Positions 1-64,000 of a stretch of DNA of 64,000 nt are shown here, piece by piece (position 1 is the stretch's first letter; every line of letters starts with the position of its first letter). Position numbers and translations under genes: made by a program. The stretch is from Methyloligella halotolerans (GTDB lineage: Bacteria; Pseudomonadota; Alphaproteobacteria; Rhizobiales; Methyloligellaceae). The notes under the pieces were generated by a model, which saw only the letters and a program-made list of their open reading frames with translations, made no database searches and was not told the DNA's origin. The stretch is taken from NCBI RefSeq assembly GCF_001708935.1, contig NZ_MASI01000005.1, positions 124,001 through 188,000 on the forward strand, given 5' to 3'.

Positions 1-891
1 ATCGAGATCATCCGCGATCTGCGCCTCGGCGCTTTCGACGTGCTGGTCGGCATCAACCTCCTGCGCGAAGGCCTCGACATTCCGGAATGCGCCCTGGTGG
101 GCATTCTCGACGCGGACAAGGAAGGCTTCCTTCGCTCCGAAACGTCTCTGGTCCAGACCATCGGCCGCGCGGCCCGCAACGTCGACGGCAAGGTCATCCT
201 CTATGCCGATGGCATGACCGGCTCCATGGAGCGCGCCATCGCCGAGACCGAGCGCCGCCGCGAGAAGCAGCTCGCCTACAACGAGGAGCACGGCATCACT
301 CCGGAAAGCGTGAAGAAGAATATCGGCGATATCCTCGCCTCCGTGTACGAGCGCGACCACGTCATGGTCGATGCGGGTCTCGGGTTCGCCGAGGACGACC
401 AGGCGCTTCTCGGCCACAATCTGGAATCGACCATTGCGGATATCGAGAAGCGGATGCATGCGGCCGCTGCCGATCTCGAATTCGAGGAGGCCGCCCGACT
501 GCGCGACGAGCTGAAGCGGCTGAAGGATATGTCCCTCGCCATCGCCAACGATCCGCTGGCGCGCCAGGATCAGTTGGAAAGAGCCGTGCGGGAGGGCAAG
601 ACCCCGGCCGCGCTGAATCGGCCCCACAAGCCGAGCCTCGACGAGATGGGACCCCATAACCGGGAGATCCCCCTCGCTGAGAAGCCCAAGCGCCGCCCCT
701 CCAAGGCCGGCATGCCCGCACCCGCGCCACCAAGGGCAAGCGCCGCTGAGGGCCTCGCCGCCCGGCCCAATCCCACTGACCTTACTTCCCTCGATGCGCG
801 AACTTTGCACGCGCTCGAAAAGTCGCGAATCATGCGCTACTCCTTAGATGGGACGCGACGATTCGGGGGAAAGCGATGCCGAACAGCATGA
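1..891 (+). CDS. uvrB: UvrABC excinuclease subunit B (5' partial)
   Basis: Frame 1 is open from the first base, so the gene begins outside the window. UvrB is the damage-verifying helicase subunit of nucleotide excision repair; it receives DNA from UvrA and recruits UvrC, whose gene is at 12592. Visible are the second helicase lobe ([12 protein letters not shown], motif [10 protein letters not shown], motif VI), the SVYERDHV linker and a C-terminal UVR domain ([16 protein letters not shown]) that pairs with UvrC. The frame runs to 891 and into the next gene, but its last 48 codons look non-coding. Adding one G near 718 gives a short basic tail ending [10 protein letters not shown] and a stop at 747-749, which is more like known UvrB ends. 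Identity is certain; the end is not. Confidence 0.95.
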
Positions 892-1295
892 CGAGAATGG
901 TGCTGGGTGAGATACACGGCGCCTGGCGCCGCCAGGACCTCGATCTCTTGGCGAGTTATCTCCCCGAAGACTTCCACCACGACATCGTTGTGCCGAAAGC
1001 TTTGCTGCCCCAGGGCGGCCTTCTCCAGGGAAAGTCTGCCGCGGTCGACCGCCTCCGCCTGATCGCCGACGCCTTCGAAATCATCCGCTTCGACACCGGC
1101 GGCCTTCTCTCAGCGCCGGACCGGGCGGCCGCCTACGTGCCCATTCGCTATTGGCATCGCCGGACCGGCCGAACCTTGGAAACGGTCATCGGCATGTTCT
1201 GGAAGCTCGAGGAAGGCTGGCCTACCCACCTTGTCGAATATCACGACATCGCCCAGGTCAATCGCTTCCTGCAGCTCATTCATAGCGAAGCCTGA
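876..1295 (+). CDS. SnoaL/NTF2-like hypothetical protein
   Basis: A 139-residue soluble protein without signal peptide or membrane segment. The start ATG at 876 has a GGGGGA Shine-Dalgarno-like site about 6 bases upstream. The pattern of an N-terminal helix followed by alternating strands, with conserved-looking aromatic residues ([22 protein letters not shown]), resembles the cone-shaped NTF2/SnoaL fold, whose members range from isomerases to binding proteins. No catalytic residue can be assigned. It follows uvrB on the same strand, about 125 bases after the likely true uvrB stop at 749. Fold assignment is by general resemblance only. Confidence 0.6.
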
Positions 1296-1442
1296 CATCG
1301 GGCGATACTTGCGCTTTCAAGCCGCTGCGCGACGGCTTCCCGTGGCTTGTACCCCCGCGTCCACCCCACATATTCAATGAAGGGCGGGCAGCGGGACGAG
1401 ACTTTTTCGGAATGCCACTCGCGTTCCGGAAGGATGGAAGCC

Positions 1443-1814
1443 ATGAAGTCGAGATTGATAATTGCCGGCGCCATCGCTTTCGGCGTCATCGTCGCGGGAC
1501 CGCCGACCGTCACCCCTGCGTTTGCGGCGAACGGCCCCGAGGCCCAGACCAAGCAGCAGGAGCGCCTTCTGCGCCAGGAGCGTAAGGCGCAGCGCCGCGC
1601 GCAAAGACAGATCCAGCGACAGCGCCGTCAGGAAGACTTCGCCGAGCAGGAAAGCCGCCGGGAAGCCTTCGACGAACGTCAGGACGACCGGTTCGACGAT
1701 CCGTTCTTCGACCGGCGTGCCTATTGGAATTGGCGCTATGGACCGTACGGAGACCCCTTCTACGACCCCTATTTCGGCGTCCCGCCTGGTGGTGATCGTC
1801 AGGGGACGTCGTAG
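1443..1814 (+). CDS. Exported Gln/Arg-rich hypothetical protein
   Basis: A 123-residue protein. A Sec signal peptide covers about residues 1-28 (hydrophobic IIAGAIAFGVIVAG, then TPAFA-A as cleavage site). Residues about 33-75 are a highly charged Gln/Arg/Glu stretch with predicted helix or coiled-coil character (RRAQRQIQRQRRQ), and the C-terminus is rich in Asp, Tyr, Pro and Gly (DPFYDPYFGVPPGG). ATG at 1443 is preferred because GGAAG lies just upstream and it directly precedes the signal peptide; an in-frame ATG at 1434 is also possible. I do not recognise a family; it is probably periplasmic or envelope-associated. Confidence 0.6.
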   Translation: MKSRLIIAGAIAFGVIVAGPPTVTPAFAANGPEAQTKQQERLLRQERKAQRRAQRQIQRQRRQEDFAEQESRREAFDERQDDRFDDPFFDRRAYWNWRYGPYGDPFYDPYFGVPPGGDRQGTS

Positions 1815-1933
1815 AAAAAGCCGAGAGGTTCTGAAACTGAATCTTCAACTGTCTCGGGTAGCTTTGGCCAAAACAACGTATCGGCCAGGGATCAAACCAA
1901 CTAGTCTGGCGTTATAGAGGCAGGGAGATTTTC

Positions 1934-2224
1934 ATGACCAAACGAATATTAGCAGCAACGACCTTCGCTATGGCAGCCGCGCTGATCGCGGTCACCGCCA
2001 CGCCAGCCTCCGCAGGGCTGTTCCGGAACAAGGAACGCCAAGCGGCGAACGGAGAGGAAGTGGTCGTCTTCAATTCGCCGCGCCGGAGCAGCCGCATTGC
2101 CCGCCGCTACGTGATCGATCAGCCGCTGACCCTGAACAACAAGGTGTATCCTGGCATGCGGTTCGAGCCGCCCAGCAGCGCCTTCTTCGGCGGCAACCCG
2201 ATGATCGGTCCGTCCAGCTGGTAA
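1934..2224 (+). CDS. Exported hypothetical protein
   Basis: A 96-residue protein with a clear signal peptide (residues 1-27: MTKR, hydrophobic core, TPASA-G). The mature part is about 69 residues, with a basic segment (RRSSRIARRYVIDQ) and an aromatic Gly/Pro-rich end (SSAFFGGNPMIGPSSW). A GGGAG site lies 9 bases upstream of ATG 1934. It has no recognisable domain and no cysteines. The gene ends 47 bases from the 3' end of the convergent transglycosylase gene, with a strong hairpin between them. Probably a periplasmic protein of unknown function. Confidence 0.65.
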   Translation: MTKRILAATTFAMAAALIAVTATPASAGLFRNKERQAANGEEVVVFNSPRRSSRIARRYVIDQPLTLNNKVYPGMRFEPPSSAFFGGNPMIGPSSW

Positions 2225-2248
2225 GCGGTTCCGCACCGGATGCGCAAA

Positions 2249-2270
2249 CCGTCCCGCCGTGGCGGGACGG
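2249..2270. terminator. Hairpin between convergent genes
   Basis: A perfect 10-bp inverted repeat (CCGTCCCGCC, GT loop, GGCGGGACGG) sits between the stop at 2224 and the convergent stop at 2271. There is no T-run on either side, so it is either a weak bidirectional terminator or an mRNA 3'-end stabiliser. Confidence 0.5.
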
Positions 2271-3509
2271 CTAGCCGCCCTGGCGCAGCCGCGCCAGCAG
2301 GTCCGGCGTAGGATAACCGTCCGCCGGCAGTCCGAGCTTCAGCTCCACATCCGTGACCGCTTGGCGGGTGTTCTCACCGATGATCCCGTCGATCTTGCCG
2401 ACATCGTAGCCACGCTGCACCAGCAGCGACTGCAGCTCCTTGGTCTGATCCAGACTCAATGACTGAACGGGCGCACGTCCCCGCGACAGCGGCGGAGCGC
2501 CCGCTAGGCGCGTCGCGAAATATGCGGCCGTGAGCGAGTAGGTCAGCGACTGGTTCCACTCCAGATAGACGTCGAAATTCGGATAGGCCAGGAAGGCCGG
2601 TCCGTTCCGGCCCATGGGCAGAACCAGCGCGGCGGGAAGATTGTCGTTGGGAAGCGCGCTGCCGTCACGCTGAGTGACGCCGAACTTGGCCCAGAGCGCG
2701 CGCGGCTTCTTAATGTGGACGTCGGCAAGTTCCCACGGCATCTTTTCCGGCACGCGCACCTCTTCCAGCCACGGCTCGCCGCGCCGCCAACCGAGCGACT
2801 TGATGTAGTTGCCGGCGGACGCGAGCGAATCCGGCGTGCTGTTGATGAGATCGCGCCGTCCGTCCCCGTCGTAATCGACGCCGAATTCCTCATAAACGCT
2901 CGGCAGGAATTGCACCTGCCCCAATTCGCCGGCCCACGGGCCGCGCATCTGCCGGGGTGTGAGATCGCCGCGGTCTATGATCCGCAGAGCATCCATCAGC
3001 TGCTCCCGGAATTCAGCCGAACGGCGGCAATCGAATGCGAGGGTGGCGAGCGACTGGATGGTGGGACCGTTGCCGGTATTTGCGCCGAAATCCGTCTCCA
3101 GTCCCCAGAAGGCGACGATCACCGGGCCCGGAACGCCGAACTCCTGCTCGATCCGGTCGAATGTCTGGGCGTATTTCTTCAGATTGTTCGCGCCGTGCTG
3201 CAGCCGGTAATTCGCCACCATGCGATTCGAGAACTGCAGGAAATCCTGCGCGAACACGTGCTGCGCGCGGTCCTTGTTGACGATCGACTGGTCGTAGCGC
3301 ACCCCGGCAAGCGCCGCCTCGATGGTCTGCCGCGATATGCCTTCAGCCGAGGCATCCTGCTTGAAGTCTTGCAGCCAAGCCGGGAATTGCGCCGGGCTCG
3401 GGCTTTGACAAGAGGCTGCAACGGCTTCGCCGGAGGCGAGCGTGAAAAGAGCGACGGCGGCCATCGCCGCGATCGTCCCTTTGATCGGGTTTTTGGGGGT
3501 TGCGCGCAT
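2271..3509 (-). CDS. Lytic murein transglycosylase (MltB/SltB_2 type)
   Basis: A periplasmic enzyme of about 412 residues that cleaves peptidoglycan glycan strands non-hydrolytically to 1,6-anhydro-muropeptides. An N-terminal signal peptide (hydrophobic stretch TIAAMAAVALFTLASG, cleavage near AVAA-S) is followed by the SltB_2 catalytic domain with the catalytic glutamate in GLETDFG and the family blocks ELGQVQFLPSVYEEF and YIKSLGW. A C-terminal peptidoglycan-binding domain follows (LLVQRGYDVGKIDGIIGENT). The start is taken at ATG 3509; an in-frame GTG at 3518 is possible and neither has a strong ribosome site. The gene converges with the small exported gene at 1934. Confidence 0.93.
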   Translation of the reverse strand: MRATPKNPIKGTIAAMAAVALFTLASGEAVAASCQSPSPAQFPAWLQDFKQDASAEGISRQTIEAALAGVRYDQSIVNKDRAQHVFAQDFLQFSNRMVANYRLQHGANNLKKYAQTFDRIEQEFGVPGPVIVAFWGLETDFGANTGNGPTIQSLATLAFDCRRSAEFREQLMDALRIIDRGDLTPRQMRGPWAGELGQVQFLPSVYEEFGVDYDGDGRRDLINSTPDSLASAGNYIKSLGWRRGEPWLEEVRVPEKMPWELADVHIKKPRALWAKFGVTQRDGSALPNDNLPAALVLPMGRNGPAFLAYPNFDVYLEWNQSLTYSLTAAYFATRLAGAPPLSRGRAPVQSLSLDQTKELQSLLVQRGYDVGKIDGIIGENTRQAVTDVELKLGLPADGYPTPDLLARLRQGG

Positions 3510-3619
3510 GGGCGCCACTTTGCCAGCGCGCCACGCCTAGTCAAGCATCAACAAGGATGAAAAGCCCGCCGCGAAGGGGCCAGCGCCGTCTCGATCGAGG
3601 CTTGTCTGCCGCCCGAATC

Positions 3620-3775
3620 CTAGTCGGTATGCGGCGGCAGATCGTCGAACCAGATCCGGTCGGCGGTGTCGGCTTCCTTGCCGCGCTTGCGTCCGCGCAA
3701 GGTGTCGTACTCGTACGACTTGCCCGCACGGCACTTCTCGCCATACCCGCGCTCAGACAGCTCCTTCAGACTCAC
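3620..3775 (-). CDS. Small hydrophilic hypothetical protein
   Basis: A short frame on the minus strand with coding-like composition. From GTG 3775 it gives 51 residues: an amphipathic start (SLKELSERGYGEKC), a basic Lys/Arg/Gly centre (YEYDTLRGRKRGKEA) and a C-terminal block DRIWFDDLPPHTD. The frame stays open upstream for another 17 codons with a Glu/Asn-rich segment until a stop at about 3827-3829. An ATG a little further up joins this frame if two bases are added to an A-run, so the true start may lie near 3835. It has no signal peptide. I do not know a family for it. The other frames here look like shadows of this one. Confidence 0.45.
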   Translation of the reverse strand: MSLKELSERGYGEKCRAGKSYEYDTLRGRKRGKEADTADRIWFDDLPPHTD

Positions 3776-3869
3776 TGAGGGGGCGGGGGTCTCCCGGTTC
3801 GCTTCCTGGGCCTCATTTTCTTCTTCGTCATTCTGTCATCCTGGCCCGTTGTTCTGTCGTGGGCCTGTC

Positions 3870-3885
3870 ATCCTAAGCTTAGGAT
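3870..3885. repeat. Perfect 16-bp palindrome
   Basis: ATCCTAAGCTTAGGAT is a perfect 16-bp palindrome, preceded by a second GTCATCCT word at 3835 and followed by an unusually AT-rich stretch up to about 3970. It may be an operator or a degenerate REP-type repeat unit upstream of the exported-protein gene at 4020. Confidence 0.45.
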
Positions 3886-4019
3886 ATTGTTCGATATGGG
3901 CAATGATTGGGCGTCCATGTCCAACAAAAAAAATGCATTCGCACACAATTTCATCTATGTATTTTTTGCTCAATCTTGCGGCGCTGAAGACATCGTGCTG
4001 CCCCACGGAGGCCTTGCTG

Positions 4020-4361
4020 ATGACAAAGCGGATCGACCGGAGTTCAAATCCTGCTGGCCGCGGTGCGGCCGCCTCTCTCGGCCTCGCGATCGCTGCCGGC
4101 GTGACGCTTCTCTCCCTCGCGCCAGCCGAGGCGAAGATCCGCTGCCAGGGCATTTATATGCAGACCCAGAACGGCCCGATCGTCACGCCCTATTGCAGCG
4201 AACAGGAGATTGCACGCGTCGCGCGCTCCTATGGCGAGAAGGTTACCGACGCCCAAGTTCACAATGATGCCCTCACCAAGGTCCGTCTGTGTCAGCGGTT
4301 TGGCAACGACAACCGGCTGAAGGGCGCATGCGGCGCATACAATCTCCGCAATTTTCGCTAA
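4020..4361 (+). CDS. Exported hypothetical protein
   Basis: A 113-residue protein. The frame is open from 3666, but the region before 4020 does not look coding. ATG 4020 opens a signal peptide with a basic start (MTKRIDR), a hydrophobic core (SLGLAIAAGVTLLSLA) and cleavage near AEA-K. The mature part is small and contains four cysteines (RCQG, PYCSEQE, RLCQRF, GACGAY) that could form two disulfides in the periplasm. No domain is recognised. The AT-rich 100 bases before the gene probably hold its promoter. Confidence 0.65.
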   Translation: MTKRIDRSSNPAGRGAAASLGLAIAAGVTLLSLAPAEAKIRCQGIYMQTQNGPIVTPYCSEQEIARVARSYGEKVTDAQVHNDALTKVRLCQRFGNDNRLKGACGAYNLRNFR

Positions 4362-4670
4362 GATCGGCGTCGCGAAGCCCCGGCGAACATCCTTTCTAAG
4401 TCGTTGACGCGAATGGCTTAATTCCGCCGATCGCTCCATCAAACCTGCTCTACTTCTCCCTCTTCCCCACTTGGCGAAACCGTGGCGGCGCGCCCAAACG
4501 CAGCGCCCCGCGACAGGGTTCCGCAATCCCTAAATGGCCCTTGTGTGACCTTTAGGCAGTCGCCTTTCTGCCTTGTTTTTCCTTAGGTTACAGCCTCGTT
4601 TGCACATCGGTGCACAACGGGTTCAATAGTTTTTCGTCAATAAATCCCGACATTTAAAGGAGCTCCACGC
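4362..4670. other. Intergenic region upstream of rlpA
   Basis: About 310 bases without a convincing gene. It becomes AT-richer towards rlpA and should hold that promoter. A small inverted repeat TGCAC-ATCG-GTGCA lies at 4601-4614, roughly 60 bases before the rlpA start. No tRNA or known RNA motif was seen. Confidence 0.4.
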
Positions 4671-5270
4671 ATGTCAAAAATGCGCGCCTTCCTGACCCTC
4701 TTCGGGCTCGCAGGGGCCTTCGTTGTTGCGCCCTTCGCCCTCGCACATGCCGACCAGGTCGGCCACGCATCCTGGTATGCGCTCCACTCGCGCACTGCGA
4801 GCGGTGAGATGATGAATCCCAACGCGATGACCGCTGCGCACCGGTCCCTGCCTTTCGGCACCAAGGTTCTCGTTGAGAACCTCAGCAATGGCCGCTCCGT
4901 GGTCGTGCGCATCAACGATCGCGGCCCCTTCGTCGGCGGGCGCGTCATCGACGTCTCCAAGGCCGCCGCAGCCAATCTCGGCATGATCGGCTCCGGAACC
5001 GCCCAGGTCCGGATCAGCACCTCCGGCCGGTCCGTCAGCAAGGCGGCCACCCAAACGGCCTCCAAGCCGAAGATCGGCGGTCGCATGGCCAGCGTCGCGA
5101 AATCCTCTCACCGCACCAAGGATGCCGCTGAAGCCTCAAGCAAGAGCTCCAACCGCCGCGGCACCGTGATCGAAGCCTCCGACAAGGGCCAGTACGGCAT
5201 CTTCGCCGGCGGCCTGTTCGGTGGAAAGAAAGACGACAAGGCCTCGCGCCGGACCGTCGCCCGCAATTAG
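4671..5270 (+). CDS. rlpA: Septal ring lytic transglycosylase RlpA family protein
   Basis: A 199-residue exported protein. RlpA proteins cut denuded peptidoglycan strands at the septum or act as cell-wall proteins. The signal peptide covers about residues 1-27 (ending LAHA-D). A double-psi beta-barrel domain follows directly, with [20 protein letters not shown] and [19 protein letters not shown] typical of the family. There is no SPOR domain; instead a Ser/Lys/Ala-rich, probably flexible, C-terminal tail. It lacks a lipobox, so it should be periplasmic rather than a lipoprotein. The start is strongly supported by AAAGGAG 9 bases upstream of ATG 4671. A rho-independent terminator follows. Confidence 0.92.
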
Positions 5271-5304
5271 CGAAAGCAAAGACGTCCTGCAAAGTGACGT
5301 TGAA

Positions 5305-5332
5305 GGCGTCGGCCGCGGCCGGCGCCTTTTTT
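5305..5332 (+). terminator. Rho-independent terminator after rlpA
   Basis: A 10-bp GC-rich stem (GGCGTCGGCC with CGGCCGGCGCC, one G-T pair) is followed by six T residues, 35 bases after the rlpA stop. Confidence 0.85.
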
Positions 5333-5429
5333 GTTGGCAGCTCGAGGCTAACGCCGGCCTCTCCACCCACCTTCGCTGCGACCTCTTCGATTGGAACAGC
5401 ACCGCGCCGGTCTGCATTGCGGTAATCAC

Positions 5430-5467
5430 CAACTGGTTTTCCGAAATCCAACTGGTTTTCCGAAATC
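5430..5467. repeat. 19-bp perfect tandem duplication
   Basis: The 19-mer CAACTGGTTTTCCGAAATC occurs twice head to tail (5430-5448, 5449-5467), ending 23 bases before the ATG at 5491. It therefore duplicates part of the 5' region, possibly the promoter or leader, of the downstream gene. Confidence 0.9.
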
Positions 5468-5490
5468 GACGAGTTCAAGAGGTGCCCGAG

Positions 5491-5829
5491 ATGCCGATCC
5501 GACACTTTTGGCGCATGACACCGCGCGCGCTGCTGCTTCTGCTCGTGATGCTGGGCGCCGTCCTCGTTATGGGATTGGATCAGCTCCACGCGGCGGAGCC
5601 CGCCTCTCCGCCGGTCTGCACCAATGAAAGCGAGAGCGCGCGCGGCATCGGTCCCGACCGGGTGGAGCGGCGCGCGCAACAGAAGCTGAGGGAGTCTCTG
5701 TCCCTCGTGCGCGCTGCAGATCTCGGAGCGGTGCCGGAGACAGCCTTCATCTCGACGGTTTGCCGTACGGACAAGCCCCTGGTGAATTGCACCAGCTCCG
5801 TCACCATCTGCAATCGGGCGCCGCGCTAG
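5491..5829 (+). CDS. Exported or membrane-anchored hypothetical protein
   Basis: A 112-residue protein with a basic N-terminus and a long hydrophobic segment (ALLLLLVMLGAVLVMGL, about residues 13-29), ending LHAAEP, so either a cleaved signal peptide or an anchor. The remainder is hydrophilic and has four cysteines (PPVCTNES, STVCRTD, VNCTS, TICNR), suggesting disulfides outside the cytoplasm. ATG 5491 is chosen because the frame upstream looks non-coding; GAGG lies near 5480. A 19-bp tandem duplication lies just upstream. No family is recognised. Confidence 0.55.
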   Translation: MPIRHFWRMTPRALLLLLVMLGAVLVMGLDQLHAAEPASPPVCTNESESARGIGPDRVERRAQQKLRESLSLVRAADLGAVPETAFISTVCRTDKPLVNCTSSVTICNRAPR

Positions 5830-5906
5830 CGGGCCTCGGTCTGCGCGAGGCTCTCCTCCTCGGGACCGGCGCGCCGAGGAGCGCTGCACCGGCACCTATT
5901 CAAGTC

Positions 5907-6116
5907 TCAGCGACCCGGAATGACGTTGCTGAGCGCCACCTTCTGCGGGCTTCGGACGCCGATCCTGTCATCGATCTGCCGCATCATGAGGCTTGCGCTT
6001 TCGGCAAACCCACTCATACACTCTTCGGGCTTTTCGGGCTGGATGCGAACCCGGATCGACACGAAGAGCAGCTCCGTATCGAGCAGCGCAGCGCGGTCTT
6101 TTCTGTTTCCAGACAT
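5907..6116 (-). CDS. Small hypothetical protein
   Basis: A 69-residue minus-strand frame with coding-like composition (start [18 protein letters not shown]; end SNVIPGR). It is hydrophilic and mostly helical in appearance, with no signal peptide or cysteine pattern beyond a single ECMSGF. The ribosome site is weak. The overlapping plus-strand frame that leads into the cold-shock gene has a poorer amino-acid composition. It fills the gap between the gene at 5491 and csp. Uncertain. Confidence 0.4.
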
Positions 6117-6177
6117 GCCTGATGTGATGCGAGTCGCCTCATGCCAGGCGATCTGGAAGGGAAAAGGAGCGTCCCAA

Positions 6178-6393
6178 ATGCGCCAGAACGGGACCGTAAA
6201 GTTCTTCAATCACTCTCGTGGCTTCGGATTCATTACGCCGGACGACGGTGGGAAGGATGTGTTCCTGCACATCTCCGCACTGCAGCGTTCCGGACTGCCC
6301 GCGCTCGACGAAGGCGCCCGGGTGACCTTCGAGACGGAACCGGATCGTCGGGGCAAAGGTCCCCAGGCGATCAACGTTCAGCTCGGCGAGTAA
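6178..6393 (+). CDS. Cold-shock domain protein
   Basis: A 71-residue single cold-shock domain that binds single-stranded RNA or DNA and melts mRNA structure. RNP1 (RGFGFIT) and RNP2 (DVFLHIS) are intact. The usual Trp-Phe of the first strand is Phe-Phe ([10 protein letters not shown]), as in the second copy at 52391. AAGGAG 8 bases upstream supports ATG 6178. A rho-independent terminator follows, so it is transcribed alone. Confidence 0.93.
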
Positions 6394-6411
6394 CTCCGCC
6401 TCCATTGCCGC

Positions 6412-6439
6412 GACGGCGCCTCCTGGGGCGCCGTCTTTT
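6412..6439 (+). terminator. Rho-independent terminator after csp
   Basis: A 9-bp perfect stem (GACGGCGCC with GGCGCCGTC, six-base loop) followed by TTTT, 19 bases after the csp stop. Confidence 0.85.
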
Positions 6440-6512
6440 CGCGTGGAAGGCACTATAGCGTGTCGGGAGCTCCTGGCGCGCCCGGTCTTTTTCTGTTTCC
6501 ATCGGAGCCCTC

Positions 6513-7964
6513 GTGACCGCCCCAACCGACCAGCATGATTCCGCCGATCTAAACCGCGACCGCGATCTCCAGGCGGCGCTTCGCCGCCTGGACGAAACGG
6601 AACAGGCCGCCCGCGACCGGCTGTTCGAGTTTCTCAGGATCGAGAGCATCTCGACAGACCCGGCCTATCACCATCACTGCCTTGAGGCCGCCGAATGGTC
6701 CGCGGCCCAGCTGCGCGACATAGGCTTCGAGGCCTCCGTGCGCCCGACCGAGGGCAAACCGATGGTCCTCGCCCACTGGCGGCCGACGGACGGGGAGCCC
6801 AAACCCCACGTCCTCTTTTACGGTCATTATGACGTGCAGCCGGCCGACCCGCTCGAGGAATGGGACACGCCGCCATTCGAACCGCGGCTCGCAGAGCATC
6901 CGGTTCATGACGAGGTGATCACCGCCCGCGGCGCCTCCGACGACAAAGGCCAGGTGATGACCTTCATCGAGGCGTGCCGGGCGTATATCGAGACGTCCGG
7001 AAGCCTGCCCGTCGCAGTCACCGTGCTCCTCGAGGGCGAGGAAGAATCCGCCAGCCCATCCCTCGGTCCGTTCCTGGCCGAGGCGGGCGATGAACTCAAG
7101 GCCGATATCGCGCTCGTCTGCGATACGAACCAATGGGATGGCGGCACGCCTGCCGTCACCGCCTTCCTGCGCGGTCTCGCCTTCTCCGAGGTGACGATCA
7201 CCGGCCCTGCCCGCGATCTGCACTCGGGCCTTTACGGCGGCCCCGTCCGCAATCCCATAGAGGTGCTCTGCGGCATGCTCGGTGAGCTTCGCGCCCCGAA
7301 CGGCCGAATTGCCATTCCCGGCTTCTACGATGGGGTCAGCGAACCCTCCCAGGAACAGCGCGACGAATGGCAATCTCTCGGTTTCGACGAGGCCGGCTTC
7401 CTTGCCGAGATCGGTCTCGTGGAGCCCGCCGGCGAGGACGGCTACAGCCTCCTCGAGCAGCTATGGGCGCGGCCGACCGTCGAGATCAATGGCATCCATG
7501 GCGGCTATACCGGCGTCGGAACCAAGACCGTGATCCCGAGCCAGGCCTCGGCGAAGATCTCTTTCCGTCTGGTTCCCGGTCAGGATCCGCAGCAGGTTAT
7601 CACCGGCTTTCACCAGTTCATCGACCAGCGCCTGCCCCGCGATGCCCGCGCTCACTTCAATGGCGAGGGAGGCGCTCCGGCCGTTGGCTTCGATATGTCG
7701 AGCGCACCTTTCCAGGCGGCTGCTCAGGCGCTGCAGGACGAATGGGACATCGCACCGGTCCGCCTCGGCTGCGGTGCGTCCATCCCGATCGTGGAATCCT
7801 TCCGCAACGCGCTGGGCATGGATGCACTCCTGATCGGCTTTGCCCTGCCGGACGACCGCATCCACGCGCCGAACGAGAAGTACAATCTGAAGAGCTTCGT
7901 GAAGGGCACGCGGAGCTGGGCGCGGATCTTGAGCGCCTTCGCCGGAATGTCGGATGATGCGTAG
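6513..7964 (+). CDS. M20/M28-family metallodipeptidase
   Basis: A 483-residue cytoplasmic peptidase related to carnosinase-type dipeptidases (M20A/F). Metal-binding and catalytic positions are present: His in FYGHYDVQPAD (about 105), bridging Asp in RGASDDKGQ (about 143), the Glu pair in LLEGEEES (about 176), Asp in LVCDTNQWDGGTP, and the C-terminal His in DDRIHAPNEK. A lid/dimerisation domain lies between (HSGLYGGPVRNPIEVL, EINGIHGGYTG). GTG 6513 is the most upstream plausible start. The stop overlaps the start of the RNase T2 gene by 11 bases, suggesting co-transcription. The substrate cannot be told from sequence. Confidence 0.92.
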   Translation: MTAPTDQHDSADLNRDRDLQAALRRLDETEQAARDRLFEFLRIESISTDPAYHHHCLEAAEWSAAQLRDIGFEASVRPTEGKPMVLAHWRPTDGEPKPHVLFYGHYDVQPADPLEEWDTPPFEPRLAEHPVHDEVITARGASDDKGQVMTFIEACRAYIETSGSLPVAVTVLLEGEEESASPSLGPFLAEAGDELKADIALVCDTNQWDGGTPAVTAFLRGLAFSEVTITGPARDLHSGLYGGPVRNPIEVLCGMLGELRAPNGRIAIPGFYDGVSEPSQEQRDEWQSLGFDEAGFLAEIGLVEPAGEDGYSLLEQLWARPTVEINGIHGGYTGVGTKTVIPSQASAKISFRLVPGQDPQQVITGFHQFIDQRLPRDARAHFNGEGGAPAVGFDMSSAPFQAAAQALQDEWDIAPVRLGCGASIPIVESFRNALGMDALLIGFALPDDRIHAPNEKYNLKSFVKGTRSWARILSAFAGMSDDA

Positions 7965-8637
7965 GGTCGCCGTCTGCGCCGCAGCGCTGCTGCTGGCCGG
8001 GGTCGTCAACCTTGCGTCCCCTGCCCGCGCTGACCGTCACCACGAACGGGGCACGCCGGGCGAGTTCGACTACTACGCCTTGGTCCTAAGCTGGGCGCCC
8101 ACCTTCTGCGACCACGAGGGCCGCCGCCGCGGCGACGAACAATGCGACGGGAACCTGTCCAACGGCTTCATCCTGCACGGGCTTTGGCCACAATACAGCC
8201 GGGGCTGGCCATCCGATTGCTATGAAGGCGAACGGCCGTGGATCCCGCGCGACGTTCTGGACGATATGGAAGGCGTCATGCCGAGCCAGGGCCTTGCGAT
8301 CCACGAGTACCGCGTGCACGGAACCTGCTCGGGCCTTGATCCGAAAGCCTTCTTCGGCGCCGCCAAGTCGCTCTACGAAAAGGTGGAGATCCCGACGGCC
8401 TTGGACGACCCGCAAGGGGATATCCTGTCCTCGCCGCGCAAGATCGAAGCCGCCTTCCTGGCGGCCAATCGTTGGCTCACCGCGCCGATGATCTCCGTGG
8501 TTTGCCGGTCCGGCGATTTCTATGAGGTCCAGATCTGCTTCGCCAAGGACCTCACGCCGCGCGCTTGCGGCGCCAACCAGGATCAGCAGCGGCTCTGCCC
8601 GCTCTCCCGCATCGACGTGCCGGCCGATCCGGGATAG
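7954..8637 (+). CDS. Secreted ribonuclease T2
   Basis: A 227-residue exported endoribonuclease of the RNase T2/RNase I family, which cuts single-stranded RNA through a 2',3'-cyclic phosphate. The signal peptide is about residues 1-26 (ending ARA-D). Both catalytic blocks are intact: CAS-1 FILHGLWPQ (His about 75) and CAS-2 HEYRVHGTCSG (His 117, Glu 118, His 122). Seven or more cysteines fit periplasmic disulfides. The start overlaps the preceding peptidase gene. Its role would be scavenging of periplasmic or external RNA. Confidence 0.93.
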   Translation: MMRRVAVCAAALLLAGVVNLASPARADRHHERGTPGEFDYYALVLSWAPTFCDHEGRRRGDEQCDGNLSNGFILHGLWPQYSRGWPSDCYEGERPWIPRDVLDDMEGVMPSQGLAIHEYRVHGTCSGLDPKAFFGAAKSLYEKVEIPTALDDPQGDILSSPRKIEAAFLAANRWLTAPMISVVCRSGDFYEVQICFAKDLTPRACGANQDQQRLCPLSRIDVPADPG

Positions 8638-8671
8638 CCGCTCGAATGCGGCTTCCCGGCCGGCCTTCACT

Positions 8672-9361
8672 CTAGAAGTGATACGAGATCGAGCCGCGAT
8701 AGGTGTTCGTGCTGTTGTCGAACTTCACGTTGCTGCCCCGATAGGACACCGTCTCGGATCCGAAATCGGTGTACTGGTAGTCGAAGCGGAAGCTCCAATC
8801 CTGGGTCAACGCCACCTCTGCGCCGCCGCCGACATTCCAGCCGAAATCGGCGCCGCTATCGGACTTGGTGATCGGCCCCTTGATCTTCACTTCCGAATCC
8901 GCCACCGAGATGCCGGCCGTACCGAAGATCAGCAGCTGCGGGATCACCGTCACGCCGGCCTTCAGCTTGAAGTCGCCGGTCGAACCGATGCTCGAACGCG
9001 CGGTATACGGCCCGCCGCCGATATTCTTGCTGGCCGACACGTCGCCAAGCAGAAGATCCGCTTCTGCACCATAGACGATCTGGCCATTCTGGACGTTGTA
9101 GCCGCCCGCGATACCGCCCGTGAAATCGCTTCCCGAGAAGTCGTCAGTGGCGGTCGTTGACGTGTCGAGGCTGCGGCCGCCCACTGTGGCGCCCATCCAC
9201 CAGCCTTGGAACATCGCACCGCCATAGCTCGGCCCCGGATCGTACGCCGACCCGCCGTAAGGATCGCCATACGCCTGGGCATTCGCCTGCGTGGCAGCGG
9301 CGGACGCGAAGACTGCAAATACGGCCGCCGCGCAGGCGGCCCTGTTCCATCTCGTACCCAT
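8672..9361 (-). CDS. Outer-membrane beta-barrel protein (Omp25/31-like)
   Basis: A 229-residue protein. The signal peptide ends near ANAQ-A. A low-complexity Tyr/Gly/Pro segment (AYGDPYGGSAYDPGPSYGG) precedes a small barrel with alternating hydrophobic and aromatic strands (FQGWWMGATVGGRSL, GGIAGGYNVQNGQIVYGAEAD, WSFRFDYQYTDFG) and a C-terminal GSISYHF ending in Phe, the BAM targeting signal. Such barrels in rhizobia are abundant porin-like or adhesin proteins. GGGAG lies 10 bases before ATG 9361. Transcribed alone. Confidence 0.85.
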   Translation of the reverse strand: MGTRWNRAACAAAVFAVFASAAATQANAQAYGDPYGGSAYDPGPSYGGAMFQGWWMGATVGGRSLDTSTTATDDFSGSDFTGGIAGGYNVQNGQIVYGAEADLLLGDVSASKNIGGGPYTARSSIGSTGDFKLKAGVTVIPQLLIFGTAGISVADSEVKIKGPITKSDSGADFGWNVGGGAEVALTQDWSFRFDYQYTDFGSETVSYRGSNVKFDNSTNTYRGSISYHF

Positions 9362-9551
9362 ACTAAAAACTCCCTCAGACACGGCGCCTCGGCGCTTTCG
9401 CGAGCGCTCGGCAGGCCCCCATTTCCATCCGATACGCGCGAGCGTAATGGTCATCCCTTACGAAAGGTTAAGGGCGGCGGGGGTCATCTTTTCTTAGCGT
9501 TAAGAACGGGTTAGCAGTGCGTTCAGAGTGATACGGGCGGCGTTGCAGCCC

Positions 9552-10256
9552 CTATCGGACGGCGGCGTATCCTTGGGCCCGGAAGAGCGCGACACAGCCC
9601 TTCTGCCAGACCCGCACCTCACCGAAGCGCCGATGAAGCCCCTCGGCCAGGGAGGCGAAATCATCCTGACGGTTATGGAACACGCCCTTCTTGTTATAGG
9701 CGGAGAGCAGGACCCGGGCGGGCAGGTTCGGCTCGATCGATTCGCCCAGGATCGTGGCGCCGAACAGCACCGTATCCGCGTCCATCGCCGGGGCGAGATT
9801 GTCGACGACGGCGAGCTTCTCCCCCATCGTTCCCGGGAGGCAATGCAGCACGTACGTCAATCCGACGCTGCCATACGGTCCCGTCACCGGCACGGGCTCG
9901 AACAGGCTGGCCTGCAGGATCTCGGGACTGTAGCGCCCCAGCCGCCGCCGCGCCTCGGCGAGGCAGCTGTCGTTGATATCGAGCAAGGTGAGGCGATCGA
10001 ATGCCGGCCGTCGCGCCCTCTCCAGGAAGAAGCCGGTCCCAACCCCTGCCTCCAGATGATCGGAGGAGAGATTCGCCCGATAGTGGTCGTCCAGCGCCCG
10101 CGTCGGACAGCGCCAGGCAAAGCGATTCGAAAGCCCGTGCACGATGAAATCGTAGAGCTTCAGATTTCGTGGCGTGTAGATCGCATGCGCCGCCTCGATC
10201 TCCTGCTCGCTGGGCCGGGAGGAATCAGGCTGCTGAGTCTGAGGTTGCTCGGTCAT
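9552..10256 (-). CDS. Class I SAM-dependent methyltransferase
   Basis: A 234-residue soluble enzyme with the SAM-binding motif I as HLEAGVGTGFFL (about residue 70), the acidic strand end LLDIND and motif IV-like GLTYVLHCLPG. The substrate is unknown; the N-terminal block IYTPRNLKLYDFIVHGLSNRFAW is longer than 20 residues in its conserved form and defines a stand-alone methyltransferase group also seen in actinobacteria. ATG 10256 begins MTEQPQTQ; the open frame further upstream looks non-coding. It is not obviously in an operon. Confidence 0.85.
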   Translation of the reverse strand: MTEQPQTQQPDSSRPSEQEIEAAHAIYTPRNLKLYDFIVHGLSNRFAWRCPTRALDDHYRANLSSDHLEAGVGTGFFLERARRPAFDRLTLLDINDSCLAEARRRLGRYSPEILQASLFEPVPVTGPYGSVGLTYVLHCLPGTMGEKLAVVDNLAPAMDADTVLFGATILGESIEPNLPARVLLSAYNKKGVFHNRQDDFASLAEGLHRRFGEVRVWQKGCVALFRAQGYAAVR

Positions 10257-10430
10257 CGCCCTTCTATGCCGGGATTTCCGGCTTCGGCAAACTGAAGACG
10301 TCACATCGACGAGCGGGCGTGCTCGCAGAGATCCGGATCGCCACGCTCCCACGATCTGCCCGCCGCTCTTGCCGAGACCCACGGTAGCTCGACCCGCTCG
10401 AGCTTTTCACACGAGAGCGGCTTCCCAATA

Positions 10431-10458
10431 GAAAAGGGGCGCCCCGCGGGGCGCCCCT
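10431..10458 (-). terminator. Rho-independent terminator of the Gcw_chp gene
   Basis: On the minus strand an 11-bp perfect stem (AGGGGCGCCCC, GC, GGGGCGCCCCT) is followed by a short T-run, 30 bases after the stop of the gene at 10488. Confidence 0.85.
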
Positions 10459-10487
10459 CAAACTTGGATAGTTCGTTTTCGGCTGTC

Positions 10488-11267
10488 TTAGAAGGAGGCC
10501 GAAAGCGTGCCGACGATCCGCTCGTCGCAGTAATCCGCTCCGGAACCGCCCATCAGGCTCTGGCAACCAGAGGCGCTGTAATCGGTATCCCAGTAGCGCA
10601 GATCGAGGGTGAACATGTCTTCTTTGTAGAAGCCAAGGCTCAGGCCCACGTTCCAGTAGGTGTAGTCGCCGGGGCCGTCGTTGTCGACGAAGCCGATGAC
10701 ACCGCCAAGCGTCGGGGTGAAGATGGAGACCTTGTCGAAGGTGTAGGCGGCCGACAGCTCGGGCACCCAGTAGTCACCATTCTCGATCTCGATGTAGTTC
10801 GACCAACCAAGAGCCAGCTTGTCGTCCATGAACGTCTTGCTCATGCCGACCACGCCTTCCCAGATGGTATCGGTCTCACCGCCGGGATAGGTATAGGCCA
10901 GAACGCCGAAGTCGAAGTCGACGCCCATGAAGGTCGGCGCGACACCGCCGTAATAGTCGATCTCGATGTTGTCATCGCCGCCGAAGTCGACGTTCGAGGC
11001 CCACACACCTGCATAGAAGATGTTGTAGCTGGCATCGAAGCCGCCGGAGATGGCCGGATTTTCCTGGGTCTGCGTGAGGCCACGGGACACATAGTCAGTG
11101 GTCAGAGCAGTATTTGCGGAAAGTTCCAGCTCGTGGCTGGGCGAAGCGGCCTCGACGACCGGCATAGGCTCGTAGATGCCACCTGCGGAAGCGGAAGTGG
11201 CGAAGGCCACTGCGCCTGCGGCGGCGAGGCCCGAAGTGATAATCCCTGCATAGCTGCGCCGAGCCAT
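10488..11267 (-). CDS. TIGR02001/Gcw_chp family outer-membrane protein
   Basis: A 259-residue exported protein. The signal peptide ends near ATSASA-G. The mature part shows typical Gcw_chp features: LSANTALTTDYVSRGLTQTQENPAISGGF near the start (only parts quoted: TTDYVSRGLTQT), repeated two-residue-periodic aromatic strands (WASNVDFGG, IEIDYYGGVAP, FDFGVLAYTYPGG, WSNYIEIENGDYW) and a C-terminal LSASF. It is probably a beta-barrel pore of unknown substrate. ATG 11267 has CAGGAGA 7 bases upstream; the in-frame ATG at 11285 lacks this. Own promoter and terminator. Confidence 0.88.
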   Translation of the reverse strand: MARRSYAGIITSGLAAAGAVAFATSASAGGIYEPMPVVEAASPSHELELSANTALTTDYVSRGLTQTQENPAISGGFDASYNIFYAGVWASNVDFGGDDNIEIDYYGGVAPTFMGVDFDFGVLAYTYPGGETDTIWEGVVGMSKTFMDDKLALGWSNYIEIENGDYWVPELSAAYTFDKVSIFTPTLGGVIGFVDNDGPGDYTYWNVGLSLGFYKEDMFTLDLRYWDTDYSASGCQSLMGGSGADYCDERIVGTLSASF

Positions 11268-11725
11268 ATCAGTTCTCCTGTTCATTAAGTCCCTGCATTA
11301 CCCTTTTGACGGAGAGAGAGCCGGCGAACAGCCCCGCACTCCATGTGTCCCGGTTACAATACTGAACGGCCCTAACCCGGCAACGGAAAAGCATTGGTTT
11401 TGCGAAAGAAACGGGGGAGTGTGACTATCTTGCAATGATTATCCTGCAGATGAACACGGTTTAGGCTTTTGGTTACGCGGCATCCCGCGGCGGCACCGGA
11501 TTAACTGCTCATTAAGCAAGCAAATGCCCACACAAGGGGCGAAACGCGAAACCTTTCGACTCTGCAATCGCTTCACCCGGCGCATTCAACTCTTCCGGAA
11601 GGGCGCCATCAGGCCGCCTTGCCGGACTTCGAACCGCTTCCTAGAGTCGATTCCAGGCGGTTTCGCCGCCCGATTCTCAGCGAATCGATCCGTGCACCAC
11701 GCTATTCGCCGAAGGCCACGCTCGA
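11268..11725. other. Intergenic region between divergent genes
   Basis: About 460 bases with no convincing gene. The part 11370-11530 is the least GC-rich and probably holds the divergent promoters of the outer-membrane gene (minus) and the SDR gene (plus). No strong inverted repeat or RNA motif seen. Confidence 0.4.
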
Positions 11726-12463
11726 ATGACCCCTCAGTCCACTCCTGGAATCGTGCTCGTTACGGGTGCCGGGCGCCGGCTTGGCCAGGTGATCGCCCGC
11801 GATTTCGCGTCCCGCGGCTGGCGAATCGCTGCCCATCACCACAAATCGGGCGGCGGCGCAGCCGAGCTGGTGGCTGATATCCGCGACGCGGGTGGCGAGG
11901 CCGAGGCGATCCAGGCCGATCTGTCCGAAGAGACCGCCCCAACCCGCCTCTTCGAAGCCTGCGCAGACGCCCTCGGCCCGGCCACCTGCCTCGTCAACAA
12001 TGCCGCCCAATATGAGTGGGACACTCTGGAGACCATGACGCCGGCGAGCTGGGAGGAGCACATGAGCATCAACCTCCGCGCTCCCGTCTTCCTGTCTCAG
12101 GCCTTCGCGGCCCAGCTCCCCGCCGGGACTGCCGGCAACATCGTCAATATCCTCGACCAGAAGGTCTGGCGGCCGAATCCCGCCTTCTTCTCCTATTCGG
12201 TCGCGAAATCCGCGCTATGGAGCGCCACCCAGCTCATGGCCCAGGCCCTGGCCCCCCATATCCGCGTGAATGCGGTCGGCCCGGGGCCCGTCTTCCAGAG
12301 CCGTCATCAAACCGAGGACGAGTTCGCCGCCGAATGCGGCAACACCCTCCTCGGCCAAGGCATCCTGCCCGAACAGATCTGCGCCGCGATCCGGCTGCTG
12401 GTGGAGACGCCGAGCCTCACAGGCCAGATGATCGCCGTGGATAGCGGCCAGCATCTCACGTGA
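11726..12463 (+). CDS. Short-chain dehydrogenase, pteridine-reductase/FolM-like
   Basis: A 245-residue Rossmann-fold NAD(P)H reductase. The nucleotide motif reads VTGAGRRLG (residues 12-20), matching the TG-x3-R-x-G form of pteridine reductases (PTR1, FolM) rather than the common TG-x3-G-x-G. NNAA (91-94), and the catalytic Tyr157/Lys161 in YSVAK are present; it ends with an AVDSGQHL-type segment. FolM reduces dihydromonapterin or dihydrofolate. It is followed 128 bases later by uvrC, then pgsA and moaDE on the same strand. The SDR class is certain, the substrate is inferred from one motif. Confidence 0.85.
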   Translation: MTPQSTPGIVLVTGAGRRLGQVIARDFASRGWRIAAHHHKSGGGAAELVADIRDAGGEAEAIQADLSEETAPTRLFEACADALGPATCLVNNAAQYEWDTLETMTPASWEEHMSINLRAPVFLSQAFAAQLPAGTAGNIVNILDQKVWRPNPAFFSYSVAKSALWSATQLMAQALAPHIRVNAVGPGPVFQSRHQTEDEFAAECGNTLLGQGILPEQICAAIRLLVETPSLTGQMIAVDSGQHLT

Positions 12464-12591
12464 CGAAACGGCGACGGCACCCCATATCTCCATGACACCG
12501 GCTTCTGAAGCGCCTGGCAGAACCGCCTCCTCTTTCTAAGAGGGTGGCGGTCGGCTATTCCCATCCGGCGAAACCGCCCTAAGTCAGAACC

Positions 12592-14511
12592 ATGTCCGCT
12601 GAAACACCCGAAAGCGAAGACTCCTCGCTCGTCGCGCGTGCCGTGAACGCCGTCCGCGGTCCCGAAACCGGGGCCGAGGTCATCGCGCGCTATGCGAAGA
12701 ATGCGCCCTCCGGGCCCGGCGTCTACCGCATGTTCGACGTCAAAGGCGACGTTCTCTATGTGGGCAAGGCGCGCCATCTGAAGAAACGCGTTCAGAGCTA
12801 CACCCGCGGCACGGGTCACAATCACCGCATCATGCGGATGATCGCCGGCACCGCCTCCATGGAATTCGTGACCACCGGAACGGAGACCGAGGCGCTCCTT
12901 CTCGAAGCGAATCTGATCAAGCGGCTGAAGCCCCGCTACAACGTGGTGATGCGGGACGACAAGTCGTTCCCCTTCATCCTGATCGCTCGGGATCATCCGA
13001 TCCCCCAGATCCTCAAGCATCGCGGTGCCCGCAACCGCAAAGGCGATTATTTCGGGCCGTTCGCCTCCGCAGGCGCGGTCAGCCGCACCATCAACACGCT
13101 TCAGCGGGCTTTTCTGCTTCGTTCCTGCTCCGATTCCTATTTCGAGAATCGCGACCGGCCATGTCTGCTGTTTCAGATCAAGCGGTGCAGCGCCCCCTGC
13201 ACGGGTGAGATCTCCGAGGAGGCCTATGGCGACTTGGTCGACGAAGCGCTCAGCTTCCTCACCGGAGAAAGCGACGAGGTGAAGCAGCGGCTGCATAAGC
13301 TGATGAACACGGCGAGCGAAGCCCAGGAATATGAGCGCGCGGCCAGCTTGCGGGACCGTCTCACCGCCCTCTCCCACATCCAGTCCCGCCAAGGCATCAA
13401 CCCCTATACGGTGAATGAGGCGGACGTCTTCGCCGCTCATCAGGAGGCGGGGCAAACCTGTATTCAGATCTTCTTCTTCCGCAACGGCAATAACTGGGGC
13501 AACCGCGCCTATTACCCGCGCGCCGACAAGACGACCTCAGTCGAAGAGGTGCTGGAGAGCTTCGTCGCCCAGTTCTACGACGACAAGCCGCCGCCCCGGT
13601 CGCTCCTGCTGTCCCACGAGTTGCCGGGCCGGAAGCTGCTGGCGGAAGCCCTGTCTCTGAAGGCCGGCCGTAAGGTCACCGTGACCACGCCCCAACGGGG
13701 TGAGAAGCGCGACCTCGTCGTCCACGCCTTGTCCAACGCAAGAGAGGCCCTCGCCCGCCGCCTCGCCGATGTGTCCTCCCAAGCCGCGATCTTCGGCAAG
13801 CTGGCGGAGCTCCTTGGTCTCGACGACGCTCCGGAACGCATAGAGATTTACGACAACAGCCACATCTCCGGCACCAATGCCGTCGGCGCCATGGTCGTGG
13901 CCGGTCAAGAGGGCTTCATCAAAAGCCAATATCGTAAGTTCAATATGCGCTCCGAAGACCTCACTCCCGGCGACGACTACGCCATGATGCGCGAAATGCT
14001 TCAGCGGCGCTTTGCCCGCCTCCTGAAGGACAAGGACGACGTGAGCGGATGGTCGGCGCCCGATTTGGTCCTGATCGACGGCGGGCCCGGCCAGCTCGCC
14101 ATCGCCCATCAGGTTCTGGAGGAACTGGGGCTGGATCAGGATATTTCCCTCGCCGCGGTGTCGAAGGGACCCGACCGCAATGCCGGACGCGAACGCATCT
14201 ACCGTAAAGGACACGATCCGGTTCTTCTCGAACCGCGCGATCCCGTCCTATATTGCATTCAGACATTGCGGGACGAGGCGCATCGCTTCGCCATCGGCGC
14301 TCATCGCACCCGGCGCAAGAAATCCATCAGCGCCTCGCCCCTCGATGACGTTCCAGGCATTGGTCCGTCGCGCAAGCGGGCCCTCCTGCAGCATTTCGGC
14401 TCCGCCAAGGCGGTCAGCCGCGCCGGGCTCGCCGATCTTTCAAGCGTCGGCGGCATCAGCGACCAGATGGCCCAGACGATTTACGACCACTTCCACGAAA
14501 GAAGCGGTTGA
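12592..14511 (+). CDS. uvrC: UvrABC excinuclease subunit C
   Basis: A 639-residue repair endonuclease that makes both incisions around a lesion bound by UvrB. Domains in order: GIY-YIG nuclease (about 40-125; [22 protein letters not shown]), Cys-rich segment ([13 protein letters not shown]), UVR motif ([15 protein letters not shown], about 243-257) that contacts UvrB, RNase H-like C-terminal nuclease ([23 protein letters not shown]) and a terminal helix-hairpin-helix pair ([15 protein letters not shown]). ATG 12592 is the natural start. Full length. Confidence 0.98.
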
Positions 14512-14618
14512 ATTGCGAAGCGGAACAGATTGAGTTTGGCAGGCGTCGAGCCGTCTCGTGCGAAAGACACCGGGAGTTGAGATTGGAACAGGCGGCACAA
14601 AGTCACGAAGAGACCGGA

Positions 14619-15224
14619 ATGTCTGACGAGCCCTACACGGTACCGGCTGAGAGCCGCATCGCGAGTCTGCCCAATATGCTCACCTATGGGCGCATTGTGG
14701 CGGTGTTTGCCCTGGTGGCCTGCTTCTTCCTGCCGGGAGATCTCGGCAACTGGCTGGCCATGAGCATTTTCATCGCCGCTGGCGTCACCGACTTCCTGGA
14801 CGGCTATTTCGCCCGCGCCTGGGGGCAGCAGAGCGCGCTCGGCCGGATGCTCGACCCCATCGCCGACAAGCTTCTCGTGGCCGCCAGCCTTCTGATGCTC
14901 GCCGCCGACCAGACCATCGCCGGCTGGTCCTTGTGGGCCGGCGTCATCATTCTGTCTCGCGAGATTCTCGTTTCCGGGCTGCGGGAGTTCCTGGGCTCCC
15001 TGGCGGTCAGCGTTCCCGTCTCGGCCCTTGCAAAGTGGAAGACCACCGTCCAGATGGTCGCCATAGGTTTCCTGCTGGCGGGCAGCGCCGGCGACAAGAT
15101 CTATCCCTATACGACGCTGACCGGTCTGACCTTGCTTTGGATCGCCGCAATCCTCACCCTCTACACGGGCTACGATTACCTGCGGGCCGGCCTGCGCCAC
15201 GCCATGTCCGGAGAGGCTGATTAG
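14619..15224 (+). CDS. pgsA: CDP-diacylglycerol-glycerol-3-phosphate 3-phosphatidyltransferase
   Basis: A 201-residue integral membrane enzyme that makes phosphatidylglycerol phosphate, the committed step to phosphatidylglycerol and cardiolipin. The CDP-alcohol phosphotransferase signature DG-x2-AR-x8-G-x3-D-x3-D is exact (DGYFARAWGQQSALGRMLDP and IADK). About five to six hydrophobic segments are visible. ATG 14619 begins MSDEPYTVPAES; the open frame extends upstream to 14508 but looks non-coding. It is 107 bases after uvrC and 2 bases before moaD, a gene order common in Hyphomicrobiales. Confidence 0.95.
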   Translation: MSDEPYTVPAESRIASLPNMLTYGRIVAVFALVACFFLPGDLGNWLAMSIFIAAGVTDFLDGYFARAWGQQSALGRMLDPIADKLLVAASLLMLAADQTIAGWSLWAGVIILSREILVSGLREFLGSLAVSVPVSALAKWKTTVQMVAIGFLLAGSAGDKIYPYTTLTGLTLLWIAAILTLYTGYDYLRAGLRHAMSGEAD

Positions 15225-15226
15225 TC

Positions 15227-15478
15227 ATGCGTTTGCTTTATTTTGCTTGGGTCCGGGAGAAAACCGGCATCTCCTCGGAAGAGATCGATCTTCCCGCCCA
15301 TATCGAGACCGTCGGCGACCTCCTGCGCTGGCAGAAGACCAGGGGCGAGGAATTCGCCGCCGCGTTCGAGAAGGATCGGGTGATCCGCGCCGCCATCGAC
15401 CAGACCCATGCCCGTCACGATGCGGCGATCGCCGGCGCTCGCGAGATTGCCTTCTTCCCTCCCGTAACCGGGGGCTGA
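15227..15478 (+). CDS. moaD: Molybdopterin synthase small subunit
   Basis: An 83-residue ubiquitin-fold sulfur carrier of molybdenum cofactor synthesis. The C-terminus ends FFPPVTGG, with the Gly-Gly that is adenylated and thiocarboxylated and inserts into MoaE. It starts 2 bases after the pgsA stop and ends 1 base before moaE, so translation is probably coupled. Length is as expected for the family. Confidence 0.96.
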   Translation: MRLLYFAWVREKTGISSEEIDLPAHIETVGDLLRWQKTRGEEFAAAFEKDRVIRAAIDQTHARHDAAIAGAREIAFFPPVTGG

Positions 15479-15479
15479 G

Positions 15480-15962
15480 ATGATCCGCATTCAGGAGGGC
15501 GATTTCGATCTCTCCGCCGAGATCGAGGCCCTGAAGGATAGCCGGACCGATATCGGCGCCATCGTCACATTCACCGGAACCGTGCGCGACCGCGGATCCG
15601 ACAAGGTCATCGAATCCATGACCCTGGAGCACTATCCCGGCATGACGGAGAAAGAGCTCGCCCGCATAGAGCAGGAAGCTCATGCGCGCTGGCCCTTGCA
15701 GGCGAGCCTCATCATCCATCGTGTCGGCAAGCTGCTGCCGGGAGACAATATCGTTCTCGTCGCCACCGCATCGGCCCATCGCCACGCCGCCTTCGAGGCC
15801 GCCGCGTTCCTGATGGATTACCTGAAGACCGATGCGCCGTTTTGGAAATTCGAGGAAGGCCCCGACGGCGCCGGCTGGGTCGATGCCCGCGAGACCGATG
15901 GCGCGGCGAAGGCGCGCTGGTCAGCTAAATCTTCCAGCAAAGAAGAGCCGGCCAGCACCTAG
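15480..15962 (+). CDS. moaE: Molybdopterin synthase catalytic subunit
   Basis: A 160-residue protein that with MoaD converts cyclic pyranopterin monophosphate to molybdopterin. Family blocks are present: GAIVTFTGTVRD, LEHYPGMTE, HRVGKLLPGDNIVLV, the active-site SAHRHAAFEA and the catalytic lysine segment LKTDAPFWKFE. The tail beyond about residue 145 is a variable Ser/Lys-rich extension. It directly follows moaD. Its last four bases overlap the 3' end of the convergent bluB gene. Confidence 0.97.
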   Translation: MIRIQEGDFDLSAEIEALKDSRTDIGAIVTFTGTVRDRGSDKVIESMTLEHYPGMTEKELARIEQEAHARWPLQASLIIHRVGKLLPGDNIVLVATASAHRHAAFEAAAFLMDYLKTDAPFWKFEEGPDGAGWVDARETDGAAKARWSAKSSSKEEPAST

Positions 15963-16627
15963 CGGCGGAAGATGACGTTCTCCGTATCCCGCCGGCTTTC
16001 CCAGCCTTGTCTCTGCAGAAGTGGCGTCTCTTCGGCATTTTGCGGATAACCGAGGCAGAGATACCCGACCAGATGCCAGTCCTCCGGGACCTCCAGTATC
16101 GCATGCACGGTGTCGGGATCGAGAATCGAGACCCAGCCGATCCCGAAACCTTCCGCCCGCGCCGCAAGCCAGAGCGTATAGATCGCGATCGCCACGGAAT
16201 ATTCGATGGTCTCCGGCATCGTCAGCCGGCCGAGCCCGTGGCCTTGGTCCGTTCCCCGGTCGGCGAACACGGCAATTTGACATGGTGCATCGTGGAGGCC
16301 TGCCAGCTTCAGCCGCGCATACTGATCCGCCCGGCTCGGGTCCTGGGCGGCGAGGGCTTCGGCATTGCACGCTTCGAAGCAGGACCGCACGGCGGCCCGG
16401 CGTTCGGGATCGTCGACGAGCACGAACCGCCAAGGCTCGCTGAGTCCCACCGAGGGCGCAAGACTTGCGATGCCGATGAGCCGTTCGACCGCCTCGTCGG
16501 GAAGCTTATCGCGCTTGAAATGGCGGACGTCCCGCCGCCAGGTCAGAAGATCGAGGAGCTGCTCACGGAAAGCCGGGCCAAACTCAGGCGGCTGCGACGC
16601 TTCCCTGTCCGTCGGCTCGATGGCCAT
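15959..16627 (-). CDS. bluB: 5,6-dimethylbenzimidazole synthase
   Basis: A 222-residue flavin destructase that cleaves FMNH2 to form the lower base of vitamin B12. It has the nitroreductase fold but with BluB-specific blocks: RRDVRHFKRDKLPDE, SLAPSVGLSEPWRFV (the lid region), LGRLTMPETIEYS and GFGIGWVSILDP. A separate flavin reductase would supply FMNH2. The gene sits 30 bases downstream of ilvE on the same strand and overlaps moaE tail to tail. No other cobalamin gene is in the window. Confidence 0.93.
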   Translation of the reverse strand: MAIEPTDREASQPPEFGPAFREQLLDLLTWRRDVRHFKRDKLPDEAVERLIGIASLAPSVGLSEPWRFVLVDDPERRAAVRSCFEACNAEALAAQDPSRADQYARLKLAGLHDAPCQIAVFADRGTDQGHGLGRLTMPETIEYSVAIAIYTLWLAARAEGFGIGWVSILDPDTVHAILEVPEDWHLVGYLCLGYPQNAEETPLLQRQGWESRRDTENVIFRR

Positions 16628-16657
16628 GCGCTTCTCGATCGATGAGGCTTCGGCCCC

Positions 16658-17560
16658 CTATCCGGCAGCGGCCACCGCGGCCGCCCGCTGGGGCTGCACC
16701 AGGTTGATATAATCTTCCATCAGCGTCTTGGTGATGTCGCCGACCTCGAACCGGTATTCGCCGATCTCCGAAACGGGCGTCACCTCCGCAGCCGTACCGG
16801 TAATGAAACACTCGCTGAAATCCGCGAGTTCCTCCGGCTTGATATGCCGCTCGATCACCTCGTAACCGCGCTTCTTGGCGAGATCGATGACCGTCCGCCG
16901 CGTGATGCCGTCCAGGAAGCAATCCGGGTTCGGCGTATGGAGGACGCCGTCCTTGATCAGGAAGATGTTCGCGCCCGTGCCCTCGGCGACGTATCCGCGC
17001 CAATCGAGCATCAGCGCATCGGCATAGCCTTCCCGCTCAGCCCCGTGTTTCTCGATCGTGCAGATCATATAAAGCCCGGCCGCCTTGCTGCGCACGGGCG
17101 CCGTCGCGGGATCGGGCCGGCGATATTTGGCGAACTTCATCCGGATCCCCTTCAGCCGGGCCGCCGGATCGAAATAGGACCCCCACTCCCAGGCAGCGAT
17201 GGCCAGATGGATCGAGTTGTTCTGGGCCGAAACGCCCATCTGCTCCGAGCCGCGCCAGGCGATGGGACGGACATAGCCGTTGATCAGACCGTTGGCCTCG
17301 CAGACCTCGCGGCAAGCCGCATCGATCTCCTCGACGCTGTAGGGCACCTGAAAATCCAGGATCTCGGCCGATTTATGCAGCCGCTCGCTATGCTCGGTCA
17401 GCTTGAAGATCTCGCCGTCATACAGGCGCTCGCCCTCGAAGACCGCACTGCCGTAATGCAGGGCATGGCTGAGAACATGCAGCTTCGCATCCGCCCACGG
17501 CACCAATTTGCCGTCGAGCCAGATAAACCCATCCCGCTGATCGAAAGGGACCGCCGCCAT
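16658..17560 (-). CDS. ilvE: Branched-chain amino-acid aminotransferase
   Basis: A 300-residue class IV PLP enzyme for the last step of Ile, Leu and Val synthesis. Seen are the N-terminal block LSHALHYGSAVFEGER, the PLP lysine region APVRSKAAGLYM, YVAEGTGANIFLIKDG, LDGITRRTVIDLA and ECFITGTAAEVTPV. The Ala-rich end is variable. ATG 17560. Divergent from the MarR gene, with about 210 bases between the starts that must hold both promoters. Confidence 0.95.
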   Translation of the reverse strand: MAAVPFDQRDGFIWLDGKLVPWADAKLHVLSHALHYGSAVFEGERLYDGEIFKLTEHSERLHKSAEILDFQVPYSVEEIDAACREVCEANGLINGYVRPIAWRGSEQMGVSAQNNSIHLAIAAWEWGSYFDPAARLKGIRMKFAKYRRPDPATAPVRSKAAGLYMICTIEKHGAEREGYADALMLDWRGYVAEGTGANIFLIKDGVLHTPNPDCFLDGITRRTVIDLAKKRGYEVIERHIKPEELADFSECFITGTAAEVTPVSEIGEYRFEVGDITKTLMEDYINLVQPQRAAAVAAAG

Positions 17561-17769
17561 CGCTCATTCCTCCCAACTGCCGGCGGACTGGAAATGGACC
17601 GACCGACCGGAAACAAGTGCCGGCTCACCGGGAACTTGTCGTGTTTTTGAGAACCGGCTCAGCCGCCTTCGGAAGCCTCGAAAAACCGGGCCGTGCCGAT
17701 TGCGTGAGCTGAGCTTGAGGAGTATCAATGGCTCGAAAATAAGTCAACAAGGCTGACATAACTGGTTCC

Positions 17770-18381
17770 GTGACGGAAAACCTCGAACCCCACCAAGACG
17801 ACCGCGACACGCGTTCTGCCCTCACCCCCGAGGAGCAGTCGAAGCTGCTCGGATTCTCCGAGCTGCTGTTCTTCGCCTATCGCGACTTCACCGGCGATCC
17901 GGACGCCATTCTACAAGTCCTGGGCTTCGGCCGCGCCCATCACCGGGTGCTCCATTTCGTGACCCGCCAGCCCGGCCTGCGTGTCGCCGATCTGCTGGAG
18001 CTCCTCAAGATCACCAAGCAGAGCCTCGGGCGGGTGCTGCGGCAGCTCGTAGACACAGGATATATCCGGCAGGAAGCCGGCAGCCAGGACCGGCGCGAGC
18101 GGCGCTTGTTCCCGACCGAGTCGGGCGAGGATCTCGCCCGCCGCCTGTCCGCCCCCCAGCTTGTGCGCTTCGCCAATGCCCTCGAGGCGGCGGGACCGAA
18201 AGCGGAAATCGTGGTAATGCGTTTTCTGGAAGCCATGGCCAATGCCGAAGATCGGCCTCAAATGGCCGAGATGGTCTCCAACGAAGTGAATACGCTGAAA
18301 TCGTCCGCACGCCCCGGCAGGAAGCGACGGGACGACGGGACGCCGTCCGATCTCAAGGCTTCTCGCGAGCGCGCCGGCTGA
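17770..18381 (+). CDS. MarR-family regulator (PetP-like)
   Basis: A 203-residue winged-helix regulator. The DNA-binding part is about residues 50-115 (VADLLELLKITKQSLGRVLR as recognition region, then DRRERRLFPTESGE for the wing). It starts at GTG 17770. In Rhodobacter capsulatus a MarR-like gene, petP, precedes the OmpR-type petR and the pair is needed for normal growth and cytochrome synthesis; here an OmpR-type gene follows 73 bases later, so PetP/PetR is my best guess. A small imperfect repeat GTCAACAAGGCTGAC at 17743-17757 could be an operator. The Lys/Arg-rich C-terminal tail is variable. Confidence 0.85.
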   Translation: MTENLEPHQDDRDTRSALTPEEQSKLLGFSELLFFAYRDFTGDPDAILQVLGFGRAHHRVLHFVTRQPGLRVADLLELLKITKQSLGRVLRQLVDTGYIRQEAGSQDRRERRLFPTESGEDLARRLSAPQLVRFANALEAAGPKAEIVVMRFLEAMANAEDRPQMAEMVSNEVNTLKSSARPGRKRRDDGTPSDLKASRERAG

Positions 18382-18454
18382 CCGCCGGAGTCCGCGAGCA
18401 GCGACGCATCGGTGTCGGGCGGCCGGTTTCAGACTGCAGGACCGAGTGGACCCC

Positions 18455-19162
18455 ATGGCGAGAGCGCCGAAATCGCCGACCAAATGTCCGGAAGACAACG
18501 CCGCTCACATCCTGGTGGTCGATGACGACAGCCGGATCCGCGATCTGCTCGCCCGCTATCTCGTCGAGAATGGCTACCGGGTCTCCACCGCGGTCGATGC
18601 GGAATCCGCCCGGGCCACATTGCGTGGTCTCGCCTTCGACCTCCTGATCCTCGACGTCATGATGCCCCAGGAGAGCGGCCTCGATCTTGCCCGCGATCTC
18701 AAGAGCCGGTCCAACATTCCCATCCTCATGCTGACGGCGCGTGCCGAGGTGGACGACCGCATCGAAGGCCTGGAGACCGGCGCCGACGATTACCTGACCA
18801 AGCCTTTCGAGCCCCGCGAACTTCTGCTGCGCGTCGGCAACATCCTGAAGCGCGGTGATACGGGTGGCGGCGGCATCGTCCGCCTCGGCGAGTTCACCTT
18901 CCATATCCATAGGGGTGAGCTGAAGCACGGCGACGAGACTGTCCGCCTCACCGAGCGAGAGCGCGATCTGCTGCGGTATTTCGCCCAGCGCGGTGGTATG
19001 CCCGTATCCCGTCACGAGCTCGCTAAGGATGCCGGCACCGGCGGGGAGCGCGCCGTCGACGTTCAGATCAACCGCCTGCGCCGCAAGCTGGAGAAAGACC
19101 CCGCAAATCCGGTCTATCTGCAGACCGTCCGCGGCACAGGCTACGTGCTCTATCCGGAATGA
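18455..19162 (+). CDS. OmpR/PhoB-type response regulator (PetR-like)
   Basis: A 235-residue two-domain regulator. Receiver domain about residues 17-130 with the acidic pocket VVDDD, phospho-acceptor Asp67 in LLILDVMMP and Lys in YLTKPFEPRE. The winged-helix effector domain is about 140-235 (LTERERDLLRYF, VQINRLRRKLEKD, VRGTGYVL). ATG 18455 is preferred; GTG 18446 is in frame. The stop overlaps the start of the kinase gene by four bases, so the two are co-translated partners. Context with the MarR gene resembles petP-petR. Confidence 0.93.
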   Translation: MARAPKSPTKCPEDNAAHILVVDDDSRIRDLLARYLVENGYRVSTAVDAESARATLRGLAFDLLILDVMMPQESGLDLARDLKSRSNIPILMLTARAEVDDRIEGLETGADDYLTKPFEPRELLLRVGNILKRGDTGGGGIVRLGEFTFHIHRGELKHGDETVRLTERERDLLRYFAQRGGMPVSRHELAKDAGTGGERAVDVQINRLRRKLEKDPANPVYLQTVRGTGYVLYPE

Positions 19163-20607
19163 TGTCGTTGCTCCCGGACAGCGCCCCTCTTCGTACGCGG
19201 CTTAAACGCTGGCGCTTTCCCTTTCTTCGCCGCCTGGCGAAGCTGTTCCGCATTCCGGCCGTGCGCCGCTTCCGCCTGTCCTTCCGGGAGTGGATGCCCA
19301 AAGGGCTTTATGCGCGCGCTCTGATCATCATCATCGCGCCCATGGTGCTGCTCCAGTCTGTGCTCACCTTTGTCTTCCTGGAGCGCCACTGGCAGATGGT
19401 GACACGCCGTCTGTCTCTCTCGACGGTGCAGAGCATCGCGCTGCTGGTCGACGTCTATCAGTCCTACCCCCAGGACGCGAACAACGAGAAGCTGATCGAC
19501 ATGGCCGAGAAGGATCTCGGTCTGCGCTTGCAGATCGTGCCGGGCGGCGAGCTGCCCCAGGCGCGCTCCAAGCCGTTCTTCGACCTGCTCGACACCACCC
19601 TCTCCGAAGAGTTGGAGTCCCATCTCGGCCTCCCCTTCTGGATCGATACGGTCGGGCGGTCGAAATATGTCGATATCCGCGTGAAGCTCGACGACGCGGT
19701 GATGCATATCCTGGCGCGCCGCAGCCAGACCTATGCCTCGAACTCCCAGATCTTCCTGTTTTGGATGATCGGCACCTCCCTCGTGCTCCTGACCGTCGCG
19801 ATCCTCTTCCTGCGCAATCAGATCCGCCCAGTCGTCCGTCTCTCCGAAGCGGCGGAGAGCTTCGGCAAGGGCCGGCCGGTGCCCGCCGATTTCCGACCCC
19901 GCGGCGCCCGCGAGGTCCGCCAGGCGGCAATCGCCTTCCTGGAGATGCGCAACCGCATCGAACGCCATGTCGAGCAGCGCACCACCATGCTCGCCGGCGT
20001 CAGCCACGATCTGCGCACCATCCTCACCCGGTTCCGCCTCGAGCTCGCCCTGCTGGGAGAGTCGCCGGAGATCGACGCAATGCGCGAGGACGTCGACGAG
20101 ATGCAGGCGATGCTGGAGGATTACCTGGCTTTCGCCAAAGGCGACGCGGGCGAGCGCACGGTTGCCACCGACATTGCCGATCTGCTTCACGACATCGCCA
20201 ACGAGGTAAAGGCGGCGCCGCACTCGAAGAATGTCGAAGACATCTCGGTGGAGATCCGCAATCGCGACCTCACGGTCTCGGTGAAACGCAATGCCTTCAA
20301 GCGGGCCGTCGCCAATCTGGTCAACAACGCCGCCCGCTTCGCCCGCCATATCGTCATCGAGGCGCGCAAGACCGGGGATTCCCTCATCATCAAGGTCGAT
20401 GACGACGGCCCCGGTATTCCGGAGGAAGAGCGCGAGGAAGTCTTCCGGCCGTTCTACAGGCTCGACGATTCCAGGAACCAGGATTCCGGCTCGACCGGAC
20501 TGGGGCTCGCCATTGCCCGCGATATCGCCCGCCTCCACGGCGGCGACATCGTCCTGGATGAATCGCCCATGGGCGGCCTACGCGTCGAGTTCCGGATTCC
20601 TGTCTAG
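19159..20607 (+). CDS. EnvZ-type sensor histidine kinase
   Basis: A 482-residue membrane kinase, partner of the overlapping response regulator. A basic N-terminus is followed by TM1 (about 53-73), a periplasmic domain of about 120 residues, TM2 (about 197-217), a HAMP linker, the dimerisation helix with phospho-acceptor His283 in AGVSHDLRTILTRF, and the ATPase domain with N box (LVNNAARFA), G1 (DDDGPGIP), F box (FRPFYRLD) and G2 (GSTGLGLAIA). All kinase residues are intact. The stimulus is unknown. Confidence 0.95.
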   Translation: MMSLLPDSAPLRTRLKRWRFPFLRRLAKLFRIPAVRRFRLSFREWMPKGLYARALIIIIAPMVLLQSVLTFVFLERHWQMVTRRLSLSTVQSIALLVDVYQSYPQDANNEKLIDMAEKDLGLRLQIVPGGELPQARSKPFFDLLDTTLSEELESHLGLPFWIDTVGRSKYVDIRVKLDDAVMHILARRSQTYASNSQIFLFWMIGTSLVLLTVAILFLRNQIRPVVRLSEAAESFGKGRPVPADFRPRGAREVRQAAIAFLEMRNRIERHVEQRTTMLAGVSHDLRTILTRFRLELALLGESPEIDAMREDVDEMQAMLEDYLAFAKGDAGERTVATDIADLLHDIANEVKAAPHSKNVEDISVEIRNRDLTVSVKRNAFKRAVANLVNNAARFARHIVIEARKTGDSLIIKVDDDGPGIPEEEREEVFRPFYRLDDSRNQDSGSTGLGLAIARDIARLHGGDIVLDESPMGGLRVEFRIPV

Positions 20608-20619
20608 CAGGATGCCGGC

Positions 20620-21327
20620 CTAGTAGCCGTTCGACGCGCCGTTCATGTCGGGCGATGCGCTAGACGGTGGCGGAGGTGGCGGCGCGGCGCTTTCCTCCTC
20701 ATTCCGCTTTTTATCGGGCGCACAGCGGCAGAGCATCTTCGAGACGCACCCGCAAGCCGCCGAGACCCGCGACAGCGCGCGATCGCCATTGGTGAGCTTC
20801 CGGTCGAGCAGCGCCATGGTCTTCTCGTAACCCGGCGACTCGTCCTCCAGCCAATAGCGGAGCACGTAGCCGTAGACCCCGGTAAGACCGGCGACCTTCA
20901 TCCGGCCCACGGGACCGGTGCTCGGGATGCCCGCAGCCTCCATCATCCAGGACTGGGCCGCGAGCGCCGAGGGGAGAAGCTGCCCCGCCTCGCCCGGCCG
21001 TGCGCCGAGATCCTTCACGATCCGGCGCAAACCCGGCCGGAACGGCGCCATGACCTCGAACCGGGTCATGATCGCATCGAGCAGACGGTCCTTGGCCGGC
21101 TGGGTCATGTCCGGCGCGCCCATCTTCTCGAGGACCGCGCCGTCCACCTCGCGCTGGAAGACCCGCAGGATATCGCTCTTGGAATCGAACTCTCTACGAA
21201 GATCGGCCAGGCTCACCCCGGCGCGTTCGGCAATCTGATTGAGTGAGAGCGCGTTCCAGCCCTCGCTTTCGGCCAGCTCCATGGCGGCCCGGACGATCTT
21301 CGTGCGATTGGAGAAATCGTTCAGCAT
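20620..21327 (-). CDS. TetR-like protein with COQ9-like C-terminus and Cys-rich tail
   Basis: A 235-residue protein. An N-terminal TetR helix-turn-helix is clear (RTKIVRAAMELAESEG, LSLNQIAERAGVSLADL). The helical C-terminal part (YVLRYWLEDESPGYEKTMALL) resembles the COQ9/TetR-fold family that binds lipids in ubiquinone synthesis, so it may not be a DNA-binding regulator. The tail has four close cysteines (192, 194, 200, 202: CGCVSKMLCRC) followed by a charged and Pro-rich end (PPPPPP). ATG 21327 has GGGAGG 7 bases upstream. It lies downstream of proC on the same strand, close to ubiK. Confidence 0.75.
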   Translation of the reverse strand: MLNDFSNRTKIVRAAMELAESEGWNALSLNQIAERAGVSLADLRREFDSKSDILRVFQREVDGAVLEKMGAPDMTQPAKDRLLDAIMTRFEVMAPFRPGLRRIVKDLGARPGEAGQLLPSALAAQSWMMEAAGIPSTGPVGRMKVAGLTGVYGYVLRYWLEDESPGYEKTMALLDRKLTNGDRALSRVSAACGCVSKMLCRCAPDKKRNEEESAAPPPPPPSSASPDMNGASNGY

Positions 21328-21442
21328 TGGCAATCCTCCCTTTCGCTAAAGATAGGAAAGCCGAACGCCTCTCGTAAGGCTGCCTCTTCCATTTCTCGGA
21401 AGAGACACCGGCGCGGGCAAACCACGCCAAAACCCTTTTGGT

Positions 21443-22264
21443 CTAGGACGAGAGCTCCGCCGAGCGTTTGGCGGCCTTTTCCATGGCCCGCCGCATCAGT
21501 GCTTCCAGCCCCTCGTCGTCCATCAGCACCTCCAACGCGGCCGCGGTCACCCCCTGGGGCGAGGTGACGTTCTCCCGCAGCTGCCCCGGAGGCAGCGCCG
21601 TCTCGCGCATCAGCGCCCCGGCCCCGGCCACGGTTTCCCGGGCGAGTTCCGCCGCCAGCTCAGGCTGAAGCCCGAGCGAGATGCCCGCCTGAGCCATACA
21701 TTCGGTGAGCAGAAAGACGTAGGCGGGACCGCTGCCGGAGAGAGCGGTGACCGCATCCATGGCGGACTCCTCCTCCAGCCAGAGCACCGTTCCGCCCGCC
21801 TGGAGCAGGAGATCGCAGTGCTGCCGCTGCTCCGACGTCACATTGTCGTTGGCGCACGCGACGATGACGCCCTGGCCGATTGCGGCCGGCGTATTGGGCA
21901 TGGCGCGGATCACCGCCGCCTCCGACGGAAGCTTCGCCTCCAGCCCGGCCAGCGTCTTGCCCGCCGCGATGGAAACCACCACGGTCCCCTCGCCCACAAG
22001 CGGAGCGATATCCGGCAGAACGCCGTCGAGCATCTGGGGCTTCACGGCCAATACGATGATGGCCGGATCGAGAGACCGGTCGGCCTCCGCCACGGCCCGA
22101 ATGCCGAGCCCCTCCAGCCTCGCCGCCATTTCCGGCGATGGCTTCGGGTCTTGTACGTGCAGCAACGAAGGGCTCAGCCCGGCGTCGAGCCATCCGGACA
22201 GCATGGCCCCGCCCATCTTCCCGGCGCCCACGAGGAGCACCGGCCGGGCGAGGTCCAGGCTCAC
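21443..22264 (-). CDS. proC: Pyrroline-5-carboxylate reductase
   Basis: A 273-residue NADPH enzyme for the last step of proline synthesis. Motifs: Rossmann LLVGAGKMGGAM, VKPQMLDGVLPD, RAMPNTPAAIGQG and the family signature ALSGSGPAYVFLL near residue 170. The end LMRRAMEKAAKRS is typical. The start GTG 22264 overlaps the stop of the upstream YbjN gene (GTGA), so the genes are translationally coupled. Confidence 0.97.
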   Translation of the reverse strand: MSLDLARPVLLVGAGKMGGAMLSGWLDAGLSPSLLHVQDPKPSPEMAARLEGLGIRAVAEADRSLDPAIIVLAVKPQMLDGVLPDIAPLVGEGTVVVSIAAGKTLAGLEAKLPSEAAVIRAMPNTPAAIGQGVIVACANDNVTSEQRQHCDLLLQAGGTVLWLEEESAMDAVTALSGSGPAYVFLLTECMAQAGISLGLQPELAAELARETVAGAGALMRETALPPGQLRENVTSPQGVTAAALEVLMDDEGLEALMRRAMEKAAKRSAELSS

Positions 22265-22761
22265 GCGGACCCCTGCACTTCGAGCATGGTCGCCGCCAGC
22301 GCATCCTCAGGCGACTTCCCAGCCCACAACACGAACTGGAATGCCTGATAATACCGCTCGCAAGCGTCCAGCGCCGTGCTCAGCAGAGCCTGACACTGGG
22401 CCGGCTGGGTTTCAGCTCCCGCCAGCAGCAAGCCATGGCGATAGAGCATCATCCCGTCTTCCTTCCAGAAGTCGAAATGGCCGAGCCAAAGCTGCTCGTT
22501 GATCATCGCCATCAGGCGATAGGTCTCCGGAAGCCGGACATGAGACGCCTTGAAGTCGAAAGCGCACGCGAGATGCAAGGACTCAAGATCGTCCCGCCAG
22601 CTGAGGGAGACGTGATAGTCGCACCAAGCGCCCCCGACCGACAGCGTGAGCTCGTCGGATGCGCTTCGTTCGAAGGGCCAATCGTGACTGATGGCGATCT
22701 GCTCCATCACGTCTACGGGATTGGCGAAGTGGTCGAGTTCTGTCTGCAATAGTATAGCCAT
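22261..22761 (-). CDS. YbjN domain-containing protein
   Basis: A 166-residue soluble protein of the YbjN (type III chaperone-like) family. Typical blocks are MEQIAISHDWPFERS, LHLACAFDFKAS, LMAMINEQLWLGHFDFW and the end CERYYQAFQFVLWAGKSPEDAL. YbjN proteins affect motility and stress responses in enterobacteria; the molecular role is unknown. ATG 22761 (MAILLQTELD) is preferred over an upstream frame extension. The stop overlaps proC, a gene pair kept in many alphaproteobacteria. Confidence 0.88.
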   Translation of the reverse strand: MAILLQTELDHFANPVDVMEQIAISHDWPFERSASDELTLSVGGAWCDYHVSLSWRDDLESLHLACAFDFKASHVRLPETYRLMAMINEQLWLGHFDFWKEDGMMLYRHGLLLAGAETQPAQCQALLSTALDACERYYQAFQFVLWAGKSPEDALAATMLEVQGSA

Positions 22762-22956
22762 GCGTGTCCTCTGTGGCCTAGGCAGAGTTCCGCGCACAAA
22801 TGACGCCGCCGCGAATCAGTTGATGAATCAGTTATATATTGCGGATTCCGGGTCCACCACCTGCACCGGCGGCAATAACCGCCGAAAATTGTGGATGGAC
22901 GAAAGAGAGCCCCAAAAACGCCGAAAAATCAGAGTCTGAGGAGCCGGCCAAGCCTG

Positions 22957-23274
22957 TTAAGAACGTTTCTTCCGGGCCGTTTTCCGCACCGGACGGTTGG
23001 TCTCGGGGGCGCCGCCATGCAGGCCGGCGATCACCGCTTCTAGCGCCGTGATGTCGGCCCGAAGCTGGGCGTTCTCTTCGCGGGCCTTCTGGGCCATGGC
23101 TTTCACGGCATCGAACTCGTCGCGCTTAACCACGTCGATCTGCGCCATGACGCGTTCCACCTGTCCGCGGACCGCGTTCTGCATCTCCTTGCGCACCCCT
23201 TGGGCAGCGCCGGCGGCATCCGTCATAAGTTTGCCGATCTCGTCGAAGAAACGGCCGCTCGTCTGGGTCATCAT
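22957..23274 (-). CDS. ubiK: Ubiquinone-biosynthesis accessory factor UbiK (YqiC/BMFP)
   Basis: A 105-residue small helical protein. The N-terminal half is amphipathic and membrane-binding (FFDEIGKLMTDAAGAAQGV), the C-terminal half is a coiled coil (EFDAVKAMAQKAREENAQL) that trimerises, and the tail is basic (RPVRKTARKKRS). UbiK assists aerobic ubiquinone synthesis together with the UbiJ-containing metabolon. ATG 23274 is the first of two adjacent ATGs. Divergent from lgt with about 230 bases between. Confidence 0.85.
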   Translation of the reverse strand: MMTQTSGRFFDEIGKLMTDAAGAAQGVRKEMQNAVRGQVERVMAQIDVVKRDEFDAVKAMAQKAREENAQLRADITALEAVIAGLHGGAPETNRPVRKTARKKRS

Positions 23275-23502
23275 CGAACCTTCATCTTGTCGCGTTAGGG
23301 CGCGTGTGCGCGTACCGGAATTGCCCAAGACTATGGGATGACCCAGACCTGCACGCAAGATAGCGGATCAACACAGATGAGAACTGGAGCTGAGCAAGAC
23401 GGGCGGGGATTGGCCGCGGTTCTTTGCGCGCCTTCCGCTTGACACCTCATCGAGGCCGGTAAAGGGTCCGCCCCACAACACCGGCCGCTAGCGGGACGCC
23501 TA

Positions 23503-24357
23503 ATGCCACTTCTTGTCTTACCCTATCCGGTCATCGATCCGGTGGCTTTCAGCCTCGGACCCGTCGAGGTTCGCTGGTATGGCCTGGCCTATATGGCGGG
23601 CATCCTGCTCGGCTGGCTTTATGGACGCTACCTCGTCTCCCGGCCTGCCCTCTGGAACGGCAAGCCGCCCATGACCGTCGGCCAGGCGGACGACTTCCTG
23701 CTCTGGATCACCCTCGGCATCGTGGTAGGCGGGCGCCTCGGCTTCGTCCTCTTCTATGAGCCCAGCTACTATTGGCAGCACCCGGCTGAGATCCCCGCGA
23801 TGTGGGGCGGCGGCATGGCCTTCCATGGCGGTCTCCTCGGTGTGGTCGTTGCAGTGGCCGTGTTCTCCTGGCGCAAGCACATCAATCCGCTTTCCCTGGG
23901 CGACATCGCCTCCGCGGCGACCCCCTTCGGGCTCCTGTTCGGCCGGATAGCCAATTTCATCAACGGCGAGGTCTACGGCCGCACCACCGATGTGCCGTGG
24001 GCCATGGTCTTCCCGGGCGCGGGCGACGAGCCGCGCCATCCGAGCCAGCTCTATGAGGGCCTGCTGGAAGGAGTCCTGCTCTTCATCATCCTGCGCATCG
24101 CCACCCACCGCTTCGGCGCCCTGAACCGTCCGGGCACCGTCTTCGGGCTCTTCCTCGTCTTCTACGGCATCTTCCGGAGCTCGCTGGAGTTCGTGCGTGA
24201 ACCCCACCCCGATCATCCGCTCGATATCGGATTCCTCACGCCGGGCATCGCCTACTCGATCCCCATGATCGCGATCGGTCTCTGGCTGATTTGGCGCGCC
24301 CACCGGAAAGCGGCCGAGACGAGCGTGGCCGCCAATGAAAGCGCGGATGCCGCCTGA
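23503..24357 (+). CDS. lgt: Prolipoprotein diacylglyceryl transferase
   Basis: A 284-residue inner-membrane enzyme that attaches diacylglycerol from phosphatidylglycerol to the lipobox cysteine. About seven membrane segments, the early VRWYGLAYMAGILLGW block, HGGLLG, and the signature GRIANFINGEVYGR with the essential Arg and Asn, then HPSQLYEG. Ends with a variable Ala/Glu-rich tail. The next gene starts 23 bases before the lgt stop. Confidence 0.97.
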   Translation: MPLLVLPYPVIDPVAFSLGPVEVRWYGLAYMAGILLGWLYGRYLVSRPALWNGKPPMTVGQADDFLLWITLGIVVGGRLGFVLFYEPSYYWQHPAEIPAMWGGGMAFHGGLLGVVVAVAVFSWRKHINPLSLGDIASAATPFGLLFGRIANFINGEVYGRTTDVPWAMVFPGAGDEPRHPSQLYEGLLEGVLLFIILRIATHRFGALNRPGTVFGLFLVFYGIFRSSLEFVREPHPDHPLDIGFLTPGIAYSIPMIAIGLWLIWRAHRKAAETSVAANESADAA

Positions 24358-25498
24358 GCAACAAGCCGGCCCCCTTGCCGTGTCCCTTGCCGATCGCATC
24401 GCGAAGGACGGCCCCCTGACCGTGGCCGCCTATATGGAGGCCTGCCTCACCGATCCGGACGCGGGATATTATGCAACCCGCCAGCCGCTCGGCGCCCACG
24501 GCGATTTCATCACCGCTCCCGAGATCAGTCAGATCTTCGGCGAGCTCATTGGCCTGTGGACCATCGCGACCTGGCAGGCTCTCGGCCAGCCGGAGCGAAT
24601 TACCGTCGTCGAGCTGGGGCCCGGCCGCGGCACCTTGCTCCGGGATGCTCTGCGGAGCTGGCGCAATTTTCCCGACTTCCGCCGCCGCATCGCCCTGGCC
24701 CTCGTGGAGCGCGGCGAAGCCCTGAAATCCCTACAGGCCGAAACCCTGGCGCCGGAAGCGGAACGATCGCCCCCGGTCGGCCTCGCCTGGTATGAAAGCT
24801 TCGAGAACGTTCCGAACGGACCGCTCATCGTCATCGCCAATGAGTTCCTCGACGCGCTTCCCATCCGCCAGTTCGTTCGCCGGGGCGACGCCTGGCATGA
24901 GCGGCTGGTCACCCGCACCGACGGCGGGAAGCTTGCCTTCACCGAAACCGATGCGCCCATCCGCGCCGTCGCCGAGCTCGATCGTTTCGCCGATGCCCGA
25001 GAGGGCGCCATCGCCGAGATCCGACCCGGCGCCGCCGCGCTTGTTTCGGAGCTTGCCGCTCGAGCCGAGACCGGGCCCATTGCCGCGCTCTTCGTCGATT
25101 ACGGGCCGGAAGCCTTCGGCCCCGGCGACACGCTCCAGGCCGTCTCCGCCCACGGCTTTACCGATCCGCTTGCCGATCCCGGCGCGGCCGACCTCACCGC
25201 TCATGTCGATTTCGGGGCGCTCGCGCGCCAAGCCGCAACGGAGGGGTTGTCTGCCTACGGTCCGATGCCGCAAGGTGAGTTCCTGCTGAAGCTCGGACTG
25301 GCCCAGCGCCAAGAGCAACTGATGAAGACGGCAACGCCGGATCAACGATCCATGCTTGCATCGGGTGCCAACCGATTGATCGACCCACAGCAAATGGGGG
25401 TCCTCTTCAAGGCCTTCGTTCTGACGGGCTCCGCGCCCGGCTCGGACCGGGGCGGCCGAACGCGACCGCCTCCCCCACCGTTTACCTCCCAATCATAA
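24335..25498 (+). CDS. MidA/NDUFAF7-family SAM-dependent methyltransferase
   Basis: A 387-residue soluble enzyme. The mitochondrial homologue NDUFAF7 dimethylates an arginine of a complex I subunit, so a role in complex I assembly is plausible. Seen: DPDAGYYATRQPLGAHGDFITA pattern near the start (GYYATRQPLG), ISQIFGELIGLW, SAM motif VVELGPGRGTLLRD, and FDALP-type LDALPIRQFV. The Pro/Arg-rich end differs from the usual end and could hide a further shift. Overlaps lgt; pgeF follows 19 bases later. This lgt-midA-pgeF order is standard in the class. Confidence 0.92.
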   Translation: MKARMPPEQQAGPLAVSLADRIAKDGPLTVAAYMEACLTDPDAGYYATRQPLGAHGDFITAPEISQIFGELIGLWTIATWQALGQPERITVVELGPGRGTLLRDALRSWRNFPDFRRRIALALVERGEALKSLQAETLAPEAERSPPVGLAWYESFENVPNGPLIVIANEFLDALPIRQFVRRGDAWHERLVTRTDGGKLAFTETDAPIRAVAELDRFADAREGAIAEIRPGAAALVSELAARAETGPIAALFVDYGPEAFGPGDTLQAVSAHGFTDPLADPGAADLTAHVDFGALARQAATEGLSAYGPMPQGEFLLKLGLAQRQEQLMKTATPDQRSMLASGANRLIDPQQMGVLFKAFVLTGSAPGSDRGGRTRPPPPPFTSQS

Positions 25499-25517
25499 GC
25501 GCGATTCCAAAAGCAAA

Positions 25518-26300
25518 ATGGTCACCCCCGAGAATGCCATGCTGACCGCCGGTCCACTGCAAGATGCGGAAGGGCTCACCCACGGCTTCTTCACCCGTCA
25601 GGGTGGCGTTTCCGGGGGCATATACGAATCGCTCAATTGCGGTGTCGGATCCAAGGACGATCCCGCAAACGCCACCCAGAACCGGGCGCTCGTGGCCGCA
25701 GCCCTCGGTGTCGCCCCGGACAGGCTCATCACGCCCTATCAGATCCACAGCGCCACGGCGGTCGTCGCCGAAAGGCCCTGGGAGGGCGATGCGCCCCAGG
25801 CAGACGCCATCGTCACGAAAATGCCGGGCCTCGCGGTCGGAATCCTGACCGCCGATTGCGCGCCCGTGCTGTTCGCCGACCCGGAGGCCAAGGTGGTCGC
25901 TGCCGCCCATGCAGGCTGGCGCGGCGCCGTCTCGGGCATCGTGGAGAGCACCGTGGAGGCCATGCGCGGCCTCGGCGCCACCCCCGAAAACATCGTGGCC
26001 GCCATCGGCCCGGCCATTTCCCTCAGCGTCTACGAAGTCGGCCAGGACTTTAAGGACAGCGTTCTCAAGGACGACTCGGACGCTGCCCCCTACTTCGAAA
26101 CCGACGAGAGCACCGGCGAGCCCCATTTCGATCTTTCCGGATACGTCGCGGACCGATGCGCCCGTGCAGGCATCGAAAATGTCACGGAGATCGGTCTATG
26201 CACCTATTGCGACGAGGCCCGCTTCTTCAGCTACCGCCGCTCTCAGCATTGGGGCGAGGAGGATTACGGCCGGCAAATCGCTGCTATCGTGCTGTCTTGA
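25518..26300 (+). CDS. pgeF: Purine nucleoside phosphorylase/laccase-domain protein (YfiH family)
   Basis: A 260-residue protein of the family formerly called multicopper polyphenol oxidases. Members act as zinc-dependent adenosine or peptidoglycan-precursor proofreading enzymes (PgeF). Zinc and active-site blocks: QIHSATAVV (His), LTADCAPVLFAD (Cys), AAAHAGWRGAVSGI (His) and the C-terminal CTYCDEARFFSYRRSQ. ATG 25518; an internal ATG at 25539 is possible. It follows midA closely. Confidence 0.93.
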   Translation: MVTPENAMLTAGPLQDAEGLTHGFFTRQGGVSGGIYESLNCGVGSKDDPANATQNRALVAAALGVAPDRLITPYQIHSATAVVAERPWEGDAPQADAIVTKMPGLAVGILTADCAPVLFADPEAKVVAAAHAGWRGAVSGIVESTVEAMRGLGATPENIVAAIGPAISLSVYEVGQDFKDSVLKDDSDAAPYFETDESTGEPHFDLSGYVADRCARAGIENVTEIGLCTYCDEARFFSYRRSQHWGEEDYGRQIAAIVLS

Positions 26301-26470
26301 GCGCTGCGTTCACCATGTTTGCAAACCGTAGTGGGGAACCTTGCCGACCGTCTGGACGCGACGGGTCCGTGGCGGTTAAACTCTTGTTAAGTATACAGGG
26401 TTGGGGCGCTGTTTAAGCTAAGTCATTGATGCGCTTAGGCGCCCTGCGGCCAACAGAGGGAGTAGATTTG

Positions 26471-27535
26471 TTGGACGCGGTCATCAAGCCCGTGTTTGCG
26501 GCACTTCGTGACATCGCGCAGAGCCGCCTCATGGGAGCTTTGATAATCGTCCTAGCGGCGGTCAGCCTAACCGGCTGCACGGGTGGCGGGAGTGTTCCGT
26601 TCGGATCCACGCTCTTCGCCCCGAAGGTCTATGCGCTTTCCCCCATCGTGGGCGCACCATCGGAAATCACCGAGCAGATGACCCAGGCCCTGGTCCAGCA
26701 AGGCCAGGCCAACGGCGTCACCATCGTTCCCAACGGCCAGGACGCACCGCTCACCATTCGCGGCTATCTGGTCGCCAGCCGGGAGCGGCGCGGCGCGACC
26801 ATCTCCTATATCTGGGACGTCAACGATGCCGGCGGCAAACGCGTGAACCGTGTGGCGGGCGAGCAGCAGGTGCCCCGCCCGCGCAGCGATCCGTGGAGCG
26901 GCGTCGGCGCGACCGAGCTCAATCAGATCGCCGCGAAGACCATTGCCGGCCTGTCGGGTCGCGGTGGAGGCGCCTCCGCGCCACCCGCGACGGCATCGGC
27001 CCCGAGGTCGGGCACACCCGCACCCTCAGCTTCCGGCGGCAGCTCCTCCAGCGGTGGCGGCGGATTCAATAGCTTCCTCAATCGAAACTTCGGCGGCGGC
27101 TCGTCCGGCTCCGGTGCGACTGCGGCGGCAACGCGCGCAGCTGCACCCGCAGCGGCCGCAACGGCGGCAGCAACCGGTCCGGTCACCACCCTTGTCGCGC
27201 CGGTTCAGGGCGCCCCCGGCGATGGCCAGACCTCCCTCGCCCGGGCAATGCAGAAGAAGCTCGCGGCCGACGGGGTAAAGCTCGCCAGGGCGCGGGGCGC
27301 CAACGTCTATACCGTTCAGGGCAAGGTGTCGGTCACCAATGCCAGCGGCAACCGCGAGACCGTTCGCATCGACTGGACAGTGCTCGACCCCTCGGGCAAA
27401 CGCGTCGGCACGGTGTCCCAGCAGAACACCATCGGAAAAGGGTCGCTCAACGGCCCCTGGGGCGCCATCGCAGACGCCGCCGCCGGCGCTGCTGCCGACG
27501 GCATCGTCGATCTGCTTCCGAAGCAGCGCGGCTAA
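26471..27535 (+). CDS. Lipoprotein with Gly/Ser/Ala-rich linker
   Basis: A protein of about 354 residues, probably acylated: hydrophobic LMGALIIVLAAVSLTGC with a lipobox (LTGC). Two domains of about 100 residues each (ITIVPNG-type segment about 60-160; LARAMQKKLAADG to the end) flank a low-complexity Ser/Gly/Ala/Thr linker of about 110 residues. Start is uncertain: TTG 26471 follows AGAGGGAG by 8 bases and puts the lipobox near residue 36; ATG 26429 makes the leader too long and ATG 26531 lacks a ribosome site. Found before prs as in many Hyphomicrobiales. Function unknown. Confidence 0.75.
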   Translation: MDAVIKPVFAALRDIAQSRLMGALIIVLAAVSLTGCTGGGSVPFGSTLFAPKVYALSPIVGAPSEITEQMTQALVQQGQANGVTIVPNGQDAPLTIRGYLVASRERRGATISYIWDVNDAGGKRVNRVAGEQQVPRPRSDPWSGVGATELNQIAAKTIAGLSGRGGGASAPPATASAPRSGTPAPSASGGSSSSGGGGFNSFLNRNFGGGSSGSGATAAATRAAAPAAAATAAATGPVTTLVAPVQGAPGDGQTSLARAMQKKLAADGVKLARARGANVYTVQGKVSVTNASGNRETVRIDWTVLDPSGKRVGTVSQQNTIGKGSLNGPWGAIADAAAGAAADGIVDLLPKQRG

Positions 27536-27646
27536 CCAGTTCTCCCCAATTTACCAATCGGACACATTGGGCAGTTTACAGCCCTCGCGGGCCCTTGTTA
27601 AAAGCGCGCCACTCGACACCCCCTCGGCCCTTGGGAGCGGTGAACA

Positions 27647-28579
27647 ATGAAATTGGTTGCAGGCAACAGCAACCGCCCTCTCGCTGAGGCGATCGCAAGC
27701 TATCTCGACACCCCTCTGACCAAGTGCATCGTGCGGCGCTTCGCCGACATGGAAATCTTCGTCGAGGTGCAGGAGAACGTCCGCGGCGAGGACGTCTTCG
27801 TCATCCAGTCGACCTCCGCGCCGGCGAACGATCACCTGATGGAGCTGTTGATCATCATCGATGCGCTCCGCCGTGCATCGGCCCGCCGCATCACTGCGGT
27901 TCTCCCCTATTTCGGCTATGCCCGCCAGGACCGGAAGCCCGGCCCGCGTACCCCGATCTCGGCCAAGCTGGTCGCCAACATGATCGTCCGCGCCGGTGCG
28001 GACCGCGTCCTGACCCTCGATCTCCATGCCGGTCAGATCCAGGGCTATTTCGATATTCCGACCGACAATCTCTTCGCCGCTCCAGTGATGGTGCAGGACA
28101 TCCGCGAGACCTTCGACGTCAACAATCTCATGGTCGTTTCGCCGGACGTCGGCGGTGTGGTCCGCGCCCGCGGTCTCGCGAAGCGCATCGATGCGCCGCT
28201 GTCCATCGTCGACAAGCGTCGCGAGAACCCGGGCGAATCCGAGGTCATGAACGTCATCGGCGACGTCTCCGGCCGCAACTGCATCCTGGTCGACGACATC
28301 GTCGATTCCGGCGGCACGCTGATCAATGCCGCCGACGCGCTTCTGGAAAAGGGCGCCACCAGCGTCACCGCCTATATCACCCATGGCGTCTTGTCGGGCG
28401 GGGCCGTGTCCCGGGTCATCGGGTCCAAGCTGAAGGAGCTGGTGCTCACCGACTCCATCCAGCCCACCGAGGCCGTGAAGAACGCCCACAATATCCGCAT
28501 CCTCCAGATCGCCCCGCTCCTGGGCGAAGCGGTCGCACGGACCGCGGACGAGAAGTCGGTCTCCAGCCTCTTCTATTGA
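27647..28579 (+). CDS. prs: Ribose-phosphate pyrophosphokinase
   Basis: A 310-residue enzyme making PRPP from ribose 5-phosphate and ATP for nucleotide, His and Trp synthesis; PRPP is also used by apt (45861). Motifs: flexible ATP loop [23 protein letters not shown], the metal site [13 protein letters not shown] (the family signature) and the PRPP loop [22 protein letters not shown] precedes ATG 27647. Full length. Confidence 0.98.
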
Positions 28580-28770
28580 TCTTGCCGCGCTCCTTCCCGG
28601 GGCGCCTCGCTAGCGCTGGCAACCTCCGTGACAGCCCGTCGCCCCCCATCTGCGCGACTTTTCGGTCTCCTCCCGGAACCCACCCCCTCATAAGGCGCGT
28701 TATCGCAAGGCGCATCTCACTGCGCGGTCATACTTAATGCATTGCGTTTGCCAACGAGGAGGAGTTCCCC

Positions 28771-29205
28771 ATGCATGTGACGCTGAAGCACGCCCAACAA
28801 GCCATAGATGCGGCTCGCAAGAAGGCCGAGGAGCTCGATCTCAAGATGTGCATCGCCGTCGTCGATTCCGGCGGCAACCTTAAGGCGTTCGAGCGTATGG
28901 ACGACGCTTGGGTCGGCAGCATCGACATTGCCTTCAAGAAGGCGAAGACCGCCTGCTTCTTCGGCATGGCGACCGGCGAGCTCGGAAAGCTGTCCCAGCC
29001 TGGCGAGCCGCTCTACGGTATCGAAGTTTCCAACGATGGCCTCGTCACCTTCCCCGGCGGCGTGCCCATCGTCGATGACGAGGGCTATCTCGTCGGCGCC
29101 GTCGGTGCCAGCGGCAGCACCGTCGACAACGACCACAAGGTGGCCGAGGCGGCTGTGAAGGTTCTCGGCGTCACCGAGCTGCCCGAGCACCCCTGGCGCA
29201 CATAG
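28771..29205 (+). CDS. GlcG/HbpS family heme-binding-type protein
   Basis: A 144-residue soluble protein of the GlcG/HbpS (DUF336) family, whose members bind heme or small organic cofactors or sit in glycolate and diol operons. Blocks: [20 protein letters not shown] start region, [39 protein letters not shown]. There is no signal peptide, so it should be cytoplasmic. GAGGAGG 8 bases before ATG 28771 is an unusually strong ribosome site, suggesting high expression. Stand-alone. Confidence 0.9.
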
Positions 29206-29256
29206 CCAGAGGCGCGGTCGGCTGGACCATCTCAGAGAAAAGTTTTGGGAGCGGGA

Positions 29257-30339
29257 TTACGCCGCGGCCGATGTGTCGTGGGCGTCCCGCTCCTGGAACG
29301 ACACGAGCACCCGTGTACCCCGATCCTTGGGCGCATACTCGACGCTAGCGCCGAGCTTCTGGGCCATGGCCCTGACGATCTTCTGGCCGAGCCCGGTGGA
29401 GGTCTGGGGGGTCTCGCCCGACCAGCCGACGCCGTCGTCCTCTACCGACAGAACGATCAATCCGTCGGGAGTTCGGCTCAAGCCGATGCGAATCGGCCCG
29501 TTCGAGTCCGGGTAGGCGTATTTCCAAGCATTGATGATCAGCTCGTTCACGATGACGCCGAGCGCCACCGCACGATCCGGATCGAGATACAGAGGTGCGG
29601 CTTGGAAGCTTAGCTGAGAGAGCCCCTCGTCCTCGGCCGACCGCCGCAGATCCTCCACAAGTTCCCGGAGATACTGGTCGACGGCGACGGACTCCACGCC
29701 TTCGGACGTGTAGAGCCGTTTATGCACCTCTGCCACGGCCAGCACGCGTGCAACCGCATTCTTGAGGGTCTCGCGCGTCTCCTCGCTATCGGAGTTGGCC
29801 GCCTGGATCTGCAGCATCGAGGCGATGAGCTGCAGACTGTTGGACACCCGGTGATTGACTTCTCGCAGCAGCACCGCCCGCTCCGACGCAAGAGCCTCGA
29901 ACCGGTCGCGCGCCTCGCGCACTTCCTGTTCCGCCGCCTCCTTGGCCTGACGCATGGCATGGGCGGCGATCGCGCTCTCCACCGCCACCTTGATCAGAAC
30001 GATGAAGTGGCCTTCGACGTCCTTTACGACGTAGTCGGCGGCGCCGGCCTTGAGCGCCGCGACGGCGATCCGGCTCTCGGCGGCAGCGGTGACGAAAACG
30101 ACCGGCAAATGGGAGATCGTCGAGCGGATGTGCTCCAGGGTCTCCAGCCCGTCCATGCCGGGCATCAGGTGATCCAGAGCCACGGCATCGAAGCTGTGCT
30201 CCTTGAGCTTCGCGATGCCGCTCTCGCCGTCGGGCTCCGTATGAACTTCGCAGCCTTGCCGTTCCAGCTCGCGCTGCACCAGCCGGCGCAAGCCGGGATC
30301 GTCGTCGATATAAAGGATGCGCAGTCGCTCTTCGCCCAT
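29257..30339 (-). CDS. Hybrid receiver-HisKA_2 histidine kinase
   Basis: A 360-residue cytoplasmic protein with an N-terminal receiver domain (ILYIDDDPG; phospho-acceptor Asp56 in VALDHLMPG; KD at about 106) joined by a coiled coil (about 125-160) to a HisKA_2 phospho-acceptor domain (LLREVNHRVSNSLQLIAS, His163) and a HATPase domain (NELIINAWKYAY, VEDDGVGW, TGLGQKIVR). It has no transmembrane or PAS sensor; input is presumably phosphotransfer to the receiver from the CHASE3 kinase encoded upstream. Two bases separate it from the stop of the single-domain regulator gene, so the three genes form an operon. Confidence 0.92.
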   Translation of the reverse strand: MGEERLRILYIDDDPGLRRLVQRELERQGCEVHTEPDGESGIAKLKEHSFDAVALDHLMPGMDGLETLEHIRSTISHLPVVFVTAAAESRIAVAALKAGAADYVVKDVEGHFIVLIKVAVESAIAAHAMRQAKEAAEQEVREARDRFEALASERAVLLREVNHRVSNSLQLIASMLQIQAANSDSEETRETLKNAVARVLAVAEVHKRLYTSEGVESVAVDQYLRELVEDLRRSAEDEGLSQLSFQAAPLYLDPDRAVALGVIVNELIINAWKYAYPDSNGPIRIGLSRTPDGLIVLSVEDDGVGWSGETPQTSTGLGQKIVRAMAQKLGASVEYAPKDRGTRVLVSFQERDAHDTSAAA

Positions 30340-30340
30340 C

Positions 30341-30778
30341 TTACTCCGCCGGCGGCACCTGAATCACCGAGAAGAACAGCCCCAACTGCCGGATGGCGTT
30401 GGCAAAACTCTCGTAGTTGACCGGCTTCGTAATGTAGACATTGCAGCCGAGGTCATAGCAGCGCTGGATCTCCACCTCATCGTCGGTAGTCGTCAACACG
30501 ATGACGGGCGAGCGCTTGAGGTGCTCATTCTCCTTAATCTGCTTAAGGATGTCGATACCGCTCATATCGGGGAGATTGAGATCGAGAAGGACGAGATACG
30601 CCTTCCCTTTGCTGCTGAGACCCGACCCATCGGCGCCGAACATGTATTTCATGGCGTCCGAGCCGTTCTGGAAGGGCAGAATCTCGTTATTCACGCCAGC
30701 CCGCCTGATGTTCTTTTCGATCAGGCGACCGTGGCCTTCATCGTCCTCGATCATGATGATGGTCACCGGCTGTGTCAT
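30341..30778 (-). CDS. Single-domain response regulator (Rcp1-like)
   Basis: A 145-residue stand-alone receiver. Acidic pocket IMIEDDEGH, phospho-acceptor Asp66 in VLLDLNLPDMSG, switch residues VLTTTDDEVE and Lys in YITKPVNYE. Its form resembles Rcp1-type regulators that pair with phytochrome or CHASE3 kinases. The start overlaps the stop of the kinase gene upstream by four bases. It probably shuttles phosphate between the CHASE3 kinase and the hybrid kinase downstream. Confidence 0.94.
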   Translation of the reverse strand: MTQPVTIIMIEDDEGHGRLIEKNIRRAGVNNEILPFQNGSDAMKYMFGADGSGLSSKGKAYLVLLDLNLPDMSGIDILKQIKENEHLKRSPVIVLTTTDDEVEIQRCYDLGCNVYITKPVNYESFANAIRQLGLFFSVIQVPPAE

Positions 30779-32309
30779 TCTGCCGTCCTTTCGCTTTTCG
30801 GAAGCTTCTTGGGCAAGGTCACGGTGAACATGCTCCCCTCCCCAAAGACTGATTCGACCTTCATGTCGCCGCCCATCCGGCGGACCAGTGTCCGCACATG
30901 GGCGAGGCCGATCCCCTCGCCTTGCGTATCCTGGGCGCCGGACCGGCGGAACAACTCGAAGATCCGCTGGAAATCTTTCTCTTCGATCCCGCGGCCGTTG
31001 TCACGCACCTCGTAGATCACCTGCAGCGGGGTCTCGCGACCGGAGATCTCGATAACGCCCGGCACGCCGGTCCGCAAATATTTCAGCGCGTTATCGAGAA
31101 GATTGGAGAAGATCTGCTCAAGGGCCAACCGGTCGCTGTAGAGGTCTGGCAACGACTCCACCTTGAATTCCGCCTCGGCCTCGCTCGCCTGATGCGCGAC
31201 CGTGCCCGTGAGTTCCTCCACCATCTCGCTCATGTCGATGAATTCGGGCTTGAACGCCCTGCGCCCCTGCCGCGACAGGGTCAGCACGGCGCTGATCAGC
31301 TTGTCCATCTTGCTGATCGAGTTCTTGATGAACTGAAGCGCCTCGTCGAAATCCGTGTAGAGCTCGTCCTCGGTCGCTGTTCGGATTCCTCGGCATCCTC
31401 GGTCTCGGCTTCCGTCTCATTGCGGATATTCTGGTTCCCACGCAGCGTCGCCATCTGCATGAAGATCTGGTCGCGCAGCGTCTCCAGCTCGCTGGTGAAT
31501 CCCATGATGTTCACCAAAGGCGACCGCAGATCGTGACTGACGATATAGGCGAAACGCTGGACTTCCTCATTGGCGGCGATGAGATCCCGCGACCTGTCGG
31601 CGACCATAGCCTCGAGATTCTCGTTCGTGTCCATCAGCTCTTGCTGGGCCTCGTCGCGCTCCCGGTCGGCGCGGCGGAGCGCCATGAGCGCCATGAGCCC
31701 TAAGAGCAGGATGAAGACGCCGCCGATCCCCATCAGGACGAACATGCCCATGTAGGACTGATGCGCCTCGGTGCCCCGCTCCCTGTAGAGCGTCGCCTCC
31801 TCGCCCAACATCTCTCGCGCCACCGCGTTGATGCGGATCATGGCATCGCGGCTTTCAGTACGGCGCACGATCTCGTTGGCAGCCTCGACGCGATCCTGCT
31901 GGCGCAGCTCGATCGCGGCCCGGAAATCCGCTAGCCGGCGTTCGATGAGGGGCCGGATGACGGCCAGCCGCTTGAGTTGCGACTGGTTGTCGGAAACGAG
32001 CTCGGCAAGCGCGTGCAACTGTTTCGTCACCGCATTGGAGGCCTGGGCGTATTCCGTCAGAAACGCATCCTGCTCGGTGATCAGGAAACCGCGCTCGGCG
32101 CTCTCCGAGAGGCGGAGAGCCAGCAGCAGATCGCTGATCTCACCCTCGACAGCCAGGGTATGCGCGACGCGCTCCGCGCTTCGCTGGGACTGGTAGGCGA
32201 AGAACGCCGCAAAGATGCTCACCACGACCATGAGCGCGAAGCCGATGCCGAGCAGCACGGCTGGCGGAATGCGTCTTAACCTCCTCGACAATCTCACAGC
32301 GCTTCGCAT
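30775..32309 (-). CDS. CHASE3-domain sensor histidine kinase (frameshifted here)
   Basis: Two overlapping frames encode one kinase of about 511 residues if a single base is added near 31380 (likely AA to AAA). N-terminal part: basic start, TM1 about 15-38, a helical CHASE3 periplasmic domain (AERGFLITEQDAFLTEY is its hallmark), TM2 about 184-208, a coiled coil, then phospho-acceptor RFAYIVSHDLRSPLVN. Beyond the break follow the rest of the dimerisation helix (ISKMDKLISAVLTLSRQGRR) and the ATPase domain (NLLDNALKYL, VRDNGRGI, GEGIGLAHVRTLV). First gene of the three-gene sensory operon. Confidence 0.9.
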
Positions 32310-32360
32310 CCTTTCGGGAATGTGGTTGAGGTTGAGCGGAATGCTCCGGAAACGCGCGGT

Positions 32361-33584
32361 CTACCGATAAACCAAATCGTGGGGCAACGCATTCACGTCT
32401 CGGGACCCCGTCAGCGCCATGCCCACGTCGAGCTCGTCGGCGAGAAGCTGCAACGCCGTCTGGACGCCCCGCTGTCCATACGCCGCGAGCCCGTAGAGAT
32501 ACGCACGGCCGATAAAGCAGCCTTGCGCGCCCATTCCGAGCGCCTTGAGGACGTCGAGCCCCGTGCGGATGCCGCCGTCGAAATAGAGCGCGACGTCGTC
32601 TCCGACAGCGTCCCGCACGGCCGGAAAAGCGCTCGCGGTCGAAGGCGCGCTGTCGAGCTGCCGTCCGCCGTGGTTGGAGACCAGGATGGCATCGGCCCCA
32701 AGATCCCGGGCGATCTTCGCATCCTCGGCATCCAAGACGCCCTTCACGATGAGCTGCCCTGGCCAGTTCTCACGCACCCATTCCAAATCTGCTTGGTGGA
32801 ACGAGCCGGTGTAGTTGCGCGCGGCCCAGTCTGAGACGTCGGCGAGCTCGGACGAGCCGGGCGCATACTCCGCCAGCGTGCCCAGGGTCCGCCGCGGGCT
32901 GGTGAGCCAGCGCAGCAACCAGCCTGGCCGCTTGGTCATGTGATAGGCAAGCTTTGGCCGCACCTTGAGCGGCACGGTGAGCCCATTGTCGAGATCCCGG
33001 TTTCGCCGCCCCTGGATATGGGCATCCATGGTCAGCACGAGGGTCTTGCAGCCGGCCTTTCGGGCCCGCTCCAGAAGCGAGGCGTTAACCCCCTGGTCCC
33101 GGAACATGTAGAGCTGGAAAATGAACGGCGTGCTCGCCGCCGACGCCACGTCCTCCATGGAGCAGATCGAGAACGTGCTGAGGCAGAAGGGCACGCCGAA
33201 AGCGTGTGCGGCCTTGGCCGCCAGCACTTCGCCCCACGGATGAAGCAGCCCAGAGAACCCGGCGGGGCCGAGCGCGACCGGCATGGTCGCCTGCTGACCC
33301 AGAAAATCAGTACGGAGCTCCCGGCTCGAGACGTCGACCATCACGCGCTGGCGCAGCCTGATATCGGCCAGATCGCGAATATTCGCCTTCAAGGTCAGCT
33401 CGTCATACGAGCCGCCTTCAAGAAAATCGAAGATCCCTTGCGGCAGCCTCCGCTTGGCCGCAAGCCGGAGAAGGCCGGCATGGGGAGCGAGCGGCGCTTC
33501 CACCGCCCCATCGAGTGTCCCCTCGGTCTCGTCCAACGCGGCTTCCGCCGCCCCTGCGTCGGTGTCGGGAGAATATACGCTCAC
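32361..33584 (-). CDS. FMN-dependent alpha-hydroxy-acid dehydrogenase
   Basis: A 407-residue TIM-barrel flavoenzyme of the lactate dehydrogenase (LldD)/glycolate oxidase/mandelate dehydrogenase family. Blocks: DFLEGGSYDELTLKAN, MPVALGPAGFSGLLHPWGE, FQLYMFRDQG, LVLTMDAHIQGRRNRD, KGVLDAEDA and the catalytic His/Arg in VSNHGGRQLDSAPST, then FDGGIRTGLDVLKALGMGA. Substrate cannot be fixed; lactate is common. Start GTG 33584. Divergent from the panE-like gene. Confidence 0.93.
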   Translation of the reverse strand: MSVYSPDTDAGAAEAALDETEGTLDGAVEAPLAPHAGLLRLAAKRRLPQGIFDFLEGGSYDELTLKANIRDLADIRLRQRVMVDVSSRELRTDFLGQQATMPVALGPAGFSGLLHPWGEVLAAKAAHAFGVPFCLSTFSICSMEDVASAASTPFIFQLYMFRDQGVNASLLERARKAGCKTLVLTMDAHIQGRRNRDLDNGLTVPLKVRPKLAYHMTKRPGWLLRWLTSPRRTLGTLAEYAPGSSELADVSDWAARNYTGSFHQADLEWVRENWPGQLIVKGVLDAEDAKIARDLGADAILVSNHGGRQLDSAPSTASAFPAVRDAVGDDVALYFDGGIRTGLDVLKALGMGAQGCFIGRAYLYGLAAYGQRGVQTALQLLADELDVGMALTGSRDVNALPHDLVYR

Positions 33585-33779
33585 GAGATCCTTCTACGTT
33601 TCCAGTTGGCGACTATCGTAGGGGAGTGCTCAAAAGGGCCACGCGAACTGTTTGCGGCGGCTGTGAAACCAGCAACCCCCGCTCAGAGTTCGCCCCAGCA
33701 GCCGATTTTGAGTCATGCCGTCCCAAATCTCGCTTCCGCAACAGATGTTCCGCAGGCAGATATAGCAGATTGCGTGCCA

Positions 33780-34784
33780 ATGATGATTCCGTCCAATCCC
33801 CACATCGCAATCGCCGGCGCCGGCAGCGTCGGCTGCTATATCGGCGGCAGGCTCGCAGCTGCCGGTCGCGACGTCGTGTTTCTCGCCCGCCCGGCCCTGA
33901 ACGATGCGATCGCCGCTCGCGGGCTGACCCTGTCAGATCTGAAGGGCGGCAAGGACGTCACGCTTGCGCCGGAGACATTGGAGGTGACCGATGATCCGGC
34001 CACGGCTCTGGGCAGCGCCGACATCGTCCTGGTGACAGTCAAAAGCGGCGCGACTGCGGCGATTGCGGAGGAGATCGCAACCCACGCCAAGCCCGAAGCC
34101 ATCGTCGTCAGTCTGCAGAACGGCGTTGACAATCCCGAGATCCTGCGCCGCCGCCTTGGGGACGGCCGCACGGTCGTCGCCGGCATGGTGCCCTTCAATA
34201 TCGTCCAGACTCGCGAGCCCGGCGAGCCCGTGTCGTTCCGTCGGGCTACCAGCGGCAAGGTCATGCTCGCCGAAGACACCGCTGCCTTGGCAAAGCTCCT
34301 GGACGTAGCTGGGTCGCCCGCCCGCGAGCAGAAGGACATGCTCGGCCTTCAATGGACCAAGCTCCTTCTCAACCTCAACAACGCCCTGAATGCTCTCGCC
34401 GGCGTTCCCCTCGCCGACGAATTCTCCGATCGCGGCTGGCGGCGCCTCCTGGCAGCCCAGGTGAAGGAAGGACTTGCCGTGCTGAAGGCCGCCGGCATCC
34501 GGCCCGCGCGTTTCGAAGGCATCCATCCGCGCATCGTGGCGAATGTTCTTCCCCTGCCCGATACGGCATTCCGCCTGCTCGCCCGCGGCATGCTCTCCAT
34601 CGATCCGCGCGCCCGCTCCTCCATGTGGGACGACCTGGAGGCACGGAAACCCACGGAGGTGGATTTCATCCAGGGCAAGGTGATGTCGCTTGCTGAAGAG
34701 ACCGGCATCGCCACGCCCGTGATCGAAAGTGTCTATCTCCAGGTCAAGGATGCCGAGGCGCCGGCCACGGCTCGCCCCATTTGA
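33780..34784 (+). CDS. 2-dehydropantoate 2-reductase (PanE/ApbA family)
   Basis: A 334-residue NADPH-dependent ketoacid reductase. The frame is open far upstream, but the gene begins at ATG 33780 (or 33783), just before the Rossmann motif IAIAGAGSVGCYIGGRLAAA. Other marks: VTVKSGAT, SLQNGVDNPEIL, the catalytic Lys in LGLQWTKLLLNLNNALNAL, and SSMWDDLEARKPTEVDFIQG. In pantothenate synthesis it reduces ketopantoate, but paralogues act on other 2-ketoacids, and the neighbouring hydroxy-acid dehydrogenase makes this possible. Confidence 0.9.
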   Translation: MMIPSNPHIAIAGAGSVGCYIGGRLAAAGRDVVFLARPALNDAIAARGLTLSDLKGGKDVTLAPETLEVTDDPATALGSADIVLVTVKSGATAAIAEEIATHAKPEAIVVSLQNGVDNPEILRRRLGDGRTVVAGMVPFNIVQTREPGEPVSFRRATSGKVMLAEDTAALAKLLDVAGSPAREQKDMLGLQWTKLLLNLNNALNALAGVPLADEFSDRGWRRLLAAQVKEGLAVLKAAGIRPARFEGIHPRIVANVLPLPDTAFRLLARGMLSIDPRARSSMWDDLEARKPTEVDFIQGKVMSLAEETGIATPVIESVYLQVKDAEAPATARPI

Positions 34785-34957
34785 CTCCGGCGAACATCCC
34801 GGGCCCGGACAGACGCTGAGAGGCGGCCCGCGCGCCTCCGTCACTCCCGTTTCGCCCCAAATCATGTATAGCCTGCGGCCGAGAGCGTGAGCTGGCGCAC
34901 TGGCGCGAGGCCACATCGCCACCTTGACCGCCGCAGGCTGGCAAGGACGTTCGTCCG

Positions 34958-35989
34958 ATGGAGTATCCCGTGAGACCGAAAGAAGCCTTCGACGATTCCG
35001 CTGCAAAAGCGGCCGCCCCCGCGATCGCGGCGAAAGGGCTGGTGAAGAGCTTCGGCGACGTCCGGGCCGTCGACGGCATCGATCTGACCGTACCGCGCGG
35101 AACCATCTTCGCGATCCTCGGCCCCAACGGCGCCGGCAAGACGACCTTGATCCGCATGCTCGCCACCCTCGCCCAGCCCGACGGAGGCAGCGCCACCGTC
35201 ATGGGCCTCGACATCGTTTCCGAAGCTCAAAAGGTCCGCCGCGAGATTGCCCTGACCGGCCAGTTCGCCTCGCTCGACGAAGATCTAACCGGCCGGGAGA
35301 ATCTGCTCCTGCTCGCACGCCTGTGGGGCTTCAAAGGTACCAGCGCCCGAGACCGGGCCGACGACCTCCTTGCCGTCTTCGATCTCGCCGATGCTGGGAA
35401 CCAGCAGGTGAAGGACTATTCGGGCGGCATGCGCCGGCGTCTCGATATCGCCGCCTCCCTCGTCGTCACCCCTGGTGTGCTCTTCCTCGACGAGCCCACC
35501 ACCGGTCTCGATCCCAAGGCCCGCCAGGACGTCTGGCGCATGATCCGCGCTCTGGCCGCCTCCGGCGTCACGATCCTGCTGTCCACCCAGCATATGGAGG
35601 AGGCCGATCAGCTCGCCGCCCGCATCGCAGTCATCGACCACGGCCGGAAAATCGCCGAAGGGACCAATCGTGAACTGAAGGCTCAGATCGGCACCGGGAT
35701 GCTCCGCGTCGCCGTCACCGACCCCGCACGGCGCGAGGAAGCGGCACGTGTCCTGTCCGAGCGGCTCGGATATCCGGTGCAGCCCAGTCCGGAAGGAGGG
35801 GAGCTCACAGTGATCGCGGGGGACGCAAGGAAAGCGAACGAGGCCGTCGCCGCCCTCCTCGCTGCCGGCATCGAGCTCTCCGACTTCGCCCTCGGTCAGC
35901 CGAGCTTGGACACCGTATTCTTCGCCCTCACCGGTTATTCCGCGAGCGTTGGAACGGGCGAACCCGAAACCGAGGACCACCAACCGTGA
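34958..35989 (+). CDS. ABC transporter ATP-binding protein (DrrA/NodI type)
   Basis: A 343-residue ATPase of a drug- or polymer-export ABC-2 system. Walker A ILGPNGAGKTTLIRML, Q loop LTGQFASLDEDLTG, signature YSGGMRRRLDIAASLV, Walker B VLFLDEPTTGLDPKA and switch His in STQHMEEADQL. The C-terminal extension (about 240-325) ends in LGQPSLDTVFFALTG, a DrrA hallmark. ATG 34958. It overlaps the permease gene by four bases. Confidence 0.95.
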   Translation: MEYPVRPKEAFDDSAAKAAAPAIAAKGLVKSFGDVRAVDGIDLTVPRGTIFAILGPNGAGKTTLIRMLATLAQPDGGSATVMGLDIVSEAQKVRREIALTGQFASLDEDLTGRENLLLLARLWGFKGTSARDRADDLLAVFDLADAGNQQVKDYSGGMRRRLDIAASLVVTPGVLFLDEPTTGLDPKARQDVWRMIRALAASGVTILLSTQHMEEADQLAARIAVIDHGRKIAEGTNRELKAQIGTGMLRVAVTDPARREEAARVLSERLGYPVQPSPEGGELTVIAGDARKANEAVAALLAAGIELSDFALGQPSLDTVFFALTGYSASVGTGEPETEDHQP

Positions 35990-36788
35990 ACGACCGCTCT
36001 CTCTCCGCCCTCACCGATGTGACCCGCCCACCGCCCGCATCGGCGCTCCAGAGCGCACTGGCCTTCGGCTGGCGGGCGGCGCTGAAATTCAAGCACCTGC
36101 CCGAGCAGCTTTTCGACCTGGTCGTCACCCCGATCATGTTCACGCTGCTCTTCACCTTCGTGTTTGGAGGAGCCTGGCGGGTTCGCCGGCGGACTATCTG
36201 CAATATTTGCTGCCGGGAATTCTGGTCGAGACGGTCGCCTTCAACTCGGTCTACTCAGGCATGGGTCTGTCGACCGACTACAGCAAAGGCCTCTTCGACC
36301 GGTTTCGCTCGCTCCCCATTTGGCCGCTTTCTCCCTTCGCGGGTCTCATGGTTGGCGACGTGCTCCGACACCTCATCGCCGCAACCATCATCCTGGCCAT
36401 CGGCCTGGGGATCGGCTACCGGCCCGAAGCGGGCGTGCTAGGCGTCATCGGTGCCTTCGCCCTACTCGTGGCCGTTGGCTTCGGCATCGGATGGGTCTTC
36501 ATCGTTCTGGGCTTATTGATCCGCACCCCGACGACAGTCATGACCCTGGGCTTTGGCATTCTCTTCCCCGTCGTCTTCGCCTCCAACATTCTCGTCGATC
36601 CGGAAACCATGCCCAACTGGCTGAGCACATTCGTCGCTTGGAATCCGTTCAGCTGGATGGCGACCGCCATGCGCGGGTTGATGGGAGGGGGCGTAACCGT
36701 GAGCGAAATCCTTCTGGCCCTTGCGCTGCCTGCGTTCCTGACCGTCCTGCTGGCACCCTTGACCCTGTTTATCTATCTGCGGCGCTAG
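35986..36788 (+). CDS. ABC-2 type transporter permease (DrrB type; frameshifted here)
   Basis: The reading frame starts at 35986 and carries AFGWRAALKFKHLPEQLFD and VTPIMFTLLFTFVFGGA, then breaks near 36173; the other frame continues LAGSPADYLQYLLPGILVE and runs to 36788. Adding one C to GCCTGG (GCCCTGG) joins them to about 267 residues with six membrane segments and the ABC-2 block FSWMATAMRGLM near the end. With the ATPase it should form a daunorubicin-type or lipid/polysaccharide exporter. Confidence 0.88.
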
Positions 36789-36971
36789 GGATTTCTGTTC
36801 CGGGACCGGAATCCGGCCGATCCCGCGAATGCGCGGACTTGGCGCCAATCGCTCATTGTCAGCCGCGCCCTCTAAGGGTATAAGCGCCACGAATTCCCGC
36901 GGCCCCGATACGGGCGCCGCGCATAACTGCTTTGGGCCGCCACCGGCCCTCTTATCCGATTTGGAGGAATT

Positions 36972-37671
36972 ATGGCTGAGGCACACGAACTCAAAGCCTG
37001 GGCGCGCGAAAGGATCGGCACCGGCGGCGCACGCGCTGTCCGCCGCGAGGGCCGCGTGCCGGCCATCGTCTACGGCGACAAGGGCGAACCGCTCCCCGTA
37101 GCGATCGACTACACCGAGGTTCTGAAGCAGCTCAACACGGGCCACTTCCAGAGCACGGTCTATATGCTCGATCTGGACGGCAAGAAAACCCGCGTGATCC
37201 CCCGCGATGTGCAGCGCGATCCGGTCAAGGATTTCCCGATGCACGTGGATTTCCTGCGGGTTTCCGCCCACGCGACCATCAATATCGACGTGCCGGTGCA
37301 CTTCCTCAACGAAGAGGAATCCCCCGGCCTGAAGCGCGGCGGCGTTCTGAACGTCGTCCGTCACGAGGTCGAGGTGCTCTGCCCCGTCGATTCCATCCCG
37401 GAAGCCTTCGAGATCGACCTGACCGGTCTCGATATCGGCGACACCATCCACGTCTCCGCGATCACCATCCGAAGGGCGTTACACCGACCATCGACGATCG
37501 CGACTTCACCGTTGCCACCATCGTCGCCAGCAGCGCCGAGAAGGCCGACGAGGCCGAGGAAGCGGAAGCCGCTGCGGCTGAAGCTGCCGAAGCCGAAGAG
37601 GCTGAGGAAGGCGAGGCGCCGAGGGTGAAGAAGGCGCCGAGGGCGAAGCCGAAGACGAAGCCAAGGAATAG
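36972..37671 (+). CDS. rplY: 50S ribosomal protein L25/Ctc (two frame breaks here)
   Basis: The first 166 residues are normal bL25: 5S rRNA-binding domain ([23 protein letters not shown]) and C-terminal CTC beta-domain ([36 protein letters not shown]). Near 37470 the frame breaks; one extra C (ATCCCGAAG) restores [20 protein letters not shown] second one-base break near 37617 restores the acidic Glu/Ala tail to a TAG at 37669-37671, giving about 233 residues. bL25 sits in the central protuberance of the large subunit. GGAGG lies 6 bases before ATG 36972. pth follows 44 bases later. Confidence 0.93.
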
Positions 37672-37715
37672 CGTCTGCGGGTCCACCGCGACGCCGAACA
37701 GCGTTCGGGTGCCGC

Positions 37716-38426
37716 ATGAAGCTTCTCGTCGGTCTCGGCAATCCAGGGGCGCAATACGCCTTCAACCGGCACAATGTCGGGTTCATGGCGGTCGACGCTA
37801 TCCATGGAGCCGAAAATTTCGCCGCCTGGCGGAAGCGCTTCCACGGCTATACGGCCGAGGGAGAGCTGGACGGCGAGAAGATCCTCCTGCTCAAGCCTGA
37901 GACCTACATGAACGAGTCGGGCCGCGCCGTCGGCGAAGCGGTCCGCTTCTTCAAGATCCCGGTCTCCGACGTCATCGTCTTCCACGACGAGCTCGACCTC
38001 GCGCCGGAAAAGGTCCGGGTGAAGACCGGCGGCGGCGTGGCCGGCCATAACGGCCTGAAGTCGATCACCTCCCATATCGGCAACGACTATGTGCGGGTTC
38101 GCATCGGCATCGGCCACCCGGGCTCCAAGGAGCGGGTCCACGGCCATGTGATGGGCGATTTCGCCAAGGCCGATCATGGCTGGCTGGTGGACGAGCTGGC
38201 CGCCATAGCCGACGCAGCGCCTTTCCTGGTCGAAGGCGCCTACGACAAGTTCCAGACCGCGGTGGCCCATTGGAAGAACGGCAACTCGCCCGCCGACGAA
38301 GCGCCCGCGAAGCCGGAGAAGGCAGCCAAACCGGCGACGCCGAAGCCGTCTTCCGCGCCACCCACGCAAGACAAGACCGAGACCTCTCTCGGGGCCAAGC
38401 TCAAGGCTTGGCTGGATAAGGACTGA
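37716..38426 (+). CDS. pth: Peptidyl-tRNA hydrolase
   Basis: A 236-residue enzyme that recycles tRNA from dropped-off peptidyl-tRNA. Core about 1-190: [20 protein letters not shown] (with catalytic His20), [14 protein letters not shown] (Asn), [12 protein letters not shown] (Asp), [13 protein letters not shown] and VRIGIGHPG. The last 45 residues are a Lys/Pro/Ala-rich extension found in several alphaproteobacteria. Follows rplY, and ychF comes next, the usual order. Confidence 0.97.
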
Positions 38427-38480
38427 TCGCACCGATCCGGCGCTTCCGGCCTGGAGCCGAATGCCGTAACGAGGATATTC

Positions 38481-39578
38481 ATGGGATTCAAATGCGGCAT
38501 CGTCGGCTTGCCCAATGTCGGCAAATCGACCCTCTTCAACGCCCTGACCGAGACGGCATCCGCGGCCGCCGCGAACTATCCGTTCTGCACCATCGAGCCG
38601 AACGTGGGCGAGGTACCGGTGCCGGATCCGCGTCTGGAGAAGCTCGCGTCGATCTCGCACTCGGCCAACACCATCGCCACCCGCCTGACCTTCGTGGACA
38701 TCGCCGGCCTGGTGAAAGGCGCGTCCAAGGGCGAAGGCCTCGGGAACCAGTTCCTCGCCCATATCCGCGAGGTAGACGCCATCGCCTACGTGCTCCGCTG
38801 CTTCGAGGATGACGACGTCATCCATGTCGAGGGCAAGGTCGATCCCCTCGCCGACGCGGAGACCGTGGAGACCGAGCTGATGCTCGCCGACCTGGAAAGC
38901 CTCGAAGGCCGCATTCCGAATCTGGAGAAGAAGATCCGCGGCCAGGACAAAGAAGCCAAGAAGACCCTGGAGCTTGTCGAGCGCGCCCTCCAGCTGCTGC
39001 GCGACGGCAAGCCCGCCCGCCTCGCCGATGTCTCCGAAGAGGACGCTACCGCTTTCAAGGCCCTCAATCTCCTGACCGCCAAGCCCGTGCTTTATGTCTG
39101 CAATGTCGAGGAAGGCTCGGCCAGCACCGGCAACGCGTATTCCAAGCTGGTCGAGGAGCGGGCCGCGAAAGAGGGCGCAGGCGTCGTGGTGATTTCTGCC
39201 AAGATCGAGTCCGAGCTCGCCGAGTTGGAGCCGGAAGAGCGGCGCGCCTATCTCGCCGAGCTGGGTCTCGAGGAGCCGGGACTGAACCGGCTGATCCGCG
39301 AGGGCTACGATCTTCTGGGTCTCATCACCTACTTCACCGCCGGGCCGAAGGAAGCCCGCGCCTGGACCGTCCCCAAGGGCACCCGCGCGCCCCAGGCCGC
39401 CGGCGTGATCCATACGGATTTCGAGAAGGGCTTCATTCGCGCCGAGACCATCGGCTACGAAGATTTCGTCGGGCTGGGTGGCGAGAACGGCGCCAAGGAT
39501 GCCGGCAAGCTGCGCCTGGAAGGCAAGGAATACGTGGTCAAGGACGGCGACGTCCTGCACTTCCGCTTCGCGAATTAG
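38481..39578 (+). CDS. ychF: Redox-regulated ATPase YchF
   Basis: A 365-residue universally conserved Obg-family P-loop protein that prefers ATP to GTP and binds ribosomes. P-loop [18 protein letters not shown], switch regions [12 protein letters not shown] and [21 protein letters not shown]-type NVEE in place of NKxD (YVCNVEEGS), coiled coil (about 130-200) and C-terminal TGS domain ending [18 protein letters not shown] 38481. Full length. Confidence 0.98.
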
Positions 39579-39609
39579 ACCGCACGGAAATCCTCAAGAT
39601 TCCGGAGCT

Positions 39610-40953
39610 TTAGCTCGCCCGCTTCATGGGCTCGTCGCCTTGCGCAACCTGGCGCAGGAACGTCTCTACGGTCTCCCGCAGCACGTCCGCCTGGCGGTTG
39701 AGGTCTTGCGAGACCTGCAGCACCCGCGATGCGGACTCGCTCGTCTCGTCCACCGCATGGGTCACGTTCGGCATGTGGCCGGCCACCTCTTCGGTGCCCC
39801 GCGCCGCCTCGCGCACACTGTGCGAGATCTCCGACGTCGCCGCCGATTGCTGATGCACGGCGGACGCGATTTCCTGGGTATGGCTGTTGACCTCGCTCAT
39901 GGAGACCACGATGCCTTCCATGGACTCTACCGCAGCCTGGGTCGAAAGCTGGATCGCGCCGATCTGCTGACGGATATCGTCCGTCGCCTTCGCCGTCTGA
40001 TCGGCCAACGTTTTCACCTCGTTGGCCACGACCGCGAAGCCGCGCCCGGCCTCTCCGGCCCGCGCCGCCTCGATGGTCGCATTCAGCGCCAGTAGGTTCG
40101 TCTGCGCCGCAACGTCCTGGATCAGGTTGACCACGTCGCCGATACGGCTGGCCGCGGCGGCAAGGCCGGCGACCTTCTCGTTGGCCGCCCTGGCATTGCC
40201 CGTGACCTCGCTGACGATCTTGCTCGCCGTCGAGACCCGCGTGCCGATCTCCCCCACGGAGACGGCAAGTTCTTCGGTCGTCGCAGCCACGGTCTGCACG
40301 TTCGAAGACGCCTCGTTCGAGGCCGATGCCACGGCAGAAACCCGTTCGTTGCTGCCGGAAGCGAGATTGGCGAGGCTATGCGCCGTCTCATCCATCTTGT
40401 GGGCGCTATCGGCGAAGACGCCGAGAATGCCGGCGATGGACGACCGAAACTCCTCGATCAGCTGCTCCGTCCGGCGCTGTGACGAGAGACGGCCTTCCCA
40501 TTGGGAATCGATCTCATGCTGATGGCGCTCGCTCCATTCCGTGGCATCGTCCTGGAAGTCCGCCAGCTTGCGGCTGAGATCGCCGATCTCGTCGTTCCGC
40601 CCCATATGGGGCAGCTCGCCGTCCATATCCCACTTGGTGAATCGCGCGATGACCCGCTGCAGATCGCGAAGGGCCCGCGAATAGGTCCGCCCCATGAGAT
40701 AGCCCGCGATCGCCGCCAGCGCGGCGGCCACGATGGCGCCCCACAGCATGGCCGTGGACAGCTCCGGCAGGAACGACTGGAAGGCCGAGCTGAGGGCGGC
40801 TCCGCCGAGCGCTGCGATCATCAAGGCAAGAGAGAGCTGCAGGCGAAGTCCCATCGAAAACCCATCCATCCGGTGTTCCAGCGGCAGGGTCTCACGCATC
40901 ATGCCGGCTCCGGCCGCTCGAACGCCCGGACCGGCCTTTGCCTGAACCCCCAT
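39610..40953 (-). CDS. Methyl-accepting chemotaxis protein
   Basis: A 447-residue chemoreceptor. Two membrane segments lie close together (about 38-58 and 66-88) with almost no periplasmic loop, so no external ligand domain exists; sensing must be by the membrane, the HAMP-like linker ([23 protein letters not shown]) or the cytoplasm. The signalling hairpin tip is intact ([24 protein letters not shown], split here to 20 or fewer: [20 protein letters not shown]). No CheB/CheR-binding pentapeptide at the end (PMKRAS). Converges with ychF. Energy or membrane-state sensing is my inference. Confidence 0.93.
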
Positions 40954-41022
40954 CGCATGAGGATCGCCGATTGTGGTTAAGACTCTCTTGCACGGTGGGC
41001 GGGACCCATCGCCGCGCGGACC

Positions 41023-43076
41023 CTACCGCAGGGCGGCTGCGATATTTCCGCCATCCACCACTTCGATATGACCGGTGGTGGAGCGCGCCTTGGCCAGAGC
41101 CAAAAACGCCTGCGCGACATCGTTGGCCAGAACTTCCGAGCCCAGCAGATTGCCGCCCATATAGTCGGCTTCGGAGAGACCGCGCGCCTTGGATCTGGCG
41201 GCAATCATCTCATTGGTGAGGAGCCCGCTCCGGATCCGGTCGGCATTCACCCCGTTGGAGCGGATGCCCTCGGCGCCGTAATCCACCGCGTATTGCCGCA
41301 TCAACATCATGGTCGCCGCCTTGGGCAGACCGTAGGGACCGAAATTCGGGCCCGGATTGACCGCCTGCTTGGAGATGTTGAAGAGCAGCGCCCCGCCGGT
41401 CTTCTGCTTGCCCATGATGCGCACGGCCGCCTGAGCCACCCGCTGATGGGCAAAGAAGTTGAGCTCGAAGCTATTCCGCAAGGTCTCCTCGGAAACCTCG
41501 CCGATACGTCCCTGCCAGGCCGCTCCGGCATTCGACACCAGAATATCGACGCCCCCGAACCGTTCGCAGATTTTGGCAAACGCAGCTTCGACATCCGCTC
41601 CGCGCGTCACATCGCAGCCGATCCCGAAACCGCCGATCTCGCGGGCGACGGTCTCCGCTGCCTCCGCATCCCGATCGAGCACGGCCACCGCCGCCCCGTC
41701 TCCCGCCAGCGCCTTGGCGGTCGCGCGCCCGATGGCGCCGCCACCGCCGGTGACCACCGCGATCTGGCCTGTCAGCGGTTTGGCCACCTGCCCCTTTAGC
41801 TTGGCCTGCTCCAGGCTCCAATATTCTAGCTCGAAGCGATCGCTCTCCGGCAAGGGCTCATAGCGCCCGATGGCCTCGGCGCGGGTGATGACATGTACGC
41901 TATTCTCGGCGAGATCGCCCGCCTGCGCGGCGGCCTTTGCCGAGCTCCCAACGCCGAACAGCCCCAGCCCCGGCACCAGAATGACGCGCGGCGCGGCATC
42001 GAGTTTGGTCTTCGTGTTACCGACCCGCGCATTCTCGCGCTCGAAATAAGCGTCGTAAGCGCTCGCGAACTTGGCGACCGCGGCCTTCACCTTCTCGGTA
42101 AAGCCATCCAGATCGCCGGCTTCGGGCGCCGGCACGATCATCGGCGTGTTCTTGGTGCGGATGATGTGGTCCGGCGTCACCACGCCCCGCTGGCTGTACT
42201 CGGCCAGCGCCTCGCCGTTCACATAGTCGAGGATCTCCGCGCTGGTCCGGAAGTCGAGGATGAAGCGCGTCGGCGCCCCGCCCGGTTTCTCGGCCGGAAG
42301 AGCGCACGCGCCTCGGAGGATCGGCGCGACATCCGAAGGCGACGCCAGTCCATTGGGCAGCGCCCGAGGCTGGAAAACGGTTGGCCGCCCTTGGCGCAGC
42401 CGGCTCTCGGCGAGGGAGACCATCTCGATCATCCGCTCGTAAGCCTCTCGGGCGCTCTCCCCGAAGGTGAAGATCCCATGCTTGTGGAGAATCAGCCCCT
42501 CAACATCCGGGTTGGCGTCATAGACATCCGCCGCCGCCTTGGCGAGGCCGAAGCCGGCGCGATATAGGGAACGATTCCCATGCGCCCGTCATAGATCTCG
42601 TCCGCCAGCGCCTCGCCGTCCGGCTGGTCCACGATGGACAGCACCGCAGCCGAATGGGTGTGGTCCACGAATTTGTGGGGCAGGAAGGCATGTAGCAGCG
42701 TCTCGACCGACGGGTTCGGCGCCGAAGCATTCAGCAGATTGAGCCGCTGAACATTCACCATCGCTTCGTCCGACAACGACTCCCGCGAGCGCATCCGGCG
42801 CAGCGGCTCCAGCTTCACCGCCGGCAGCCCCCAGGGCTCGATATCCGCCATGTCGGCGCCAGAGCCTTTGACGCAGAGGACCTCGTGCTCCTGGCCGAGA
42901 TCGTCCGTGGCCTGCGTCTTCACTGACGTGTTGCCGCCGCCATGCAGCACCAGCAGAGGATCCCGCCCCAGGAGCCGGGTCGTATAGACCCGCAAGGCGA
43001 TATCCTCGGCCACACCGTCACGCCCATAGGCGTCGACCATCTCTTCCGCGTCGCGATCGTTCCACTGGCTTTCCAT
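41023..43076 (-). CDS. Bifunctional class II aldolase/short-chain dehydrogenase (frameshifted here)
   Basis: One gene of about 684 residues, broken near 42556; adding one C (GCGCCCGGC) restores YIAPGFGLAKAAADVY. N-terminal class II aldolase domain (about 1-250): phosphate loop HGGGNTSVK, KGSGADMADIEPWGLPAV, zinc ligands in FVDHTHSAAVLSI and LILHKHGIFTFG. C-terminal SDR domain (about 420-684): VVTGGGGAIGRATA, SNAG, and YGLPKAA (Tyr/Lys pair). This is the family annotated as rhamnulose-1-phosphate aldolase/alcohol dehydrogenase (RhaD-like), yielding DHAP and an aldehyde which the second domain oxidises or reduces. No rhamnose isomerase, kinase or transporter is near; methylthioribose genes are. 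Start ATG 43076. Confidence 0.9.
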
Positions 43077-43238
43077 AGCGCGACTTCTTACAGACTTCGC
43101 CGGAACCGGCAAGCGCCTGGAACACCTGGCCGCGCAGCCACTGATCGACCGCTTCCGGCCATTCCAAAAGGCGCCTAACCGGGCTAGTCTCCGATTCCCT
43201 TCACCCGGGGACTTGAAGGCAACAAAGGCGACGGACCC

Positions 43239-43400
43239 ATGCCGGTTATTCTGATTCTTCTTCTCGCAATCATGGTTGCGACGTTCGGGTTCTGGGGCAC
43301 CATCAAGGGCATCGTCGGCGCCTTCGCCGTCGTCGTGTTCCTCATCTTCCTGATCGTGGTGTTCCTCGGCCTACTCGGCACTTGGCTTCTGAAGCGCTGA
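43239..43400 (+). CDS. 53-residue membrane protein
   Basis: A very short gene in the gap between two minus-strand genes. From ATG 43239 it encodes 53 residues forming two hydrophobic segments: VILILLLAIMVATFGFW and VGAFAVVVFLIFLIVVFLG, joined by GTIKGI, with a basic end (WLLKR). The all-hydrophobic composition with charges only at the loop and the end is what a real small membrane protein shows, not a random frame. A GAAGGCAACAAAGG stretch lies upstream. Function unknown; orientation is opposite to both neighbours. Confidence 0.65.
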   Translation: MPVILILLLAIMVATFGFWGTIKGIVGAFAVVVFLIFLIVVFLGLLGTWLLKR

Positions 43401-43436
43401 TCCTGAAACGCCTGCGCCTATCGCGAGAGGATCGGC

Positions 43437-44738
43437 CTAGGTCGGCGCGAATAAAGCCGCGCCCAAGCCGGCCACTGTCAGCGCTCCGGCCGCGATGAGG
43501 ATCGGCCGGCCGAGGCCGAGGCCGGCGATACCGACCACAAGCGCGGCCTTCACGAAGGTGTTGCTCAGCGCGCCGATCACGATGGCGATCACCGCCGTGC
43601 CCACGGCGCCGTCGCTCTTGGCGTACTCGGCCATGGAGAGGGTGATCGCGTCCACGTCCGTGGTCCCAGCGATCGCCGCCACCACGTAAAGTCCCTGCTC
43701 CGAGAACTCCTGCTGCACGATCTTCACCGCCAGCAGAACAACGGCGAAGATCATGGCAAACTTCGCCGCCGACCAGAGGCTGAACGGGTTCTTCAATTCC
43801 AGGTCGCGATCCTTCGCCCCGTCGTGATCGCGCGCCTGCTCGCGGAAATAGAGGTAACCCGCGAAACCAGTGGAGATCGCGGCCATGGCGCCCAGGGGCA
43901 TCAGAAGCGGGATCAGCAGGTCGCGGTTCACAACGGCAACCTCGACCAGGATGCGCACGCACATCACGACCCAGGACAGCAGGATCCCGCATGCCAACAG
44001 CTTGGTGAGCTTCGGATACTCGGCACCTTCCTTGGCGAAAGAGAAGGTGACGGCGGTGGACGAGACCAGCCCGCCCGTGATGCCCGTGAGCGGGATGCCC
44101 CGCCCTGCCCCTAAGAGTCGCGTCGCTACATAGCCAACCAGAGAAAGCCCCGCGATCAGGATCACCAGCAGCCAGAGCATATAGGGATTCAACGCGCCCC
44201 ACGGATCGACCGTGCGGTCAGGCAGAAGCGGCAAGGCGATAAAGCTGGCGATCAGGAGCCGCAGGCCGGCGAACACGTCGTCCCAGCCGAGCTTCGCCAC
44301 GAAGCCGTGCAGCGGCCGCTTATAGGCGAGCACTGTCGCCGTGACGATGCCCAGGGCGACGGCGAGCTCCCGAAAGCCGAGCATCACCATGGCGCCCAGC
44401 ATGAACACGATCAGCGTCGCCATCTCCGTCGTGAGCCCGGTATCGTCCGACGCCCGCGCGGTGATGGAGTACCCCACGAGAACGAAGGCGCCGACCAGCA
44501 GCAGCCCCGCCGGCAGAAGAAAGGGGATGTCACGCTCGACTGCGACCCAGCCGGCCAGGGCGCCGAGCATCGAGAACAGGGTGAAGGTCCGTAAGCCTGC
44601 GATGAGGTCGGTGCCTTCGTCTTCCGCCCCTTTGCGCTTCTCGCGTTCGAGGCCCACAAGCGCGCCGAGCAGGATTGCGATCGCGAAATTGATCGCCGCC
44701 TCGAGAAGCTCCGGCCGTTCCATCCCTTCCCAAGGCAT
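43437..44738 (-). CDS. MgtC/SapB-DUF4010 family membrane protein
   Basis: A 433-residue polytopic inner-membrane protein with about 12 hydrophobic segments. The N-terminal part has the MgtC/SapB block (ILLGALVGLEREKRKG, DLIAGLRTFTLFSMLGALAG), the C-terminal part is DUF4010 (GGLVSSTAVTFSFAKEG, GTTDVDAITLSMAEYAK). Ion or small-molecule transport is suspected for this family but unproven. It ends 40 bases after the small membrane gene on the other strand and starts 16 bases after the mtnA stop, so it may belong to the mtn transcript. Confidence 0.88.
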   Translation of the reverse strand: MPWEGMERPELLEAAINFAIAILLGALVGLEREKRKGAEDEGTDLIAGLRTFTLFSMLGALAGWVAVERDIPFLLPAGLLLVGAFVLVGYSITARASDDTGLTTEMATLIVFMLGAMVMLGFRELAVALGIVTATVLAYKRPLHGFVAKLGWDDVFAGLRLLIASFIALPLLPDRTVDPWGALNPYMLWLLVILIAGLSLVGYVATRLLGAGRGIPLTGITGGLVSSTAVTFSFAKEGAEYPKLTKLLACGILLSWVVMCVRILVEVAVVNRDLLIPLLMPLGAMAAISTGFAGYLYFREQARDHDGAKDRDLELKNPFSLWSAAKFAMIFAVVLLAVKIVQQEFSEQGLYVVAAIAGTTDVDAITLSMAEYAKSDGAVGTAVIAIVIGALSNTFVKAALVVGIAGLGLGRPILIAAGALTVAGLGAALFAPT

Positions 44739-44753
44739 CTGCTCCTCCGGCGG

Positions 44754-45857
44754 CTAGGCGGCGTCCTTCTTCATGCGCTCGGGATAAAGCCGCAGGAGTC
44801 CGTCAGGCGTCGCGGGCGCCACGCCGCGATCGGTGATGAAGCCCGTGACCATCTTCCGCGGGGTCACGTCGAACGCGAAATTCGCCGCATCCGTCCCGTC
44901 CGGCGCGATCTCCACCCGTGCGACCGTGCCGTCCGGCAGCTTGCCGGTGACGTATTTGACCTCTTCGCCGCCCCGCTCCTCGATAGGGATATCGGCGCCG
45001 CTCTGGAGCTTCCAATCGATCGTCGAGGTCGGCAGCGCCACGAAGAACGGCACGTCGTTATCCTTCGCCGCGAGCGCCTTCAGATAAGTGCCGATCTTGT
45101 TGGCGACGTCGCCACCCGCCGTGGTCCGGTCCGTGCCCACGATGCACAGATCCACCTTGCCGTGCTGCATCAGGTGCCCGCCCACATTGTCCGCGATCAG
45201 GGTGTGGGGCACGCCATGGGCGCCGAGCTCGTAGGCTGTCAGATAGGCGCCCTGATTGCGCGGCCGCGTCTCGTCCACCCAGACATGGACGGGAATGCCC
45301 TCGTCATGAGCCATGTAGATCGGCGCCAGCGCCGTACCCCAATCGACCGTCGCCAGCCAACCGGCATTGCAATGGGTAAGGATCTGGACCGGCTCACCCT
45401 TCTTGCGCGCCGCATGGGCCTTGATGAGCCCGAGCCCGTGCTCGCCGATCTTCCGGCAGACCTCGACATCCTCGTCGGAAATCTCCTTGGCCGTCTCATA
45501 GGCTGTCGCGACGCGGCTTTCGCGCGGCTGGTTCTGGAGCGCCTCCTTCATCCGGTCGAGCGCCCATTTCAGGTTCACCGCCGTCGGGCGCGTGGCGTTC
45601 AGGATCTCGGCTGCATCGTCGATCCAATTATCCGACTGATCGTCGCGCAGGCCCAGCGCCAGCCCATACGCGGCCGTGGCGCCGATCAGCGGCGCGCCGC
45701 GCACCTGCATGGTTTTGATGGCCCGGGCCGCATCTTCGAGGCTCCTGAGTTCCGCGATCTCGAAGGCAAACGGGAGCTTGGTCTGATCGATGATGGAGAC
45801 CGACCAGCCGTCGTCGTTGAGCCAGATGGAGCGGTAGGGTTTACCGTCGATATTCAT
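44754..45857 (-). CDS. mtnA: S-methyl-5-thioribose-1-phosphate isomerase
   Basis: A 367-residue enzyme that converts methylthioribose 1-phosphate (MTR-1-P) to methylthioribulose 1-phosphate in methionine salvage. Blocks: [16 protein letters not shown], the catalytic Cys in [55 protein letters not shown] with the catalytic Asp, and [16 protein letters not shown]. It begins 3 bases after the apt stop, so apt and mtnA are co-transcribed. eIF2B-type paralogues are excluded by the complete active site. Confidence 0.96.
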
Positions 45858-45860
45858 GGA

Positions 45861-46412
45861 TCAATCCCCTTCGAAGGCGATCAGCGTGTGGCATTTGACG
45901 CCCAGGCTAGCAAGACGCGCGCAGCCGCCGAGATCCGGCAGATCGATCACGAAGGCGGCGCCGACCAAATTGGCGTCCAGCTTGCGAAGCAGCTTGGCGG
46001 CCGCCTCCGCCGTGCCGCCCGTGGCGATCAGATCGTCGATCAGCAGCACCCGCTCGCCGGCAGCCAGCGCATCCTCATGGATCTCGATGACGTCGATGCC
46101 GTATTCCAGCTCGTAATCCTGGCCGATTGCCGTATAGGGGAGCTTCCCCTTCTTGCGGATCGGAATGAACCCGCAATTGAGCTTCTCCGCCACGGCGCCG
46201 CCCAGGATAAAGCCTCGCGCCTCGATCCCTGCAACGGCCTGGATATTGGAATCGCGATAGGGTTCCACGAGCCGCTCAACAGCGCTGCGCAAACCCGACG
46301 CATCGCCAATCAATGTGGTGATGTCCCGGAACATGATGCCGGGCTTGGGATAATCCGGGATCGTCCGGACGAGGCTCTTCAAATCGACATCAACATCGGC
46401 GGCAATGGACAC
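45861..46412 (-). CDS. apt: Adenine phosphoribosyltransferase
   Basis: A 183-residue enzyme that turns adenine and PRPP into AMP, reclaiming the adenine released by MtnP. Marks: IPDYPKPGIMFRDITTLI, GIEARGFILGGAVAEKL and the PRPP loop VLLIDDLIATGGTAEAA. GTG 46412 is chosen because AGGAGAG lies upstream and the core starts soon after; the open frame to 46457 looks non-coding. Followed after 3 bases by mtnA. Confidence 0.96.
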   Translation of the reverse strand: MSIAADVDVDLKSLVRTIPDYPKPGIMFRDITTLIGDASGLRSAVERLVEPYRDSNIQAVAGIEARGFILGGAVAEKLNCGFIPIRKKGKLPYTAIGQDYELEYGIDVIEIHEDALAAGERVLLIDDLIATGGTAEAAAKLLRKLDANLVGAAFVIDLPDLGGCARLASLGVKCHTLIAFEGD

Positions 46413-46522
46413 GGGGCATTCTCTCCTGGGGTCGGCAAGGTCTGCAAGAGTCGACACGCGACGATTGCATTAGGAAAAGCACACCAAGCTCATCCGTCAA
46501 TTGCGGATCGGGCCGAATGGGA

Positions 46523-46566
46523 AGACATGCCGTATCAAGGCATGCCAAATTCGAGACATGCCGAAT

Positions 46567-46568
<2 letters not shown>
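46523..46568. repeat. Inverted and direct repeats between mtnP and apt
   Basis: AGACATGCCG occurs at 46523-46532 and 46554-46563, with the palindrome GGCATGCC between them (46539-46546). A perfect 7-bp inverted repeat AAATTCG/CGAATTT spans 46547-46568 and overlaps the mtnP stop codon. It may be a partial terminator or an mRNA processing structure between mtnP and apt. Confidence 0.5.
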
Positions 46569-47448
<880 letters not shown>

Positions 47449-47558
47449 GAATGGCCCCTGCCGCTTCGTGTCGTTGTTGAACGTACACTAGCGAGGCTTG
47501 GACTGGCTGGCGAGAGGGGGAAAAGGACGGCCAGTGCCGGGAGTACGACACCGACCCA

Positions 47559-47676
47559 CGTCATCCTCAGAGCCTGTCCCGGACTTGATCCGGGATGCAT
47601 GTCGAAGGCGTGCGTCGAAAGAGGCGTGGCGCCGGCATGCCTTCGAGGCACGCTACGCGGGCACCTCGGCATGACG
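47559..47676. repeat. REP-type palindromic repeat mosaic
   Basis: The intergenic DNA between mtnP and petC has the hallmarks of rhizobial interspersed palindromes: it opens with CGTCATCCTCAG, contains the stem CCCGGA-CTTGA-TCCGGG (47578-47594), and closes with a TTCGAGGCACGCTACGCGGG block and GCACCTCGGCATGACG, roughly the inverted form of the opening. Such elements are spread by RAYT-type transposases or are passive hairpins. No protein is encoded here. Confidence 0.6.
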
Positions 47677-47709
47677 GCGCGAAGATGTGCTTTTGGAGAA
47701 GCCGAGCCT

Positions 47710-48551
47710 CTAAGCCTCGGTCGGCGGATGGTCCTTGTTCACGCGCTTCCAGACCGCCTTCTTCGCCAGGAACATGATGATGGCGAAAACGAACAGGAAG
47801 ATGATCACCCGGTGGCCCAGCATGTGACGCTGCTCAAGCTTGGGCTCGGCCGTCCACATCAGGAATGCGGAGACATCCTTGGCGTAGTTGTCGACCGTCT
47901 GCTCCGTATCGTCCGTATAGGGCACGACCCCATCGGCGAGCGGCGGCGGCATGGCGATCTGATGGCCCGGGAAGGCCGTGTTGTAGTGCATGCCCGGCGC
48001 CATCTCCATATCGCCCGGCTTATCCTTGTAGCCGGTCAGCACGGAGTAAATATAGTCGGGTCCGCCCTCGCGCGCTTTCGCGATCACCGAGAGATCCGGC
48101 GGATGGGAGCCGCCATTGGCGGCCCGGGCCGCTTCCTCGTTCGGGAACGGTGCCGGGAACCGGTCCGAAGGCCGGCCGGGACGCTTGAACATCTCGCCCT
48201 TGTCGTTCGGCCCGTCGGTCACCTGCGCGCTTTCGGCCAGCGCCTTCACCGCGGCTTCCGAGAACTGAGGACCGCCCGGCTCGCCCAGATTGCGGAACGA
48301 GACGAGATCCATGGAGTGGCAGTTGGCGCAGACCGTCTTGTAGACTGATAGCCGCGCTGGAGCTGCGGCCGGTCGTACATGCCGAACGGGCCGGAGAACG
48401 ACCAGTCCACATGCTTCATCTCGGTCTCACCCTCGGAGGCAAGGCCCGGCGCGATGGCCGCGCCGAGCGCCATGAGACCTGCGACGCCTGCGATGGCACC
48501 CAGCGAGACGGCCCGCCAGATGCGCTTATCGTTACCCATCACGTACTTCAT
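47710..48551 (-). CDS. petC: Cytochrome c1 of the bc1 complex (frameshifted here)
   Basis: About 280 residues once a single G is added near 48345 (CAGGTCTAC), which joins the two frames as [20 protein letters not shown]. Signal peptide ([20 protein letters not shown], ending LASE), heme c motif CANCH, axial ligand region AMPPPLADG with its Met, and a C-terminal membrane anchor ([19 protein letters not shown]). It passes electrons from the Rieske centre to cytochrome c. The start ATG 48551 overlaps the petB stop (ATGA). Last gene of petABC. Confidence 0.95.
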
Positions 48552-49843
48552 TTCACCACCTCCGGACGGGCTGCAGGATTTGCGGTCCGATCGGGCGGCA
48601 AGGGTCGGCCGAGCACGGATTCGGTGATGCTGCCGGGGCGCGGTCGCGGCGTCTCGAAGATGCCCACGAGCGGCATGATCAGCAGGAAGAAGCCGAAATA
48701 GTAGAGCGTGCCGAGCTGCGACAGGATCAGATAGATACCTTCGGGCATCTGTGCCCCGAGATAGCCCAGCATCAGGCAGTCGAGCACGAACAGCCAGAAG
48801 AACCAGCGGAAGATTGGGCGATAGCTCGTCGAGCGCACCTTGGAACGGTCCAGCCACGGCACGAAGAACAGGATCGCGATGGCGCCGAACAGGGCGATGA
48901 CGCCGAGCAGCTTGTTCGGGATCGCCCGCAGGATCGCGTAGAACGGCAGGAAGTACCATTCGGGCACGATATGGGGCGGCGTCTGCAGCGGATCGGCCGG
49001 AACGTAGTTGTCCGGATGCCCCAGCCAGTTCGGCGCGTAGAACACGATGGCGAAGAACACCAGCAGGAACACCACAAGCGCGAAGCCGTCCTTGATCGTG
49101 TAGTAGGGATGGAACGGCACCGTGTCGCCCCGGGTCTTCACATCGATCCCCGTGGGATTGTTGTTGCCGGGCATATGCAGCGCCCAGATATGCAGCATCA
49201 CGACGCCGGCGATGACGAAGGGCAGCAGGTAGTGCAGCGCGAACAGACGCGTCAGCGTCGGGCCGCCCACCGAATAACCGCCCCAGATCCACTGCACCAG
49301 CGAGGTGCCGAGCCCCGGCACCACCATGTCGAGCGAGGAGAACAGGTTGGTGATCACGGTCACCGCCCAGAAGCTCATCTGGCCCCAGGGCAGCGAGTAG
49401 CCCATGAAGGCGGTGATGATCATGAGCAGCAGGATCAGCACGCCGAGCATCCAGAGGATCTCGCGAGGCGCCTTGTAGGAGCCGTAGTAGAGACCGCGGA
49501 AGGTGTGGATGTAGACGGCGACGAAGAACATGGAGGCGCCGACCGCGTGAGTGTAGCGGAGGAACCAGCCCCAGTTCACATCGCGCATGATGAACTCGAC
49601 GCTGTTAAACGCCTCGTCCGGCGACGCAATGTAGTGCATCGCGAGCACGATGCCCGTGACGATCTGGATGGCCAGGCAGACGACGAGGATGCCGCCGAAG
49701 GTCCACCAGTAGTTCAGGTTGCGCGGTGTCGGATATTCGACGAACTGGCCGTGCATCATCCGCGCGACCGGCAGCCGCTCGTCGAACCACATACCTAGCT
49801 TCGTCTTCGGCTCGTATGTCGAAGCGTGCCCCATAGCGCTCAC
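48548..49843 (-). CDS. petB: Cytochrome b of the bc1 complex
   Basis: A 431-residue membrane subunit holding hemes bL and bH and both quinone sites. The bis-His pairs are seen: His in [10 protein letters not shown] and in VYIHTFRG (14 apart), and in [10 protein letters not shown] and VMLHIWALH. The Qo-site PEWY motif is intact ([10 protein letters not shown]), as is [12 protein letters not shown]. Eight membrane helices. GTG 49843 or ATG 49834 is the start. It lies 3 bases after petA and overlaps petC. Confidence 0.98.
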
Positions 49844-49846
49844 GGG

Positions 49847-50433
49847 TTAGCCTATCTTGATTTTGGTGTCGGACGTGAATTCGTAAGGCGGGATCCACAA
49901 ATTCTCAGGCGCAGGGCCTTTGCGGATCCGTCCCGCCGTATCGTATTGCGAGCCGTGGCAGGGGCAGAACCACCCGCCATACTCGCCCTTGTTGTCGCCG
50001 GGCGCCTGGCCCTTCGGAATGCAGCCCAGATGCGTGCAGATGCCGATCATGATGAGCCATGGCTCCTTGCCCTCCGCGGTGCGGTTGGCGTCGGTGGCCG
50101 GCGCATTCGCATCCACGTTCGGGTTGCGCGCATCCTGGTCCCGCAGCTCGCTCATCGGGACCTCCTTGGCCTCTTCGATCTCCTTGTCCGTCCGGTGACG
50201 GATGAAGATCGGCTTGCCGCGCCACATCACGGTGATCGCCTGCCCCACCTCGACGGGCGCAAGATCCACCTCGATGCTGGCCAGGGCCTGAGCCGAGGCG
50301 TCGGGGTTCATCTGGTCGACCAGCGGCCACAGGCAGCCGCGCCGCCCACCGCTGCAAATCCGCCCGCGGCGATCAGGATAACGTCGCGGCGGGAAACGTC
50401 GTCGTCAGTGTCGTCGGTCATCGAGTGTGACAT
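49847..50433 (-). CDS. petA: Ubiquinol-cytochrome c reductase iron-sulfur subunit (frameshifted here)
   Basis: A Rieske protein of about 195 residues after adding one C near 50333 (GCCCTGTGG), giving [16 protein letters not shown]-type sequence. From ATG 50433: a Tat-like twin-arginine start ([16 protein letters not shown]) and single membrane anchor, then the soluble domain with cluster-binding boxes CTHLGCIP and CPCHGSQYD and the [11 protein letters not shown] end. It takes electrons from ubiquinol at the Qo site. First gene of petABC; AAGG lies upstream of the start. Confidence 0.95.
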
Positions 50434-50875
50434 GGCACCTTAGAAGGAAGACCTAGCGAAGTCGGGAAAGTTGGCGTCGGTTCGAAAAGGGCGGGCCGTA
50501 AACTGCCGAAGTATCCCCTGCCGCCGCGGGAACTGGACGCAACGCCACGAATCGATTGCCGGGCCTCTGAGGCCCTGGCCATCGTATCGGTCGCGATCCG
50601 CCACGTAAGCTCCCCAATTCACTTCCGGGAGTGACGCGAAATTAGGCAATAACCGCGAAGCCTGACACGTCGAACGTCCCGTTGCCCCGCGCATATGCTT
50701 CGGAGCATCTCATCTCGCCCTGTTTCTCGCATTGCTGGATTGCCGTTGTCCACCTTCACGAAACGGTCAAATTGGCGCATCTCGACGCACCCCAATCGGG
50801 GTATAGGCTGGCAGGAAACCAAGGGCGTAGGTGGCGCGATGCAGCCGCCATACGGTCGAGCTGGGAGGATGGCTT
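50434..50875. other. Divergent promoter region petABC/hemF
   Basis: About 440 bases between the divergent starts of petA and hemF. No gene is convincing. It contains the 15-bp inverted repeat GGGCCTC-T-GAGGCCC at 50561-50575 but no FNR-type TTGAT-N4-ATCAA site. In many relatives a tRNA methyltransferase gene lies here; it is absent. Confidence 0.5.
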
Positions 50876-51796
50876 ATGATTGAGCAACATAGCGCAACGG
50901 GGCCTGCAGCCGAGGCAGAGCTGGAAGAGCGGAAGACCCGTGCTCACGCCTGGTTCGGCCAGCTCCGGGACACGGCCTGCGCGGCCCTGGAGAAGATCGA
51001 GGCGGAGGCAGACGGCCTTCCCGGCACGGATGGCAAGGAGCCCGGCACCTTCTCCCGCAAACCCTGGACCCGCGAGAATCACGACGGTGCCGAAGGCGGC
51101 GGCGGGGTCATGTCCACCATGTCCGGACGGGTCTTTGAGAAGATCGGTCTCCACACCTCCACCGTCCACGGGACCTTCTCGCCGGAATTCGCCAAGCATG
51201 TCCCCGGCGCAGAGGAAGACCCGCGCTTCTGGGCGTCCGGCGTCTCCTTCATCGCCCATCCGGTGAACCCCAACGTGCCCACCGCCCACATGAACACCCG
51301 CATGGTGGTGACAACAAAAGGCTGGTTCGGCGGCGGCGGCGACCTGACCCCCGTGCTCGACCGGCGCCGCAATCAGGAAGACCCGGATTCCAAGAATTTC
51401 CACGCCGCCATGCAGCGCGCCTGCGAGGCTTCTCCCTCCGGCGACTACCCACGCTTCAAGGAATGGTGCGACGAGTATTTCTTCCTGCCTCACAGGAACG
51501 AGATGCGCGGTATCGGCGGCATCTTCTACGACTATCTCGACACCGGCGACTGGGAGGAGGATTTCAGCTTCACCCAAGGCGTCGGCCGTGCCTTCTACGA
51601 TGTCTACGCCGAGATCGTCCGCCGCAACATGGACAAGCCCTGGGAAGAGGCCGACCGGGAGGAGCAGCTCATCCGCCGCGGCCGCTACGTGGAGTTCAAC
51701 CTCCTCTATGACCGGGGCACCATCTTCGGCCTGAAGACCGGCGGCAACGTGGAGTCGATCCTCTCCTCCCTGCCACCGCTGGTGAGGTGGCCGTAA
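50876..51796 (+). CDS. hemF: Oxygen-dependent coproporphyrinogen III oxidase
   Basis: A 306-residue cytoplasmic enzyme of aerobic heme synthesis that decarboxylates coproporphyrinogen III to protoporphyrinogen IX. Blocks: [49 protein letters not shown] (glycine-rich substrate loop), [25 protein letters not shown], and [20 protein letters not shown] (20). ATG 50876 with GGGAGG 7 bases upstream. Divergent from petABC, so heme supply and bc1 genes are neighbours. Confidence 0.97.
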
Positions 51797-51802
51797 AGCC
51801 CC

Positions 51803-51991
51803 CTACCCGCGCACGCCCGCATACATCACCGGCAAATCCCCCGGCAGTGACGGACGAATGTCGAGGAGCTTGGCGCTTACGGCTCTGAGAAGCGAGACGC
51901 CGAAATCCGGATTCTGAACGAGAAGCGCGCCCGCGATCAGCAGCAATCCGAGGGCGACGCTCCCCGCGATCCATGCTCTCCCCCGTCCCAT
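51803..51991 (-). CDS. Small membrane-anchored hypothetical protein
   Basis: A 62-residue protein with one hydrophobic segment near the start (WIAGSVALGLLLIAGALLV) and a short hydrophilic C-terminus (LLDIRPSLPGDLPVMYAGVRG). GAGGGG lies just upstream of ATG 51991, which supports translation. Converges with hemF (6 bases between stops). No family recognised; probably an inner-membrane protein with its tail outside. Confidence 0.55.
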   Translation of the reverse strand: MGRGRAWIAGSVALGLLLIAGALLVQNPDFGVSLLRAVSAKLLDIRPSLPGDLPVMYAGVRG

Positions 51992-52390
51992 GATCCCCTC
52001 CGTCTTCCGGCTTGGCGCGCGTCATGCGCAGCCATGCCTGGAGGTCTAGGCGGGGGCGGCTGAACCCAATCTGAGACAGTTGTTAATCTCTTGTTTAGAT
52101 TTATGGCAGGGGCTGCGCGAAGAAGGGCGTTAACCACCCGCTAACCGTGCCTTGATTGGGCCACGATATTGCCGCTTGCCAACCTGTCGCACCTAGCGCA
52201 GAATCCTTGCTACCGGGCGCCCACGGTGACGTAACGACCATTTGGGCGCGGACTTGGACGACGGCAAAGTGACTATCGGCCTGACCAAAAGAGCACGACC
52301 CTTTCCCGACATTTCAAGACGCCAGCGACGTTGCCGTGGGCAATGGCGACGGGCCCGTTCGTGTAAACTTCTACGGGAAAGGATCCCTAC
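51992..52390. other. Intergenic region and csp leader
   Basis: About 400 bases with no convincing gene. The part 52070-52150 is comparatively AT-rich and may carry divergent promoters. The next roughly 200 bases before csp could form a long 5' leader, as is usual for cold-shock mRNAs, but no defined motif could be confirmed by eye. Confidence 0.35.
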
Positions 52391-52606
52391 ATGACCCGTG
52401 TCAATGGCACCGTGAAATTCTTCAATCATTCTCGCGGCTTCGGCTTCATCGCGCCGGAAGACGGCGGCAAGGACGTGTTCGTGCACGCTTCCGCTCTGGA
52501 GCGTTCGGGCATTCCCCCGCTGAACGAGGGCGACAAGGTCTCCTTCGAGATCGAGGACGACCGCCGCGGCCGTGGCAAGCAGGCCGCCAATCTGCAGCTC
52601 GGCTAA
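52391..52606 (+). CDS. Cold-shock domain protein (second copy)
   Basis: A 71-residue single cold-shock domain very similar to the one at 6178: [33 protein letters not shown] and DDRRGRGKQAANLQLG. RNP1 and RNP2 are intact and the first-strand Trp is again Phe. GGGAAAGGA lies upstream of ATG 52391. A strong terminator follows, so it is a single-gene transcript. The two copies probably arose by duplication. Confidence 0.95.
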   Translation: MTRVNGTVKFFNHSRGFGFIAPEDGGKDVFVHASALERSGIPPLNEGDKVSFEIEDDRRGRGKQAANLQLG

Positions 52607-52635
52607 AGCCAGCGCAGAACCGGAATTTTCCGAAG

Positions 52636-52670
52636 AGCCGCCGGGTGCATCCCATCCGGCGGCTTTTTTT
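52636..52670 (+). terminator. Rho-independent terminator after csp
   Basis: A 9-bp stem AGCCGCCGG with CCGGCGGCT, 11-base loop, followed by seven T residues, 30 bases after the csp stop. Confidence 0.9.
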
Positions 52671-52824
52671 ATGCGCGCGAACGTTCGGCCAACGTTTCGT
52701 TAATCCGCGGTTCAGCTAAGCGGCGCTATTTTGCCTTAAACCGCCATTAATCAATCGCGGCTGCTATCCCATTGAAGAATCGGCGTCTCCCCCATCGACA
52801 GGGCGCCGGACGAGGATCTGAGAG

Positions 52825-53234
52825 ATGAAGACACTGAGCGCTTTTCTGGCCGTCGCCTGATCGGGCTTTCGGCGGTCTCTTACACGGTGCCCGCTTCTGC
52901 CGGCGATCGCTACTACCATGGCCGCAGCTACGATCGCGGATACGAGCGCGGCTACCGCCAGGGCAAATACAACTACAAGAACAACAACGGTGACGCACTG
53001 GCCGCCGGGGCCATCGGCCTGGGGCTCGGCGCCATCATCGGCAGCGCCGCCGCTTCCGCGCCGCCGCCTCCGCCGGCCTACTACAGCGGTCCGGCCTATT
53101 ATGGACCGGTCGATTACGCACCTCCGGCCTGGTCGCCTGACTGGTACGCCTACTGCTCGAGCCGCTTCGGCAGCTTCAACCCGCGTACCGGTTACTATAT
53201 GGGCTATGACGGCCGCCCGCATTTCTGCTACTAA
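52825..53234 (+). CDS. BA14K-family exported protein (frameshifted here)
   Basis: ATG 52825 opens a signal peptide that breaks after MKTLSAFLAVA at a TGA; adding one C near 52857 continues it as LIGLSAVSYTVPASA-G and gives about 136 residues. The mature protein has a Tyr/Gly/Arg-rich part (RYYHGRSYDRGYERGYRQG), a Gly/Ala hydrophobic segment (AAGAIGLGLGAIIGSAAA) and a C-terminal BA14K block (WYAYCSSRFGSFNPRTGYYM). BA14K of Brucella is an immunoreactive lectin-like envelope protein. A terminator follows. Confidence 0.82.
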
Positions 53235-53556
53235 GCCGCTAAACCTTACCGATCATTAGGGTTTTTTGGGGCTCGCCGGTCACCGGCGGGCCCTTTTCGC
53301 GCCAGCTGGGGACATTATTGACCGCCCATTTACTCCTGGGACATTTCGCGTCTTTAAGAAGCGCATTTGAAACTTGCGCGCGCGCGGGCAGTTTCGCAGA
53401 ATTATTGGAGAAAAGAGTCGTGTTGCGATGCAGTCCCCACGCGCGGGGCGCATCCACACAATGGCATCAGCAAAAGGCGGAATAACCGCCATCGGCCGGC
53501 ACCCGGATCGTGGGTAGCACCCGATGCCCAGGTTTTGGAGGACAAGGGACTCGAAA
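53235..53556. other. Intergenic region upstream of the desaturase gene
   Basis: Apart from the terminator at 53271-53297, about 260 bases without a convincing gene. It should contain the promoter of the desaturase gene. A GCGCGCGCG run lies at 53378-53387; nothing else stands out. Confidence 0.35.
53271..53297 (+). terminator. Rho-independent terminator after the BA14K gene
   Basis: A 9-bp stem GCTCGCCGG with CCGGCGGGC (one G-T pair), three-base loop, followed by CCTTTT. Confidence 0.8.
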
Positions 53557-54549
53557 ATGAGCACCGAAGTGAATTATGTCGACGGCATCCCGCGGGGCGA
53601 TGAAGCGCCGCGCGACCGGCCAGATCCTCAGACAGAGCGCGAGGCGCTGAAGCTCATCAAGCCTCATCAGGGCATGGTCGCCTGGCCGACCGTCGCCCTC
53701 GCCCTGGCCATTGCCGTCTCCTTCGGTACCGTCGTGACCCTTGGGGTCATGGGCATCATCCCGCTCTGGCTCGGGCTGCTCTTCAATACCTTCATCCTCT
53801 ATGCGGATCAGACGCCTCTGCACGAGGCTTGCCACGGCAACATCGCCGGCAAGGATTCGCGCATGGTCTGGGTGAACCATCTGGTGGGCTATGTCTGCGG
53901 CACCATCCTGCTGCACGAGTACAAGTCCTTCCGGCATATGCATCTCGCCCACCATCGCGAGACCAACAACCCGGACCTCGATCCCGATCATTGGGTCGAC
54001 GTGAAGGGCTTCTGGAACGTGCTTTTCCGCTGCCTCACGATTGTCCCGTGGTATCAGCACTACTTCTTCAAATACATCGCCTTCAAACCGCATATCCCGG
54101 GCATGCGGCCGCTCGCCATCCACATAATGGTGATGCATGCGATCTATTACGGCGCGATCATCGCGTTCTGCTATTTCGGCTATTGGCGCGAGGTTTTCAT
54201 GCTGTGGGTTTTCCCGCACATCCTGGCCTCGGCGCTGATCATCTACTTCTTCGCCTATATCCCGCATCAGCCCCATGTGGCGAAGCAGCGGTATCGCGAC
54301 ACCAACATCTTCCTGTTCAAGGGCCGGCTGAAGGAGCCGATCCTGACCTGGCTGTATTTCTTCCAGAACTACCACCTGATCCACCACCTCTTCCCGCGGA
54401 TTCCGTTCTACCGCTACAAGGAGGCGTTCACGGATCTGCGGCCGGTACTGGAGCGCGAAAAGGCGCGTATTCGGGAGTTCGGCGACGACTATCATCCCGA
54501 CGCGATCGGAGAGATCGGCGACGAGCCCAACGCCCACAACCCGGGCTAG
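53557..54549 (+). CDS. Membrane fatty-acid desaturase/hydroxylase family protein
   Basis: A 330-residue integral membrane di-iron enzyme. Three His clusters are present: HEACH (about 90), HMHLAHH (about 128), and NYHLIHH (about 278), with an extra HQPH. Four or more hydrophobic segments lie between them. This family includes acyl-lipid desaturases and carotenoid hydroxylases (CrtR type); the substrate cannot be fixed. ATG 53557 begins MSTEVNYVDG, with GGAGGACAAGGGA upstream. The gene ends before a bidirectional terminator. Confidence 0.9.
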   Translation: MSTEVNYVDGIPRGDEAPRDRPDPQTEREALKLIKPHQGMVAWPTVALALAIAVSFGTVVTLGVMGIIPLWLGLLFNTFILYADQTPLHEACHGNIAGKDSRMVWVNHLVGYVCGTILLHEYKSFRHMHLAHHRETNNPDLDPDHWVDVKGFWNVLFRCLTIVPWYQHYFFKYIAFKPHIPGMRPLAIHIMVMHAIYYGAIIAFCYFGYWREVFMLWVFPHILASALIIYFFAYIPHQPHVAKQRYRDTNIFLFKGRLKEPILTWLYFFQNYHLIHHLFPRIPFYRYKEAFTDLRPVLEREKARIREFGDDYHPDAIGEIGDEPNAHNPG

Positions 54550-54593
54550 GCCTCGCGACCGCGGGTTTCCAAAACCCGCTCATAGATGACGAA

Positions 54594-54618
54594 AGGGCGC
54601 CCGCGAGGCGCCCTTTTT
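54594..54618. terminator. Bidirectional terminator between convergent genes
   Basis: An 8-bp stem AGGGCGCC with GGCGCCCT, five-base loop, TTTTT on the plus strand and TTT on the minus strand. It lies between the desaturase gene and the convergent DM13 gene. A second small hairpin (GCGGGTTT/AACCCGC) lies at 54561-54579. Confidence 0.85.
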
Positions 54619-54650
54619 GCGTCTGGAGGCTCCGCTAAGGCGAAGTCTGG

Positions 54651-55172
54651 CTAAAGCGCCTTCTTCTTCCCTGCCCCGCCGCCGGCGTCGTTCTCGAACG
54701 TCAAATCCGCCGGGGAGATCAGCACGGAGAATTGCTGGCACCAGATCACCACGCTTGGATACTTCGTGAGGTCCACGCCTGCGGGGATCTCGTATTTCTG
54801 GCTGCCTTCGAAGGCCCGTAAGCGCCCGAGATCCACATACATCGTGTCCTCGACATCCGCCTCGCTGCGCACCTTCTCCTTAGGCACGAGATAGACGTGA
54901 AAATCGGGACCAGGCCCCACCTCGAAATCCTTCTCCAGAAAGAGAATGCCGGGATAGACGCTGACCCTACCCTTTCCGTAATGGACGGGATCGGGGGGGT
55001 TGGCGTGGAGGAAAGAACCTTCCGCGACCAGATCTCCGGACTCGGCCGCCGTCAGCGTGTCCGTGCCGGCAGGCGGCGGAAACAGATATGGGAAGACGAA
55101 GAGCCCCGCCGCGAAACCGATAATGCCGCCGAGCAGAATGCCGACGACCAGCCCTTTCAGCCAATGCCACAT
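54651..55172 (-). CDS. DM13-domain membrane-anchored protein
   Basis: A 173-residue protein. It is anchored by an N-terminal membrane segment (LKGLVVGILLGGIIGFAAGLFVF) and then carries a DM13 domain of about 110 residues: EGSFLHANPPDPVHYGKG, ILFLEKDFEVGPGPDFHVYL, VDLGRLRAFEGSQKYEIPAG and VVIWCQQFSVLISPADL, with the single Cys typical of the family. DM13 is proposed to be a redox or cytochrome b561-like electron-transfer module. ATG 55172 (MWHWLK) is preferred to upstream starts. Confidence 0.85.
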   Translation of the reverse strand: MWHWLKGLVVGILLGGIIGFAAGLFVFPYLFPPPAGTDTLTAAESGDLVAEGSFLHANPPDPVHYGKGRVSVYPGILFLEKDFEVGPGPDFHVYLVPKEKVRSEADVEDTMYVDLGRLRAFEGSQKYEIPAGVDLTKYPSVVIWCQQFSVLISPADLTFENDAGGGAGKKKAL

Positions 55173-55250
55173 GTTTCGTCTCCCCAAGCCCAACTTCGGC
55201 CAAGACTGGCATGGGGCCGACGGGAAGGCTAGCGGCGCGAGGGCGGCGCT

Positions 55251-55519
55251 CTAGTGCAACCGAAGCTCGCCCTCGACGAAATCGAACTCCGTCGGCGAGA
55301 TCAGCCGCTTGTGTGCAACCCGAACCCGATAGAGCGGGCCTCGAGGTTTTCGTCCCAGAACGAAAGGAAATCCTTCAGCTTCGGGAAGCGCGGCGCCATA
55401 TCGTATTCCTGCCAGATGAAGGTCTGCAGCAAGCGGTTATGATCGGGCAGTCGGTACAGGATTTCGGCGGTGGTGAGGGAAAAGCCGGCGAGCTGGGAAA
55501 CGAGCGCATTGTCTGTCAT
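55251..55519 (-). CDS. Usg family protein (frameshifted here)
   Basis: ATG 55519 encodes ILYRLPDHNRLLQTFIWQEY and APRFPKLKDFLSFWDENLE, clear Usg family blocks. The frame breaks near 55338; adding one G (GAGGGCCCGCTC) restores GPLYRVRVAHKRLISPTEFD and a GELRLH end at 55251, about 89 residues, the normal length. Usg is a short conserved alphaproteobacterial protein, first noted near tRNA-pseudouridine and phosphoribosylanthranilate genes; its role is unknown. No signal peptide. Divergent from groES. Confidence 0.88.
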
Positions 55520-55611
55520 TCGATAGAGCCCCTGCCTTTGGTCTTGTAAGACTCAAAATTAAATCGTTCCGCCCACAGACTGTCCAGGATTTATTGAGAC
55601 AATTCAGGCAT

Positions 55612-55638
55612 GTAGCAGCCAACCCGCAAGGCTGCTAC
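55612..55638. promoter_or_regulatory. Second 9-N9-9 inverted repeat upstream of CIRCE
   Basis: GTAGCAGCC and GGCTGCTAC are perfect 9-bp arms separated by nine bases. The size and spacing equal those of CIRCE, whose left end is 31 bp downstream (about three helical turns), and six of nine bases of each arm match CIRCE. It may be a second, diverged HrcA operator. Confidence 0.55.
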
Positions 55639-55642
55639 CAAA

Positions 55643-55669
55643 TTAGCACTCGCCTATTGAAAGTGCTAA
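55643..55669 (+). promoter_or_regulatory. CIRCE operator (HrcA-binding site)
   Basis: TTAGCACTC, nine-base spacer, AAGTGCTAA matches the CIRCE consensus TTAGCACTC-N9-GAGTGCTAA with one mismatch in the right arm. It lies 84 bases upstream of the groES start. HrcA repressor binding here represses groESL until heat shock; no hrcA gene is in the window. Confidence 0.95.
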
Positions 55670-55752
55670 TAAGTGTCGCTAAATAGCCGCCGAGCGGGCC
55701 GCTATTTCGAGCACCCGATCAACGGGATAATTGGTTAGAGGAGAACAAAGCC

Positions 55753-56067
55753 ATGCAGTTTCGTCCGTTGCATGACCGCGTCGTCGTGCGCCGTCTTGAA
55801 GAAGGCGAAAAGACGAAGGGCGGAATTATCATTCCCGAAACGGCCAAGGAGAAGCCTCAGGAAGGCGAAGTCGTCGCTGTCGGCCCCGGCGCCCGCGACG
55901 AGAAAGGCCAGGTCCAGCCTCTTGAGGTGAAGGCCGGCGACCGCATCCTGTTCGGCAAATGGTCCGGCACGGAGGTCAAGATCGACGGCGAGGATCTGCT
56001 CATCATGAAAGAGAGCGACATTCTCGGCATCCTCGAGGGCACCTCTTCGGCAAAGCAGGCCGCGTAA
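55753..56067 (+). CDS. groES: Co-chaperonin GroES
   Basis: A 104-residue heptameric lid of the GroEL folding chamber. Blocks: [12 protein letters not shown], mobile loop [20 protein letters not shown] (20), [27 protein letters not shown] and [18 protein letters not shown] lies 9 bases upstream of ATG 55753. Controlled by CIRCE; groEL follows 43 bases later in the same operon. Confidence 0.99.
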
Positions 56068-56104
56068 CAGCACGCTGCGTCATTCATTTCCATTCACGGA
56101 GTAA

Positions 56105-57751
<1,647 letters not shown>

Positions 57752-58054
57752 GCCTCCACCCATCTCTGTCTCGAACAACAAGGCCGCGTCCCTCGACCCG
57801 AGGGGCGCGGCTTTTTTATGCGCCCCTTTTGGGCGAAAGCGCCTGCAATTGACAGCGAACCGCCGGCTCCCTATCTACCCCGCTCGGGAAAAGGCCCCCG
57901 CCGCTCGCAAGCACACGCTTTTGGTAAAGTCCTTCCTTGAAGAAAACGCATCGGCCCGATCGCAACCAGTGCATCCGGCGCGGATGGCAAGGCGAGCCCC
58001 ATCGGGAGCAAACCGCTCCATACTGCCGGCATGCGGAATTGCGAGAGGTTCGCG
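57752..58054. other. Intergenic region after groEL
   Basis: About 300 bases. It contains the groEL terminator at 57783-57817 and then no convincing gene up to 58055; the last 200 bases should hold the promoter of the glyoxalase-like gene. Confidence 0.4.
57783..57817 (+). terminator. Rho-independent terminator of groESL
   Basis: A 13-bp GC-rich stem (GCCGCGTCCCTCG with CGAGGGGCGCGGC, one G-T pair), three-base loop, then TTTTTT, 31 bases after the groEL stop. Confidence 0.92.
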
Positions 58055-58500
58055 ATGACGACGCCTATCACCTTACCGTCCCTGTTCGACCTGAAAACCG
58101 AAGCGCGGCAGCTTCGGCAGGACCTGGCCGCGTTCGGCACAGCCATCAGCCATGGCCAATCCCTTGAGCGGATCGCCAATCGCCACGCTATCGGGACTGG
58201 AATACCCTTCACGCCGCAATCGGCAACCGGCCTCCACGCCGGCCCCTGACCCTCGGCATGCGGCTGCGCGGCCGCTATCTCGGCCAAGCGTTCGAAGGGA
58301 AGCTCATCGCCGTCCAGCAGATGGGATCGTCCGGCCGTGTACGGATCACCGTGCAGTTCGAGGAGCCCGTCGATGTGGTCACCTTCGACAGCTTCTCCGC
58401 CTACCGCCGGCGGGTCTCCTGCATCGTGGATGAGACGGGCTGCACGGCCGAGAAGACCTCGGACGGCCGGCCCCACATGGAGATCGAAGCGACTGCGTAG
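58055..58500 (+). CDS. Glyoxalase-superfamily-like protein (frameshifted here)
   Basis: ATG 58055 opens MTTPITLPSLFDLKTEARQL; near 58187 the frame breaks, and one extra G (CACGGCTAT) links it to the downstream frame as ANRHGYRDWNTLHAAIGN-type sequence, giving about 148 residues. The block HGQSLERIANRHGYRDWNTL is typical of a small alpha-helical module found beside glyoxalase/bleomycin-resistance domains. The second half is beta-rich (LRGRYLGQAFEGKLIAVQQM, VRITVQFEEPVDVV) with two cysteines. Soluble. Function unknown. Converges with cca; a hairpin lies between. Confidence 0.7.
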
Positions 58501-58512
58501 AGGAAAATGGAA

Positions 58513-58540
58513 GGCGGCGTTTCAGAGCGCCGTCTTCTTC
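58513..58540. terminator. Hairpin between convergent genes
   Basis: A 7-bp stem GGCGGCG with CGCCGTC (one G-T pair), eight-base loop, followed by a T/C-rich TTCTTC. It probably terminates the glyoxalase-like gene. Confidence 0.55.
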
Positions 58541-58557
58541 CTCGGTCCGCGGAGCTG

Positions 58558-59789
58558 TCAGACCTTCGACGCGGCTTCCGCCTGCTGCAGCAGCATCTCG
58601 CGCTCGCCCTCGAAGCCGGCCTCGATCCAGGTCCGCTCCACCACCCGCAGGATGCGTCCCACCTGGGGTCCGCTCGGCACGCCCATCGCCATCACGTCCT
58701 CACCCTTCAGCGGAAACTCCGGCGCCTGCCACTGGTCGGGTAAAGCGTAAGCCGCCGTCCACGCGGTATCGTCCGCCGCGGCGCCCTCGTCCATCCATGC
58801 GGTAAGGAGACGCCGGCGATAGGCCTTGGGACCGATCCGGTAGATGAGATGCTTGCCCGTGGCCTCGTCCGGAGCGCCCTCGATCTGCAGCACGTCGGCC
58901 ACTTCTTCGAGAACCGAGCGTTCCGCATTGCTCAAACGGAATCGCTCGGACAGCCGGTCCACATCCTCCTCGACGAAAACGGCGAGCGCGGCGAGGCGCA
59001 GAGCGGCGTCGGGCGCAGCTCCGACACCCGCTTCGATGCCTGCAAGCCTGAGGAACTGTGGAAGCCGCGGCGCGCTTCCGAGAATTTGTGTCAGCAACCC
59101 ATAATCGTAGAGCAGTTCAACAACCTCCGCCGCCCGCGGGGCGGTCAACAGTCGATTCAGCTCCGCCCAAACACGCTCCGCGGACAGGCCGCCGAGCCCG
59201 TCCCGGAGGCGGACGCATGCTCTGAGCCCGTCCGGATCGATGTCCCCTTCCCCGTAGATCGCGAAGAAGCGGAAGAAGCGCAGGATCCGCAGATAGTCCT
59301 CTTCGATCCGCGCGGCGGCATCGCCGATGAACCTGACACGCCTCGCTTTCAGATCCTCATAGCCGTCGAGCGGATCGTGCACGGTCCCTTCAGCATCGGC
59401 ATAGAGGGCGTTCATGGTGAAGTCGCGCCTACGCGCGTCCGCCGCCCAGTCCGTCGTGAAGCGGACCGTCGCGTGGCGGCCGTCCGTCTCGACATCCTCC
59501 CGGAGCTCGTGACCTCGTGGCCGATTCCATCGGCGACCACGGTCACCGTGCCATGCGCCAAACCCGTGGGCACCGCCTTCAGACCGGCCGCTTCTGCCAG
59601 CGCCATAATCCGCTCCGGCTCCGCCGTGGAAGCGAAATCCACCTCCGCCACGGGAAGCCCCATGAGAGCGTTCCGCACCGCGCCGCCGACGATTCTGGTT
59701 TCAACCCCCTCTTTGTTCAGCGCAACGAAAACGGCTTGGGTTGCCGGTGCTTCGAACCAGAGGGCGTCATTGAGCGAAGGGAGAGACAT
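58558..59789 (-). CDS. cca: CCA tRNA nucleotidyltransferase (frameshifted here)
   Basis: About 410 residues after adding one G near 59508 (ACGGAGCTC), which restores VTELREDVETDGRHATVRF. The class II nucleotidyltransferase head has RIVGGAVRNALMGLPVAEVD with the catalytic Asp, then RRRDFTMNALYAD and the RNA/ATP-binding helix RIEEDYLRILRFFRF with the ERRxDR-like AERVWAELNRLL region. The family adds or repairs the 3' CCA of tRNAs. No HD domain. The start is taken at ATG 59789; no clear ribosome site. DUF1285 and DUF6111 genes precede it on the same strand, a conserved neighbourhood. Confidence 0.93.
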
Positions 59790-59843
59790 AAGCGTGTGTG
59801 CCAAAACATGGGGACGAAGAGAGGATCTTCGCGAACCGATGGA

Positions 59844-60104
59844 TCAATCGAGATAGCCGGGCTGAATCTTGCCATCGTGATAGACCGGCGGGTGATAGGT
59901 GGTGCCGGGACTGCCGCTGTCGAAAGAGACCAGGGTCACCATGCCGATAATCAGAAGCGCAAACCCTGCACCGATCAGCCATACGACTGGAATATCGTCC
60001 CACGCCGAGAGGTTGTTCGCGTTCTTGGTCAGCAGGACGTAACCGGCATAAGCAATAAACGGCAATGAAAACAGTAAGATATTAAGCAGAACAATCCGCA
60101 GCAT
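59844..60104 (-). CDS. DUF6111 family membrane protein
   Basis: An 86-residue protein with two membrane segments (IVLLNILLFSLPFIAYAGYV and VVWLIGAGFALLIIGMVTLV, 20 each) and a hydrophilic C-terminus with the conserved-looking PPVYHDGKIQPGYLD. It is found next to cca in many Hyphomicrobiales; function unknown. AGAGG lies before ATG 60104. Confidence 0.85.
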   Translation of the reverse strand: MLRIVLLNILLFSLPFIAYAGYVLLTKNANNLSAWDDIPVVWLIGAGFALLIIGMVTLVSFDSGSPGTTYHPPVYHDGKIQPGYLD

Positions 60105-60221
60105 AAAGACCTCTCAACCTCAGCACGTCTCCGAATGGAGATCGCCGTGGTCCAGACAGCATAGCGGTCGGTGGCACTCAATGCGATACGAAGAGAAACT
60201 GCCGAGCCGAATTGGGCGCGC

Positions 60222-60785
60222 TTAATCGCTCTCCGGAAACGGGAAGAAGCTGCCGGAGCTCCAAATCCCGAGCTCGCCATCCTTTTCCACCGCGCGTTCA
60301 ACGAGATCGTAGAACACCGAGCGGGCGATTCGGGCTTCCAGCGCCCCCCGCACGCGTACGAACGGCGTGAAGCTTCCATCCTCCTCGCTCCGGAAGCTCA
60401 ACGGATGCTCCCCATCGGCCTCGACGTCGTCGTCGAGATTGGTGCGGAAGCGCAGCGTCTGATCGGCTCCCTCGCCGGTCACATCCATTGCGACCGCGAC
60501 GAAAGGCGAGTCCTCCACCTCGACCGACACCTTCTCCACCGGGGTCACGAGATAGTGAATGCCGTCCTCTTCCTTGCGCAGTACCGTGGAGAACAGCTTG
60601 GAAAGCGCGATCCGCCTGATGGGGCTCCCCTGATAGTACCAAGTGCCGTCCCGCGCGATTTTCATGCCGATATCGCCGCAAAGCTCGGGCTCCGGGCGGC
60701 TGGCCTCGGATGAGGCTCCGCCCCGCATCTTCGCCAGCTCTTCGGCGGCGTCTTGCCGGTTATCCTTTGCCCTGTCTTGAGCCAT
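60222..60785 (-). CDS. DUF1285 family protein
   Basis: A 187-residue soluble protein. Family blocks: DIGMKIARDGTWYYQGSPI, RIALSKLFSTVLRKEEDG, YLVTPVEKVSVEVEDSPFVA (20), SFRSEEDGSFTPFVRVRGAL and FYDLVERAV. Structures of the family show a beta-barrel of unknown role. ATG 60785 (MAQDRAKDN) is used; the two residues before it are possible. Divergent from moxR with about 180 bases between. The CoA pyrophosphatase gene often found between DUF1285 and cca is missing. Confidence 0.9.
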   Translation of the reverse strand: MAQDRAKDNRQDAAEELAKMRGGASSEASRPEPELCGDIGMKIARDGTWYYQGSPIRRIALSKLFSTVLRKEEDGIHYLVTPVEKVSVEVEDSPFVAVAMDVTGEGADQTLRFRTNLDDDVEADGEHPLSFRSEEDGSFTPFVRVRGALEARIARSVFYDLVERAVEKDGELGIWSSGSFFPFPESD

Positions 60786-60968
60786 GAACAAAATTTAATC
60801 CCTTGTGCCTGCGTTCGCCCCTAGATTGCTTGGTCAATCAGGATCAAGCGGTCACTATTGTAACCAATTTGCCGCCGAGACTGGCGGCCCGTTCGCAGTC
60901 CGGCCGGCCAATCCCATGGATCGCGCCAGGCCACCCTCTCCGCCAGAGACGAACCCACGACGGTACGC

Positions 60969-61967
60969 ATGACAATATCCAACCCGACTGAAGACGAACT
61001 TGTCGACCTGATCGAGGAGGTCGGCGCCAAGATCCAGGATGTCCGCGAAGCCACCAGCTCGGTGATCTTCGGCCAGGAGAAGGTCATCGACCTGACCCTG
61101 ATCACCCTGCTCTCCGGCGGCCACGCGCTCCTCATCGGCGTGCCGGGGCTCGCCAAGACAAGCCTCGTGGAGGCTTTGGGCGCGGTGCTCGGTCTCGACA
61201 ACAAGCGCATTCAGTTCACCCCGGACCTAATGCCCTCGGACATTCTCGGTTCCGAGGTGCTGGAGGAAGGGCCGAGCGGCGAGCGAAGCTTCCGCTTCGT
61301 GCCGGGCCCCGTCTTTACCCAGCTTCTGATGGCCGACGAGATCAACCGCGCCAGCCCGAAAACCCAGTCTGCGCTGCTCCAGGCCATGCAGGAAAATCAT
61401 GTCAGCGTCGCCGGCCACCGCCACGACGTACCCCGGCCCTTCCACGTGCTGGCCACCCAGAATCCGCTGGAGCAGGAGGGCACCTATCCCCTCCCCGAGG
61501 CGCAGCTCGACCGCTTCCTGCTGCAGATCGACGTCTCCTATCCGGATGAGCTGGCCGAGCGCCGGATGCTCATGGCGACCACCGGCGTAGACCGGCGCCA
61601 GCTCGACACCATCCTCAGCGCCGACGAGCTGATGCTGGCTCAGACCCTGGTGCGCCAGCTTCCCGTCGGCGATCAGGTGGTGGACGCGATCCTGCAGCTC
61701 GTCCGCTCGGCCCGGCCGGGCCAGACCGCCAATGCCGAACTCGACGAGCTCATCGCTTGGGGCCCCGGCCCCCGTGCCAGCCAGGCACTGATGCTGGCGG
61801 TCCGCGCCAAGGCGATGATCGAAGGACGGCTCGCGCCTTCCGTGGATGACGTCATCGAGTTGGCAGAGCCCGTGCTGAAGCATCGCATGGCTCTCACCTT
61901 CACCGCCCGTGCGGAAGGCATCCACATCTCGGATCTGGTGGCCCGCCTCGTCGAGCCGCTTCGATAA
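60969..61967 (+). CDS. MoxR-family AAA+ ATPase
   Basis: A 332-residue AAA+ chaperone-like ATPase. Walker A LLIGVPGLAKTSLVEAL, DLMPSDILGSEVLEE, Walker B LLMADEINRASPKTQSALLQ (20), sensor FHVLATQNPLEQEGTYPLPE (20) and arginine-finger region AQLDRFLLQI. The C-terminal lid (GPGPRASQALMLAVRAKAM) is typical. MoxR proteins work with VWA and DUF58 partners encoded next to them, here DUF58 9 bases downstream. ATG 60969. Confidence 0.95.
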   Translation: MTISNPTEDELVDLIEEVGAKIQDVREATSSVIFGQEKVIDLTLITLLSGGHALLIGVPGLAKTSLVEALGAVLGLDNKRIQFTPDLMPSDILGSEVLEEGPSGERSFRFVPGPVFTQLLMADEINRASPKTQSALLQAMQENHVSVAGHRHDVPRPFHVLATQNPLEQEGTYPLPEAQLDRFLLQIDVSYPDELAERRMLMATTGVDRRQLDTILSADELMLAQTLVRQLPVGDQVVDAILQLVRSARPGQTANAELDELIAWGPGPRASQALMLAVRAKAMIEGRLAPSVDDVIELAEPVLKHRMALTFTARAEGIHISDLVARLVEPLR

Positions 61968-61976
61968 GGATCGCTT

Positions 61977-62918
61977 TTGGCCCAGGACACGGTCCAAGAC
62001 ATGGCCCACACGCTCCCGCCTGAGGTCACCGAGGCCCACAGCCTCGCTGACCGCATGCCTGCGCTTCTGCTCGAGGCCCAGCGTGTCGCCCATACGGTGA
62101 CCTACGGCACCCATGGCCGCCGCCGCGCGGGGCCGGGCGAGACGTTTTGGCAGTTCCGCTATTTCGACGAGAACGATTCCCTGTCGGGCATCGATTGGCG
62201 TCGCTCGGCCGGTTCCGATCATCTCTATGTCCGCGAGCGCGAATGGGAGGCCGCCCACACGGTCTGGCTCTGGACCGATCTCTCACCGTCCATGCAGTTC
62301 CGCTCCGCCCTGTCCGGAACCTACAAGGATAGTCGCGCGGCCGTTCTGGCCCTGGCCCTTTGCGAGCTTCTGATTCGCGCCGGCGAACGGGTCGGCTTCC
62401 TGGGGCACGCGCCCATGACCGGCCGCCATGCCACGCGGCGCCTCGCCGAGATCCTGGTGCGCGAATCCCAACGCGGCGGAAGCCTTCCGCCTGCGGCGCC
62501 TCTGAGCCGCTTCTCCGAATGCATCTTGTTGAGCGATTTCCTCGAGCCCGTCGCCGAAACGGCGAAAGCCGTCGAGACCATCGCGGCCCAGGGCGTGCGC
62601 GGCCATATGGTCCAGGTCTTCGACCCTGCCGAGGAGACCCTCCCCTATGAAGGCCGCACCGAATTCACCGACACCGAAGGCGGCGACCGCGTCATCGCCG
62701 GCCGCGCCGAGACCCTCCGCGATGCCTACGCGGTGCGCCTACGCGATCACCGTGACGGCTTGAACGAGCTTGCCCGCCGTCTCGGCTGGTCCCTCTTCCT
62801 GCATCACACCGACCGGCCCGCCGGCGAAGCGCTGCTCTCGATCCATAACCGGCTCGCGGGCCTTGAGCAGAGCTATCAATTCCGCCAGCCCACAGGCAGG
62901 GGCGAGCAGGCCTCATGA
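61977..62918 (+). CDS. DUF58-domain protein
   Basis: A 313-residue soluble protein with a DUF58 block (IDWRRSAGSDHLYVRE; WLWTDLSPSM resembling a degenerate MIDAS strand) in a VWA-like fold (VLALALCELLIRAGERVGFL, ILLSDFLEP). TTG 61977 is taken as start because AAGGA lies 6 bases upstream; ATG 62001 is the alternative. It acts with MoxR, possibly in assembly or metal insertion of envelope complexes. Its stop overlaps the next start (ATGA), so the three genes form an operon. Confidence 0.9.
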   Translation: MAQDTVQDMAHTLPPEVTEAHSLADRMPALLLEAQRVAHTVTYGTHGRRRAGPGETFWQFRYFDENDSLSGIDWRRSAGSDHLYVREREWEAAHTVWLWTDLSPSMQFRSALSGTYKDSRAAVLALALCELLIRAGERVGFLGHAPMTGRHATRRLAEILVRESQRGGSLPPAAPLSRFSECILLSDFLEPVAETAKAVETIAAQGVRGHMVQVFDPAEETLPYEGRTEFTDTEGGDRVIAGRAETLRDAYAVRLRDHRDGLNELARRLGWSLFLHHTDRPAGEALLSIHNRLAGLEQSYQFRQPTGRGEQAS

Positions 62919-64000
62919 TCACCCTTGGCTCCATCGGCATCCTGAGCCCCTGGGTTCTGCTGGGCCTCGCCACGCTGCCGGCGATCTGGTGGCTGCTGCG
63001 CCTGACGCCCCCCAGCCCCCAGCGCGTCAACTTCCCGCCGACCCGGCTTCTGAAAGACCTTCAGACCACCGAGGAGACTCCGGCCCATAGTCCTTGGTGG
63101 CTCACGCTCCTGCGCATGCTGCTTGCCGCGCTGATCGTGCTCGCCCTCTCCCAGCCGGTCCTCAACCCCGACACGGAGACCGCGGCCGGCGAAGGTCCGC
63201 TGCTGCTCGTGGTCGACAACGGATGGGCCAGCGCCAGCCATTGGGACGACCGCCGCGAGGCCATCACCGCGGCCCTCGACGAGGCTGCCCGCGAAGGCAA
63301 GCCCGTGGTGCTGGCGGCGACCGCGAAGGGATCGAGCTTGAGCGAGCCCACCGATGCCGGCCGCGCCCGCGAGCGCGCCACCGGCTTGGCTCCGAAGCCT
63401 TACGCCCCCGATCGCGCCGCCATGGCTGAAAAGCTGAAGAGCGAGCTCGGCGACCGGACCGACTACAGCGTGCTTTGGCTGACCGACGGTATCGACTACG
63501 GCGACAGCGAGGCTTTTGCCAAGACCCTGGCGGAGCTTGCAGGATCCACCGGTGCCCTGCGCATCCTCCGCCCGGGAAAGGACGACGCACCGCTTCTCCT
63601 CGGCCAGAGCACCGGCGATGCCACCGCTCTCGAGGCCAAGGTGACCAGCGCCTCGGACGGTCCCCGCTCCGGCACTGTTCAGGCCCTGACCGCTCGTGCC
63701 GAGCCCTTGGGCGAAGCGCCCTTCCGCATCGCGGAGGGAAAGCGGGAAGCCGACGTCCAGTTCGATCTCCCCCTTGAGATCCGTAACCAGATTTCGCGCC
63801 TGCAGATCCGCGGCGAAAACTCCGCCGGCGCGGTGCAGCTTCTCGACGGCCGCTCTCAATGGCATCGGGTCGGCATCATCTCCGGCGAATCCCGCGAGGC
63901 GGCCCAGCCGCTTCTCTCGCCGCTCTATTACGTCCAGCGCGCACTTTCGCCCTATGCGGACGTGGTCACGCCGCGCGAGGCCAATGTCGCCCTCGCGGTG
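62915..64000 (+). CDS. BatA/DUF4159-domain membrane protein (3' partial)
   Basis: ATG 62915 opens a frame that stays open to the last base (362 codons). The start IGILSPWVLLGLATLPAIWW and LLRMLLAALIVLALSQPVLN are the two membrane segments of the BatA N-terminal domain. A VWA-like domain with altered metal site follows (LLLVVDNGWASASHWDDR, VLWLTDGIDYGDSEAF). The DUF4159 domain expected at the C-terminus lies outside the window. Third gene of the moxR operon; overlaps DUF58 by four bases. Confidence 0.88.
   Translation, partial: MITLGSIGILSPWVLLGLATLPAIWWLLRLTPPSPQRVNFPPTRLLKDLQTTEETPAHSPWWLTLLRMLLAALIVLALSQPVLNPDTETAAGEGPLLLVVDNGWASASHWDDRREAITAALDEAAREGKPVVLAATAKGSSLSEPTDAGRARERATGLAPKPYAPDRAAMAEKLKSELGDRTDYSVLWLTDGIDYGDSEAFAKTLAELAGSTGALRILRPGKDDAPLLLGQSTGDATALEAKVTSASDGPRSGTVQALTARAEPLGEAPFRIAEGKREADVQFDLPLEIRNQISRLQIRGENSAGAVQLLDGRSQWHRVGIISGESREAAQPLLSPLYYVQRALSPYADVVTPREANVALAV

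Follow-up and report, generated by a model that had tools for sequence, protein, structure and literature searches.

In this study, we describe two inverted repeats in the spacer between the divergent genes usg and groES, whose conservation, positions relative to the two promoters and association with usg and with the presence of HrcA were read directly from the DNA. The spacer probably controls both genes in heat shock, each through an HrcA operator of its own: site 2, a CIRCE at the groESL promoter, and site 1, a diverged CIRCE-like element on the usg side. The components, HrcA and CIRCE, are known; the operator variant and usg as a target are unreported in the open-licence literature searched, which held no description of this arrangement, whether as a tandem CIRCE or as HrcA with usg. 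Positions are those of the window, the whole 64-kb stretch of DNA that was analysed, and the features are as follows.

55301-55519, minus strand (start at 55519): usg (PF06233; profile match E=1.6e-27, stop codon from the sequence), divergent from groESL
55598-55606, minus strand: usg extended -10-like motif, with a conserved TG at 55606-55605; AAATCAG in the family (CTGATTT on the usg strand)
55612-55638, no strand assigned: site 1, inverted repeat GTAGCAGCC-N9-GGCTGCTAC, putative usg-side diverged HrcA operator, based on family conservation and the class-wide usg element
55643-55669, no strand assigned: site 2, CIRCE, putative groESL-side HrcA operator, 17/18 to TTRGCACTC-N9-GAGTGCYAA
55657-55662, plus strand: groESL -35-like TTGAAA (CTTGAA in relatives), overlapping the CIRCE loop and right arm; CCTTGAAAGTGC conserved in the family
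55679-55685, plus strand: groESL -10-like CTAAATA; TCTAnATA conserved in the family (column conservation)
55753-56067, plus strand: groES (PF00166; profile match)
56111-57751, plus strand: groEL (PF00118; profile match)

Structure and conservation of the two sites

Site 1 is composed of the left arm GTAGCAGCC (55612-55620), the loop AACCCGCAA and the right arm GGCTGCTAC (55630-55638), and is the sole perfect 9-N9-9 repeat in the 64-kb window. Site 2 reads TTAGCACTC-GCCTATTGA-AAGTGCTAA and agrees with the CIRCE consensus TTAGCACTC-N9-GAGTGCTAA, for which a few mismatches are allowed, at 17 of 18 positions; it also has the context of a CIRCE, lying upstream of groESL (groES at 55753) in a genome with hrcA. 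Direct reading confirmed the first-pass annotation, which had reported a perfect 9-N9-9 repeat and a near-perfect CIRCE (one mismatch) at these coordinates, a start-to-start offset of 31 bp, and six of nine bases per arm common to site 1 and TTAGCACTC (TAGCA and the last C). The single mismatch of site 2 is accounted for by the conserved (C)TTGAA -35 box, which sits inside the CIRCE loop and right arm; CTTGA lies inside the CIRCE at further loci as well, including other families of the order. Site 1 has the CIRCE geometry, while its arms match TTAGCACTC/GAGTGCTAA at 12 of 18 positions in the window and at 12-15 across the family, and it is therefore termed CIRCE-like rather than CIRCE.

The genome carries a single copy of hrcA (E=6.3e-57) and two CIRCEs with at most three mismatches, both at groESL (site 2, and a second groESL on contig 4). 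The pattern TRGCAGC-N8..16-GCTGCYA gave one match in the whole genome, compared with five for the reversed control pattern. As side observations, the Usg encoded at 55301-55519 matches only positions 1-54 of the 80 in the profile, its C-terminus appearing shortened or diverged, and a third inverted repeat, AAATAGCCGCC-N5-GGCCGCTATTT (55681-55707), lies at the groESL -10/start region and is not evident in aligned relatives.

Alignment of groESL upstream regions from relatives, among which Methyloceanibacter marginalis is the nearest named one, showed both sites in all 16 usg-linked loci of the family, sister species included, with the offset kept at 31 bp (nine loci), 32 bp (six) or 34 bp (one). 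The family consensus reads AAATCAG-N4-TTGGCAGCA-N9-nAnTGCTnA on the usg side, followed by 4-7 nt to site 2, and TTGGCACTC-nnnCCTTGA-AAGTGCnAA, 8 nt and TCTAnATA on the groESL side. Across these 16 loci the information content is 1.77 and 1.37 bits per column in the two site-1 arms and 0.40 in the loop. A search for the two-element pattern with a gap allowing offsets of 26-56 bp matched 11 of the 30 family genomes, at offsets of 31, 32 and 34 bp only, and returned no control matches. Outside the family the strict pattern occurred in three genomes only (397 genomes of the order searched), all from one other family; in two of them groESL has a pair of near-perfect CIRCEs, and in one the pair adjoins usg. 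Site 1 is a real, conserved, regulatory element. Positions 7-8 of its left arm, GC, are invariant in the family and depart from CIRCE, which likely reflects an added constraint, from the usg promoter or from another factor.

The usg-side element in Alphaproteobacteria and its relation to HrcA

Across the Alphaproteobacteria the element upstream of usg takes the form TTRGCAGC-N9..14-(GAG)TGCTGCYAA. A score of at least 13/16 for TTRGCAGC-N14-GCTGCYAA was obtained in 78 of 150 usg regions, 90-229 bp upstream of the usg start, and in 0.3% of first-order simulated shuffles. In most members of the class the spacing is 30 bp (8-N14-8), compared with 27 bp here, and the left arm contains CAGC in 55 of the 78 elements and CACT in 12.

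The first-pass annotation had suggested a diverged second HrcA site. The suggestion survived the family alignment as far as the site itself is concerned, and HrcA rather than another regulator is favoured by two lines of evidence, co-occurrence and gradation into CIRCE. Among genomes with usg, the element was carried by 42 of 78 with HrcA and by 2 of 12 without (Fisher p=0.027; the test takes no account of phylogeny, which together with genome reduction confounds the association), a recognisable element thus being absent from 36 of the 78 genomes with both HrcA and usg. The two HrcA-less exceptions keep a CIRCE of 17-18/18 at groES, so that HrcA is probably missing from those draft genomes. 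Within the window's family, HrcA was found in 28 of 30 genomes, and Caulobacter vibrioides, used as a control, carries hrcA as well as usg. In several loci (L207, L210, L246, L265, L280 and L277) the usg element approaches the canonical CIRCE at the same position, with 16-17 of 18 matches, and at two loci of R. sophorae the usg-groESL spacer holds a single CIRCE-like element, TTAGCAGCC-N9-GAGTGCTAA. The most heat-inducible groESL of R. leguminosarum is reported to be CIRCE-regulated, as cited in PMC3989490, and we infer that the operator concerned corresponds to this R. sophorae element.

A different regulator of usg, recognising TTRGCAGC half-sites (8-N14-8 in most taxa) beside an ordinary groESL CIRCE, is a rather unlikely occupant of site 1. 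It would account for the non-CIRCE GC of the left arm, invariant in the family and dominant class-wide, and for the common 30-bp form with its own symmetry and two-turn half-site spacing. Against it, almost all genomes that carry the element have HrcA or CIRCE, and at this same position the element passes gradually into canonical CIRCE; in the family it has the CIRCE spacing of 9-N9-9, and one fixed dimer would hardly adapt to both 30 and 27 bp. A regulon of another factor in this genome was considered separately and rejected, since the palindrome was found once only.

Association of the element with usg

The element follows usg rather than groESL. It was present at usg in nine regions with no groES inside about 650 bp; an intervening gene parts usg, with its element, from groES in L018, L119 and L067, and in Mesorhizobium usg with the element is divergent from acs. 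Conversely, site 1 was missing from related groESL loci in which a CIRCE covers the -35 box and usg is absent. On the usg strand, a TG lies beyond the element at d=6,7 (T in 72/78, G in 68/78), beginning 5 nt past the element edge, and is followed by a degenerate A/T-rich hexamer fitting an extended -10. The TG at 55606-55605 likewise begins 5 nt past the edge of site 1, and the -10 hexamer here is weak. From this distance, the element would cover the -35 region of usg, a position suited to a repressor.

That site 1 is an auxiliary HrcA operator for groESL alone, its proximity to usg being incidental, is accordingly quite improbable. This reading builds on the second HrcA site at groESL suggested in the first-pass annotation, which had overlooked the probable role of the spacer for usg. 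It draws on R. sophorae and other loci with an RpoH-type promoter, where the only CIRCE-like element stops about 17 nt short of CTTGA, as site 1 does in the family, but the persistence of the element at usg without adjacent groES and its absence from usg-less groESL loci of the same promoter type speak against it. A related proposal built on the same 17-nt distance took site 1 for the ancestral CIRCE of rhizobial groESL and site 2 for a newcomer; it was dropped, being weakened by the element at usg without groES.

Heat-shock data are available for usg of M. loti (msl2390, near groEL), which is heat-induced (M=5.54; PMC3989490). Mesorhizobium jarvisii (L356, L365) has two usg paralogues, the groES-divergent copy without the element and the acs-divergent copy with it. 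The induced M. loti gene probably corresponds to the groES-side, element-less copy, and the expression datum therefore does not test the element and was set aside as a direct test: the M. loti data indicate that heat shock can induce usg but do not tie this response to the element.

It is hardly credible that site 1 arose by chance, or that it serves as an RNA hairpin or terminator and not as an operator: one perfect 9-N9-9 repeat per 64 kb is plausible by chance (about 0.46 expected, and 0.0017 per 233-bp intergenic spacer), but a chance origin is excluded by the position in the spacer and by conservation in 16 related family loci and class-wide, while an RNA role is opposed by the absence of a T-run at site 1, by its location upstream of the groESL promoter elements and hence outside that transcript, and by the lack of any Rfam match over the gathering score in the region. 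A riboregulator was likewise discarded, as the groESL leader also folds no better than shuffles.

Proposed model, spacing and related systems

In the model of two HrcA operators, one per gene, HrcA bound at site 2 would block RNA polymerase at the groESL -35 box on which the site is laid. Site 1, as the diverged CIRCE of usg, would lie over the usg -35 region just upstream of the extended -10-like promoter, where bound HrcA would block usg. In the family the sites are 31-34 bp, or about three turns, apart and would share one DNA face, so that HrcA dimers could touch. Upon heat shock HrcA would leave both sites, and usg and groESL would be induced jointly. HrcA binding and repression of usg are predicted here from the sequence, and cooperative binding at the two sites is possible. 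We also put forward, tentatively, a wider version: HrcA may control usg generally in Alphaproteobacteria by way of a separate operator class (TTRGCAGC...GAGTGCTGCYAA), and HrcA dimers seated on usg and groESL operators in helical phase may repress both genes, either cooperatively or through a small loop.

The distances from the usg element to the groESL CIRCE are suggestive of helical phasing. In the first 33 loci they were strongly non-uniform at 11.0 bp (p=2.8e-5) and less so at 10.5 bp (p=0.013); the same test was not significant on 23 held-out loci (p=0.2 and 0.6). The strongest period between 5 and 20 bp in the pooled loci was 11.1, the evidence for phasing being mixed when loci were pooled or phylogeny-reduced. 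Differences in offset within families, on which shared ancestry has less influence, gave p=0.03 at 10.5 bp and 0.002 at 11.0 bp. The most regular-looking offsets are the short ones (31-36, 44-46, 64-67 and 75-78 bp).

The known CIRCE/HrcA operators, found at groESL and dnaK operons, are matched here by the presence of hrcA, by site 2, itself a CIRCE, and by the 9-N9-9 geometry and TRGCA/TGCYA cores of site 1. Site 1 departs from them in its diverged inner arm and in its place at the promoter of the divergent gene usg; in most other alphaproteobacteria, the corresponding element is spaced 30 bp rather than 27. At groESL of Campylobacter jejuni, HrcA binds cooperatively with HspR as partner (PMC7464140), and there, as here, two repressor sites near one groESL promoter are close enough for contact, whereas the second site here looks to be of the HrcA type and shared with a divergent gene. 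The groESL operons of rhizobia such as R. leguminosarum and M. loti, with a single upstream CIRCE and an RpoH-type promoter (PMC3989490), resemble the present locus in the usg-groESL neighbourhood of R. sophorae and in a CIRCE-like element 17 nt before CTTGA, but have one element where the window has two, the second overlapping the -35 box.

If the model is correct, the repressor of the chaperonin genes would also act on usg, a small conserved gene whose function is unknown, which would point to a role of usg in protein quality control. The natural series of spacings, from 31 to 156 bp, offers material for testing HrcA dimer cooperation or DNA looping. Searches with a strict CIRCE consensus overlook putative operators in which an arm has diverged and the spacing is 27 to 30 bp.

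Other arrangements were also observed. At Rhodospirillales-type loci (L055, L073, L074, L070 and similar), CIRCE-like elements occur in pairs 64-67 bp apart, one on either side of the groESL promoter, with the upstream member towards usg, and a Bradyrhizobium locus (L108) has three CIRCE-like elements between usg and groES. At L125:1400-1760 (G152 contig 1, near 4340770), a CTTGAAA promoter and a tandem CIRCE-like pair occur together with usg, but no groES lies downstream; a GC-rich hairpin followed by TTTCT lies about 100 nt further on. This locus may be a relic groESL promoter or the source of an orphan, HrcA-controlled short transcript.
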